Of a DNA stretch of 38,688 nucleotides, positions 1 through 38,688 are shown in pieces. Source of the DNA: Ruegeria sp. (GTDB lineage Bacteria; Pseudomonadota; Alphaproteobacteria; Rhodobacterales; Rhodobacteraceae); NCBI RefSeq assembly GCF_028066395.1, contig NZ_JALCBM010000006.1:45187-83874 (forward strand), read 5' to 3'. The position numbers and the translations under genes are program-made. Under the pieces are notes generated by a model that was not told where the DNA came from, ran no database searches, and was given only the letters and a program-made list of their open reading frames with translations. Each line of letters starts with the position of its first letter. The first letter of the stretch is position 1.

Positions 1-1201
1 CACCCAGCGTCTCGATGCCCAGCGACAGCGGGGTCACGTCCAGCAGAACCACGTCCTTGACGTCGCCCTGCAGAACGCCGGCCTGAATGGCGGCGCCCAT
101 GGCAACCACTTCGTCCGGGTTCACACCCTTGTGCGGCTCTTTGCCGAAGAACTTGGTGACCTCTTCGATCACTTTCGGCATCCGGGTCATACCACCGACC
201 AGAACAACCTCGTCCACGTCAGCAGCCGACAGACCAGCGTCTTTCAGAGCAGCCGCGCAAGGCTTCATCGACTTCTTGATCAGGTCCGCAACCAGCGATT
301 CCAGCTTGGCACGGGTCAGTTTCATGACCATGTGCAGCGGCTGACCGTTCGACCCCATCGAGATGAACGGCTGGTTAATTTCGGTCTGCGAGGTCGAGCT
401 GAGTTCGATCTTGGCTTTCTCGGCAGCTTCTTTCAGACGCTGCAGGGCCATTTTGTCCTGGCTCAGGTCGACACCGTGTTCCTTTTTGAACTCATCCGCC
501 AGGTAGTTGACGATGCGCATGTCAAAGTCTTCACCACCCAGGAAGGTGTCACCGTTGGTCGATTTGACCTCGAACAGGCCGTCGTCGATTTCCAGAATGG
601 TCACGTCAAAGGTACCACCACCAAGGTCATAAACCGCGATGGTTTGGGTTTCTTCCTTGTCCAGACCATAGGCCAGCGCGGCGGCTGTCGGTTCGTTGAT
701 GATCCGCAGCACTTCCAGACCAGCGATTTTACCAGCGTCTTTGGTGGCCTGACGCTGTGCGTCGTTGAAATAGGCCGGAACGGTGATAACCGCCTGCGTG
801 ACGTCCTCACCCAGATAGCTTTCTGCGGTTTCCTTCATCTTGCCCAGAGTGAAGGCCGAGATCTGGCTTGGGGAGTATTTTTCACCGCGGGCTTCGACCC
901 ACGCGTCGCCATTGCCGCCATCAACGATGGCGTACGGCACCATTTTCTTGTCTTTTTCGACTTCGGCATCATCCACACGACGACCGATCAGACGCTTGAC
1001 GCCAAAGATCGTGTTGTCGGGGTTGGTGACCGCCTGACGTTTTGCAGGCTGACCGACCAGACGCTCATCTTCGGTGAAGGCGACGATCGAGGGCGTGGTC
1101 CGCGCCCCTTCGGCGTTTTCGATGACCTTCGGCTGCGAGCCGTCCATAATCGCCACACACGAGTTGGTGGTCCCAAGGTCAATCCCGATTACTTTTCCCA
1201 T
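1..1201 (-). CDS. dnaK: Chaperone protein DnaK (Hsp70), C-terminus cut by window edge
   Basis: ATP-dependent Hsp70 chaperone of the cytosol, working with DnaJ and GrpE. About 400 codons are visible from ATG at 1201. The product opens [17 protein letters not shown], the Hsp70 phosphate-1 signature at residues 6-17. It continues with [14 protein letters not shown] and [11 protein letters not shown], the other two Hsp70 nucleotide-binding signatures. The reading frame reaches the interdomain linker and first strand of the substrate-binding domain ([17 protein letters not shown]) and then runs off the left edge, so the rest of the substrate-binding domain, and dnaJ if it follows, lie outside. The matching RpoH-type promoter is at 1311-1342, giving a leader of about 100 bases. 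Its nucleotide exchange factor gene grpE lies at 34 kb in the same window. Identification is very secure; only the end is missing. Confidence 0.98.
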
Positions 1202-1310
1202 TTTTGCAATCCCTTTCTCTTCAAGGCGATGTCCCGAGGCCGGGACCCGTTATGGCATCCCTGCCCCGATCAGTGGTGCGCGAATGGCCCTACACCATCG
1301 CGCGTCCCGG

Positions 1311-1342
1311 CGTATATAAGGGCGGGACCAAAAGCCTGCAAG
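1311..1342 (-). promoter_or_regulatory. RpoH (sigma-32) promoter for dnaK
   Basis: Read on the minus strand, CTTG (1339-1342) is followed by 18 bases and then CTTATATACG (1311-1320). This fits the alphaproteobacterial heat-shock consensus as I recall it, CTTG-N17/18-CYTATNTNNG, at every fixed position. The same bases also read as TTGCAG-N17-TATATA, so the housekeeping sigma factor could use it too. It lies about 110 bases upstream of the dnaK start, in the dnaK-alkB intergenic space. No CIRCE operator is present nearby, so dnaK is probably controlled by RpoH rather than by the HrcA encoded at 34-35 kb. Confidence 0.8.
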
Positions 1343-1416
1343 CGTTCAGAAATGCAGGTTTTCGGGAATCTGAGGCCTTTTTTAGCAAGGATTTGGTAAG
1401 GAATGGGGATTCCGCG

Positions 1417-2019
1417 ATGACACGGCTGCTTTTGCGCGGATTCGATATCCGGAAAGGCTATCTGGATGCGGAAGCCCAGACTGCTCTGGTCGACAGGCTG
1501 CGGCCGATTCTGAAATCTGCGCCGCTGTTTCGACCCACCACCGCCTCGGGCAAGCAGATGTCGGTGCGCATGACCTCTGCCGGGCCGCTGGGCTGGGTGT
1601 CCGATAGCGCCGGTTATCGGTATCAGGCCAGTCACCCCAAAGGCATGGCCTGGCCCGCCATCCCCGATGAAATTCTATCCATCTGGCAGGACGTTGCAGA
1701 TGCGGATCGGCTGCCCGACTGCTGCCTGATCAACTATTACGGCGAAGGCACAAAGATGGGGATGCATCAGGATAAGGACGAGGCGGATTTTTCCTGGCCC
1801 GTGGTCTCAATCTCGCTGGGCGATGACGCGCTGTTCCGGATCGGCAACACCACGCGCGGCGGCAAGACCGAGGCGGTCTGGTTGAACTCCGGCGATGTGG
1901 TGGTCATGGGCGGCCCGGCGCGGCTGACTTATCACGGGGTGGACCGCATCCGGTTCGGCTCATCCCGGTTGCTGCCGAAAGGCGGGCGGATCAACCTGAC
2001 CCTGCGCGTGGCGACCTAG
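1417..2019 (+). CDS. alkB: AlkB-type Fe(II)/2-oxoglutarate-dependent DNA repair dioxygenase
   Basis: Oxidative dealkylation enzyme that removes 1-methyladenine and 3-methylcytosine type lesions from DNA or RNA, using Fe(II), O2 and 2-oxoglutarate. The product is 200 residues, close to the roughly 216 of E. coli AlkB. The double-stranded beta-helix motif is complete: H117-x-D119 (MHQDKDEADF), H173 (TYHGVDR) for iron, and R191 and R197 (RINLTLRV) for 2-oxoglutarate and substrate. The frame is open back to 1204, but I chose ATG 1417 because the protein family starts there and the upstream part would overlay the dnaK promoter. AAGGA (1398-1402) and GGGGA (1405-1409) are possible ribosome sites. 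The stop codon TAG interlocks with the stop of the convergent permease gene in a single CTAG (2016-2019). Confidence 0.93.
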   Translation: MTRLLLRGFDIRKGYLDAEAQTALVDRLRPILKSAPLFRPTTASGKQMSVRMTSAGPLGWVSDSAGYRYQASHPKGMAWPAIPDEILSIWQDVADADRLPDCCLINYYGEGTKMGMHQDKDEADFSWPVVSISLGDDALFRIGNTTRGGKTEAVWLNSGDVVVMGGPARLTYHGVDRIRFGSSRLLPKGGRINLTLRVAT

Positions 2020-2837
2020 CGGCGCGCATCCCAGCTTTTTGACACATGCTTGCGCGTGTAGAATTCGCCCAGCAGGCCGATCATGAGCAATATGATCCCG
2101 ACCCAAAGCGCGTATTCCCAACTGGAATTGCGCGGAAAATAGTTGCGAAAGACAAAGCCTCGGCATTGGTCGATGACGTGAAACAGCGGGTTCCAGGCAA
2201 ACATGGTCAGCATGAAACCGCCCAGCGCGTTGCCCACGAACATCTTGCCCGAAAACACCATGTTCAACCGTCGCCAGAGGTTGCTCAGAATGCTGGCCAC
2301 GCGGGGGAACCAGGGTGTCAGCGCCAGCAGGACCATCCCCACCGAACAGCCGGTGAACCACGCCAGAACCAGCATTGCGAAGGCTCCGCCGGGCTCTTGA
2401 ATCTCAATCGGGGCAACGGCGACGCTATAGACAAACAAGATCACCAGAATGGACACAAGCTGCGTGTACAACGACCCGAAGGCAGTCGCCATCAGCATCA
2501 CCATCATGTTCATCGGCGAATGCAGCATCATCGGGTTATTCCCCGCCCCCACCCCGGCAATGGCGCCCACTGCCTTGATGTGGGTAATGAACAGGAAAAT
2601 CCCCGACAGGATATACAGAATGAACTCTCCCCGGATCTTGGCGACCCGCGCGCCCATGAAGGACATGATCAGATAAAAAACCGAAGCGACCAGAATGATC
2701 TGGATGATGTTGATAATGATCGCCAGAACCGCATTGGAGTGCTGTGCCCGCACATTGCGCACCACCGCATGGAAGACCAGTTCGGCGGTGGTGAAGGCAC
2801 CGCCCAGCAGCGTTTGATTGCGCTTGTATTGAAACAC
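2016..2837 (-). CDS. ABC-2 type polysaccharide export permease (KpsM-like)
   Basis: Inner-membrane permease of an ABC-2 exporter, the class that carries capsule, O-antigen or other surface polysaccharide across the inner membrane. The product is 273 residues with about six hydrophobic segments separated by short loops. The second half (FSGKMFVGNALGG, then AWNPLFHVIDQCRGFVFRNYFP) has the pattern of KpsM/RfbA-type permeases, where a conserved Asn-Pro precedes a short re-entrant or periplasmic stretch. The start is GTG at 2837, with GGAAAG upstream on the minus strand. It is divergent from cysQ and the glycan cluster, so it probably exports what that cluster builds. No ATPase partner (KpsT-like) is in the window, which is unusual and means the ATPase must be encoded elsewhere. 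Substrate is inferred only from context. Confidence 0.85.
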   Translation of the reverse strand: MFQYKRNQTLLGGAFTTAELVFHAVVRNVRAQHSNAVLAIIINIIQIILVASVFYLIMSFMGARVAKIRGEFILYILSGIFLFITHIKAVGAIAGVGAGNNPMMLHSPMNMMVMLMATAFGSLYTQLVSILVILFVYSVAVAPIEIQEPGGAFAMLVLAWFTGCSVGMVLLALTPWFPRVASILSNLWRRLNMVFSGKMFVGNALGGFMLTMFAWNPLFHVIDQCRGFVFRNYFPRNSSWEYALWVGIILLMIGLLGEFYTRKHVSKSWDARR

Positions 2838-2884
2838 TCGACCGAACTTTCCTGCTATGGCACCGTCAATCTGGCACGAAATTC

Positions 2885-2913
2885 TTGCTGTTCCGTATCC
2901 GTCACAGCATAAG
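2885..2913 (+). promoter_or_regulatory. Candidate promoter for the cysQ-led glycan operon
   Basis: TTGCTG (2885-2890), a 17-base spacer and CATAAG (2908-2913) give a plausible sigma-70-type promoter in the 123-base space between the divergent permease and cysQ genes, about 40 bases before the cysQ GTG. It is a consensus match by eye only. Confidence 0.35.
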
Positions 2914-2960
2914 GCTCTGACGATTTCGGATCAACAAACCACGAAACACGGAGCCATTTT

Positions 2961-3758
2961 GTGACCTATGACGCCCTTATCCCGGTCATTCGACGTCTCG
3001 CGCTGGAGGCAGGCGACCGGATCATGCAGATTTATGAGGCCGACGATTTCGACGTAAAGGTCAAATCCGATTCCAGCCCGGTGACCGAGGCAGACGAGGC
3101 TGCGGATGCGCTGATCTCGACCGGGTTGCGCGCGGCCTTCCCTGATATCCTGCTGGTGACCGAAGAACAGGCGGCGTCGCATTCCGAAAAGGGCGACACC
3201 TTCCTGATTGTTGATCCGCTGGACGGAACCAAGGAGTTCATCAACCGGCGTGGCGATTTCACCGTAAATATCGCGCTGGTCGAAAACGGTGTTCCGACCC
3301 GAGGCGTGGTTTACGCCCCGGCCCGGGGGCGGATGTTCTACACTTTGCCCGATGGCCGCGCGGTCGAGGAAACCGGCGCATTGAACAAGGACATTCCGGG
3401 CGACGTGACACCGATATCAGTCTCTAACCCGGACAATTCGGCGCTGATGATCGTGGCTTCGAAATCACACCGGGATCAGGCGACCGAGGATTACATCAAC
3501 AAATACAGCGTCAAAGACAGCAAAAGCGCGGGATCGTCGCTCAAGTTCTGTCTGGTCGCGACGGGTGAGGCTGATCTCTATCCCCGTGTGGGCCGCACAA
3601 TGGAATGGGACACCGCCGCTGGCCACGCCGTGCTGGCCGGGGCCGGAGGGCACGTTGTGCGCTTTGACGATCACAGCCCGCTGACCTATGGCAAGGATGG
3701 GTACGCCAACCCGTTCTTTATCGCCTATGCCCCCGGTGTCGAATTGAAGGAAGCCTGA
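2961..3758 (+). CDS. cysQ: 3'(2'),5'-bisphosphate nucleotidase (PAP phosphatase) CysQ
   Basis: Mg-dependent phosphatase of the inositol-monophosphatase superfamily that converts 3'-phosphoadenosine 5'-phosphate (PAP) to AMP. It relieves product inhibition in sulfate assimilation and after PAPS-dependent sulfotransfer. The product has 265 residues from GTG 2961. The metal-binding signature DPLDGT is at residues 85-90, an upstream acidic pair is in the TEE motif (67-69), and the second family signature WDTAAGHA is at 216-223. These are the standard CysQ landmarks. It overlaps the next gene by one base (TGATG), so it heads a tightly packed set of sugar genes. The downstream sulfotransferase (9457-10890) would generate PAP, which gives this position a functional meaning beyond cysteine synthesis. 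Confidence 0.93.
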   Translation: MTYDALIPVIRRLALEAGDRIMQIYEADDFDVKVKSDSSPVTEADEAADALISTGLRAAFPDILLVTEEQAASHSEKGDTFLIVDPLDGTKEFINRRGDFTVNIALVENGVPTRGVVYAPARGRMFYTLPDGRAVEETGALNKDIPGDVTPISVSNPDNSALMIVASKSHRDQATEDYINKYSVKDSKSAGSSLKFCLVATGEADLYPRVGRTMEWDTAAGHAVLAGAGGHVVRFDDHSPLTYGKDGYANPFFIAYAPGVELKEA

Positions 3759-4558
3759 TGTCTGTACTGATCGCCATTCCCGCCCGCTATGCCTCGACCC
3801 GCTTTCCGGGCAAACCTTTGGTGCCGTTGACCGGGGCCACGGGAAACGCGATGACCCTGATCGAACGCAGTTGGCGCGCGGCAATGTCGGTGACCGGTGT
3901 CGACAAGGTGGTCGTGGCCACCGATGACGACTGCATCCGCGAGGTGTCCGAAGGCTTCGGGGCCGAGGTGGTGATGACCTCGGACACCTGCGCCAATGGC
4001 ACCGAACGCTGCGCCGAGGCGCATGCGGCGCTGGGTGGCGGTTATGACATCGTGGTCAACCTGCAGGGCGACGCCCCGCTGACGCCACATTGGTTTGTCG
4101 AGGACCTGATCACTGGCCTGCGTGCCGCGCCCGATGCGGAAATCGCCACCCCCGTCCTGCGCTGCGATGGCGATGCGCTGAACGGGCTGTTGAACGACCG
4201 CAAGAATGGCCGGGTCGGCGGCACCACGGCGGTGTTCGGCGCGGATCACAGCGCGCTTTATTTCTCGAAGGAGGTGATCCCCTATACCTCGGACACCTAT
4301 GCCAGCGCCGATCAGACGCCGGTTTTCCACCATGTTGGGGTCTATGCCTACCGTCCCGACGCGCTGGCCGCTTATCCCGGCTGGCCCACCGGCCCGCTGG
4401 AAACCCTTGAGGGTCTGGAACAGCTGCGGTTCATGGAAAACGGCCGCAAAGTCCTGTGTGTCGAGGTTGAAGCCAAGGACCGCCAGTTCTGGGAACTGAA
4501 CAACCCGCAGGACGTGGCAAAGATCGAAGAGATGATGACCGCGATGGGGCTGGAATGA
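3758..4558 (+). CDS. kdsB: KdsB-like 3-deoxy-manno-octulosonate cytidylyltransferase
   Basis: Nucleotidyltransferase that activates Kdo as CMP-Kdo for lipid A core or Kdo-containing capsules. The product has 266 residues. The CTP-binding N-terminus reads IPARYASTRFPGKPL (residues 7-21), followed by VVVATDD, MTSDTCANGTER, NLQGDAP and ALYFSKEVIPY, and then HHVGVYAYRPDAL and PLETLEGLEQLRF, all in the order found in KdsB. Two positions differ from the E. coli enzyme as I recall it: NVQGDEP is NLQGDAP here, and the C-terminal GVDTPED block reads ELNNPQD. It may therefore act on Kdo or a closely related acidic sugar. It overlaps galE by four bases (ATGA) and cysQ by one, so the three are probably co-translated. 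Confidence 0.88.
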   Translation: MSVLIAIPARYASTRFPGKPLVPLTGATGNAMTLIERSWRAAMSVTGVDKVVVATDDDCIREVSEGFGAEVVMTSDTCANGTERCAEAHAALGGGYDIVVNLQGDAPLTPHWFVEDLITGLRAAPDAEIATPVLRCDGDALNGLLNDRKNGRVGGTTAVFGADHSALYFSKEVIPYTSDTYASADQTPVFHHVGVYAYRPDALAAYPGWPTGPLETLEGLEQLRFMENGRKVLCVEVEAKDRQFWELNNPQDVAKIEEMMTAMGLE

Positions 4559-5538
4559 AACATATACTCGTCACCGGCGGCGCCGGATATATCGGCTCGC
4601 ACGCCTGCAAGGCGCTGGCACAGGCGGGTTATGTGCCCGTCACCTATGACAATCTGAACACCGGCTGGCAGGACGCGGTGAAGTTCGGCCCGTTCGAACA
4701 AGGCGATCTGATGGATCGCGCCCGTCTGGATGAGGTCTTTGCCAAATACGAACCCGCCGCCGTGATGCATTTCGCCGCCCTCAGCCAGGTGGGTGAGGCG
4801 ATGTCGGAACCCGGCAGATACTGGGCCAACAACGTCATGGGCTCGCTGACCCTGATCGAGGCGACGGTGGCCGCGGGCTGTCGCAACTTCGTCTTCTCGT
4901 CAACCTGCGCCACCTATGGCGATCAGGACAATGTGGTGCTGAATGAGGACTCGGCCCAGCACCCGCTGAACGCATATGGCGCCTCGAAACGGGCGATCGA
5001 GGATATCCTGCGTGATTTTCAGGCCGCCTATGGGCTGAACCATGTGATCTTCCGCTATTTCAACGTCGCTGGCGCAGACCCGGAGGGCGAGATCGGTGAA
5101 TTCCACCGCCCCGAGACCCATCTGGTGCCGCTGATGCTGGACGCCATCGACGGCAAACGCGACGGGCTGACGGTGTTCGGCACCGATTACGACACGCCCG
5201 ACGGCACCTGTATCCGCGACTATGTCCATGTCTGCGATCTGGTGGATGCGCATATTCTGGGGCTGGACTGGCTGGAGCAGGGCAAGGAAAGCCGGGTGTT
5301 CAATCTGGGCACCGGGTCCGGGTTCTCGGTGATGGAGGTGATCGAGCATTCCAAAGCCGTCACCAACCGGCCCGTCCCATACTCTGTCGGTCCGCGCCGT
5401 GCGGGGGATTGTACCAAGCTGGTCTCAGGCTCGGTCCGGGCCGAGACCGAGCTGGGCTGGCGGGCAAAAAGATCAACGTTAGAGACGATGATCGCCGATG
5501 CATGGCGGTGGCATCAGAACGGCCATTACGAGAAATGA
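4555..5538 (+). CDS. galE: UDP-glucose 4-epimerase GalE
   Basis: NAD-dependent short-chain dehydrogenase/reductase-type enzyme interconverting UDP-glucose and UDP-galactose (or the GlcNAc/GalNAc forms), supplying galactose units for surface glycans. The product has 327 residues. The Rossmann motif GGAGYIGSH is at residues 8-16, the catalytic Ser/Thr region FSSTCATYG at 114-122, and the Y-x3-K pair at Y141 and K145 (YGASKRA). The C-terminal block has RDYVHVCDL and NLGTGSGFSVMEV, which are classic GalE features. The start overlaps the kdsB-like gene by four bases and the stop is seven bases before the preferred start of the first glycosyltransferase. Substrate range (Glc versus GlcNAc) cannot be decided from this reading. 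Confidence 0.93.
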   Translation: MKHILVTGGAGYIGSHACKALAQAGYVPVTYDNLNTGWQDAVKFGPFEQGDLMDRARLDEVFAKYEPAAVMHFAALSQVGEAMSEPGRYWANNVMGSLTLIEATVAAGCRNFVFSSTCATYGDQDNVVLNEDSAQHPLNAYGASKRAIEDILRDFQAAYGLNHVIFRYFNVAGADPEGEIGEFHRPETHLVPLMLDAIDGKRDGLTVFGTDYDTPDGTCIRDYVHVCDLVDAHILGLDWLEQGKESRVFNLGTGSGFSVMEVIEHSKAVTNRPVPYSVGPRRAGDCTKLVSGSVRAETELGWRAKRSTLETMIADAWRWHQNGHYEK

Positions 5539-5545
5539 TGCGGGC

Positions 5546-6622
5546 ATGACGTCAGGCCCGGACCAGACGCTGCCCCCCATCGGTTGGCTGCAGAAATACC
5601 GCCTGCGCCTGAAACGCAAACGTCTGTTGTGGCATTCGGTGCGCAGCCGACATGACCTGACCTGCCTGTCCGACCGCACCCGGCTAATCGCGCCGGGTGC
5701 CATTCTGGCCTTCACCACCGTGCGCAACGAAATCACGCGCCTGCCGTGGTTTTTCCGTCATTACAGGGCGCTGGGGGTGGATCATTTTCTGATGGTCGAC
5801 AATGGCAGCGATGACGGAACCGCCGAGTATCTGGCGGATCAGCCCGATGTCTCGCTCTGGCAGACTGATGCCAGCTATCGCGCGTCACGCTATGGCGTTC
5901 ATTGGCTGACCTGGCTGCAAATGCGGTACGGGCATGGCCACTGGACCCTGACGGTGGACGCAGATGAACTGCTGGTCTACGCCCATCACGACACCGCATC
6001 CCTGCGCGACCTGACCGCATGGTTGCAGGATCAGGGGCAAGATGCCTTTGGCGCGCTGATGCTGGACCTTTATCCCAAAGGGCCGCTGGGGACCCAGACA
6101 TATGAACCCGATACCGATCCGACGCAGATCCTGAACTGGTTTGACAGCGGCCCCTACCGCAGCCAGCGGCAAGCCCCCTTGGGCAATCTGTGGGTGCAGG
6201 GCGGCGCGCGTGAAAGGGCGTTCTTTGCTGATACGCCGCGCAAATCACCTACATTGAACAAGATCCCGCTGGTGCGCTGGTCCCGGCGCTACGTTTACGT
6301 GATCTCCTGCCACTCGGCCTTGCCCCGACATCTGAACGCCGCCTATGACGGGCCCAGCGGGGCAACTCCTTCCGGGGTTCTTCTGCACACGAAATTCCTG
6401 CCCGAGATCATCGGGAAATCCAAAATCGAGAAGGACAGAAAGCAGCACTTTCATGACCCCGACCAGTTCACCGACTATTATGACCACGTGGCAAGCGGGC
6501 CAGACCTGTGGACGCCGCAATCGGAACGCTATACCGGCTGGGCGGATCTTGAACGTCTGGGACTGATGACCGCAGGCGGATGGACGGGGAAAACCCTGCC
6601 CGGAAAAACCCTGAAATCATAA
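5546..6622 (+). CDS. GT2-like glycosyltransferase, first copy of a tandem pair
   Basis: Putative glycosyltransferase of the bacterial family annotated as glycosyl transferase family 2 / DUF4422-like group (Glyco_tranf_2_4 type, from memory). The product has 358 residues from ATG 5546. Sequence landmarks are a basic N-terminus (LRLKRKRLLW), TTVRNE at about 57-62, the nucleotide-sugar motif DNGSDDG at 85-91 and a DxD-type metal motif DADE at 138-141. A conserved block NLWVQGGARERAFF and KIPLVRW follows in the middle. The frame is open to 5498, inside galE; ATG 5546 was chosen because it matches the length of the neighbouring paralogue. The following gene is a clear paralogue along its whole length. 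No transmembrane segment is evident, so it is probably cytoplasmic or peripheral. Donor and acceptor sugars are unknown. Confidence 0.85.
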   Translation: MTSGPDQTLPPIGWLQKYRLRLKRKRLLWHSVRSRHDLTCLSDRTRLIAPGAILAFTTVRNEITRLPWFFRHYRALGVDHFLMVDNGSDDGTAEYLADQPDVSLWQTDASYRASRYGVHWLTWLQMRYGHGHWTLTVDADELLVYAHHDTASLRDLTAWLQDQGQDAFGALMLDLYPKGPLGTQTYEPDTDPTQILNWFDSGPYRSQRQAPLGNLWVQGGARERAFFADTPRKSPTLNKIPLVRWSRRYVYVISCHSALPRHLNAAYDGPSGATPSGVLLHTKFLPEIIGKSKIEKDRKQHFHDPDQFTDYYDHVASGPDLWTPQSERYTGWADLERLGLMTAGGWTGKTLPGKTLKS

Positions 6623-6637
6623 CGGCATTTAAATACG

Positions 6638-6667
6638 TTGCCTGTCAAACTTCGAAAGTGTCATAAT
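6638..6667 (+). promoter_or_regulatory. Weak candidate promoter ahead of the second glycosyltransferase
   Basis: The 120-base gap 6623-6742 is more AT-rich than its surroundings. TTGCCT (6638-6643), an 18-base spacer and CATAAT (6662-6667) is one candidate promoter. A perfect TATAAT also occurs at 6720-6725 but has no convincing -35 element. Either would allow separate expression of the second half of the glycan cluster. Confidence 0.25.
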
Positions 6668-6742
6668 ACAGCAATGGCCCGGCACCACTCTGACTACAGG
6701 CATCCCGGGCGTGCTCGCGTATAATAAGGGTTGGATGGTCGC

Positions 6743-7753
6743 GTGAGCCTACTGGATTCCTATCGCATGAGACTGCGGCGCAAGCGTCGCCTGTTGCGAT
6801 GCCTGCGCAAACGGCACGAATTGAAGCCGGTTCACGACAACAGCGCTGCCATCCGCCCGGACGATGTTCTGCTGGTCAGCGTCATGCGCAACGAAAAGAT
6901 CCGGCTGCCCTATTTCCTGTCCTATTACCGCAAGCTGGGCGTCAGACACTTTCTGATTATCGACAACAACAGCGATGACGGCACCGGCGAATATCTGGCC
7001 GCGCAGCCCGATGTCTCGCTCTGGCATGCTACGGCCAGTTACAAGGCGGCGGCCTTCGGGGTGGACTGGACCAATTATCTGCTGCGCACCTATGCCCATG
7101 ACCACTGGGTTCTGACGGTCGACCCGGATGAGTTCTTTGTCTATCCCTTCTGCGATACCCGCCCGATCAACGCGCTGACCGATTGGCTGGACATCACCGG
7201 TGTGCGCAATTTCGGCACCATGCTGATCGACATGTATCCCGAAGGCCCGATCGAAGAGGCAAAATACCAGCCCGGGCAGGACCCGTTCGAAATTGCGCCC
7301 TGGTTCGATCCCGGCAACTATGTGATCTCGCGCAATCCGACCTATGGCAATCTGTGGATACAGGGCGGGCCGCGCGCGCGGGTGTTCTTTCAGGACAATC
7401 CCGCAAAGGCCCCGGCGCTGAACAAGATCCCGCTGGTCAAATGGCATCGGCGCTATGCCTATGTCAGCTCGACCCATTCGCTGCTGCCGCGCGGGCTGAA
7501 TCTGGTCTACGATGAAGACGGCGGCGAAAAGGCCAGTGGCGTCCTGCTGCACGCCAAGCTGATCGACACTTTGGGCGACAAAGCCCGCGAAGAGATGCAG
7601 CGCGGTGAGCATTTCCGCGCCTCGGGCGAATACCGCGCCTATGCCGAACAGTTGCAGGACCGGCCCGTGTTCTGGAACGCGTGGTCCGAGAAATATCTGA
7701 ACTGGCGCCAGCTGGAAATTCTGGGCCTGATGTCCAAGGGGAACTGGGCATGA
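6743..7753 (+). CDS. GT2-like glycosyltransferase, second copy of a tandem pair
   Basis: Paralogue of the preceding gene and probably a sugar transferase with a different donor or acceptor. From GTG 6743 the product has 336 residues. Matching landmarks are a basic start (RMRLRRKRRLLR), VMRNE at about 47-51, DNNSDDG at 74-80, DPDE at 127-130, and the shared block NLWIQGGPRARVFF with KIPLVKW. The metal motif is DPDE instead of DADE. The frame also allows TTG at 6731, but GTG 6743 aligns with the start of the paralogue, and GGATGG (6733-6738) could serve as the ribosome site. It overlaps the next gene by four bases (ATGA). The two copies probably arose by tandem duplication followed by clear divergence. 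Confidence 0.85.
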   Translation: MSLLDSYRMRLRRKRRLLRCLRKRHELKPVHDNSAAIRPDDVLLVSVMRNEKIRLPYFLSYYRKLGVRHFLIIDNNSDDGTGEYLAAQPDVSLWHATASYKAAAFGVDWTNYLLRTYAHDHWVLTVDPDEFFVYPFCDTRPINALTDWLDITGVRNFGTMLIDMYPEGPIEEAKYQPGQDPFEIAPWFDPGNYVISRNPTYGNLWIQGGPRARVFFQDNPAKAPALNKIPLVKWHRRYAYVSSTHSLLPRGLNLVYDEDGGEKASGVLLHAKLIDTLGDKAREEMQRGEHFRASGEYRAYAEQLQDRPVFWNAWSEKYLNWRQLEILGLMSKGNWA

Positions 7754-9450
7754 GCAGCCTTGGCATCATCATGCTGGTCCACACCGCGCTGGACAGGGCC
7801 GAACAGGTCGCCCGCCATTGGACAGCATCAGGCTGCCCGGTTGTCATCCATGTGGACCGCAAGGTGGACAAGCACACCTATTCCGACTTTGTTTCCGCCT
7901 GCGCCGATCAGCCGCTGATCCGGTTTTGTGACCGGCATGTCTGTGAATGGGGCGGATGGGGGATCGTCGCCGCCTCGCAATCTGCGGCCACGCTGATGCT
8001 GGACCAGTTTGAAGATGTCCGGCATGTCTATCTGTCCTCGGGTGCCTGCCTGCCCCTGCGCCCGGTCGAGGAGCTGGTGCGCTATCTGGCCGACCGCCCC
8101 CGCGTCGATTTCATCGAAAGCGCCACCACCGGCGATGTCACATGGACCGTTGGCGGGCTGGACCTGGAACGCTTTACCCTGCGCTTTCCGTTTTCCTGGC
8201 GCAAACAACGGTGGCTGTTCGACCTCTATGTCCGCCTGCAGCGGCGGCTGGGCATGCGCCGCGCGATCCCCGATGGGCTGGTGCCACATATGGGCAGCCA
8301 ATGGTGGTGCCTGACCCGACAAACCCTGTCCGCCATCCTGCAAGACCCCAGACGTCAGGTCTATGACCGCTATTTCCGGCAGGTCTGGATACCGGATGAA
8401 AGCTATTTTCAGACCCTGACACGGCTCTATTCCACACATATCGAAAGCCGGTCCCTGACCCTGTCCAAGTTCGACCATCAGGGCCGACCTCATGTGTTTT
8501 ACGACGATCACCTGCAATTGCTGCGCCGGTCCGACTGTTTTGTCGCCCGCAAGATCTGGCCGCAGGCGGACCGTCTGTTTCAGACCTTCCTGACCGGTCA
8601 GGCCTGCGCCCTCAAACCTGCCGAGCCAAACCCCGGCAAGATCGACCGCATTTTCGCCAAAGCGAGCGAGCGACGCCTGCGTGGCCGCGATGGCCTGTAT
8701 ATGCAAGGCCGCTTTCCCCATTATGGCAGTGAATACGGCCTGACCGCCTATCCCTATTCCGTGTTTCAGGGCTTTGCCGACGTGTTCGAGGATTTCGGGG
8801 ACTGGCTGACCGATGCCACCGGCGCACGGGTGCATGGGCATCTGTACCACCCCGGGCACGCCCAATTCGCCGAGGGGCAAGAGATGGTGAATGGCGCGCT
8901 CAGCGATTGCGCGGCGTTGCGCGACTACAATCCGACCGCGTTTCTGACCAACCTGATCTGGAACACGCGCGGCGAACGGCAATGTTTCCAGTTCGGCCCC
9001 GGCGACCGGCAGGGCATCAACGAATTTCTGGCGCGCGACAAGAACGCCCAGATCTCGATCGTCACCGGTGCCTGGGCGGTTCCTCTGTTCCGATCCAACA
9101 TGAACTTCGCCGACATCCGGGCCGAGGCCGCGCGCCTGCAGCAGATCGAATCGAAACAGTTGAAGATATTGGAAACCTATGGCGCGCGGGCGAAAATCCG
9201 GGTCTGGTCGATGGCCGATTTCGTCGAATCGCCGATGGAAGCGTTACAGGCCATACTGGATGAAATCGGCACCGCACATCCCAGCCACCTGTCCGAGGCC
9301 CCCAAGATGGTTGATCTGAGCGGGTTCGGAAAATTCCTGCAAAACCTCAAGAATCAGGGGATGCACCCCTATCTGATGGGGGATTTCCCGGTGGATGACG
9401 TTTTTGGTACACAGGCCAAACCATTCCGCAAACCTTATCTGGTGCAATAG
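7750..9450 (+). CDS. GT14-like (core-2/I-branching type) glycosyltransferase with C-terminal extension
   Basis: Putative glycosyltransferase, 566 residues from ATG 7750. The N-terminal half resembles the Branch domain of core-2/I-branching N-acetylglucosaminyltransferases and peptide O-xylosyltransferases: it opens GIIMLVHTALDRAEQV, then VVIHVDRK, CEWGGWGIV at about 65-73, YLSSGACLPLRP at about 94-105 and GSQWWCLTR. From about residue 300 a second region follows (HYGSEYGLTAYPYS, AFLTNLIWNTRGE, GAWAVPLFRSNMNFADIRAEA). I believe it corresponds to a domain of unknown function that accompanies this family in Rhodobacterales (DUF5927, from memory). The four-base overlap with the upstream transferase and the four-base gap to the sulfotransferase suggest a shared transcript. 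The added sugar cannot be predicted. Confidence 0.8.
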   Translation: MSSLGIIMLVHTALDRAEQVARHWTASGCPVVIHVDRKVDKHTYSDFVSACADQPLIRFCDRHVCEWGGWGIVAASQSAATLMLDQFEDVRHVYLSSGACLPLRPVEELVRYLADRPRVDFIESATTGDVTWTVGGLDLERFTLRFPFSWRKQRWLFDLYVRLQRRLGMRRAIPDGLVPHMGSQWWCLTRQTLSAILQDPRRQVYDRYFRQVWIPDESYFQTLTRLYSTHIESRSLTLSKFDHQGRPHVFYDDHLQLLRRSDCFVARKIWPQADRLFQTFLTGQACALKPAEPNPGKIDRIFAKASERRLRGRDGLYMQGRFPHYGSEYGLTAYPYSVFQGFADVFEDFGDWLTDATGARVHGHLYHPGHAQFAEGQEMVNGALSDCAALRDYNPTAFLTNLIWNTRGERQCFQFGPGDRQGINEFLARDKNAQISIVTGAWAVPLFRSNMNFADIRAEAARLQQIESKQLKILETYGARAKIRVWSMADFVESPMEALQAILDEIGTAHPSHLSEAPKMVDLSGFGKFLQNLKNQGMHPYLMGDFPVDDVFGTQAKPFRKPYLVQ

Positions 9451-9456
9451 CCTGTG

Positions 9457-10890
9457 ATGACTTCAAAATTCGACTATTTCATCGTTCTGGCCGATATGCG
9501 CACAGGCTCGAACCTGTTGGAATCACAATTGAACGCACTGGACGGGGTCACCTGTCATGGTGAGGCGTTCAATCCCTATTTCGCCGGACTGCCCAAACTG
9601 GACGATCTGCTGGGATTTACGGTGGAAACCCGCGACCGCGACCCGCTGGCCCTGCTCGACGCCATCCGCACAGCGCCCGGAGAGATGAACGGCTTTCGGT
9701 TTTTCAGCGACCATGACGCCCGCGCACTGATCCCCGCACTGGACGACACGCGCTGTGCCAAGATCATCCTGACGCGCAACCCGCTGGACAGCTATATCTC
9801 GTGGAAAATCGCGGTTGAGACCAAGCAATGGAAGCTGGTGAACATCAAACAGCGGCGCGCGACGCAGGTCACCTTTGACGCGGATCAATTCGCGGACCAG
9901 TTGGATCAGAGGCAGGGGTTTCAGAAAACCGTGCTGAACCACCTGCAGAAAACCGGGCAGACCGCCTATTACATCGGCTATGATGATCTGAACGACACCG
10001 GGGTTCTGAACGGCCTCGCATCCTGGCTGGGCGTCAGCGCACGGTTGGAGGCACCGAATGATCATCTCAAACGCCAGAACCCTGCTGGCGCGTTGTCCAA
10101 GGTGACCAACCCGGACGAGATGGAGCAGGCCGTCGCCAATCTGGACATGTTCAACCTGCACCGCACGCCCAATTTCGAGCCCCGGCGCGGGCCCGCGGTG
10201 TCCCAATACATCGCTGCGCGGGAAACGCCGCTGTTGTACCTGCCGGTGCGTGGCGGGCCCGAGGGCGCGGTTGCGCAATGGCTGGCCGATCTGGATCGCA
10301 TACCTCCGGATGAGCTGATCACCGGGCGGAACCAGAAACAGATGCAGCGCTGGATGCGGGCCAATCCCCGTCACCGCAAGTTCACAGTGCTGCGCCATCC
10401 GCTGGCCCGCGCGCATGAGGTGTTCTGCCAACGCATCCTAAGCACCGGGCCTGGGGCTTATGTCAGAATCCGCAACATGCTGCGCAATCGGTACAAATTG
10501 CCCCTGCCCGAACAGCTTGAAGATGCGGATTATTCGGCCGACCAGCACCGGGCGGCATTTTCGGGATTTCTGACCATGCTGGGCCATATCCTTGCGGGCC
10601 AGACCCCGATCCGGGTGGACGGGCTGTGGTGCAGTCAGGCGCAAACGCTGCAAGGCATGGCCGGTTTCGCCATGCCCGACCTGATCCTGCGGGAGGAAGA
10701 GATTGCAACCGGCCTGCAGCAACTGGCGCAGCAGGTTGGCCATCCGAATCCGCCCGCTCCACACGCTCGGCAACCTGACACGCCCTATGACCTGTCCGAA
10801 ATCTATGATCCGGAATTAGAGGCGCAGGCAGCCGAAGTGTATCAGCGCGACTACCTGCTGTTTGGCTTTTCCGACTGGAAACCCCTGTAA
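9457..10890 (+). CDS. Two-domain sulfotransferase-like protein
   Basis: Putative PAPS-dependent carbohydrate sulfotransferase, 477 residues. The N-terminal domain has the 5'-phosphosulfate loop RTGSNLL (residues 15-21) close to the N-terminus, as in Nod-factor and Stf0-type sulfotransferases. It also has the 3'-phosphate motif ILTRNPLDSYISWK (104-117). The C-terminal half (about 258-477) looks like a second sulfotransferase-type fold: TPLLYLPVRGG replaces the PAPS loop and FTVLRHPLARAHEVFCQRIL keeps the R-x-P-x-x-R pattern of the second motif. That half may be a degenerate or partner domain. The start is ATG 9457 or GTG 9454; no good ribosome site precedes either. It is the last gene of the glycan cluster and converges on the L,D-transpeptidase gene one base away. 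CysQ at the head of the cluster would remove the PAP it forms. Confidence 0.82.
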   Translation: MTSKFDYFIVLADMRTGSNLLESQLNALDGVTCHGEAFNPYFAGLPKLDDLLGFTVETRDRDPLALLDAIRTAPGEMNGFRFFSDHDARALIPALDDTRCAKIILTRNPLDSYISWKIAVETKQWKLVNIKQRRATQVTFDADQFADQLDQRQGFQKTVLNHLQKTGQTAYYIGYDDLNDTGVLNGLASWLGVSARLEAPNDHLKRQNPAGALSKVTNPDEMEQAVANLDMFNLHRTPNFEPRRGPAVSQYIAARETPLLYLPVRGGPEGAVAQWLADLDRIPPDELITGRNQKQMQRWMRANPRHRKFTVLRHPLARAHEVFCQRILSTGPGAYVRIRNMLRNRYKLPLPEQLEDADYSADQHRAAFSGFLTMLGHILAGQTPIRVDGLWCSQAQTLQGMAGFAMPDLILREEEIATGLQQLAQQVGHPNPPAPHARQPDTPYDLSEIYDPELEAQAAEVYQRDYLLFGFSDWKPL

Positions 10891-10891
10891 A

Positions 10892-11410
10892 TCAGGGGCG
10901 CAAGGTGATGATCGTGCCGCGGTTAACCATGGCATAGATCTCTTCGATCTCTTCATTGGTGACCGCGATGCAGCCCGCCGTCCAATCCGGCGTCTTTTTC
11001 GCACGTTTCCGTTCAGACCGCCTGTTGGGCTGACCATGAATGAAAATGTCGCCACCTGGATCAACACCCGCCGCCTTGGCCTGCGCGATGTCATTCGAGT
11101 TTGGATACGAAATGCCCAGCGACAGGTGGTAACGGCTGTTGGGGTTGCGGCGGTCGATCCGATAGGTCCCCTCGGGCGTGCGACCATCGCCCTGCTTGGT
11201 CTTGGTGCCCTTGGGCGCAAAGCCCAGATCGACCTTGTATTCCTTCAGAATCTGCTCGTTATGCAAAAGATACATTTTGCGCGCGCCCTTGTTGATGACC
11301 AGAGAGGTCACTTCGGGCCCATCATATGCCAGAAATCTGGGACTGGCTGAGGCACAAGCCGAAAGGCTCAGCGTTGCCATCGCCCCCAATCCAAATGCTC
11401 GACGATCCAT
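10892..11410 (-). CDS. L,D-transpeptidase (YkuD) family lipoprotein
   Basis: Probable periplasmic L,D-transpeptidase acting on peptidoglycan (3-3 cross-links or protein attachment). The product has 172 residues. The N-terminus MDRRAFGLGAMATLSLSAC has a twin-Arg-containing start, a hydrophobic stretch and a lipobox-like LSAC with Cys19, so it is probably an exported lipoprotein. The YkuD domain follows: SLVINKGARKMYL, TPEGTYRID at about 78-86, IFIHG with H125, and WTAGCIAVTN with catalytic C147. In many family members the last motif is SHGC(I/V)R; here it is TAGCIAV, still with Gly-Cys. The family is small and secreted in this group. It is the only gene on its strand between two converging or separately read neighbours; the 61-base gap upstream holds AT-rich sequence that may contain its promoter. 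Confidence 0.9.
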   Translation of the reverse strand: MDRRAFGLGAMATLSLSACASASPRFLAYDGPEVTSLVINKGARKMYLLHNEQILKEYKVDLGFAPKGTKTKQGDGRTPEGTYRIDRRNPNSRYHLSLGISYPNSNDIAQAKAAGVDPGGDIFIHGQPNRRSERKRAKKTPDWTAGCIAVTNEEIEEIYAMVNRGTIITLRP

Positions 11411-11471
11411 TTTTCTACTGCCTGCTCATGTTTTTTTCCAAGCATTATGCCAAAATCGGTAAAAACTGAAA

Positions 11472-12257
11472 TCACTTTTTGCTGTTGGATTGCTCGACCA
11501 GACGGCGTTCGATGTTTTCCAGACGCTCCAGAACCTCGTCCCGGTAGGCGTCGGTTTTCACCTCATCCTCGGCATGGTGGGCGTCCTGCATCGAGTTCAC
11601 GATCAGACCAACCAGCAGGTTCACCACGGCAAAAGTGGTGACCATGATGAAGGGCACGAAGAACATCCAGGCATAGGGATAGACCTCCATCACCGGGCGC
11701 ACGATGCCCATGGACCAGCTTTCCAGCGTCATGATCTGGAACAGCGTATAGGCCGACAGGCCCAGATCACCGAACCAGTCCGGGAAGCTGTGCGAGAACA
11801 GCTTGGTCGCAATCACCGCGCCGATATAGAAGATGATGGTCATCAACAGGAACACGCTGGCCATGCCCGGCAGGGCCGAGATGAAGCCTTCCACCACCCG
11901 CCGCAGGCGCGGCGCGACCGAGATGACGCGCAGAACCCGCAAAATTCGCAGCGCCCGCAGCACCGACAGGCCCGCGCCACCGGGGACCAGCGCGATGCCG
12001 ACGATCAGGAAATCGAAGATATTCCAGCCGCTGTGAAAGAACCGCCGCCCGGTGGCGATCAGTTTCATCGCAATCTCGGCCACGAAGATCGACAGGCAGA
12101 TCGAATCGAGGGTGACAATCAGCGGGCCCATCGTTTCCATCAGGGCGGGCGAGGTCTCCATCCCCAGCAACACGGCGTTGAAGATGATCACACCGGTGAT
12201 GAACCGCCCAAAGGCCGGCGCTTCGATAACGGTCTGCAAACGCTGGGTTACGCCCAT
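11472..12257 (-). CDS. Voltage-gated sodium channel, NaChBac/BacNav family
   Basis: Homotetrameric six-helix ion channel of the inner membrane. The product has 261 residues. S4 carries the regular voltage-sensing pattern R101, R104, R107 and R110 (RALRILRVLR). The pore loop has the selectivity filter TLESWS (residues 177-182), which is the bacterial Na+ channel signature with E179 forming the high-field-strength site. S6 reads FIMVTTFAVVNLLVGLIVNSMQDA, followed by a charged C-terminal tail (YRDEVLERLENIERRLVEQ) that looks like the coiled-coil tetramer bundle of this family. Marine alphaproteobacteria carry many such channels; their physiological role is thought to involve pH homeostasis, motility or chemotaxis. 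It begins 13 bases after the RNA methyltransferase stop on the same strand, so the two probably share a transcript. Confidence 0.95.
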   Translation of the reverse strand: MGVTQRLQTVIEAPAFGRFITGVIIFNAVLLGMETSPALMETMGPLIVTLDSICLSIFVAEIAMKLIATGRRFFHSGWNIFDFLIVGIALVPGGAGLSVLRALRILRVLRVISVAPRLRRVVEGFISALPGMASVFLLMTIIFYIGAVIATKLFSHSFPDWFGDLGLSAYTLFQIMTLESWSMGIVRPVMEVYPYAWMFFVPFIMVTTFAVVNLLVGLIVNSMQDAHHAEDEVKTDAYRDEVLERLENIERRLVEQSNSKK

Positions 12258-12270
12258 GTCCGGCGGCCTC

Positions 12271-13509
12271 CTAATCTGATCGCTTGGCGGGGTTCAGGGT
12301 GAACCGCGCGGCAAGTTCGGTGTGTGACGACCATCGAAACTGGTCAACCACCTGTACCCATTCAAGGGTGTATCCCGCGTTAACCAGCGTTTTTGCGTCG
12401 CGGGCAAAGGTCACCGGGTTGCAGGACACATAGGCGATGACCGGGCGTTGCGCCTGTGCCAGTTCCTGCACCTGCGCCTCGGCCCCCGCGCGGGGCGGGT
12501 CCAGAACCACGGCGTCGAAGGATTTCAGCTCATCCGGCATCAGCGGACGGCGGAACAGGTCGCGCGCCTCGGTTGTCACGCGTTTCAGGCCCTGCGCTTT
12601 GCGCCAACCCTGATCCAAGGCATGGGTCATCGCGGCCTCGCCTTCAACGGCGTGGATTTCAGCATCTTGCGCCAAAGGCAAAGAGAACGTGCCGCATCCG
12701 GCAAACAGATCGACAATTCGCTTGGCACCCGCGATTGTCTCGGAAACAGCCTGTAATAGAGCCTGTTCTCCGTCCTTCGTCGCCTGCAAGAAAGCGCCGG
12801 GCGGAGGAATAACGGCGGCGGCTCCGAACTGCTGCGCAGGCGGGCGGCGCATGGCGATCACTTCGCCGTCCCAGCTGAGCCGCGCCAGCCCGTGTTTCTC
12901 GGTCGCTTGCGCCAGCGCCAATTCCAGCGGCCCGTCCAGCGGTTTGCCACCTTTCACCGCAACATCCAGCCCGGCCTCGGACAAAGTCAGGGTCACCGCC
13001 AGAACACCTTTGCGGCTGCCGCCAAGGACCGCCAGCGCCTCGGCCACCGGGATGGCGGCGATCAGGGCGGGGTCCAGCAGGTGGCAATCGGGGATTTCGG
13101 TGATGGTATCGGACGCCCGGCCATGAAATCCGGCCAATGTCCCCTTTTTCGTGCGCCGCACCGCGATTGTGGCCCGACGGCGCGAGCGTTCGGGCGAGGT
13201 ATGGATTGGCCGCATCGGCGCCTCCACCCCCTGCGCGGCCAGCGCGTTATGGACGATCTCAACCTTCCAATGCGCGACGAAATCGTCAGCGGCGTGCTGT
13301 AACTGGCAACCGCCGCAGGCTTTGTAATGGCGACAGGGCGCTTTCACCCGATGATCCGAAGGCGCCTGCACGCGGATATCGGTCAGAAGCGCATCGACCA
13401 ACGTACCACTCACCACCTCACCCGGCAGGGTGCGTGGGGCGTAAACCGGGCCGTCGGCGATGCCGTCGCCCTGATGCCCAAGGCGTTGAATGGTGAATTC
13501 CTGCGTCAT
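12271..13509 (-). CDS. RlmD/TrmA-family RNA (uracil-5-)-methyltransferase
   Basis: S-adenosylmethionine-dependent enzyme making 5-methyluridine in RNA, most like the 23S rRNA methyltransferase RlmD (RumA). The product has 412 residues. A short TRAM-like N-terminal part (FTIQRLGHQGDGIAD) is followed by the iron-sulfur cluster cysteines C59, C65, C68 (CRHYKACGGCQLQH) and C142. The methyltransferase domain has IVDLFAGCGTFSLPLA (265-280), DPPRAGA (337-343) and YVSCNPVTFARD with nucleophile C363. Which rRNA or tRNA position it modifies cannot be told from sequence; U1939 or U747 of 23S rRNA and tRNA U54 are the known alternatives. It lies just upstream of the sodium channel gene. Confidence 0.92.
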   Translation of the reverse strand: MTQEFTIQRLGHQGDGIADGPVYAPRTLPGEVVSGTLVDALLTDIRVQAPSDHRVKAPCRHYKACGGCQLQHAADDFVAHWKVEIVHNALAAQGVEAPMRPIHTSPERSRRRATIAVRRTKKGTLAGFHGRASDTITEIPDCHLLDPALIAAIPVAEALAVLGGSRKGVLAVTLTLSEAGLDVAVKGGKPLDGPLELALAQATEKHGLARLSWDGEVIAMRRPPAQQFGAAAVIPPPGAFLQATKDGEQALLQAVSETIAGAKRIVDLFAGCGTFSLPLAQDAEIHAVEGEAAMTHALDQGWRKAQGLKRVTTEARDLFRRPLMPDELKSFDAVVLDPPRAGAEAQVQELAQAQRPVIAYVSCNPVTFARDAKTLVNAGYTLEWVQVVDQFRWSSHTELAARFTLNPAKRSD

Positions 13510-13548
13510 GGCTGGCCTGATAGCCGGGCTGGGTCGGTAAAAAAACCC

Positions 13549-15381
13549 TTATTCCGCCGCCTCGGTCTGAATGAAGCCACCGGACTGACGATGCCAGAAC
13601 CGCGCATAGAGGCCATTTTGCGCCAACAGCACCTCATGTGTGCCGTTTTCCACGATCCGCCCGTGATCCAGCACGATGATCCGGTCCATCTCGCTGAGCG
13701 TTGACAGTCGGTGCGCGATGGCCAGAACCGTCTTGCCTTCCATCACCCGATGCAAGGCGGTCTGGATCGCGGCCTCAACCTCGGAATCCAGGGCCGAGGT
13801 CGCCTCATCCAGTACCAGAATCGGCGCGTCCTTGAGGATGGCGCGGGCCAGTGCGATCCGCTGACGCTGTCCACCGCTCAGCTTGACGCCTCGTTCGCCC
13901 AGATGCGCGTCATAGCCGCTGCGCCCCTGCGCGTCCTGCAGACCAAGGATGAACTCATGCGCTTCGGCCTTTTGGGCGGCAGCGATCAGGGCGTCTTCAG
14001 TGGCATTCGGATTGCCATACAGGATGTTGTCGCGGGCCGAGCGGTTGAACATCGCGGTTTCCTGCGTGACCATCCCGATCTGACGGCGCAAACTGTCCTG
14101 CGTAACGGCCGAGACATCCTGACCATCAATCAAAACCGCGCCGTTTTCCCTGTCATAGAGCCGCAAAAGCAACGAAACCAGCGTCGATTTCCCCGCGCCA
14201 GATGCGCCGACGATCCCCAGCTTTTCACCCGGCTGGATGGTCAGGTCCAGATGCGAGACCCCACCGATATCGCGGCCATAGGCAAAGCTGACATCCTGAT
14301 AATCGATCTGTCCGTGCGGCACGCGCAGCTCTTGCGCGCCGGGCGTATCCTCGACCCGGTCGCGTTTGGTCAGGGTTTTCATGCCGTTTTCAACCTCACC
14401 CACATTGGCGTAAAGCCCCATGAGCGTGAAACTGACCCAGCCGGTCATCTGCGCGATACGGATGGACACGGCGCCCGCGGCGACGATATCGCCGGTGGTC
14501 GCCGACCCGGCCTGCCACAGCAGCAGCGTCGCGCCCAACAGCAACACGGGCAGGACCCCGGCAAGCACCATCAGGATGAACCGGAAGCTGGCCGACAGCT
14601 TACCGAATTCCAGCGACTTGTCGCGCAGATCGACCATGGAATCGCGCGCGGCCTGATCCTCGAACGCGGAATGGGCGAAGAGTTTGACGGTTTTTATATT
14701 GGTGATCGTATCGACCACCTGACCGGTCACCATCGCCCGCGCCCCGGCCCGCGCCGCCGAGCGTTTCCGAATGCGCGGCAGATACCAGCGGATCAGCAGG
14801 AAATAGACCACCAGCCAACCGGCAAAGGGCAGCATCACCAGCGGATGAATAGACCCTAACAAAAGCAAAGACCCGGCCAATGAGGCCAACGCAAACACAA
14901 TCGCGCTGATGGTTTCAGACACGACCGAGGTCAGCGCCGAGGAGGTCTGCATCTGTTTCTGTGCGATCCGCCCGGCGAAATCATCGTCGAAATAGGTCAC
15001 CGACTGGCCCAGCGTCCAGCGGTTCAGCTTGGCCAGAATCAAAGGCGGCAGGTTCGGCATGACGACATAGTTGTTCGACAGCGATGACAGCCCAAACAGC
15101 GCCGGGCGCAGCAGCATGAAGAACGCCACCGCGCCAAGGATCATCCACAGATTCCCACCCGCGAGAAACTGATCCGGCCCGCTGGCGGTGGCAATGTCAA
15201 TCACGCGGCCCAGTATCCACGCCGTTCCGGCCTCCATCACGCCCGCCGAGGCCGAAAAGAACGCGGCCACGAACAGCATCGGCCAGGACCCTGTCAGGCA
15301 CCAGCGAATAAACGCCCCCAGCGTTTGCGGCGGGGGCGTCTCGGTCGTTTTGAAGGGCTGGATCAGGTCGGCGATTCTCAT
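13549..15381 (-). CDS. ABC exporter half-transporter, second subunit of a pair
   Basis: Type I (ABCB-like) exporter with fused membrane and ATPase domains, 610 residues. About six transmembrane helices fill residues 30-330. The nucleotide-binding domain has Walker A GASGAGKST (around residue 390), Q-loop region MVTQET, signature LSGGQRQRIALARA, Walker B ILVLDEATSALDSE with the catalytic Glu, and H-loop IAHRLST. All catalytic motifs are intact. Its ATG overlaps the stop of the preceding exporter gene (ATGA, 15378-15381). The two are similar over most of their length, which points to a heterodimeric exporter of the lipid, multidrug or peptide kind. Substrate is not predictable. Expression is probably governed by the leader region at 17217-17350. 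Confidence 0.93.
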   Translation of the reverse strand: MRIADLIQPFKTTETPPPQTLGAFIRWCLTGSWPMLFVAAFFSASAGVMEAGTAWILGRVIDIATASGPDQFLAGGNLWMILGAVAFFMLLRPALFGLSSLSNNYVVMPNLPPLILAKLNRWTLGQSVTYFDDDFAGRIAQKQMQTSSALTSVVSETISAIVFALASLAGSLLLLGSIHPLVMLPFAGWLVVYFLLIRWYLPRIRKRSAARAGARAMVTGQVVDTITNIKTVKLFAHSAFEDQAARDSMVDLRDKSLEFGKLSASFRFILMVLAGVLPVLLLGATLLLWQAGSATTGDIVAAGAVSIRIAQMTGWVSFTLMGLYANVGEVENGMKTLTKRDRVEDTPGAQELRVPHGQIDYQDVSFAYGRDIGGVSHLDLTIQPGEKLGIVGASGAGKSTLVSLLLRLYDRENGAVLIDGQDVSAVTQDSLRRQIGMVTQETAMFNRSARDNILYGNPNATEDALIAAAQKAEAHEFILGLQDAQGRSGYDAHLGERGVKLSGGQRQRIALARAILKDAPILVLDEATSALDSEVEAAIQTALHRVMEGKTVLAIAHRLSTLSEMDRIIVLDHGRIVENGTHEVLLAQNGLYARFWHRQSGGFIQTEAAE

Positions 15382-17216
15382 TCCGCGGCCTCCGGGTTCA
15401 TGAAGCCCCCTGATTGCCGCGCCCAGAACTGCGCGTAAAGCCCACCCTGCGCCAGAAGGTCCGCATGGGCGCCTTCTTCGACAATGCGGCCCGCATCCAT
15501 CACCAGAATGCGATCCATCTGCGCAATGGTGCTGAGTCGGTGGGCAATGGCGATCACGGTCTTGCCTTGCATCATGCCGTACAGCGTCTCCTGAATCGAG
15601 GCTTCAACCTCGGAATCTAGGGCAGAGGTCGCTTCGTCCAGCAAAAGAATCGGCGCGTCCTTCAAGATCACCCGTGCCAGCGTCACCCGCTGCCGTTGGC
15701 CACCTGACAGTTTCACGCCCCGTTCACCCACATGCGCATCATAGCCGGTGCGCCCCTGCGGGTCCTGCAGGTCGAGGATGAACTCATGCGCCTCGGCCTG
15801 TTTGGCGGCGGCGATCATCTGATCCTCAGTCGCGTCGGGACGGCCATACAGGATGTTGTCACGGACCGAGCGGTGCAGCAGCGCGCTGTCCTGTTGGACC
15901 ATACCGATGTGGCTGCGCAGACTGTCCTGCGTGACCTGCGCGATGTTCTGCCCGTCGATCAGGATCGCACCGCGTTCCACGTCGTAGAACCGCAAAAGCA
16001 GCTTGACCAGGGTCGATTTCCCGGCCCCCGACCGCCCGATCAGGCCGATCTTTTCGCCCGGGTGAATCACCAGATTGATATGATCCAGCCCACCGGTTTC
16101 ACGACCGTAATGATGCGACAAATCGCAAACCTCAATCCGACCATCGGACAGGCGCAGGGGTTCAGATTCCGATGCATCCAGCAAGGTGATGGGCTGGGCG
16201 ATGGTCTCCATCCCCTCGGCCACGACGCCAAGCTGGCGGAAGAAACTGGTCAGCGCCCACATGATCCACCCGGTCATCGAGTTCAGCCGCAGCGTCAGCG
16301 CGGTGGCTGCCGCAACCACACCGACCGAGGCGCTGCCTTGCATCCATAGCGTAAAGGCCCAGCCGACAACGCCAATGATCAGCAGCCCGTTCAGTGTCAC
16401 CAGAACCGCGTCCATGATGGTGAAAATGCGCATCTCGATCTGGAAGGTCCGACGGGTTTCCTCGATCGCTTCGCGGGCATAATCCAGTTCCTGATCGGCA
16501 TGAGCGAACATCTTGACCGAATGGATGTTGGTATAGCTGTCCACCACCCGCCCCGTCACGGTCGAGCGCGCATCGGACGCGGCCTTTGAGGCTGGGCCGA
16601 CCCGCTGCACCGTCCAGCGCACCAGCAGGGCGTAAAGCGCAAACCAGATCAGCAACGGCAGCAGCAGACGCGGGTCCGCCGCCATCAACAGGATCGCCGC
16701 CCCGATCAAATAGGCCAGCGAGAATGAGATCGCGTCGAAGACCTGAAACACCACCTCACCCGCAGCGGGCGGGGTCTGCATGATCCGGTTGGCGATGCGC
16801 CCGGCAAAGTCATTTTCGAACCAGCCAACCGATTGACGCAACACCTGTTTATGCGCCCGCCAGCGGATCAGCGTGCCGACATTGGGCAGGATCGCGTTGT
16901 TGAGCAACAGCACATCGACCACATGCAGCAAGGGCCGCAGCACCAGAATGAACGCCGCCATCAGCAACAGTTCTGTCCCGTGCGCCTGCCAGACCTGCGC
17001 CGGAGTACCACTCAGCAAGTCCACGACGCGGCCCATATAGTAGATCAGGCCGATCTCGACCCCGGCCACGATGATGGAAATCAGCCCTGTCCAGAAAAAG
17101 ACGCGGTAAAACGGCCGGCAATAATCCAGCATGAAGGGCCACAGCCGCGTGGGCGGCGCGTCGACCTCATCATAGGCAACAAAGGGGTCTACAAGGTTTT
17201 CGAAATAGCGAAACAT
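15378..17216 (-). CDS. ABC exporter half-transporter, first subunit of a pair
   Basis: Type I exporter subunit of 612 residues, paralogous to the next gene. The membrane domain carries about six helices (for example FFWTGLISIIVAGVEIGLIYY near residue 45). The ATPase domain has Walker A GRSGAGKST (around residue 395), signature LSGGQRQRVTLARV, Walker B ILLLDEATSALDSE and IAHRLST. Both subunits keep canonical residues, so both composite ATP sites of a heterodimer would be catalytic, unlike BmrCD-type exporters with one degenerate site. CCGGAG lies six bases before ATG 17216 as ribosome site. Upstream, on the same strand, sit a short leader ORF (17303-17335) and a hairpin (17270-17296), which together suggest attenuation control. 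Confidence 0.93.
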   Translation of the reverse strand: MFRYFENLVDPFVAYDEVDAPPTRLWPFMLDYCRPFYRVFFWTGLISIIVAGVEIGLIYYMGRVVDLLSGTPAQVWQAHGTELLLMAAFILVLRPLLHVVDVLLLNNAILPNVGTLIRWRAHKQVLRQSVGWFENDFAGRIANRIMQTPPAAGEVVFQVFDAISFSLAYLIGAAILLMAADPRLLLPLLIWFALYALLVRWTVQRVGPASKAASDARSTVTGRVVDSYTNIHSVKMFAHADQELDYAREAIEETRRTFQIEMRIFTIMDAVLVTLNGLLIIGVVGWAFTLWMQGSASVGVVAAATALTLRLNSMTGWIMWALTSFFRQLGVVAEGMETIAQPITLLDASESEPLRLSDGRIEVCDLSHHYGRETGGLDHINLVIHPGEKIGLIGRSGAGKSTLVKLLLRFYDVERGAILIDGQNIAQVTQDSLRSHIGMVQQDSALLHRSVRDNILYGRPDATEDQMIAAAKQAEAHEFILDLQDPQGRTGYDAHVGERGVKLSGGQRQRVTLARVILKDAPILLLDEATSALDSEVEASIQETLYGMMQGKTVIAIAHRLSTIAQMDRILVMDAGRIVEEGAHADLLAQGGLYAQFWARQSGGFMNPEAAE

Positions 17217-17269
17217 GGGGTGCTCCGGATTGAGCTGAAAATAGGACGTGCGAAGAAAGATGGTGCCAA

Positions 17270-17296
17270 AACACCACCCCTACGGGTTAAGGTGTT
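17270..17296 (-). promoter_or_regulatory. Attenuator-like hairpin ahead of the ABC exporter genes
   Basis: On the minus strand, AACACC (17296-17291) pairs with GGTGTT (17275-17270). Inside it ACCC (17287-17284) pairs with GGGT (17279-17276) around a four-base loop, with a three-base TTA bulge on one side, making ten base pairs in all. The 3' arm runs into a short T run (GTGTTTTGG). An alternative small stem GGTG (17275-17272) with CACC (17265-17262) would compete for the 3' arm. The 5' arm begins six bases after the leader ORF stop codon, so a ribosome held near that stop would mask it. The T run is short, so termination rather than translational control is uncertain. Confidence 0.5.
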
Positions 17297-17302
17297 CAGG
17301 CT

Positions 17303-17335
17303 TTAGCCGAACCAGATCCCGTAAAACATTCGCAT
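17303..17335 (-). CDS. Putative 10-residue leader peptide of the ABC exporter operon
   Basis: A complete short reading frame, ATG at 17335 to TAA at 17305-17303, encodes MRMFYGIWFG. It is preceded by a strong ribosome site, GGAGGG at 17345-17340, five bases before the ATG counting from GGAGG. The peptide is rich in aromatic residues (F, Y, W, F). It lies about 90 bases upstream of the first exporter ATG and just before an attenuator-like hairpin. The combination resembles ribosome-sensed leaders such as bmrB, which controls the heterodimeric exporter BmrCD in Bacillus. Translation is inferred from the ribosome site and geometry alone. A weak upstream promoter match (ATGACA at 17388-17383, GATAGG at 17366-17361) could drive the leader. 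Confidence 0.55.
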   Translation of the reverse strand: MRMFYGIWFG

Positions 17336-17407
17336 CGTTCCCTCCATGTAACAGGGGCACCCTATCCACAAACGATCCGGTTTGTCATCCCCTTTTGAGA
17401 CTTAATT

Positions 17408-18562
17408 TCACTTGGCCAGCAATTCCTTGCGCGTCAGGGCAAAACCGGATGCGATCCACTGCGCCTCAAGTTCGGCCAGTTTGCGGCCCAGCGCAGGCCC
17501 CGAGAAATCCGGGATCAGGTCCGCCGCACGGATCGGAAAACTGGCCGCCGCGCCGCGCTTCAGGTCTTTGGTCAGGTCGTCGGACCAGGGGGTTTCGAAA
17601 AAGGCGTGGCGTAGCAGGGTTTCGTTCAACCCCCCTTCGGACCCGTTGCGATAGCCCAGTTCCGCAATGCTGGCGGGTCCGGTGGCTTCGTCCCGCATAC
17701 GGGTCAGGCGTTGCATCTGGGCGCGGCTCAGGCGCAAGGTGGCGGCGGCCTCGGGCGGGGCAATTGCGGCCAGACGGCGCACCGGATCGGGTGCTGCACC
17801 CGCATCCTGTTCCAGTTGGATCAGGACAGCCAACGCCGTGTCATCCGCACCCGGCAGAACCTGTGCCAGTACCCCCGCGCTGCGCATCGCCGCGACCGAG
17901 GGCGCCGGATCAGGCGCACCCAACAGCTTTAACAACTCAGCCCCGACACGTTCGCGCGACAGGGCCTGCAACCCATCCAGCGTGCTGGCGATGGCGGCCA
18001 GTGCGTCGGGGTCAAACCCGGCATCCGCATCGCCATACCAGGCGTGAAAGCGGAAATAGCGCAACGTGCGCAGGTAATCCTCGCGAATGCGGTCCTCGGC
18101 CCGCCCAATGAACCGAACCCGGCGGGCCTGAAGATCGGGCAGCCCGCCCAGCGGGTCCAGGATTGAACCATCGGGCCGGGCATAAAGCGCGTTCACGGTG
18201 AAATCGCGGCGGGCGGCGTCTTCTTCGACCTTGTCGGAATAGGCGACAACGGCGCGGCGACCGTCGGTTTCCACATCGCGGCGAAAGGTGGTGACCTCAT
18301 GCGGGATACCATGGCTGACGATGGTGACGGTGCCGTGGTCGATGCCGGTGGGAACCGGTTTCAGCCCCGCCGCCTGCGCCAGTTCCATCACCCGTTCGGG
18401 TCGCGCATCGGTGGCAATGTCGATGTCCGAGACTGGCGCACCCAGCAGCGCATTGCGCACGCATCCGCCCACAAACAGGGCCTGCGCCCCGGCATCGGTC
18501 AACGCTGCGCAGACCTTTTGCGTCGGCTCTGCCGTGATCCAGTCTTCAGTGATCCGCCTCAT
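17408..18562 (-). CDS. cca: tRNA CCA-adding enzyme / poly(A) polymerase family nucleotidyltransferase
   Basis: Class II nucleotidyltransferase that adds or repairs the 3' CCA of tRNA. The product has 384 residues. The catalytic head has LFVGGCVRNALLG (29-41) and the metal-binding D46-x-D48 in SDIDIATDARPE, followed by HGTVTI and the template-forming block DFTVNALYARPDG and RFIGRAEDRIREDYLRTLRYFRF. The C-terminal part is alpha-helical without an obvious HD domain. In alphaproteobacteria this family mostly serves as CCA tRNA nucleotidyltransferase. Its ATG overlaps the stop of the Nudix gene by four bases, so it is translated with the Hsp33-Nudix genes upstream. The tRNA-Thr in this window already encodes CCA, so repair may be the main role for at least that tRNA. 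Confidence 0.92.
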   Translation of the reverse strand: MRRITEDWITAEPTQKVCAALTDAGAQALFVGGCVRNALLGAPVSDIDIATDARPERVMELAQAAGLKPVPTGIDHGTVTIVSHGIPHEVTTFRRDVETDGRRAVVAYSDKVEEDAARRDFTVNALYARPDGSILDPLGGLPDLQARRVRFIGRAEDRIREDYLRTLRYFRFHAWYGDADAGFDPDALAAIASTLDGLQALSRERVGAELLKLLGAPDPAPSVAAMRSAGVLAQVLPGADDTALAVLIQLEQDAGAAPDPVRRLAAIAPPEAAATLRLSRAQMQRLTRMRDEATGPASIAELGYRNGSEGGLNETLLRHAFFETPWSDDLTKDLKRGAAASFPIRAADLIPDFSGPALGRKLAELEAQWIASGFALTRKELLAK

Positions 18563-19158
18563 TCACTCATCCGCGCTGCCAGCCCCCGCAGAATGCGCGC
18601 CGTTGCACCCCAGATGTAATAGGGGCCGTAGGGCACGGCGAAGTAATACCGTCTCTGCCCACGCCACCGGCGCGATTCGACCACATAATTCGCCGGGTTC
18701 AGCACATGCGCAAGCGGAACCGAAAAAACCTCGTCCACTTCGCCCGGTTCCGGGATCGGATCAAAGCCGTCTTCAATCACCGCCACCACCGGAGTGACCG
18801 AAAACGAGGTCACCGTTTCATGAACCGGCAGATGGCCCAGAATTCGCGGCAGATCAGAGGGCAGGCCGATCTCTTCCCGTGCCTCGCGCAAGGCTGCAGC
18901 GGTGACATCGGCATCCGTTTCGTCCTGTTTGCCGCCCGGAAACGCGATCTGACCGGGGTGGTGTTTCAACGCTGATGAGCGTTTGGTCAGGATCACCCGA
19001 GGCTGCGCATCGACCAGCGAAACAGGCACTAACACGCCGGCAGAGCGCAATTTCCGCCCCGCTGGCAGATCGACATCCGGGTTCAGATCGAAATCGCTGG
19101 ACCCGGTGCCGGGGCGGCGCAGGGCCGCCGTCAGCTGTTGGACAATGTCACGCGCCAT
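18559..19158 (-). CDS. Nudix hydrolase, CoA pyrophosphatase (NudL/YeaB-like)
   Basis: Probable hydrolase of coenzyme A and its derivatives to phosphopantetheine and 3',5'-ADP. The product is 199 residues from ATG 19158. The UPF0035 family start is visible: VILTKRSSALKHHPGQIAFPGGKQD. The Nudix box GGKQDETDADVTAAALREAR continues into EEIGL, with the REx2EE glutamates intact. The frame is open further upstream inside hslO, but the chosen ATG gives normal family length and an 11-base overlap with hslO. The stop overlaps the cca start by four bases. The three genes form an hslO-nudix-cca operon. CoA specificity is taken from family resemblance, not tested here. Confidence 0.88.
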   Translation of the reverse strand: MARDIVQQLTAALRRPGTGSSDFDLNPDVDLPAGRKLRSAGVLVPVSLVDAQPRVILTKRSSALKHHPGQIAFPGGKQDETDADVTAAALREAREEIGLPSDLPRILGHLPVHETVTSFSVTPVVAVIEDGFDPIPEPGEVDEVFSVPLAHVLNPANYVVESRRWRGQRRYYFAVPYGPYYIWGATARILRGLAARMSE

Positions 19159-20134
19159 CCGGGCCGTCGGCGTCAAAACCCACGGTGCGCGGGTCCAGCA
19201 CGTAATGGGCACCGCAGAACTGGCAATCGGCGGTGACCGTGCCCTCATCCGTGGTCATTTTGGCGATATCCTGCGCCGAATAGATCGACAGGCTTTGCCG
19301 AACGCGATCCTCGGAACAGGTACAGCCGAAATGCACCGGCTGCGCACCGTAAACACGCGGCTGTTCCTCGTGAAACAACCGGATCAGCAGATCGGTCGGT
19401 GCGACGGACGGGCCGATCAGTTCCAGATCCTCGACTGTGTCGAGCAGGATATTCACACGGCCCCAGTTCTCACCCTCTTCCCCGTCGACAAGATCGGTGG
19501 CGGTCAGAATGTCACCGCTACCCTCGCCACTTGCGGCGAACGGCGACGCCTTGGGCATGTGCTGCAACATGATCCCACCCGCGCGCCAATGTTCGCCGAT
19601 GCCCGGCTCGGTCGATTTCCCGAAACTCAGCGAAAACCGGGTTGGCAGCTGTTCGGACTGCGCAAAATAAGCCTCGGCACAGGCGCTGAGCGATCCGCCA
19701 GCCAGCGGAGTGATACCCTGATAGGGCTGCGTGCCCTTGCCCTGGTCGATCATGATGGCGAAATACCCCTCGCCCACCTGATCGAAAGGCGTGCCATCGG
19801 TCAGACGGTCCGGGTGAAACTTGGCATAGGCGCGAATCTGGGCGGGCTGGCCGTCTTCCTGCGGCGCATAATAGTCGGTGGCAATCATCTGCACCGGCCC
19901 CTTGGACTGCACCTGCAACGACAGCTTCCAGCGCAGCGCAACAGTCTGGCCGATCAGAGCGGTCAGCAGGGCCATCTCGGCCACCAGCGCCTCGACCTTT
20001 TCGGGATAGTCGTGCTGTTTCAGGATGCCGTCCAGCACCCCGTCCAGCCGCGCCACACGGCCGCGCATATCCGAGACATCAAGTTGAAAGGGCAGGACGG
20101 TGTCGTCCCACGCGATTTTCGTTCCAATAGACAT
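19148..20134 (-). CDS. hslO: Redox-regulated 33 kDa chaperone Hsp33 (HslO)
   Basis: Cytosolic holdase activated by oxidation, protecting proteins from aggregation under oxidative heat stress. The product has 328 residues. The zinc switch is complete: C271-x-C273 (FGCTCSEDRV) and C304-x2-C307 (ADCQFCGAHY). The N-terminal core has LGG-like and GIT regions (YQGITPLAGGSLSACAEAYF at about 138-157) typical of Hsp33. A candidate RpoH promoter lies at 20171-20201. It is the first gene of an operon with the Nudix and cca genes and is divergent from another Nudix gene. Confidence 0.95.
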   Translation of the reverse strand: MSIGTKIAWDDTVLPFQLDVSDMRGRVARLDGVLDGILKQHDYPEKVEALVAEMALLTALIGQTVALRWKLSLQVQSKGPVQMIATDYYAPQEDGQPAQIRAYAKFHPDRLTDGTPFDQVGEGYFAIMIDQGKGTQPYQGITPLAGGSLSACAEAYFAQSEQLPTRFSLSFGKSTEPGIGEHWRAGGIMLQHMPKASPFAASGEGSGDILTATDLVDGEEGENWGRVNILLDTVEDLELIGPSVAPTDLLIRLFHEEQPRVYGAQPVHFGCTCSEDRVRQSLSIYSAQDIAKMTTDEGTVTADCQFCGAHYVLDPRTVGFDADGPDGA

Positions 20135-20170
20135 GGGGTTTCCTTACACGCCACAGGTTGGCATACCGCC

Positions 20171-20201
20171 ACCATATAAGTCCAACAAACCGGGTTGAAA
20201 G
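20171..20201 (-). promoter_or_regulatory. Candidate RpoH-type promoter for hslO
   Basis: On the minus strand CTTT (20201-20198), a 17-base spacer and CTTATATGGT (20180-20171) fit the alphaproteobacterial heat-shock pattern CTTG-N17/18-CYTATNTNNG with one miss in each element. The -10 block shares CTTATAT with the stronger dnaK promoter. Hsp33 is a heat-shock protein in other bacteria, which supports the call. Confidence 0.45.
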
Positions 20202-20210
20202 GGGCCATAC

Positions 20211-20654
20211 ATGATCCGACGGTTTGGTGAAACCCCACAGAACGGGCGCCGGTACACGCGGCGCGTGGGCGTTTATGCATTGCTGCCCCGCAAACGGCAC
20301 CTGCTGCTGACCTGTCAGATGGAACCCGGCCCCGATCTGCAACTGCCCGGCGGCGGCATTGATCCGGGCGAATCCCCGATCACCGCCCTGCACCGCGAAG
20401 TGTATGAGGAAACCGGCTGGCACATCGCCACCCCCCGCCGCGTCGGCGCGTTTCGTCGGTTCACCTATATGCCGGAATATGACCTCTGGGCCGAGAAAAT
20501 CTGCCTGATCTACCGCGCCCGCCCCGTCCGACGCATCGGCCCCCCATCCGAGCCGTTTCACGAAGCGCTGTGGATGGATACCGCAGATGCGGTGGAGATG
20601 CTGGGCAATGCCGGCGACCGCCATTTTGCCGGTCTTCACCTGCGGGGGCTTTAG
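20211..20654 (+). CDS. Nudix hydrolase of unknown substrate
   Basis: Small Nudix domain protein, 147 residues from ATG 20211. The opening is MIRRFGETPQNGRRYTRRVGVYALL. The Nudix box runs from GGGIDPGE (about 46-53) through ITALHREVYEETGW (about 56-69), with the R-E-x-x-E-E-x-G core intact. The domain ends shortly after GLHLRGL. Such proteins cleave nucleoside diphosphates linked to other groups, and this variant resembles housecleaning (MutT-like) members. The gene is divergent from hslO and separated from it by 76 bases. Nothing in the context fixes its substrate. Confidence 0.88.
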   Translation: MIRRFGETPQNGRRYTRRVGVYALLPRKRHLLLTCQMEPGPDLQLPGGGIDPGESPITALHREVYEETGWHIATPRRVGAFRRFTYMPEYDLWAEKICLIYRARPVRRIGPPSEPFHEALWMDTADAVEMLGNAGDRHFAGLHLRGL

Positions 20655-20753
20655 CAGCATCGCAACCGGTTGCATCCCGAGGGGCATGCCCCGCAAAACT
20701 GCGCCGCTCACATCTGGACAAAGCCCATGTCTGTGTTTAAACGACGTGTCGCT

Positions 20754-20829
20754 GCCTCAATAGCTCAGCTGGTAGAGCAGGTCCTTCGTAAGGACAAGGT
20801 CGGGGGTTCGAGTCCCTCTTGAGGCACCA
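20754..20829 (+). tRNA. tRNA-Thr (anticodon CGT), CCA encoded
   Basis: A full cloverleaf can be drawn. The acceptor stem is GCCTCAA (20754-20760) with TTGAGGC (20819-20825), followed by discriminator A and an encoded CCA (20827-20829). The D arm is GCTC/GAGC around AGCTGGTA. The anticodon arm has loop TTCGTAA (20785-20791) with anticodon CGT (20787-20789), reading the Thr codon ACG. The T arm has stem GGGGG/CCCTC and loop TTCGAGT. The anticodon stem GGTCC/GGACA has a G-A opposition at its outermost pair (20780 and 20796). No flanking terminator hairpin was recognised. Confidence 0.95.
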
Positions 20830-20917
20830 TTCATTTGTTTTCCCATAGTTTAGCCTTCATATGCCGCGTTAACCTGCGTCGTTGTATGATGACCGCTCGA
20901 TACGTCTGGCCCGAAAA

Positions 20918-22189
20918 TCAGGTTCCACCAAATTCAAAAAACACGGCCGAGACATCATCTTCCATGCCTTCGCCCGGTGCCATCACCTGAGTCAGACGCC
21001 AGAACATGTCGTCCAGAAACTCGGGGCCTGACCGGCCCGAGATACAGTCCGAGGCCATCCGGCACAGCCCGTCATCGTCAAGAAGGTTGCCATCGGCCAA
21101 CCGGCATTCGGTGAAGCCATCGGAATAGAGCAGCAGCTTGTCGCCCGGCTGCATATAGGTTTCGGTTTGGTGGAACGGCACATCCGGCAGCAGGCCGATG
21201 GGCAGGCCGCCTTCACCCAGAAACTCGGTACTGCCGTCGTGCCGCAGCAGCAAGGGGTGCGGATGCCCCGCCTGCACCATTTTCAGGTGCCCGTTGCGCA
21301 GGTCGATGATGGCGTAGACCATGGTAAAATATTCCTCGACCCCCGCGTCAGCCATCAGGCGGGAATTGAGCAGCGCCGCCACCTCCTCGGGCGGGAGCAG
21401 CGCGTAGAATTTGTTGAACCGCTTTTCCATCGCGACATTCTGGTCGAAATGCGTGCTCGACAGATATCCGCCCAACCGCGCGGTCATCATGGCCGATGTG
21501 ATGCCATGCCCCGACACGTCGATACTGTAAAACCCCAGCCGGTTGACGCCCGGAGAGAACATCCCCACCAGATCACCCCCAATATGGCCGCAGGGTTTCA
21601 GTAGCAGGCTGACCTGCGAATTGCCAAAGCGGCGCGTAAGCTCGGGCACCAGCGATTCCTGAATCTTGCGGGCCTGTATCAGGTCCTTGTCGATGGCGTC
21701 ATGCACCTCTCGCAGCTCCGCCAACGCCGATTCGATCATGCTGTTCTTCTCGGACAGCTCACGCTGCATATCCAGAATGCGCGCCCCGGCCGAAATACGC
21801 GCGCGCAGCTCATCCGCTTCAAGCGGCTTGATCAGGAAATCATCGGCCCCGGCATCCAGCCCCTGTGCGACCTCCTGCTTTTCGCTTTTTGAGGTCAGCA
21901 GGATGAAATAGCTGTAGCGATCATGGCCCAGCGCGCGGAAGGCGTGGCAGAATTCCAGCCCGCTCATCCCCGGCATGACCCAGTCGCTGAGGACGAGATC
22001 GGGCAGATCAGTCTGGCAAATCTCGATCGCTTCGGCCCCGCTGTCGGCCTCAATCACTTCAAAGCCCCATTTCTTGAGCGAGGCCGCCAGAATGCGCCGC
22101 TGCAGGCGGCTGTCATCAACGATCAGCACCTTCCGGATCGCGCCAAAGTCCAGATCGACCCTGGTCTCGGCTTGACTGGTTCCCGACAC
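20918..22189 (-). CDS. Response regulator with C-terminal PP2C/SpoIIE-type phosphatase domain
   Basis: Signalling protein of 423 residues from GTG 22189. The receiver domain (about residues 18-140) has the acidic pair DD in VLIVDDSRLQRR, the phospho-acceptor Asp in LVLSDWVMPGMSG and the conserved Lys in FLIKPLEADE. A coiled-coil linker (about 145-180) leads to a PPM/SpoIIE-like Ser/Thr phosphatase domain with GGDLVGMF, IDVSGHG, LLYSDGFTE and EDDVSAV, keeping metal-binding Asp residues. The frame is open to a TTG at 22213, but GTG 22189 has AGGGA seven bases upstream. RsbU-like proteins of this layout usually dephosphorylate a STAS anti-anti-sigma factor; no such partner or kinase is in the window. 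The divergent Hpt gene next door suggests that a phosphorelay feeds the receiver. Confidence 0.9.
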   Translation of the reverse strand: MSGTSQAETRVDLDFGAIRKVLIVDDSRLQRRILAASLKKWGFEVIEADSGAEAIEICQTDLPDLVLSDWVMPGMSGLEFCHAFRALGHDRYSYFILLTSKSEKQEVAQGLDAGADDFLIKPLEADELRARISAGARILDMQRELSEKNSMIESALAELREVHDAIDKDLIQARKIQESLVPELTRRFGNSQVSLLLKPCGHIGGDLVGMFSPGVNRLGFYSIDVSGHGITSAMMTARLGGYLSSTHFDQNVAMEKRFNKFYALLPPEEVAALLNSRLMADAGVEEYFTMVYAIIDLRNGHLKMVQAGHPHPLLLRHDGSTEFLGEGGLPIGLLPDVPFHQTETYMQPGDKLLLYSDGFTECRLADGNLLDDDGLCRMASDCISGRSGPEFLDDMFWRLTQVMAPGEGMEDDVSAVFFEFGGT

Positions 22190-22346
22190 ACTCGAATCCC
22201 TGCACCGCTTCAACTGTCTGTTCCTAGGCCCCTGACATTTAACATCCGGTGAAAACTAAGCCTTCCCCAGCGTAAGGCGGCCTTAACCCGTCCTTTACCT
22301 GCGGGGCGTAACACTTGGGCAAAGCGGATGGATGCATGGGGTCGTC

Positions 22347-22676
22347 ATGATTCACTGGCCCAGGGTCAAACAATTGCGCGACGAGGTTGGCGCAGATGAA
22401 TTCGATGAGGTGATCCAGATCTTTCTGGAGGAAGTGCAGGAAGCCATCGCCCGCCTGCATCAGGACACCGCCCGCCTGCAGATCGAACAGAATCTGCATT
22501 TTCTGAAGGGCAGCGCGCTAAGCCTGGGATTCGACCAATTCTCGAAACTGTGTCAGGACGGCGAACGCCGCGCTGCCGCTGGTGAGGGGGCACAGGTTGA
22601 TCTGCCCGAAATCATCGCCGCTTTTGATCAGTCCAAACAAGCGTTCGAGGCCGGGCTGGCCGAACATCTGGCCTAG
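22347..22676 (+). CDS. Histidine phosphotransfer (Hpt) domain protein
   Basis: Small phosphorelay protein of 109 residues, almost entirely one Hpt four-helix bundle. The phosphorylatable His sits in NLHFLKGSALSLGF, the classic H-x-x-K-G motif region. An ATG at 22332 is also in frame, but the preferred ATG 22347 starts MIHWPRVKQL and has GGGG (22338-22341) as ribosome site. It is divergent from the receiver-phosphatase gene (118 bases to its earliest in-frame start at 22213), so the two are probable partners: phosphate from an unseen hybrid kinase could pass through this protein to that receiver. Its last four bases overlap the end of the convergent ilvA gene. Confidence 0.88.
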   Translation: MIHWPRVKQLRDEVGADEFDEVIQIFLEEVQEAIARLHQDTARLQIEQNLHFLKGSALSLGFDQFSKLCQDGERRAAAGEGAQVDLPEIIAAFDQSKQAFEAGLAEHLA

Positions 22677-23899
22677 ATCACGAACTGCGCCAGCGTTTCG
22701 TCTTCGGTAATGTCGGTATAGGTGAACCCGGCATCATCCAGATGCGCGAACAGGCGCATGAAATTCTCGGGCTTGCGGGTTTCGATACCGATCAGGACCG
22801 AACCGAAATTGCGGGCCGATTTCTTCATGTATTCGAACCGGGCGATATCGTCCTCGGGGCCGAGGATGCCAAGGAATTCCTTCAACGCACCGGGGCGCTG
22901 TGGCAGGCGCAGGATGAAGTATTTCTTGACACCCGAGTAACGCTGCGCCCGTTCCTTGACCTCGGGCAGGCGTTCGAAATCGAAATTGCCGCCCGAGGTG
23001 ACGCAGACCACGGTCTTGCCACGGATAAAGCTTTGCACATCGCCGATGGCCTCAATCGCCAGCGCACCAGCAGGTTCCAGGACGATGCCTTCGACATTCA
23101 GCATCTCGATCATGGTGGTGCAAATGCGGTCTTCGGACAGGGTCAGCACGTCCGACAGGTGGCGGTCCCGCAGAAGGTCAAAAGGCTTCTCGCCAATCCG
23201 TCCCACGGCTGCGCCATCAACGAAATTGTCCACATGATCCAGCGCCACCGGATGCCCCGCCGCCAGTGCCGCGCGCAGGCAGGCCCCGCCCGCCGGTTCC
23301 ACAAACAGGCAATGGCTGCGGTCCCCGAACCAGGTCGCGACACCGGCAGACATGCCTCCACCGCCGACCGGCAGGATCACATGATCGGGCACGTGGCCCA
23401 GCTGTGCCTCAATCTCAACTGCGAGCGAGGCTTGCCCTTCGATCACATCCGCATCGTCAAAGGGCGACAGGAAGTACCCGCCCTGCCCGGCACACCAGTC
23501 CTGCGCGGCGGCCAGAGTGTCGTCGAAATAGTCGCCGGTCAGGTGGATCTCGATATTGTCGCCACCAAAGATGCGGGTCTTCTGGATTTTCTGCTGCGGC
23601 GTGGTCACCGGCATGAAGATCACGCCTTTGACGTTCAGATGCTTGCACATGAACGCCACGCCCTGCGCATGATTGCCCGCACTGGCACAGACAAACAGGT
23701 CCTGCCCCTGCTGCTTGCGCATCGCGTTGAACGCGCCGCGGATCTTGTAGGAGCGTACCGGGCTCAGATCCTCGCGCTTGAGCCAGATATCGGCGCCATA
23801 GCGGTCGGACAGATGGGCATTGCGCTGCAACGGCGTCACAGGAAAGACAGAGCGCATCGCCTGTTCGGCAGCGCGGGCGCGGGTCATGAAGTCGGTCAT
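22673..23899 (-). CDS. ilvA: Threonine ammonia-lyase (threonine deaminase), IlvA type
   Basis: PLP enzyme converting threonine to 2-oxobutanoate and ammonia, the first step of isoleucine synthesis. The product has 408 residues. The PLP lysine is K52 in the motif SYKIRGAFN. ASAGNHAQG and the glycine loop GGGGMSAG follow. The C-terminal 80 residues (LRLPQRPGALKEFLGILG onward) form a single ACT-like regulatory domain, shorter than the double ACT of E. coli IlvA and like the alphaproteobacterial short form. This suggests feedback control by isoleucine or valine, though a catabolic TdcB-like role cannot be excluded. It is a single-gene unit, converging with the Hpt gene. Confidence 0.93.
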   Translation of the reverse strand: MTDFMTRARAAEQAMRSVFPVTPLQRNAHLSDRYGADIWLKREDLSPVRSYKIRGAFNAMRKQQGQDLFVCASAGNHAQGVAFMCKHLNVKGVIFMPVTTPQQKIQKTRIFGGDNIEIHLTGDYFDDTLAAAQDWCAGQGGYFLSPFDDADVIEGQASLAVEIEAQLGHVPDHVILPVGGGGMSAGVATWFGDRSHCLFVEPAGGACLRAALAAGHPVALDHVDNFVDGAAVGRIGEKPFDLLRDRHLSDVLTLSEDRICTTMIEMLNVEGIVLEPAGALAIEAIGDVQSFIRGKTVVCVTSGGNFDFERLPEVKERAQRYSGVKKYFILRLPQRPGALKEFLGILGPEDDIARFEYMKKSARNFGSVLIGIETRKPENFMRLFAHLDDAGFTYTDITEDETLAQFVI

Positions 23900-23958
23900 A
23901 CCGCAGTCACTGACTGATCCCGACTAAAAGAGCAAGGAATACATATGTGTACGACCAA

Positions 23959-24717
23959 TCAGGTGAGTTCGCGTTTTTCGATGAAAATGCCGTACATGGT
24001 GGTCAGGATGCTGACATTGATCATCGGCAGAACAAGCGTTCCCAAAAACACCGACAGCAACGGCCCAAGGATCGGGATGAAGGCCAGTAGCGTGAAGAGA
24101 AACTGAACGATCAGTTGAAACACAAAGGCAACCAGCAGCATTAACAGGATCGCGCCACCCGTCTCACGTGTGCTGTTCCACGCTTCAGCCAATGTGATCG
24201 GATGACCGATGGCCGCAGCGGGCAGAATGATCGACAGCCGATAGAAGCAGACCAACAGGAACAGGACGTAGATAATGATCAGTCCCAGCGCCAATCCACC
24301 ACCAACGGCGGACAAGACCATACCCGCCGGAAAATACCCGATGATCAACATCAGCCCCAATAACAGAAGCCGTCCGAAATAGGCGAGAATGCGATCGAAC
24401 CGGAATGTCGGGAGAATACCGCTGGGGTATTCTTCCAACAGGATAAAGCGGTGCCAGGATACCGCGATCCAGAACATGATGACTAAGATCACCGCAATCG
24501 CGCTGAACAGGAACATCAGAAATGAACCTGTTGAGACACCTTCGGGAAACCCTGTTTGCGACGTTTCGAATACTTCAGGCGGAATGCCCAGCGCCATGAA
24601 GATCGCCACGATGGCGACCGCCCCGATCAGCGCCGGACCGACCGTGATCTGCAGAACTTGTTGCAGGTTGCCAAACACCATCCGAACCGAATGCGCAAAA
24701 ATCTTCCAACCCAGCAT
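23959..24717 (-). CDS. Multi-pass membrane protein of unknown function
   Basis: I do not recognise a specific function. From ATG 24717 the product has 252 residues with about six hydrophobic helices: near residues 20-45, 65-90, 115-140, 140-165 and 195-240. It contains few charged residues outside short loops such as FRFDRILAYFGRL and EAWNSTRETGG. The latter resembles the hydrophilic loop of membrane proteins in the glycerophosphoryl diester phosphodiesterase membrane-domain or YciC-like groups, but this is a weak impression. The frame is open to a GTG at 24765; ATG 24717 has AGAGGG as ribosome site. It is divergent from argG. Confidence 0.8.
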   Translation of the reverse strand: MLGWKIFAHSVRMVFGNLQQVLQITVGPALIGAVAIVAIFMALGIPPEVFETSQTGFPEGVSTGSFLMFLFSAIAVILVIMFWIAVSWHRFILLEEYPSGILPTFRFDRILAYFGRLLLLGLMLIIGYFPAGMVLSAVGGGLALGLIIIYVLFLLVCFYRLSIILPAAAIGHPITLAEAWNSTRETGGAILLMLLVAFVFQLIVQFLFTLLAFIPILGPLLSVFLGTLVLPMINVSILTTMYGIFIEKRELT

Positions 24718-24856
24718 AAATTCTGCCCTCTCAACCAATCCTTGTTCGTTATCCCCTTGTTTCACCCCAATTCCCTGCCTGCGTCAATCCACGCAGCTTG
24801 CCCCCGCGTCCAAAACCCGCTAGGGGCCAGTCGTTCTACGCATAAAGGGAAGTCAG

Positions 24857-26080
24857 ATGTCCGCGCCCAAGAAAGTTGTTCTGGCCTATTCCGGTGGCCT
24901 TGATACCTCGATCATCCTGAAATGGCTGCAGACCGAGTATGGCTGTGAGGTCGTGACCTTCACCGCCGATCTGGGTCAGGGGGAAGAGCTGGAGCCCGCC
25001 CGCAAAAAGGCCGAGCTGCTGGGGATCAAGCCCGAGAACATCTATATCGAGGATATCCGCGAGGAATTCGTCCGCGATTTCGTCTTCCCGATGTTCCGTG
25101 CCAACGCGCAGTACGAAGGGCTGTATCTGCTGGGCACATCCATCGCCCGCCCGCTGATCTCGAAACGTCTGGTCGAGATTGCTGAAGCCACCGGTGCCGA
25201 CGCCGTCGCCCATGGTGCGACCGGCAAAGGCAACGATCAGGTCCGCTTCGAACTGGCCGCTTACGCGCTGAACCCCGACATCAAGGTCATCGCGCCCTGG
25301 CGCGAATGGGACCTGTCCAGCCGCACCAAACTGCTGGAGTTTGCCGAGGCTAACCAGATCCCGATTGCCAAGGACAAACGTGGCGAGGCTCCGTTCTCGG
25401 TTGATGCCAACCTGCTGCACACCTCGTCCGAGGGCAAGGTTCTGGAAGACCCCGCCGATATGGCGCCCGACTATGTCTATCAGCGCACCGTCCACCCCGA
25501 GGACGCGCCGAACGAGCCGGAATTCATCGAGATCGGCTTTGAAAAAGGCGACGCGGTCAGCATCAATGGCGAGGCGATGAGCCCCGCGACCATCCTGACC
25601 AAGCTGAACGAATATGGCGGCAAGCACGGTATTGGCCGTCTCGATCTGGTCGAGGGCCGGTTCGTGGGCATGAAATCGCGCGGCATCTATGAAACCCCCG
25701 GCGGCACCATCCTGCTTGAGGCACATCGTGGCATCGAATCCATCACCATGGACCGCGGCGCGATGCATCTGAAAGACCAGTTGATGCCGCAATATGCCGA
25801 GCTGATCTATAACGGCTTCTGGTACAGCCCCGAGCGCGAGATGCTGCAGGCCGCCATCGACAAATCTCAGGAGCATGTCACCGGCACGGTCCGCGTGAGA
25901 CTGTATAAAGGTCTGGCCTCGACCGTGGGCCGCTGGTCGGATCACTCGCTGTACTCCGAGGCGCATGTGACCTTTGAGGAAGACGCCGGTGCCTATGACC
26001 AGAAAGACGCAGCAGGCTTTATCCAGTTGAACGCGTTGCGCCTGAAACTGCTGGCCGCGCGGGATCGCCGGACGAGCTAA
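24857..26080 (+). CDS. argG: Argininosuccinate synthase
   Basis: ATP-dependent ligase joining citrulline and aspartate in arginine synthesis. The product has 407 residues from ATG 24857, with AGGGAAG upstream as ribosome site. The N-type PP-loop [10 protein letters not shown] is at residues 9-18. Further family signatures are [13 protein letters not shown] (binding aspartate and citrulline), and APWREWDL. The C-terminal helix used for tetramer formation is present ([20 protein letters not shown]). It is a type I enzyme of normal length. No argH is adjacent. It is transcribed alone; a long imperfect palindrome follows 70 bases after the stop. Confidence 0.97.
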
Positions 26081-26152
26081 GTAAAGGTGCAGCGTTTGCT
26101 GCCCACCCAATTATCTCATGCCGCTCACTGCTCATGGACAGGCACATTTATC

Positions 26153-26208
26153 GCCGATTTCGTGAGAGTTACGTCTGCTTTGCGCACGTAACTCTCAGAC
26201 GAAACGGC
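26153..26208. repeat. Long imperfect palindrome downstream of argG
   Basis: TGAGAGTTACGT (26163-26174) and ACGTAACTCTCA (26186-26197) are perfect 12-base inverted repeats around an 11-base loop. The stem continues outward: TTTCG (26158-26162) pairs with CGAAA (26200-26204) past a two-base bulge, and GCCG (26153-26156) pairs with CGGC (26205-26208) past a single A. This gives 21 base pairs in all. There is no following T run, so it is not a standard intrinsic terminator. The 279-base gap around it (26081-26359) otherwise holds a small GCAGC/GCTGC hairpin just after argG and a direct repeat of TAGGTTCC (26272, 26284). It could be a transposon end, a mobile palindromic repeat or an operator. Confidence 0.7.
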
Positions 26209-26359
26209 AATGGTCTCGTGATTGAAAACCTGGAATGTCCTATTACGGCAGTCTTGGGGCATCTTTTCCCGTAGGTTCCGCTATAGGTTCCCGCGTGGTC
26301 ATCCTTGCCAATTCCGCACATCCAACCCTACCCAAGGTTCAAACTGCTGAGGGGAAACC

Positions 26360-26641
26360 ATGCTGAAAGACATCGCCAACGGAATTCAAATGGGGTTGGA
26401 CGGGAAAAGCTTTGAAGGGTCGATCAAGTTCGATTGCGGCAAAGATGGGGTTATCGTTCTCAGCAACGATCAGGTTTCGACACAGGATCAGGATACCGAT
26501 TGCACAATTCGCATATCACGCGACAACTTGACGAAACTGCTGACCGGAAAGCTGAACCCGATGACCGGGTTGGCTTTGGGCAAACTCAAGGTCTCGGGCA
26601 ATGTAAGTGTGGCGATGAAACTGGGGCAACTGCTGGGCTGA
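26360..26641 (+). CDS. SCP2 sterol-binding domain protein
   Basis: Small protein of 93 residues made of one SCP2-like domain, a fold that binds lipids such as fatty acyl chains in a hydrophobic tunnel. Landmarks are IKFDCGKDGVIVLSNDQ, DCTIRISRDNLTKLLTGKLNPMTGLALGKLKVSGNVSVAMKL, the last part matching the typical SCP2 end (GKLK-I-x-GN-x-xAMKL). The start is ATG 26360, with GAGGGG five bases upstream. No neighbour points to its lipid partner. Such stand-alone SCP2 proteins are common in Rhodobacterales. Confidence 0.85.
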   Translation: MLKDIANGIQMGLDGKSFEGSIKFDCGKDGVIVLSNDQVSTQDQDTDCTIRISRDNLTKLLTGKLNPMTGLALGKLKVSGNVSVAMKLGQLLG

Positions 26642-26737
26642 GGCGATAAACTCGATTCACCAGCCTGTGACAAACCATGTCAGCCGATTGCCAGACCGGA
26701 CGATAACGGGCAGTTTGATCTCAGAAGGAGACCTGCC

Positions 26738-27409
26738 ATGACCCGCACTGTTTACCTTGATAATGTCAAACCCGCCCTGCTGTTCACCCTGATCATGCTG
26801 GCCGCATTGCTGCGCGCCGTGCCTGCCCCCGCCGCCGGGACCGAGACCCTGACGGTTGCCGGAGGCTGTTTCTGGTGTGTCGAATCCGATTTCGAATCCG
26901 TGCCCGGTGTGATCGGCGCGGTGTCCGGTTTCACCGGCGGTACCGCGGCAAATCCGACCTATGACCAGGTGTCCAAAGGCGGCACCGGCCATTACGAGGC
27001 CGTCCAGATCACCTTTGACCCCGCACAGGTGTCGCGTGAGAAGCTGCTGAACATCTTCTTCCGCTCGGTCGACCCCACCGATGCAGGCGGTCAGTTCTGC
27101 GATCGGGGCGACAGCTATCGCACGGCGATTTTTGTCTCTAACGCAGGGGAAAAGGCGCTTGCACAGGCGGCCAAATCGGATGCTCAACGGGCTTTGGGTC
27201 AGACGGTGGTCACGCCGATCCTGAACCAATCGACCTTTTATCCCGCCGACGCCTACCATCAGGATTACTACAAGGGGACCAAGCTGATCCTTACCCGCTT
27301 TGGCCCCAAACGTCAGCACAGCGCCTACAAAGCCTATCGCAAAGCCTGCGGCCGCGACGACCGCGTCAAGCAGCTGTGGGGCAGCGAGGCGCCCTTTGCC
27401 GGGTCTTAG
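26738..27409 (+). CDS. msrA: Exported peptide methionine sulfoxide reductase MsrA
   Basis: Reduces the S epimer of methionine sulfoxide in proteins using thioredoxin. The product has 223 residues. A start-proximal hydrophobic segment (ALLFTLIMLAALLRAV, residues 13-28), then PAPAAG, looks like a Sec signal peptide cut near residue 33, so the enzyme is probably periplasmic. The catalytic motif GCFWC has nucleophile C44 and the mature domain has GGTAANPTYDQV, GHYEAVQI and YPADAYHQDYY. AGAAGGAG is an ideal ribosome site before ATG 26738. No msrB is adjacent. The TAG stop abuts the MITE-like element. Confidence 0.93.
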   Translation: MTRTVYLDNVKPALLFTLIMLAALLRAVPAPAAGTETLTVAGGCFWCVESDFESVPGVIGAVSGFTGGTAANPTYDQVSKGGTGHYEAVQITFDPAQVSREKLLNIFFRSVDPTDAGGQFCDRGDSYRTAIFVSNAGEKALAQAAKSDAQRALGQTVVTPILNQSTFYPADAYHQDYYKGTKLILTRFGPKRQHSAYKAYRKACGRDDRVKQLWGSEAPFAGS

Positions 27410-27671
27410 GGTTTGAACCCATTTATCCTGCGCCGCTGGCGTGCGAACGGCAAAAAAGCAGAGGCTTTGAACGCGCCGGGACTGGCGGTGTCAATTCCAA
27501 GCGATCAAAGCCGCTGCTTTGCAGCGGTTCGCTCGTCCGAAGGATTTGACTGATTTTGCCCCTGAGCTGCGTTACAGTCCCTTCGAATAGAACCACTATT
27601 CCTGCGGGGCTGTGCCTTGTCAGGAACAAAATCAGTCAAACCAGCGGTGCAGGATAAATGGGTTCAGACCC
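27409..27671. mobile_element. MITE-like element with 31-bp inverted terminal repeats
   Basis: The left end (27409-27439) and the reverse complement of the right end (27641-27671) match at 29 of 31 positions. Both begin GGGT-T and share GAACCCATTTATCCTGC. Inside are two further inverted pairs: AGCAGAGGCTTTGA (27457-27470) with TCAAAGCCGCTGCT (27505-27518), and TTTGACTGATTTTG (27545-27558) with CAAAATCAGTCAAA (27627-27640), the second holding GAATAG/CTATTC. The whole could fold as a three-way junction. A TA dinucleotide flanks each end (27407-27408 and 27672-27673), as expected for an IS630/Tc1-type target. No coding frame of its own is evident, so it is a non-autonomous element or a structured intergenic repeat. 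Confidence 0.75.
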
Positions 27672-28543
27672 TAGCCCAATCGCGCCTTGCGCACCTCTTC
27701 CAGATCGGGAATGACATCGGCTGTTCCGTGCCGCGTGACCATCAGGGCCGCGGCACGATTCGCTTGTGCAACCGCCTGCGCCATCGGCATGCCGCCATCC
27801 ATCCCGGCCAGAACATATCCGGTGAACGTATCCCCCGCGCCGGTCGTGTCCACCGGCTGAACATCATGAGCGGCGAAATCTACCGGATCAGACCCGCGCC
27901 CGTAATAGCGCGCGCCCTCTGACCCGAGCGTGACGATCACGTGCTCCACCGGCAATTCGGACGGGCCGAGCCCCGTTGCCTGCTGCAATTGTTCCGCCTC
28001 GATCCGGTTCAGGATCAGGAAATCCAGATGGGGCAACACCGCCTGCACCGCATCCGCCTGAAACGGCGCAGCGACATAGCAGACGGTCAGGCCCAGCTCT
28101 CGGCCCATTTGGGCAGCTTCGGCCTGCAGGTTGGTTTCGTTCTGCATCACCAGCAGATCGCCGGGCTGCGCGGCGGCCAACGCCTGTTGTAGCTGATCGG
28201 CATCGATAGCGTGATTGGCACCCTGAAACAGGATGATGTTGTTTTCGCCCTGCGCATCAACCGCGATGATCGCATGACCCGTGGGCACATCGACCTCGGC
28301 AATGAACCGCGCGTCAACGCCATAATCCGTCAGACGATCCCGCGCCCAGCGCCCATCGGCCCCGACGGCCCCGATATGGGAAACCCGCGCCCCGGCCCGT
28401 GCGGCGGCAACAGACATGTTCGCCCCTTTGCCACCCAAAAACCGGTCCAGACCCTGCGCGGCCAGAGTTTCCCCCGGTCCGGGCAAATGCGGCAGGTCAT
28501 AGACCATATCCGCGTTGATCGAGCCGAGGTTCCAGATCGTCAT
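27671..28543 (-). CDS. rbsK: PfkB-family sugar kinase, ribokinase-like
   Basis: ATP-dependent carbohydrate kinase, probably phosphorylating ribose or a related sugar. The product has 290 residues. The first PfkB signature is RFLGGKGANMSVAAARAGA (GGKG at 37-40) and the second is VDTTGAGDTFTGYVLAG near residue 235, with the catalytic Asp. The start MTIWNLGSINADMVYDLPHLPGPGE carries the ribose-pocket N-x-D of ribokinases. No ribose transporter is adjacent, so the substrate is only inferred. Its TAG stop uses the last base of the MITE-like element together with the flanking TA, so both genes flanking the element remain intact. The start is three bases from the maeB stop, so it may be translated with maeB. 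Confidence 0.87.
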   Translation of the reverse strand: MTIWNLGSINADMVYDLPHLPGPGETLAAQGLDRFLGGKGANMSVAAARAGARVSHIGAVGADGRWARDRLTDYGVDARFIAEVDVPTGHAIIAVDAQGENNIILFQGANHAIDADQLQQALAAAQPGDLLVMQNETNLQAEAAQMGRELGLTVCYVAAPFQADAVQAVLPHLDFLILNRIEAEQLQQATGLGPSELPVEHVIVTLGSEGARYYGRGSDPVDFAAHDVQPVDTTGAGDTFTGYVLAGMDGGMPMAQAVAQANRAAALMVTRHGTADVIPDLEEVRKARLG

Positions 28544-28546
28544 GGC

Positions 28547-30802
28547 CTACCCAATATCGCAGGAGGCCAGAATGGCCATGTTCAGGATGTCATTCGCCGT
28601 CGAGCCGGTCGAACAGATCTGAATTGGCTTGTCGATGCCGGACAGGATCGGGCCGATCACGGTGGCACCCCCCATTTCCTGCATCAGCTTGGTCGAGATA
28701 CTGGCCGAGTGCCGCGCCGGAACGATCAGGATGTTCGCAGGCCCGGTCAGGCGCGAGAAGGGATAGGCCTCTTGCTGGTCGACATTCAGGGCGACATCGA
28801 CGGTCATTTCACCCTCATACTCGAAATCGACGCCGCGCGCGTCCAGAACCGTGGGGGCCACATGCATCTTCTCGGCCCGCTCGGACACCGGATAGCCGAA
28901 GGTCGAATAGCTGACAAAGGCCACGCGCGGCTCAAGACCCATATGGCGGGCCACTGCCGCCGCGCGTTCGGCGATATTGGCCAGATCGTTCTCGTCCGGC
29001 CATTCATGCACCAGAGTATCCCCTATCAGAACGATCCGCCCCTTATGCAGCAGCGCCGTGACACCCGCCGCCCCATGGGTCGCGTCGGCGTCGAACACAT
29101 GGTTGATCCGGTCCAGCACATGCGATGATTTGCGGGTCGCGCCGGTCACCAGCCCGTCCGCATGGCCATGAGCCAGCATCAGCGACGAAAACACATGCCG
29201 GTCCCGCGCCGCCAGTCGGTGGATATCCTTGCGGTCGAACCCTTTGCGCTGCAGGCGCTGGTAGAGGAAATCCTTATAGGATTCGAGATGGGTGGTATTG
29301 GCGGCATTCACCACCTCAAGCTCGCGCACGGCATCGCCCAGACCGGCCTCTTCCAGCCTTAGTTTGACCTCTTCGGGGCGGCCCACGACCATCGCCTTGC
29401 CAAAGCCCGAGCGTTGATACATCACCGCCGCGCGCAGCACGCGGGGATCGTCGCCCTCGGCAAAGACCATCCGGCTTTGTGCCTGACGCGCCCGGGCGTT
29501 CAGACCGCGCAGAATGCTGGCCGTCGGGTCCATACGGGATTTCAGGCTCAACTCATAAGCATCCATGTCGATGATCGGACGCCGCGCTGCACCGGTGTCC
29601 ATACCAGCCCTGGCAACCGCAGGCGGGATGCGGTGGATCAGGCGCGGGTCGAATGGCGTCGGGATGATGTAATCGCGGCCGAAGGTCAGAGATTTGCCAT
29701 AGGCCATTGCGACCTCATCAGGCACATCCTCACGCGCCAGACGGGCAAGTGCATGGGCGCAGGCGATCTTCATCTCGTCATTGATGGCGCGGGCGTGAAT
29801 ATCCAGCGCCCCCCGGAACAGGTAGGGAAAGCCCAGCACGTTGTTGACCTGATTGGGATAATCGCTGCGCCCGGTGGCGACGATGGCATCGACACGGACC
29901 TCATGCGCCTCTTCCGGCGTGATCTCGGGGTCCGGGTTGGCCATGGCGAAAATCACCGGATTGTCGGCCATGCTGGCGACCATATCCTGTGTCACCGCGC
30001 CCTTGACCGACACGCCCAGAAACACGTCCGCGCCCTTCATCGCATCCTCAAGCGTGCGCAGCTCGGTCGAGATGGCGTGGGCCGATTTCCACTGGTTCAT
30101 CCCCTCGGTCCGGCCCCGATAGATCACACCCTTGGTGTCGCAGACGATGCAGTTGTCATGCCGCGCGCCCATGGCTTTCAGCAACTCGATACAGGCGATC
30201 CCCGCCGCACCGGCCCCGTTCAGGACGATCTTGACATCCTCGATCTTCTTGCCCGAGATGTGCAGCGCATTCAGCAGACCCGCCGCGCAGATCACCGCCG
30301 TACCGTGCTGGTCGTCGTGGAAGACGGGGATGTCCATCTCTTCCTTCAGGCGCTGTTCGATGATGAAACATTCCGGCGCCTTGATGTCTTCCAGATTGAT
30401 CCCACCAAAGGTCGGCCCCATCAGACGGACGGCGCGGCAGAATTCATCCGGGTCCTCGGTGTCCAGTTCGATATCGATCGAGTTCACGTCGGCGAACCGC
30501 TTGAACAGGACCGATTTCCCCTCCATCACCGGTTTCGAGCCCAGCGCGCCCAGATTGCCAAGACCCAGAACCGCCGTGCCGTTTGAAATCACCGCAACCA
30601 GATTGCCCTTGTTGGTATAGTCATACGCCGTCTCGGGCGCGGCAGCGATGGCCTCACACGGAACCGCGACGCCGGGGCTGTAGGCCAGCGACAGATCGCG
30701 CTGCGTGGTCATCGGAACGGTGGCTTGCACCTCCCACTTGCCGGGGGTGGGTTCCAGGTGAAAGGCCAGCGCCTCTTCGTTGGTGATCTTCGCTTTGGGC
30801 AT
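28547..30802 (-). CDS. maeB: NADP-dependent malic enzyme with C-terminal phosphotransacetylase-like domain (MaeB)
   Basis: Decarboxylates malate to pyruvate and reduces NADP, supplying NADPH. The product has 751 residues from ATG 30802, matching the long MaeB form of alphaproteobacteria. The N-terminal malic domain has SLAYSPGVAVPCEAIA and FHDDQHGTAVI, the NAD(P)-binding domain has VLNGAGAAGIACIELL, and the second half from about residue 430 is a phosphotransacetylase-like domain (FAEGDDPRVLRAAV through STGSTANDILNMA). That domain is usually regulatory and binds acetyl-CoA. The frame is open further upstream but only the part from ATG 30802 is family-like. A promoter candidate lies at 30840-30868. 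Confidence 0.93.
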   Translation of the reverse strand: MPKAKITNEEALAFHLEPTPGKWEVQATVPMTTQRDLSLAYSPGVAVPCEAIAAAPETAYDYTNKGNLVAVISNGTAVLGLGNLGALGSKPVMEGKSVLFKRFADVNSIDIELDTEDPDEFCRAVRLMGPTFGGINLEDIKAPECFIIEQRLKEEMDIPVFHDDQHGTAVICAAGLLNALHISGKKIEDVKIVLNGAGAAGIACIELLKAMGARHDNCIVCDTKGVIYRGRTEGMNQWKSAHAISTELRTLEDAMKGADVFLGVSVKGAVTQDMVASMADNPVIFAMANPDPEITPEEAHEVRVDAIVATGRSDYPNQVNNVLGFPYLFRGALDIHARAINDEMKIACAHALARLAREDVPDEVAMAYGKSLTFGRDYIIPTPFDPRLIHRIPPAVARAGMDTGAARRPIIDMDAYELSLKSRMDPTASILRGLNARARQAQSRMVFAEGDDPRVLRAAVMYQRSGFGKAMVVGRPEEVKLRLEEAGLGDAVRELEVVNAANTTHLESYKDFLYQRLQRKGFDRKDIHRLAARDRHVFSSLMLAHGHADGLVTGATRKSSHVLDRINHVFDADATHGAAGVTALLHKGRIVLIGDTLVHEWPDENDLANIAERAAAVARHMGLEPRVAFVSYSTFGYPVSERAEKMHVAPTVLDARGVDFEYEGEMTVDVALNVDQQEAYPFSRLTGPANILIVPARHSASISTKLMQEMGGATVIGPILSGIDKPIQICSTGSTANDILNMAILASCDIG

Positions 30803-30839
30803 ATGATTGGTCGTTTCTTTACATCTGCGGGGTCTTCGC

Positions 30840-30868
30840 CTCATAGCGCAGGCGGGGCCGCGCCTCAA
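30840..30868 (-). promoter_or_regulatory. Candidate promoter for maeB
   Basis: On the minus strand TTGAGG (30868-30863), a 17-base spacer and TATGAG (30845-30840) form a plausible sigma-70-type promoter about 40 bases before maeB, in the 142-base maeB-mutS intergenic region. Match is by eye only. Confidence 0.35.
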
Positions 30869-30944
30869 CGGGAATACTTTTCGCCTTTCGTCGCAGATGC
30901 GGGATTTGTAAGGTCGCGCCGGAAGACGCCAAAAGGGGGCCGCC

Positions 30945-33578
30945 TTGTCCACAGTCACGCCGATGATGGCGCAATATCTTGAGATCAAAGAGGCCCACGC
31001 CGACGCCCTGCTGTTCTATCGCATGGGCGATTTCTACGAGATGTTTTTCGAAGACGCCGTCAACGCCGCCGAGGCGCTGGACATCGCCCTGACAAAACGC
31101 GGCAAGCACAATGGCACGGATATCCCCATGTGCGGCGTGCCGGTGCATGCGGCTGAGGGCTACCTGCTGACCCTGATCCGCAAAGGGTTCCGTGTGGCCG
31201 TCTGCGAACAGATGGAAAGCCCGGCTGAGGCGAAGAAAAGAGGCTCTAAATCAGTCGTAAAGCGCGATGTTGTACGTCTGGTAACCCCCGGCACCCTGAC
31301 CGAAGACGCCCTGCTTGAGGCCCGCCGCCACAACTTTCTGGCCACCTATGCCGAGGTCCGGGATGAGGCCGCACTGGCCTGGGCCGATATCTCGACCGGC
31401 GCGTTTCACGTGATGCCTTTGACCTCGATCCGCCTTAGCCCGGAGCTGGCGCGGCTGGCCCCGTCCGAGTTGATCGTGGCGGATGGGTCCGAGCAACCGC
31501 TGCAGGAAACGGTCCGCGATCTGGGCATTTCGCTGACCCCGATTGGCCGATCGAGTTTCGACAGCACGGCGGCGGAAAAACGCATATGCGGGCTGTTCAA
31601 CGTCGGCGCGCTGGACGCGTTCGGATCGTTTGGCCGCGCCGAGGTCTCGGCTATGGGTGCTCTGATCGACTATCTTGAGATCACCCAAAAGGGCAAATTG
31701 CCGCTTTTGCAAACGCCCCTGAAGGAATCCGAAGACCGCGTCGTGCAAATCGACGCCGCCACCCGCCGCAATCTGGAACTGACCCGATCCCTGTCCGGTG
31801 GCCGCGCCGGATCGCTTTTGTCGGTGGTCGACCGCACCGTCACCCCGGGCGGCGCGCGGCTGCTGGAACAACGCCTGTCCAGCCCCTCGCGCAATCTGGA
31901 CGTCATACACGCCCGACTGGACGCGGTGAGATTTGCAGCCGAAGACAGCTTGACCGCCTCGGACCTGCGCGAGGCGCTGCGCAAAACCCCCGATCTGGAC
32001 CGCGCCCTGTCCCGCCTGTCACTGGAGCGCGGCGGTCCCCGTGATCTGGCCGCCATTCGCAACGGTCTGACGCAGGCATCCGCGATTGCCGAACTGGGCG
32101 CGGATCAGGACTTACCTGTGCTTCTGGCGACGGCGGTGCAAAATCTGACTGGTTTCGATGACCTGCTGAACTTGCTCGATGAAGCTCTTGTCGCCGAGCC
32201 ACCCCTGCTGGCCCGCGACGGCGGCTTCATCGCCCCCGGTTTCGACACCGAACTGGACGAAGCCCGCACCCTACGCGACGAAGGTCGCTCGGTCATCGCC
32301 GGGTTTCAGCAGAAATACGCGGAACATACCGGCATCACGTCGCTGAAAATCAAACACAACAATGTGCTGGGCTATTTCATCGAAACCACGGCCACCCATG
32401 CCGAAAAGATGCTGAACCCGCCGTTCTCTGAAACCTATATCCACCGCCAGACCACCGCCAATCAGGTCCGCTTCACCACCGTCGAACTGTCCGAGATCGA
32501 AACCCGCATCCTGAACGCGGGCAATCTGGCTTTGGAGATCGAAAAGCGGCTCTATCAAAGGTTATCTGGCGAAATTCTCGCCCTCGCCGCCCGCCTGAAT
32601 CAAGCCGCCCGAGGGCTGGCCGAACTGGACCTGACCACAGCACTGGCCGATCTCGCGCGCGGTGAAAACTGGTGCCGCCCACAAGTCGACACCTCGCGCG
32701 CCTTCGACATTCAGGGGGGCCGCCACCCGGTCGTGGAACACGCCCTGCGCCAGCAAAGTGGTGACGCCTTCATCGCCAATGATTGCAACCTCAGCGCCGA
32801 CACCGGTGCCGCCATCTGGCTGCTGACCGGCCCCAACATGGCCGGTAAATCGACCTTCTTACGCCAGAACGCGCTGATCGCCCTGCTCGCCCAGATGGGT
32901 AGCTATGTCCCAGCCGAACAGGCCCATATCGGTGTGGTCAGCCAGTTGTTCAGCCGCGTCGGCGCATCGGACGATCTGGCCCGGGGTCGTTCGACCTTCA
33001 TGGTGGAAATGGTCGAGACCGCCGCCATCCTGAACCAGGCCGATGACCGCGCACTGGTCATCCTTGATGAAATCGGGCGCGGCACCGCCACCTATGATGG
33101 CCTGTCCATCGCCTGGGCCACGCTGGAACACCTGCACGCCGCCAACCAATGCCGCGCGCTGTTTGCCACCCATTACCACGAACTGACCGCGCTGGCCGGA
33201 AAACTGGAAGGCGTCGACAACGCCACCGTCGCCGTCAAGGAATGGGAAGGCGAGGTGATCTTCCTGCACGAGGTCCACAAAGGCGCTGCCGACCGGTCCT
33301 ATGGCGTGCAAGTCGCCCAGCTTGCGGGCCTGCCCGCAACCGTCGTCGAACGCGCCCGCGTCGTGCTGGACCAACTGGAAAAAACCGAACGCGAAGGCGG
33401 AAAACAAAAAGCCCTGATCGACGACCTGCCGCTGTTTTCAGCCGCACCGCCACCCCCACCACCAGCGCCCAAAGCCTCACCCCTCGCCGATATGCTCAAC
33501 GATATCCTGCCCGACGAACTCACCCCGCGCGAGGCCCTCGACCTGATCTACAAATTGAAAGAGGCGGCCAATTCCTGA
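30945..33578 (+). CDS. mutS: DNA mismatch repair protein MutS
   Basis: Mismatch-binding ATPase that starts methyl- or nick-directed repair. The product has 877 residues from TTG 30945, which is preceded by AGGGGG. The mismatch-binding domain has YRMGDFYEMFFEDA with the Phe-x-Glu finger motif near residue 31. The ATPase domain has Walker A TGPNMAGKST (about residue 630), VGASDDLARGRSTFMVEM, Walker B LVILDEIGRGTATYDG and ATHYHEL. Near the C-terminus a proline run (PPPPPPAPKASP) links to the short helical tail. All family parts are present. TTG was preferred over ATG 30963 because the ribosome site fits and the family usually begins with a few residues before the MAQY block. Confidence 0.96.
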   Translation: MSTVTPMMAQYLEIKEAHADALLFYRMGDFYEMFFEDAVNAAEALDIALTKRGKHNGTDIPMCGVPVHAAEGYLLTLIRKGFRVAVCEQMESPAEAKKRGSKSVVKRDVVRLVTPGTLTEDALLEARRHNFLATYAEVRDEAALAWADISTGAFHVMPLTSIRLSPELARLAPSELIVADGSEQPLQETVRDLGISLTPIGRSSFDSTAAEKRICGLFNVGALDAFGSFGRAEVSAMGALIDYLEITQKGKLPLLQTPLKESEDRVVQIDAATRRNLELTRSLSGGRAGSLLSVVDRTVTPGGARLLEQRLSSPSRNLDVIHARLDAVRFAAEDSLTASDLREALRKTPDLDRALSRLSLERGGPRDLAAIRNGLTQASAIAELGADQDLPVLLATAVQNLTGFDDLLNLLDEALVAEPPLLARDGGFIAPGFDTELDEARTLRDEGRSVIAGFQQKYAEHTGITSLKIKHNNVLGYFIETTATHAEKMLNPPFSETYIHRQTTANQVRFTTVELSEIETRILNAGNLALEIEKRLYQRLSGEILALAARLNQAARGLAELDLTTALADLARGENWCRPQVDTSRAFDIQGGRHPVVEHALRQQSGDAFIANDCNLSADTGAAIWLLTGPNMAGKSTFLRQNALIALLAQMGSYVPAEQAHIGVVSQLFSRVGASDDLARGRSTFMVEMVETAAILNQADDRALVILDEIGRGTATYDGLSIAWATLEHLHAANQCRALFATHYHELTALAGKLEGVDNATVAVKEWEGEVIFLHEVHKGAADRSYGVQVAQLAGLPATVVERARVVLDQLEKTEREGGKQKALIDDLPLFSAAPPPPPPAPKASPLADMLNDILPDELTPREALDLIYKLKEAANS

Positions 33579-33589
33579 CCGCCCCTTCA

Positions 33590-33637
33590 TCTTTTCAAAA
33601 ATACTCTCGCCGAAGGCTTGGCCTCGTCAGAGGCCAA
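33590..33637 (-). terminator. Hairpin and T-rich tail after grpE
   Basis: Just after the grpE stop on the minus strand, TTGGCCTC (33637-33630) pairs with GAGGCCAA (33625-33618) around a four-base loop, an eight-base-pair stem. It is followed by GCCTTCGGCGAGAG and then a run of five T (TATTTTTG). The T run is about 20 bases past the stem, so the tail GCCTTCGGC-GAGAGTATTTTT may act as its own weak terminator. The same bases are downstream of mutS on the other strand, so it may serve both converging genes. Confidence 0.45.
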
Positions 33638-34201
33638 TCAGCTCGCAGGTGTCGACGACACCCCAACCTGCGCCGGACGCAGCAGACGGTCATGCAGCAT
33701 GAACCCTTCAGCAGAGACCTGAATGATATCCCCCGCGCGCGTCCCCGGCACCGGCGCTTCAAACATCGCCTCATGCACGTTGGGATCAAACCGATCCCCA
33801 ACCTCGGGCGTGATCACCTCGATCCCATGTTTCTGGAACACATCCTTCAGCGCGCGCATGGTCAGCTCGACACCTTCGATCAGACCCGCAGCCACTTCTT
33901 TCTGCTCATCCGTCGCCGCCTCAAGCGCGCGTTTCATGTTGTCGTAAACCGGCAGCATGTCACGCGCCAGTTTTGACCCGCCATACTGTTCCGCATCCCG
34001 ACGCGCCTTGTCGCCGCGCTTGCGCGCATTCTCGGCATCGGCCAAGGCACGCATGAACTTGTCCTTGTAATCGTCGCGCTCGGCGCGCAACTCGTCCAGT
34101 TCCAGCGCCTCTTCGCTGATCTCAGCAAATTCCTCGGCCAGCTCTTCCGCTTCGGCGGCCATGATATCGTCCAGAAAATCTTCGTTCTTGGGCTCTGCCA
34201 T
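33638..34201 (-). CDS. grpE: Nucleotide exchange factor GrpE
   Basis: Releases ADP from DnaK. The product has 187 residues. The acidic N-terminus and long helical region (AEELAEEFAEISEEALELDELRAERDDYKDKFMRALADAENARKR, residues about 15-60, given here by its first and last parts) lead into the family signature NVHEAMFEAPVPGTRAGDIIQV and the beta-wing domain ending in GFMLHDRLLRPAQVGV. The length and layout are normal. It begins 10 bases after the hrcA stop, in one operon with it, and GAGGG lies upstream as ribosome site. DnaK, its partner, is at the other end of the window. Confidence 0.96.
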   Translation of the reverse strand: MAEPKNEDFLDDIMAAEAEELAEEFAEISEEALELDELRAERDDYKDKFMRALADAENARKRGDKARRDAEQYGGSKLARDMLPVYDNMKRALEAATDEQKEVAAGLIEGVELTMRALKDVFQKHGIEVITPEVGDRFDPNVHEAMFEAPVPGTRAGDIIQVSAEGFMLHDRLLRPAQVGVSSTPAS

Positions 34202-34211
34202 CTCTTACCCT

Positions 34212-35276
34212 CTAGCTCCGGTCGGATATCAGCTTGCCGACCAGTTGCGCCGTATAGTCCACGATCGGCACGATCCGTCCGTAATTCAGACGTGTGGGTC
34301 CGATGACCCCAACCGCACCGATTATCTTTCGATCAGCGTTCATATATGGAGACACCACCAAAGAGGAACCCGAAAGTGAGAAAAGTTTGTTCTCGGAACC
34401 GATAAAAATGCGCACACCCTCGCCTTCTTCGGTCAATTCAAGAAATTCCGCGATGTCACGTTTGCGTTCCAGATCGTCAAACAGGGTGCGAATGCGGTCC
34501 AGCTCCTCGGCCTCACCCGGATCACCCAACAGATTCGCCCGACCGCGCACGATCAGCCGGGCCGAATCCGTCCCGTCGCCATCCCATAGCGCCATACCGC
34601 TTTCCACCATCTCGCGCGCCAGTACGTCGATTTCCTGCTTGCGCAGGTCGATCTGGGATTGCATCTGACGGCGCACATCGCTGAGCGTCCGCCCCTCGAT
34701 CAGCGCGTTCAGGAAATTCGCCGCCTCACGCATGGAACTGGGGGTCTGCCCGGGCGGCGGGGTAAACAGGCGGTTTTCCACATGCCCATCGGCAAAGACC
34801 AGAACCACCAACGCGCGGTCATGGGCCAATGAGACAAATTCGATATGCTTGATTTCGGATTCGTGCTTGGGCGTCAGCACCAGCGACGCCCCATGTGTCA
34901 CGTGTGACAAGGCCGATCCGACACGATCCAGCATTCCCCCCACATCACCCGCGTTAGAGCCTAGTGTCTCGTCCAGCTTCTGCCGGTCATCGGCGCCCAG
35001 ATCGCCGACCTCCAGCAGCCCGTCCACGAACATCCGCAGCCCCTGTTGCGTCGGTATCCGCCCGGCGCTGACATGGGGGCTGTCCAGCAGGCCCAGAAAC
35101 TCCAGATCCTGCATCACATTGCGCACGGTCGCGGCGCTGACCTTTTCCGACAGGGTGCGCGTCAGGGTGCGGCTGCCGACCGGTTCGCCGCTGTCCAGAT
35201 AGCTTTCGACGATCAGCCGGAACACCTCACGCGACCGGTCATTCATCTCGCCCAGAATTTTGCTTGCTTCGCTCAT
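34212..35276 (-). CDS. hrcA: Heat-inducible transcription repressor HrcA
   Basis: DNA-binding repressor that normally binds the CIRCE operator of groESL and related operons and depends on GroEL. The product has 354 residues. The N-terminal winged helix has LNDR-like and IVESYLDSGEPVGSRTL, then SAATVRNVMQDLEFLGLLDSPHVSAGRIPT, a strong HrcA signature. The rest is the GAF-like dimerisation part, ending VDYTAQLVGKLIS. It precedes grpE. No CIRCE sequence is seen upstream of hrcA or dnaK here, so its targets lie outside the window. A promoter candidate lies at 35300-35327 and a ribosome site AGGGGA before ATG 35276. Confidence 0.96.
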   Translation of the reverse strand: MSEASKILGEMNDRSREVFRLIVESYLDSGEPVGSRTLTRTLSEKVSAATVRNVMQDLEFLGLLDSPHVSAGRIPTQQGLRMFVDGLLEVGDLGADDRQKLDETLGSNAGDVGGMLDRVGSALSHVTHGASLVLTPKHESEIKHIEFVSLAHDRALVVLVFADGHVENRLFTPPPGQTPSSMREAANFLNALIEGRTLSDVRRQMQSQIDLRKQEIDVLAREMVESGMALWDGDGTDSARLIVRGRANLLGDPGEAEELDRIRTLFDDLERKRDIAEFLELTEEGEGVRIFIGSENKLFSLSGSSLVVSPYMNADRKIIGAVGVIGPTRLNYGRIVPIVDYTAQLVGKLISDRS

Positions 35277-35299
35277 CCGCGGTCCCCTGCTGGGTCGCC

Positions 35300-35327
35300 A
35301 TTAAATAGCAGGCATGCGAAAGGTCAA
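35300..35327 (-). promoter_or_regulatory. Candidate promoter for hrcA-grpE
   Basis: On the minus strand TTGACC (35327-35322), a 16-base spacer and TTTAAT (35305-35300) make a good sigma-70-type promoter about 25 bases before hrcA. The -35 is nearly consensus. It lacks the CTTG element found upstream of dnaK, so this operon may not use RpoH. Confidence 0.6.
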
Positions 35328-35388
35328 TCGGGGTTGCATCACAACGTCCGGCAGAGTTATCCCCAACCCAGCAAACAAAGGATTTCCC

Positions 35389-36102
35389 ATGCGACCCTCA
35401 GGACGTGATCTAAACGAAATGCGCGCCGTTTCAATTGAAACGGGCTTTACCAAACATGCCGAAGGGTCTTGCCTGATCAAGATGGGCGATACCCATGTGC
35501 TGTGCACCGCCACGATCGAGGATCGCGTACCGCCGTTCATCAAAGGCTCGGGCCTCGGTTGGGTCACCGCTGAATACGGCATGCTGCCCCGCGCGACCAA
35601 CACGCGGATGCGGCGCGAAGCGGCTTCGGGCAAGCAGGGCGGTCGCACCGTGGAAATCCAGCGTCTGATCGGTCGCGCCCTGCGCGCCGGGGTGGACCGG
35701 GTTGCTTTGGGTGAGCGTCAGATAACCGTCGACTGCGACGTGATTCAGGCTGATGGCGGCACCCGTTGCGCCGCGATCACCGGCGGCTGGGTTGCGCTGC
35801 GTCTGGCGGTGAACAAGCTGATGAAAGCAGGCGATGTGATCTCGGACCCTTTGTTAGACCCTGTTTCCGCCATATCCTGTGGGATTTACGCGGGCCAGCC
35901 AGTGCTTGATCTCGACTACCCCGAAGACAGCGAAGCGGGCGTTGACGGTAATTTCATCATGACCGGATCCGGCAAACTGATCGAAGTGCAGATGAGCGCC
36001 GAAGGCTCGGTCTTCAGCCGCGATCAGATGAATCAGCTGATGGATCTGGCCGAAAAAGGCGTGGCCGAGCTGGCATCTGCGCAAAAGGCCGCTACCGCAT
36101 GA
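35389..36102 (+). CDS. rph: Ribonuclease PH
   Basis: Phosphate-dependent 3'-5' exoribonuclease that trims tRNA 3' ends. The product has 237 residues from ATG 35389, the same length as E. coli RNase PH. It opens [20 protein letters not shown], then has [44 protein letters not shown] and the catalytic and phosphate-site blocks [11 protein letters not shown] and [17 protein letters not shown]. The frame is open to 35314, but family alignment and length point to 35389. It overlaps rdgB by four bases. The rph-rdgB-hemW order next to hrcA-grpE is a conserved feature of related genomes. Confidence 0.96.
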
Positions 36103-36713
36103 CCCGTAAGTTCGACGGGGACCGGCTGCTGGTCGCGACCCACAACAAAGGCAAGCTTGAGGAGATGGCGCATCTGCTTGAACCCTTTGGCGTGACCGTT
36201 GTGGGCGCAGGCGACATGAACCTGCCCGAACCGGAAGAGACCGAGGATACCTTCGTCGGCAACGCCCGGATCAAGGCCCATGCCGCCGCAAAGGCCACCG
36301 GCCTGCCTGCCCTGTCGGACGATTCCGGCATCACCATCGACGCGCTGAACGGTGCGCCAGGTGTTTACACCGCCGATTGGGCCGAAACCAGCAATGGCCG
36401 CGATTTCCTGATGGCGATGACCCGCGCCCATACGGAACTGGAGGCCGCAAACGCCCCCCACCCCCGAACCGCGCAGTTCCGCAGCACGCTGGTGCTGGCC
36501 TGGCCCGATGGTCATGACGAAGTGTTCGAAGGCATTGCCCCGGGCCATCTCGTCTGGCCGATCCGTGGTGAAGGCGGTTTTGGATACGACCCGATGTTTG
36601 TCCCCGACGGCTACGACATTACCTTTGCCGAGATGGATCGCTGGGAAAAGAACAAGATCAGCCATCGCGGCCGCGCGGTGGAGATGTTCGTGAAAGGCTG
36701 CTTTGGCGGATGA
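36099..36713 (+). CDS. rdgB: Non-canonical purine NTP pyrophosphatase (RdgB/HAM1)
   Basis: Hydrolyses dITP, XTP and similar damaged nucleotides to the monophosphates, keeping them out of DNA. The product has 204 residues. It has the family start [14 protein letters not shown], then [34 protein letters not shown] with the metal-binding glutamate and aspartates, and near the C-terminus [15 protein letters not shown] and [10 protein letters not shown]. Length is standard. The start overlaps rph by four bases and the stop lies 11 bases past the hemW start. Confidence 0.96.
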
Positions 36714-37857
36714 TTGGCGCAACGGGGGCTTTGGCCTGTACGTGCATTGGCCCTTTTGCGAGGCCAAATGCCCCTATTGCGATTTCAACAGCCATGTTTC
36801 CAGTAATATCGATCAAAAACAATGGCTTGACGCTTACCTAAGTGAATTGCGCCGCTCCGCTTCGGAAACCCTGGATCGGGTCCTGAACACGATCTTTTTC
36901 GGCGGCGGCACGCCGTCCCTTATGGCTCCCGAAACCGTCGCCGCCATCATCGACGAGGCTCGCGCCCTGTGGCGCCCCGCCAATGACATGGAAATCACCC
37001 TTGAGGCCAATCCCGGCTCGGTTGAGGCTGGTCGATTCGCCGCCTATCGCGACGCGGGCGTGAACCGTATCTCGATGGGTGTGCAGGCTTTGAATGACAA
37101 AGATCTGCGCCGTCTGGGCCGCATCCACACCGTCGCCGAAGCGCGCGCGGCGTTCGATATCGCCCGCACCTGTTTCGACCGGGTCAGTTTCGATCTGATC
37201 TACGCCCGTCAGCATCAGACACTGAACGATTGGCGCGCCGAACTGACCGAGGCGCTTTCGATGGCCGTCGATCACCTGTCGCTCTATCAATTGACCATCG
37301 AGGACGGCACCGCCTTTGGCGACCGCTATGCCATAGGCAAACTGCGCGGCCTGCCCGAGGATGACAGTGCCGCTGACATGTATCTGGCCACGCAGGACAT
37401 CTGCGAAGCACACGGCCTGCCCGCCTATGAGGTGTCAAACCACGCGCGCGCCGGAGCCGAATCGCAGCACAATCTGATCTATTGGCGGTATGGTGATTAC
37501 GTCGGCATCGGCCCCGGCGCGCATGGCCGGATCACACTGGATGAGCGCAAATACGCAACCGAAACTTACCTGTCTCCGCAACGTTGGCTTAATTCAGCCG
37601 GTCAAGAGAGCGGAGAAAAGACGCGTGCGTTGCTAGCCGCTGAAGATCAGGCAAGCGAATACCTCATGATGGGGTTGCGGATTTCAGAAGGGCTAAATAT
37701 TGATCGATATCACGCCCTATCCGATCGTCGTTTGCCACAAAACAAACTGGATGATCTGATCGATCTGGGCATGGTCCACATTCACAACGGGCGATTGGCG
37801 GCCACACCGGACGGGCGTGCCGTATTGAATGCGGTAATCCGCGAGCTATTGGAGTAG
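36703..37857 (+). CDS. hemW: Heme chaperone HemW (radical SAM, HemN-like)
   Basis: Radical SAM protein that binds heme and is thought to deliver it to respiratory enzymes; older annotation calls it oxygen-independent coproporphyrinogen oxidase-like. The product has 384 residues from TTG 36703. The cluster motif C19-x3-C23-x2-C26 is in the block HWPFCEAKCPYCDFN. Then come GGGTPS (67-72), TLEANPGS and NRISMGVQ. True HemN has an extra Cys after this motif; here the fourth residue is Phe, which supports HemW. The TTG start lies inside the rdgB coding end, an 11-base overlap. The gene has lower GC near its 3' end than the 5' part, with no sign of a break. Confidence 0.93.
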   Translation: MADDWRNGGFGLYVHWPFCEAKCPYCDFNSHVSSNIDQKQWLDAYLSELRRSASETLDRVLNTIFFGGGTPSLMAPETVAAIIDEARALWRPANDMEITLEANPGSVEAGRFAAYRDAGVNRISMGVQALNDKDLRRLGRIHTVAEARAAFDIARTCFDRVSFDLIYARQHQTLNDWRAELTEALSMAVDHLSLYQLTIEDGTAFGDRYAIGKLRGLPEDDSAADMYLATQDICEAHGLPAYEVSNHARAGAESQHNLIYWRYGDYVGIGPGAHGRITLDERKYATETYLSPQRWLNSAGQESGEKTRALLAAEDQASEYLMMGLRISEGLNIDRYHALSDRRLPQNKLDDLIDLGMVHIHNGRLAATPDGRAVLNAVIRELLE

Positions 37858-37860
37858 AGG

Positions 37861-38214
37861 ATGCAATATCTCTGGGCCACGCTGGGTCTGATCTGTGTCG
37901 CACTTGCCGCCATCGGGGTGGTTCTGCCCCTGCTGCCCACTGTCCCTTTCCTGCTGCTGGCCGCGTTTTTCTTTGCCCGCTCCTCATCCCGATTGCACAA
38001 TTGGCTGATCAGCCATCGCACATTCGGTCCCATGATCCTGGATTGGCAAACCTCGGGCGCAATCAGGCCCGGCGCAAAAAAAGCGGCCACCTTTTCGGTT
38101 GCCGCCGTCTTTGGTTTATCCGCCCTGATCCAGGTGCCATCCCACGTCCTGATCATTCAGGCCGTGGTGTTAAGCGGCGTCATGGCCTTTATCTGGACCC
38201 GCCCTAACGGCTGA
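37861..38214 (+). CDS. DUF454 (YbaN family) small membrane protein
   Basis: Small inner-membrane protein of 117 residues. The hydrophobic start (LWATLGLICVALAAIGVVLPLLPTVPFLLLAAFFFARSS, first and last parts shown by motif) carries the GVVLPLLPT-F block typical of DUF454/YbaN. A conserved HNWLISHRTFGPMI block follows, then two further hydrophobic segments. Function is unknown. It starts three bases after the hemW stop and its end overlaps the parB end by 11 bases in convergent orientation, so it probably closes the rph-rdgB-hemW operon. Confidence 0.88.
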   Translation: MQYLWATLGLICVALAAIGVVLPLLPTVPFLLLAAFFFARSSSRLHNWLISHRTFGPMILDWQTSGAIRPGAKKAATFSVAAVFGLSALIQVPSHVLIIQAVVLSGVMAFIWTRPNG

Positions 38215-38688
38215 GCTTGGCGCAAAGGTCGTCCAGCTGATCCAGATTTTCATAAGTCAGAACAACCTGCCCGGTTTCACTGCCCGGCTTGTGGTTGATC
38301 ACCACTTTCATCGCCAGAATCGCCGACAGGTCTTTTTCCAGCGCCCGCGTATCAGCATCCTTGCCCGCATTCAGGTTCCGGGCCTTCGGTGCCGGACGAT
38401 CCTGATCCGGTTGCTGCTGTTTCTTGACCAGAGCCTCGGTTGCGCGAACCGAAAGCCCCTCTCGCACCACCTTTTTGGCCAGTTCTGACGGGTCGTCGGC
38501 TGTAATCAGGGCGCGCGCATGTCCTGCGGATAATTTCCCTTCAATAACAAGAGCTTGAACGTCCATCGGCAGAGACAGTAACCGCAGCAGGTTGGCGATA
38601 TGACTGCGGCTTTTACCCAGCGCCTCGGCCATCTTTTCCTGCGTATGGCCAAACCGATCCATCAACTGCTTGTACCCGGCAGCCTCTT
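38204..38688 (-). CDS. parB: Chromosome partitioning protein ParB, N-terminus cut by window edge
   Basis: CTP-dependent DNA-binding protein that loads at parS and organises the chromosome origin. The last about 161 codons are visible. The helix-turn-helix part of the DNA-binding domain is seen: GHTQEKMAEALGKSRSHIANLLRLLSLP, given by its ends GHTQEKMAEALGK and IANLLRLL. GKLSAGHARALI follows. After a charged linker (residues with repeated Q, D and K) comes the C-terminal dimerisation domain, ending VVLTYENLDQLDDLCAKLS. The N-terminal CTP-binding domain lies outside. No complete parS was seen in the window. Confidence 0.95.
   Translation of the reverse strand, partial: EAAGYKQLMDRFGHTQEKMAEALGKSRSHIANLLRLLSLPMDVQALVIEGKLSAGHARALITADDPSELAKKVVREGLSVRATEALVKKQQQPDQDRPAPKARNLNAGKDADTRALEKDLSAILAMKVVINHKPGSETGQVVLTYENLDQLDDLCAKLSR

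Follow-up and report, generated by a model that had tools for sequence, protein, structure and literature searches.

A candidate translational attenuator, with a conserved leader reading frame and two alternative RNA folds, ahead of an ABC exporter in Rhodobacteraceae

The 191-base gap between a CCA tRNA nucleotidyltransferase gene (17408-18562, minus strand) and two ABC exporter genes in the window (the whole 38,688-nt stretch of Ruegeria sp. DNA that was analysed) holds a leader that is probably a translational attenuator: a ribosome that dwells on its short ORF would release the exporter start site. This reading is built on comparison with related leaders and on calculated folding. The comparison bears out the conservation of the ORF, two long-range helices (P0 and P1), the outer part of a hairpin (AH) and a promoter-like motif and, by smaller margins, the helices P2 and P3. 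The first-pass annotation of this DNA had proposed a ribosome-sensed attenuator here; a conserved ORF, a hairpin and its competitor ahead of the exporter pair, and covarying alternative folds were indeed found, whereas a BmrB-like terminator and the partial likeness to an arrest motif were not supported. The genes and signals of the locus are as follows.

15378..17216, minus strand: ABC exporter subunit 1 (612 aa)
13549..15381, minus strand: ABC exporter subunit 2 (610 aa), with a 4-base overlap with subunit 1
12271..13509, minus strand: RlmD-like 23S rRNA m5U methyltransferase, the next same-strand gene after the exporter pair
17303..17335, minus strand: leader ORF from the first ATG (MRMFYGIWFG), from the sequence and as drawn in the first-pass annotation
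17303..17329, minus strand: leader ORF with the start codon conserved in the family (MFYGIWFG, 8 codons and TAA), from 94 leaders with a conservation block over codons 1-6
17341..17345, minus strand: leader Shine-Dalgarno sequence GGAGG, from the sequence
17383..17388, minus strand: -35-like hexamer (ATGACA) of a promoter predicted before the leader
17359..17364, minus strand: -10-like hexamer (TAGGGT) after an 18-nt spacer, from a TA pattern and the sequence

The exporter ATG lies at 17216 (codon 17216-17214, minus strand) and has its own Shine-Dalgarno sequence, GGAG at 17226-17223, as had been noted before. Heterodimeric exporters of the BmrCD type have one degenerate nucleotide-binding site. 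Here the Walker A and LSGGQ motifs, the Walker B Glu and the His are canonical in the nucleotide-binding domains of both subunits, and by sequence the pair are ordinary type IV ABC exporters. Their top-scoring solved chains are those of plant ABCB19 and P-glycoprotein-type proteins. Nor does the likeness to BmrCD extend to four relatives (L058, L062, L070 and L072) in which the leader is present but only one ABC gene was detected, directly followed by the methyltransferase gene; given these loci, the switch may not depend on an exporter pair. For the methyltransferase gene, RlmD models are the best NCBIfam matches yet score under their curated cut-offs, and the name RlmD-like is therefore provisional. 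A match to it lies downstream of the exporter in 71 of 80 orthologous loci, some of the other nine being cut short. Elsewhere in the window, positions 2121-2273 (plus strand) match the Ruegeria cis2 sRNA in Rfam (RF02645, 70.4 bits), described in R. pomeroyi as antisense to an ABC transporter permease gene (PMC4809877), and a tRNA-Thr (CGT) gene, the sole tRNA found in the window, lies at 20754-20829 (plus strand).

A search with exporter subunit 1 gave 586 relatives, and the best 80 loci were analysed; the ORF pattern stands ahead of the exporter in 65 of these and is missing from 15, a few having a diverged short ORF instead. Five loci (L063, L068, L074, L076 and L077, three of them titled Marivita) have no ORF and share another conserved upstream stretch, GGACAAYACCGAACATTG, which is perhaps another regulator. 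At the DNA level, a search pattern for MY-x-GIW had matches in 31 of 295 family genomes (roughly one genome for each genus) and, when reversed, in none. Thirty of the 31 matching loci were examined (G294 was left out), and in 28 the match lies ahead of the exporter, L087 and L111 being without one. In a sample of the class, a stricter pattern matched 2 of 240 genomes, both in the family of the window and none elsewhere. With TTT at codon 2, the window's own genome escapes these patterns; the leader is present there in a single copy. The window and 93 related leaders formed a set of 94, several nearly identical, which was thinned to 44 nonredundant leaders, or 47 distinct segments for the test of P1. 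Two alignments, A1 (31 leaders) and A2 (32), were chosen by eye for alignability, a choice that favours structured members, and were further thinned to 18 and 24 sequences respectively.

The ORF MRMFYGIWFG of the first-pass annotation is present at 17335-17303 with its GGAGG at 17345-17341 and a TAA stop at 17305-17303 (all minus strand). The start drawn there is a possible one in the window, but it is not that of the family. GGAGG precedes the second ATG by 7 nt in 66 of the 94 leaders and by 8 nt in 17, and an in-frame ATG at -6, found in 45, is mostly too near GGAGG; to judge by these leaders, the family start codon of the ORF is the second ATG (17329). In the window GGAGG lies 11 nt before the second ATG and 5 nt before the first, and owing to this longer spacer the first ATG may also be usable.

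The peptide core across the 94 leaders is M-Y-x-G-I-W. Codons 2 (TAT 85, TAC 4, TTT 3, AGA 1, CAT 1), 4 (GGG 88, GGA 3, GGT 2, GAT 1), 5 (ATC 80, ATT 12, CTC 2) and 6 (TGG 92, CGG 2) are near-invariant, with third-base changes of the coding type. Apart from the first two bases of codon 3, positions between the ATG and the end of codon 6 are highly conserved, and conservation drops sharply before the ATG and at codon 7; the C-terminus of the peptide varies freely. By this comparison the short ORF, with its ribosome site, is conserved as a coding sequence, and it is presumably translated. In exporter genes from 46 loci Tyr is encoded by TAT in 61% of cases and Gly by GGG in 25%, so the leader preference for GGG exceeds normal usage; pairing in P2 can account for it, and the evidence at the level of the peptide is therefore strongest for Ile5 and Trp6.

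The residue at codon 3 (17323-17321 in the window) varies (Y 55, R 20, H 14, C 2, L 1, F 1, Q 1), and its nucleotides follow a pyrimidine-purine-pyrimidine pattern (TAC, CAC, CGC, CGT, TGC) in 91 of 94 leaders, for which neither the amino acid nor P2 alone accounts. A partial likeness to the arrest motif FxxYxIWPP had been pointed out; the Tyr at that spacing falls on this variable codon 3, the conserved Tyr being codon 2. An arrest peptide of the FxxYxIWPP type was rejected on this ground; nor does a Pro-Pro follow in the leader peptides. The ORF has 8 codons in 61 leaders, 10 in 32 and 9 in one. Inspected by eye, the 3' ends of the leader ORFs have their stop codon in or just past a small hairpin, P2a. 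The length of the ORF may be set by RNA structure.

The leader transcript is predicted to have its own promoter. A -35-like hexamer lies within -80 to -45 of the leader ATG in 91 of 94 leaders, at -67 to -55 in 89, compared with 6 of 94 in a reversed-sequence control, and a TA follows 16-18 nt past it in 38 of 44 nonredundant leaders. This pattern was picked after inspection of the leader sequences, and a scan for consensus promoters found none. Transcription would start some 22-25 nt ahead of the leader ATG, which would put the 5' arm of P0 close to where the transcript begins. Transcription from downstream of 17303, which had been named as evidence against the attenuator, is unlikely given this promoter-like motif upstream of the leader. 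A BmrB-like terminator was not supported: a scan of 17000-18700 gave one terminator-like site where shuffles averaged 1.6, and inspection by eye showed no U-tract shared across the lineages. A U-rich run follows P3 in the window and its near relatives, where a weak terminator is possible.

The structural elements referred to from here on are these.

17344..17349, minus strand: P0 5' arm (ACAUGG), reaching into the leader Shine-Dalgarno sequence; MFE, covariation
17213..17218, minus strand: P0 3' arm (CCAUGU), containing the exporter start codon 17216-17214; MFE, covariation
17329..17342, minus strand: P1 5' arm (GGGA, CG, UGCGAA); MFE, covariation
17243..17254, minus strand: P1 3' arm (UUCGCA, CG, UCCU); MFE, covariation
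17318..17324, minus strand: P2 5' arm (UUACGGG), inside codons 2-4; MFE, covariation
17280..17286, minus strand: P2 3' arm (CCCGUAG); MFE, covariation
17258..17279, minus strand: P3 hairpin, its 5' arm shared with the AH 3' arm; covariation
17270..17296, minus strand: AH, a ten-pair alternative hairpin (AACACC/GGUGUU, ACCC/GGGU); covariation
17222..17235, minus strand: P4, a small hairpin (GCUC..GAGC) over the exporter Shine-Dalgarno sequence; permissive search

The minimum free energy of a 141-nt stretch is -46.6 against -39.0 for shuffles, a modest z of -2.1; the comparison between leaders is what decides the matter. Covariation was assessed by comparing the pairing of true partners with that of partners swapped between species. 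For P0 the mean pairing energy of a leader with its own partner was -9.25 kcal/mol compared with -7.74 when permuted (44 sequences), and 0 of 20000 permutations were as low. Uninterrupted P0 helices of at least 7 pairs occur in 16 of 44 leaders (permuted mean 6.3; 0 of 5000 as high) and of at least 8 pairs in 7 of 44, a weak excess that 44 of 5000 permutations reach. The first test of P1, with a wide 3' window, gave -14.3 for own and -13.5 for cross pairing with a mean rank of 0.40; this signal was diluted because of P3 and P4, and a narrower window was then used, with which 1 of 10000 permutations was equally good (47 distinct leader segments). P1 helices of at least 7 uninterrupted pairs are seen in 32 of 44 leaders (permuted mean 20.5; none of 5000 as high); at 5 pairs all 44 have one, but 742 of 5000 permutations equal that. 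The permutation controls leave some relatedness in place, against which the best safeguard is comparison with other windows from the same sequences: in a scan of 672 window pairs, with an all-window standard deviation of 1.6, P0 and P1 stood out as two strong islands, each with z -7.2.

Helices from other leaders illustrate the exchange of bases in P0, for example UAACGGAUG/CAUCCGUUA in L021, UGUCGG/CCGACA in L048 and AUGACGG/CCGUCAU in L047 (all as RNA). The P0 of the window is short, with 6 pairs in the MFE structure, and some lineages (L059, L064) have a weak P0 or none; P1 uses two registers. RNAalifold on the MAFFT alignment A1 returned 6 weak pairs at -2.3 kcal/mol, which we think is because P0 and P1 slide in register between lineages. 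P0 is predicted to be the RNA helix that covers the exporter start region; this role falls to a long-range helix with the leader's own ribosome site and not to the hairpin after the ORF. P4 is found as some hairpin in 81 of 94 leaders by the permissive search, with non-significant covariation (z -1.4 in A1, -0.3 in the A2 scan). Rfam has no gathering-level match over the leader; its lone match there, to a snoRNA (E 1.7), is on the opposite strand and far under the gathering score.

The hairpin itself is AH, in which AACACC at 17296-17291 pairs with GGUGUU at 17275-17270 and ACCC at 17287-17284 with GGGU at 17279-17276. It begins at 17296, six bases past the stop codon as described in the first-pass annotation, and GTGTTTTGG is present after it, also as described; the competing GGTG/CACC stem is P3, which covaries as an alternative to AH. 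AH excludes P2, whose pairing it crosses, and P3, with which it has its 3' arm in common. In the A2 scan (24 of 32 sequences, 561 column-window pairs, standard deviation 1.5) AH ranked first with z -6.4, followed by P1 (-6.3), P0 (-5.4), P2 (-4.5) and P3 (-4.3). The short ORF, in 65 of 80 orthologous loci, and the hairpin, whose conservation had been put forward as the check on the proposal, are both kept. The covariation of AH is carried by its outer part, the inner-part window having z -1.2. The A1 test (18 of 31 sequences) gave -2.9 for AH, -3.7 for P3, -2.8 for P2 and -3.0 for P2a, with two control pairs near 0. Relatedness inflates these z values, as the scan standard deviation of about 1.5 shows. 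The covariation is strong for P0, P1 and outer AH, and suggestive for P2 and P3 and for the values from A1. Taken together, the alignments point to two mutually exclusive conserved folds, AH (in its outer part) on the one hand and P2 with P3 on the other.

The position of AH relative to the leader start is close to fixed. When the sequence beyond +32 was folded up to the end of the AH 3' arm, a hairpin formed in 32 of 32 leaders, with a mean of -10.2 kcal/mol, and it began at +33 to +37 in 30 of the 32, with a median of +34; +1 to +32 were masked, so +33 is the minimum possible. Folded from +25, 21 of 32 leaders begin AH at +33 to +37. Masking to +38, as by a ribosome at codon 8, weakened AH to -5.9 on average. 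The footprint of a ribosome reaches about 15-17 nt beyond the first base in the P site; in these models, AH begins just past the stretch that a ribosome would be expected to cover while codon 6 is in its P site. The end of conservation at codon 6 and the start of AH near +34 fit together well in the leaders compared. Modelled at intermediate transcript lengths, the folds compete closely. If the transcript ends after segment 3, AH outweighs P2 in 18 of 32 leaders when the ORF is free and forms at least 3 pairs in 24 of 32 when it is occupied. Once the rest of P3 (segment 3') is added, P2 exceeds AH in 24 of 32 leaders with a free ORF, and with a masked ORF AH exceeds P3 in only 8 of 32; AH would therefore need to form early, by kinetics.

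The effect of a ribosome on the exporter start was calculated by masking. With the whole leader folded, the exporter start is unpaired to 0.34 on average over 44 leaders. A ribosome mask at codon 1 raises this to 0.46 (higher in 31 of 44, p 1.9e-4) and one at codon 2 to 41% (27 of 44, p 0.003); removal of the P0 5' arm gives 0.52 (higher in 33 of 44). Masks at codons 3-8 did not open the exporter start in static folding (0.32-0.34 vs 0.34), and in 23 selected leaders, calculated with the P0 5' arm left out, the openness of the Shine-Dalgarno sequence was unchanged on stalling (0.52 vs 0.52). The computed release therefore works for ribosomes held at the leader start, where masks at codons 1 and 2 open the exporter start.

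These results suggest the following switch. In the OFF state the 5' end of the transcript and the leader Shine-Dalgarno sequence would pair with the exporter start codon in P0, the leader start would pair with the distal arm in P1, and P2 and P3 would complete a three-way junction, so that the leader and exporter start sites would both be covered. In the ON state a ribosome dwelling on the leader would keep P0, P1 and their companion helices open. At the leader start codon it would do so by direct masking of P0 and P1. A ribosome paused while W6 is in its P site would mask P2 and leave AH free to form, to the exclusion of P2 and P3; to lead from there to the release of P0 would need a co-transcriptional order of events or a clash between ribosome and P1. 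We infer the assignment of OFF and ON from the folds, and an open start would raise exporter synthesis. The signal is likely to be translation stress, either a compound that acts on the ribosome or a slow reading of the conserved codons. A more detailed proposal is offered tentatively, as a possibility that we consider doubtful in its full form: the leader may represent an as yet undescribed class of ribosome sensor in which the 5' end with the leader ribosome site is antisense to the exporter start codon, each silencing the other, with two inputs, ribosomes at the leader start that open P0 and P1 and ribosomes held at W6 by YxGIW that set the switch between AH and P2 with P3. Such a sensor would allow these Rhodobacteraceae to tie an exporter and an rRNA methyltransferase to assaults on the ribosome.

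The same observations can be read in other ways. The leader RNA and ORF could act without any sensing, either to make the mRNA more stable or to supply the exporter with ribosomes that reinitiate. Helices at the 5' end can stabilise mRNAs, and P0 would form one where the transcript is predicted to begin; reinitiation at leader peptides has likewise been proposed in print (PMC4833913). The distance from leader ATG to exporter ATG, however, is 99-150 nt (median 114), which is long for reinitiation, the pairing reaches over the exporter start, and two exclusive folds covary; a constitutive structure is an unlikely explanation. An amino-acid attenuator, in which scarce charged tRNA-Trp (or tRNA-Tyr) would pause the ribosome at codon 6 (or 2) and turn the exporter on, would agree with the retention of Trp at codon 6 in 92 of 94 leaders and Tyr at codon 2 in 89 of 94, and with an AH that lies just past the footprint of a ribosome at codon 6. 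Classical attenuators, however, carry tandem repeats of the regulatory codons, and here these are absent and the Trp codon is single. Furthermore, Gly4 and Ile5 are about as tightly kept as Trp6, and an exporter is an odd target for amino-acid scarcity, so that we regard this as quite improbable.

It is also conceivable that the peptide is the product, either as cargo of the transporter next to it or as a trans-acting factor in the manner of peTrpL. The conserved hydrophobic core MYxGIW beside an exporter would suit such a role, and a trans-acting leader peptide reported in Sinorhizobium provides a precedent (PMC7298713); nevertheless the free variation of the C-terminus speaks against it, the pairing of the RNA with the exporter start points to a role in cis, and we consider it very unlikely. 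A ligand-binding riboswitch whose conserved block merely resembles an ORF would explain a conserved multi-helix RNA with alternative folds, but not why that block runs from ATG to codon 6 with synonymous third-base changes, nor why GGAGG lies 7-8 nt upstream in 83 of 94 leaders and the frame closes after 8-10 codons; this, too, has very little probability.

If the attenuator reading is right, a ribosome-sensing exporter switch would be common to many genera of one alphaproteobacterial family, and ribosome-targeting compounds would be sensed without a regulatory protein. Co-regulation of the methyltransferase with a ribosome-sensing leader would make sense. The leader also offers a new short candidate arrest peptide, and sharp predictions follow from two mutually covering start sites and an AH at a near-fixed distance from the leader start. 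A literature search on the peptide strings gave no match, and in a search for such leaders no description was recognised in the titles and abstract beginnings of the matches listed. Among the matching passages of the survey of Ruegeria pomeroyi sRNAs none describes such a leader, and the word "leader" occurs 0 times in its main text (PMC4809877).

Several known systems resemble the proposed switch in part, and the leader shares with the ermC and ermB translational attenuators a choice between alternative hairpins that would be decided by a stalled leader ribosome, the output being translation of the next gene. In those attenuators the covering helix is local, whereas here it would reach from the exporter start codon to the 5' end predicted for the transcript. 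The MsrDL leader peptide begins Met-Tyr, as do most of the leader peptides described here, and is otherwise unrelated to them. Like MsrDL, the present leader would encode a peptide read by the ribosome; MsrDL is described as stalling on the drug-bound ribosome and working by blocking a Rho-independent terminator, a different mode (PMC10314930). With bmrB/bmrCD of Bacillus subtilis it has in common a leader ORF before a two-gene ABC exporter. The account of bmrB places an intrinsic terminator and an anti-terminator within a gene of 162 nt (PMC4191407); here there is no convincing terminator, the ORF has 8 codons, and occlusion of the exporter start is predicted instead. The nearest to the proposed mode of action is the toiL uORF that controls topAI in Escherichia coli (PMC12121999). 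It is described as an experimentally studied uORF for which release is proposed when ribosomes stall, the start codon included, and several drugs are said to stall ribosomes at that codon (PMC12121999). In both cases a short uORF would lie inside a structure that covers the downstream ribosome site. The bacteria, the peptide and the target all differ from those described for toiL; the best-supported contacts in the present leader are between its Shine-Dalgarno region and the exporter start codon and between its start and the distal arm, and in these leaders a second fold, AH, appears to be conserved as well.
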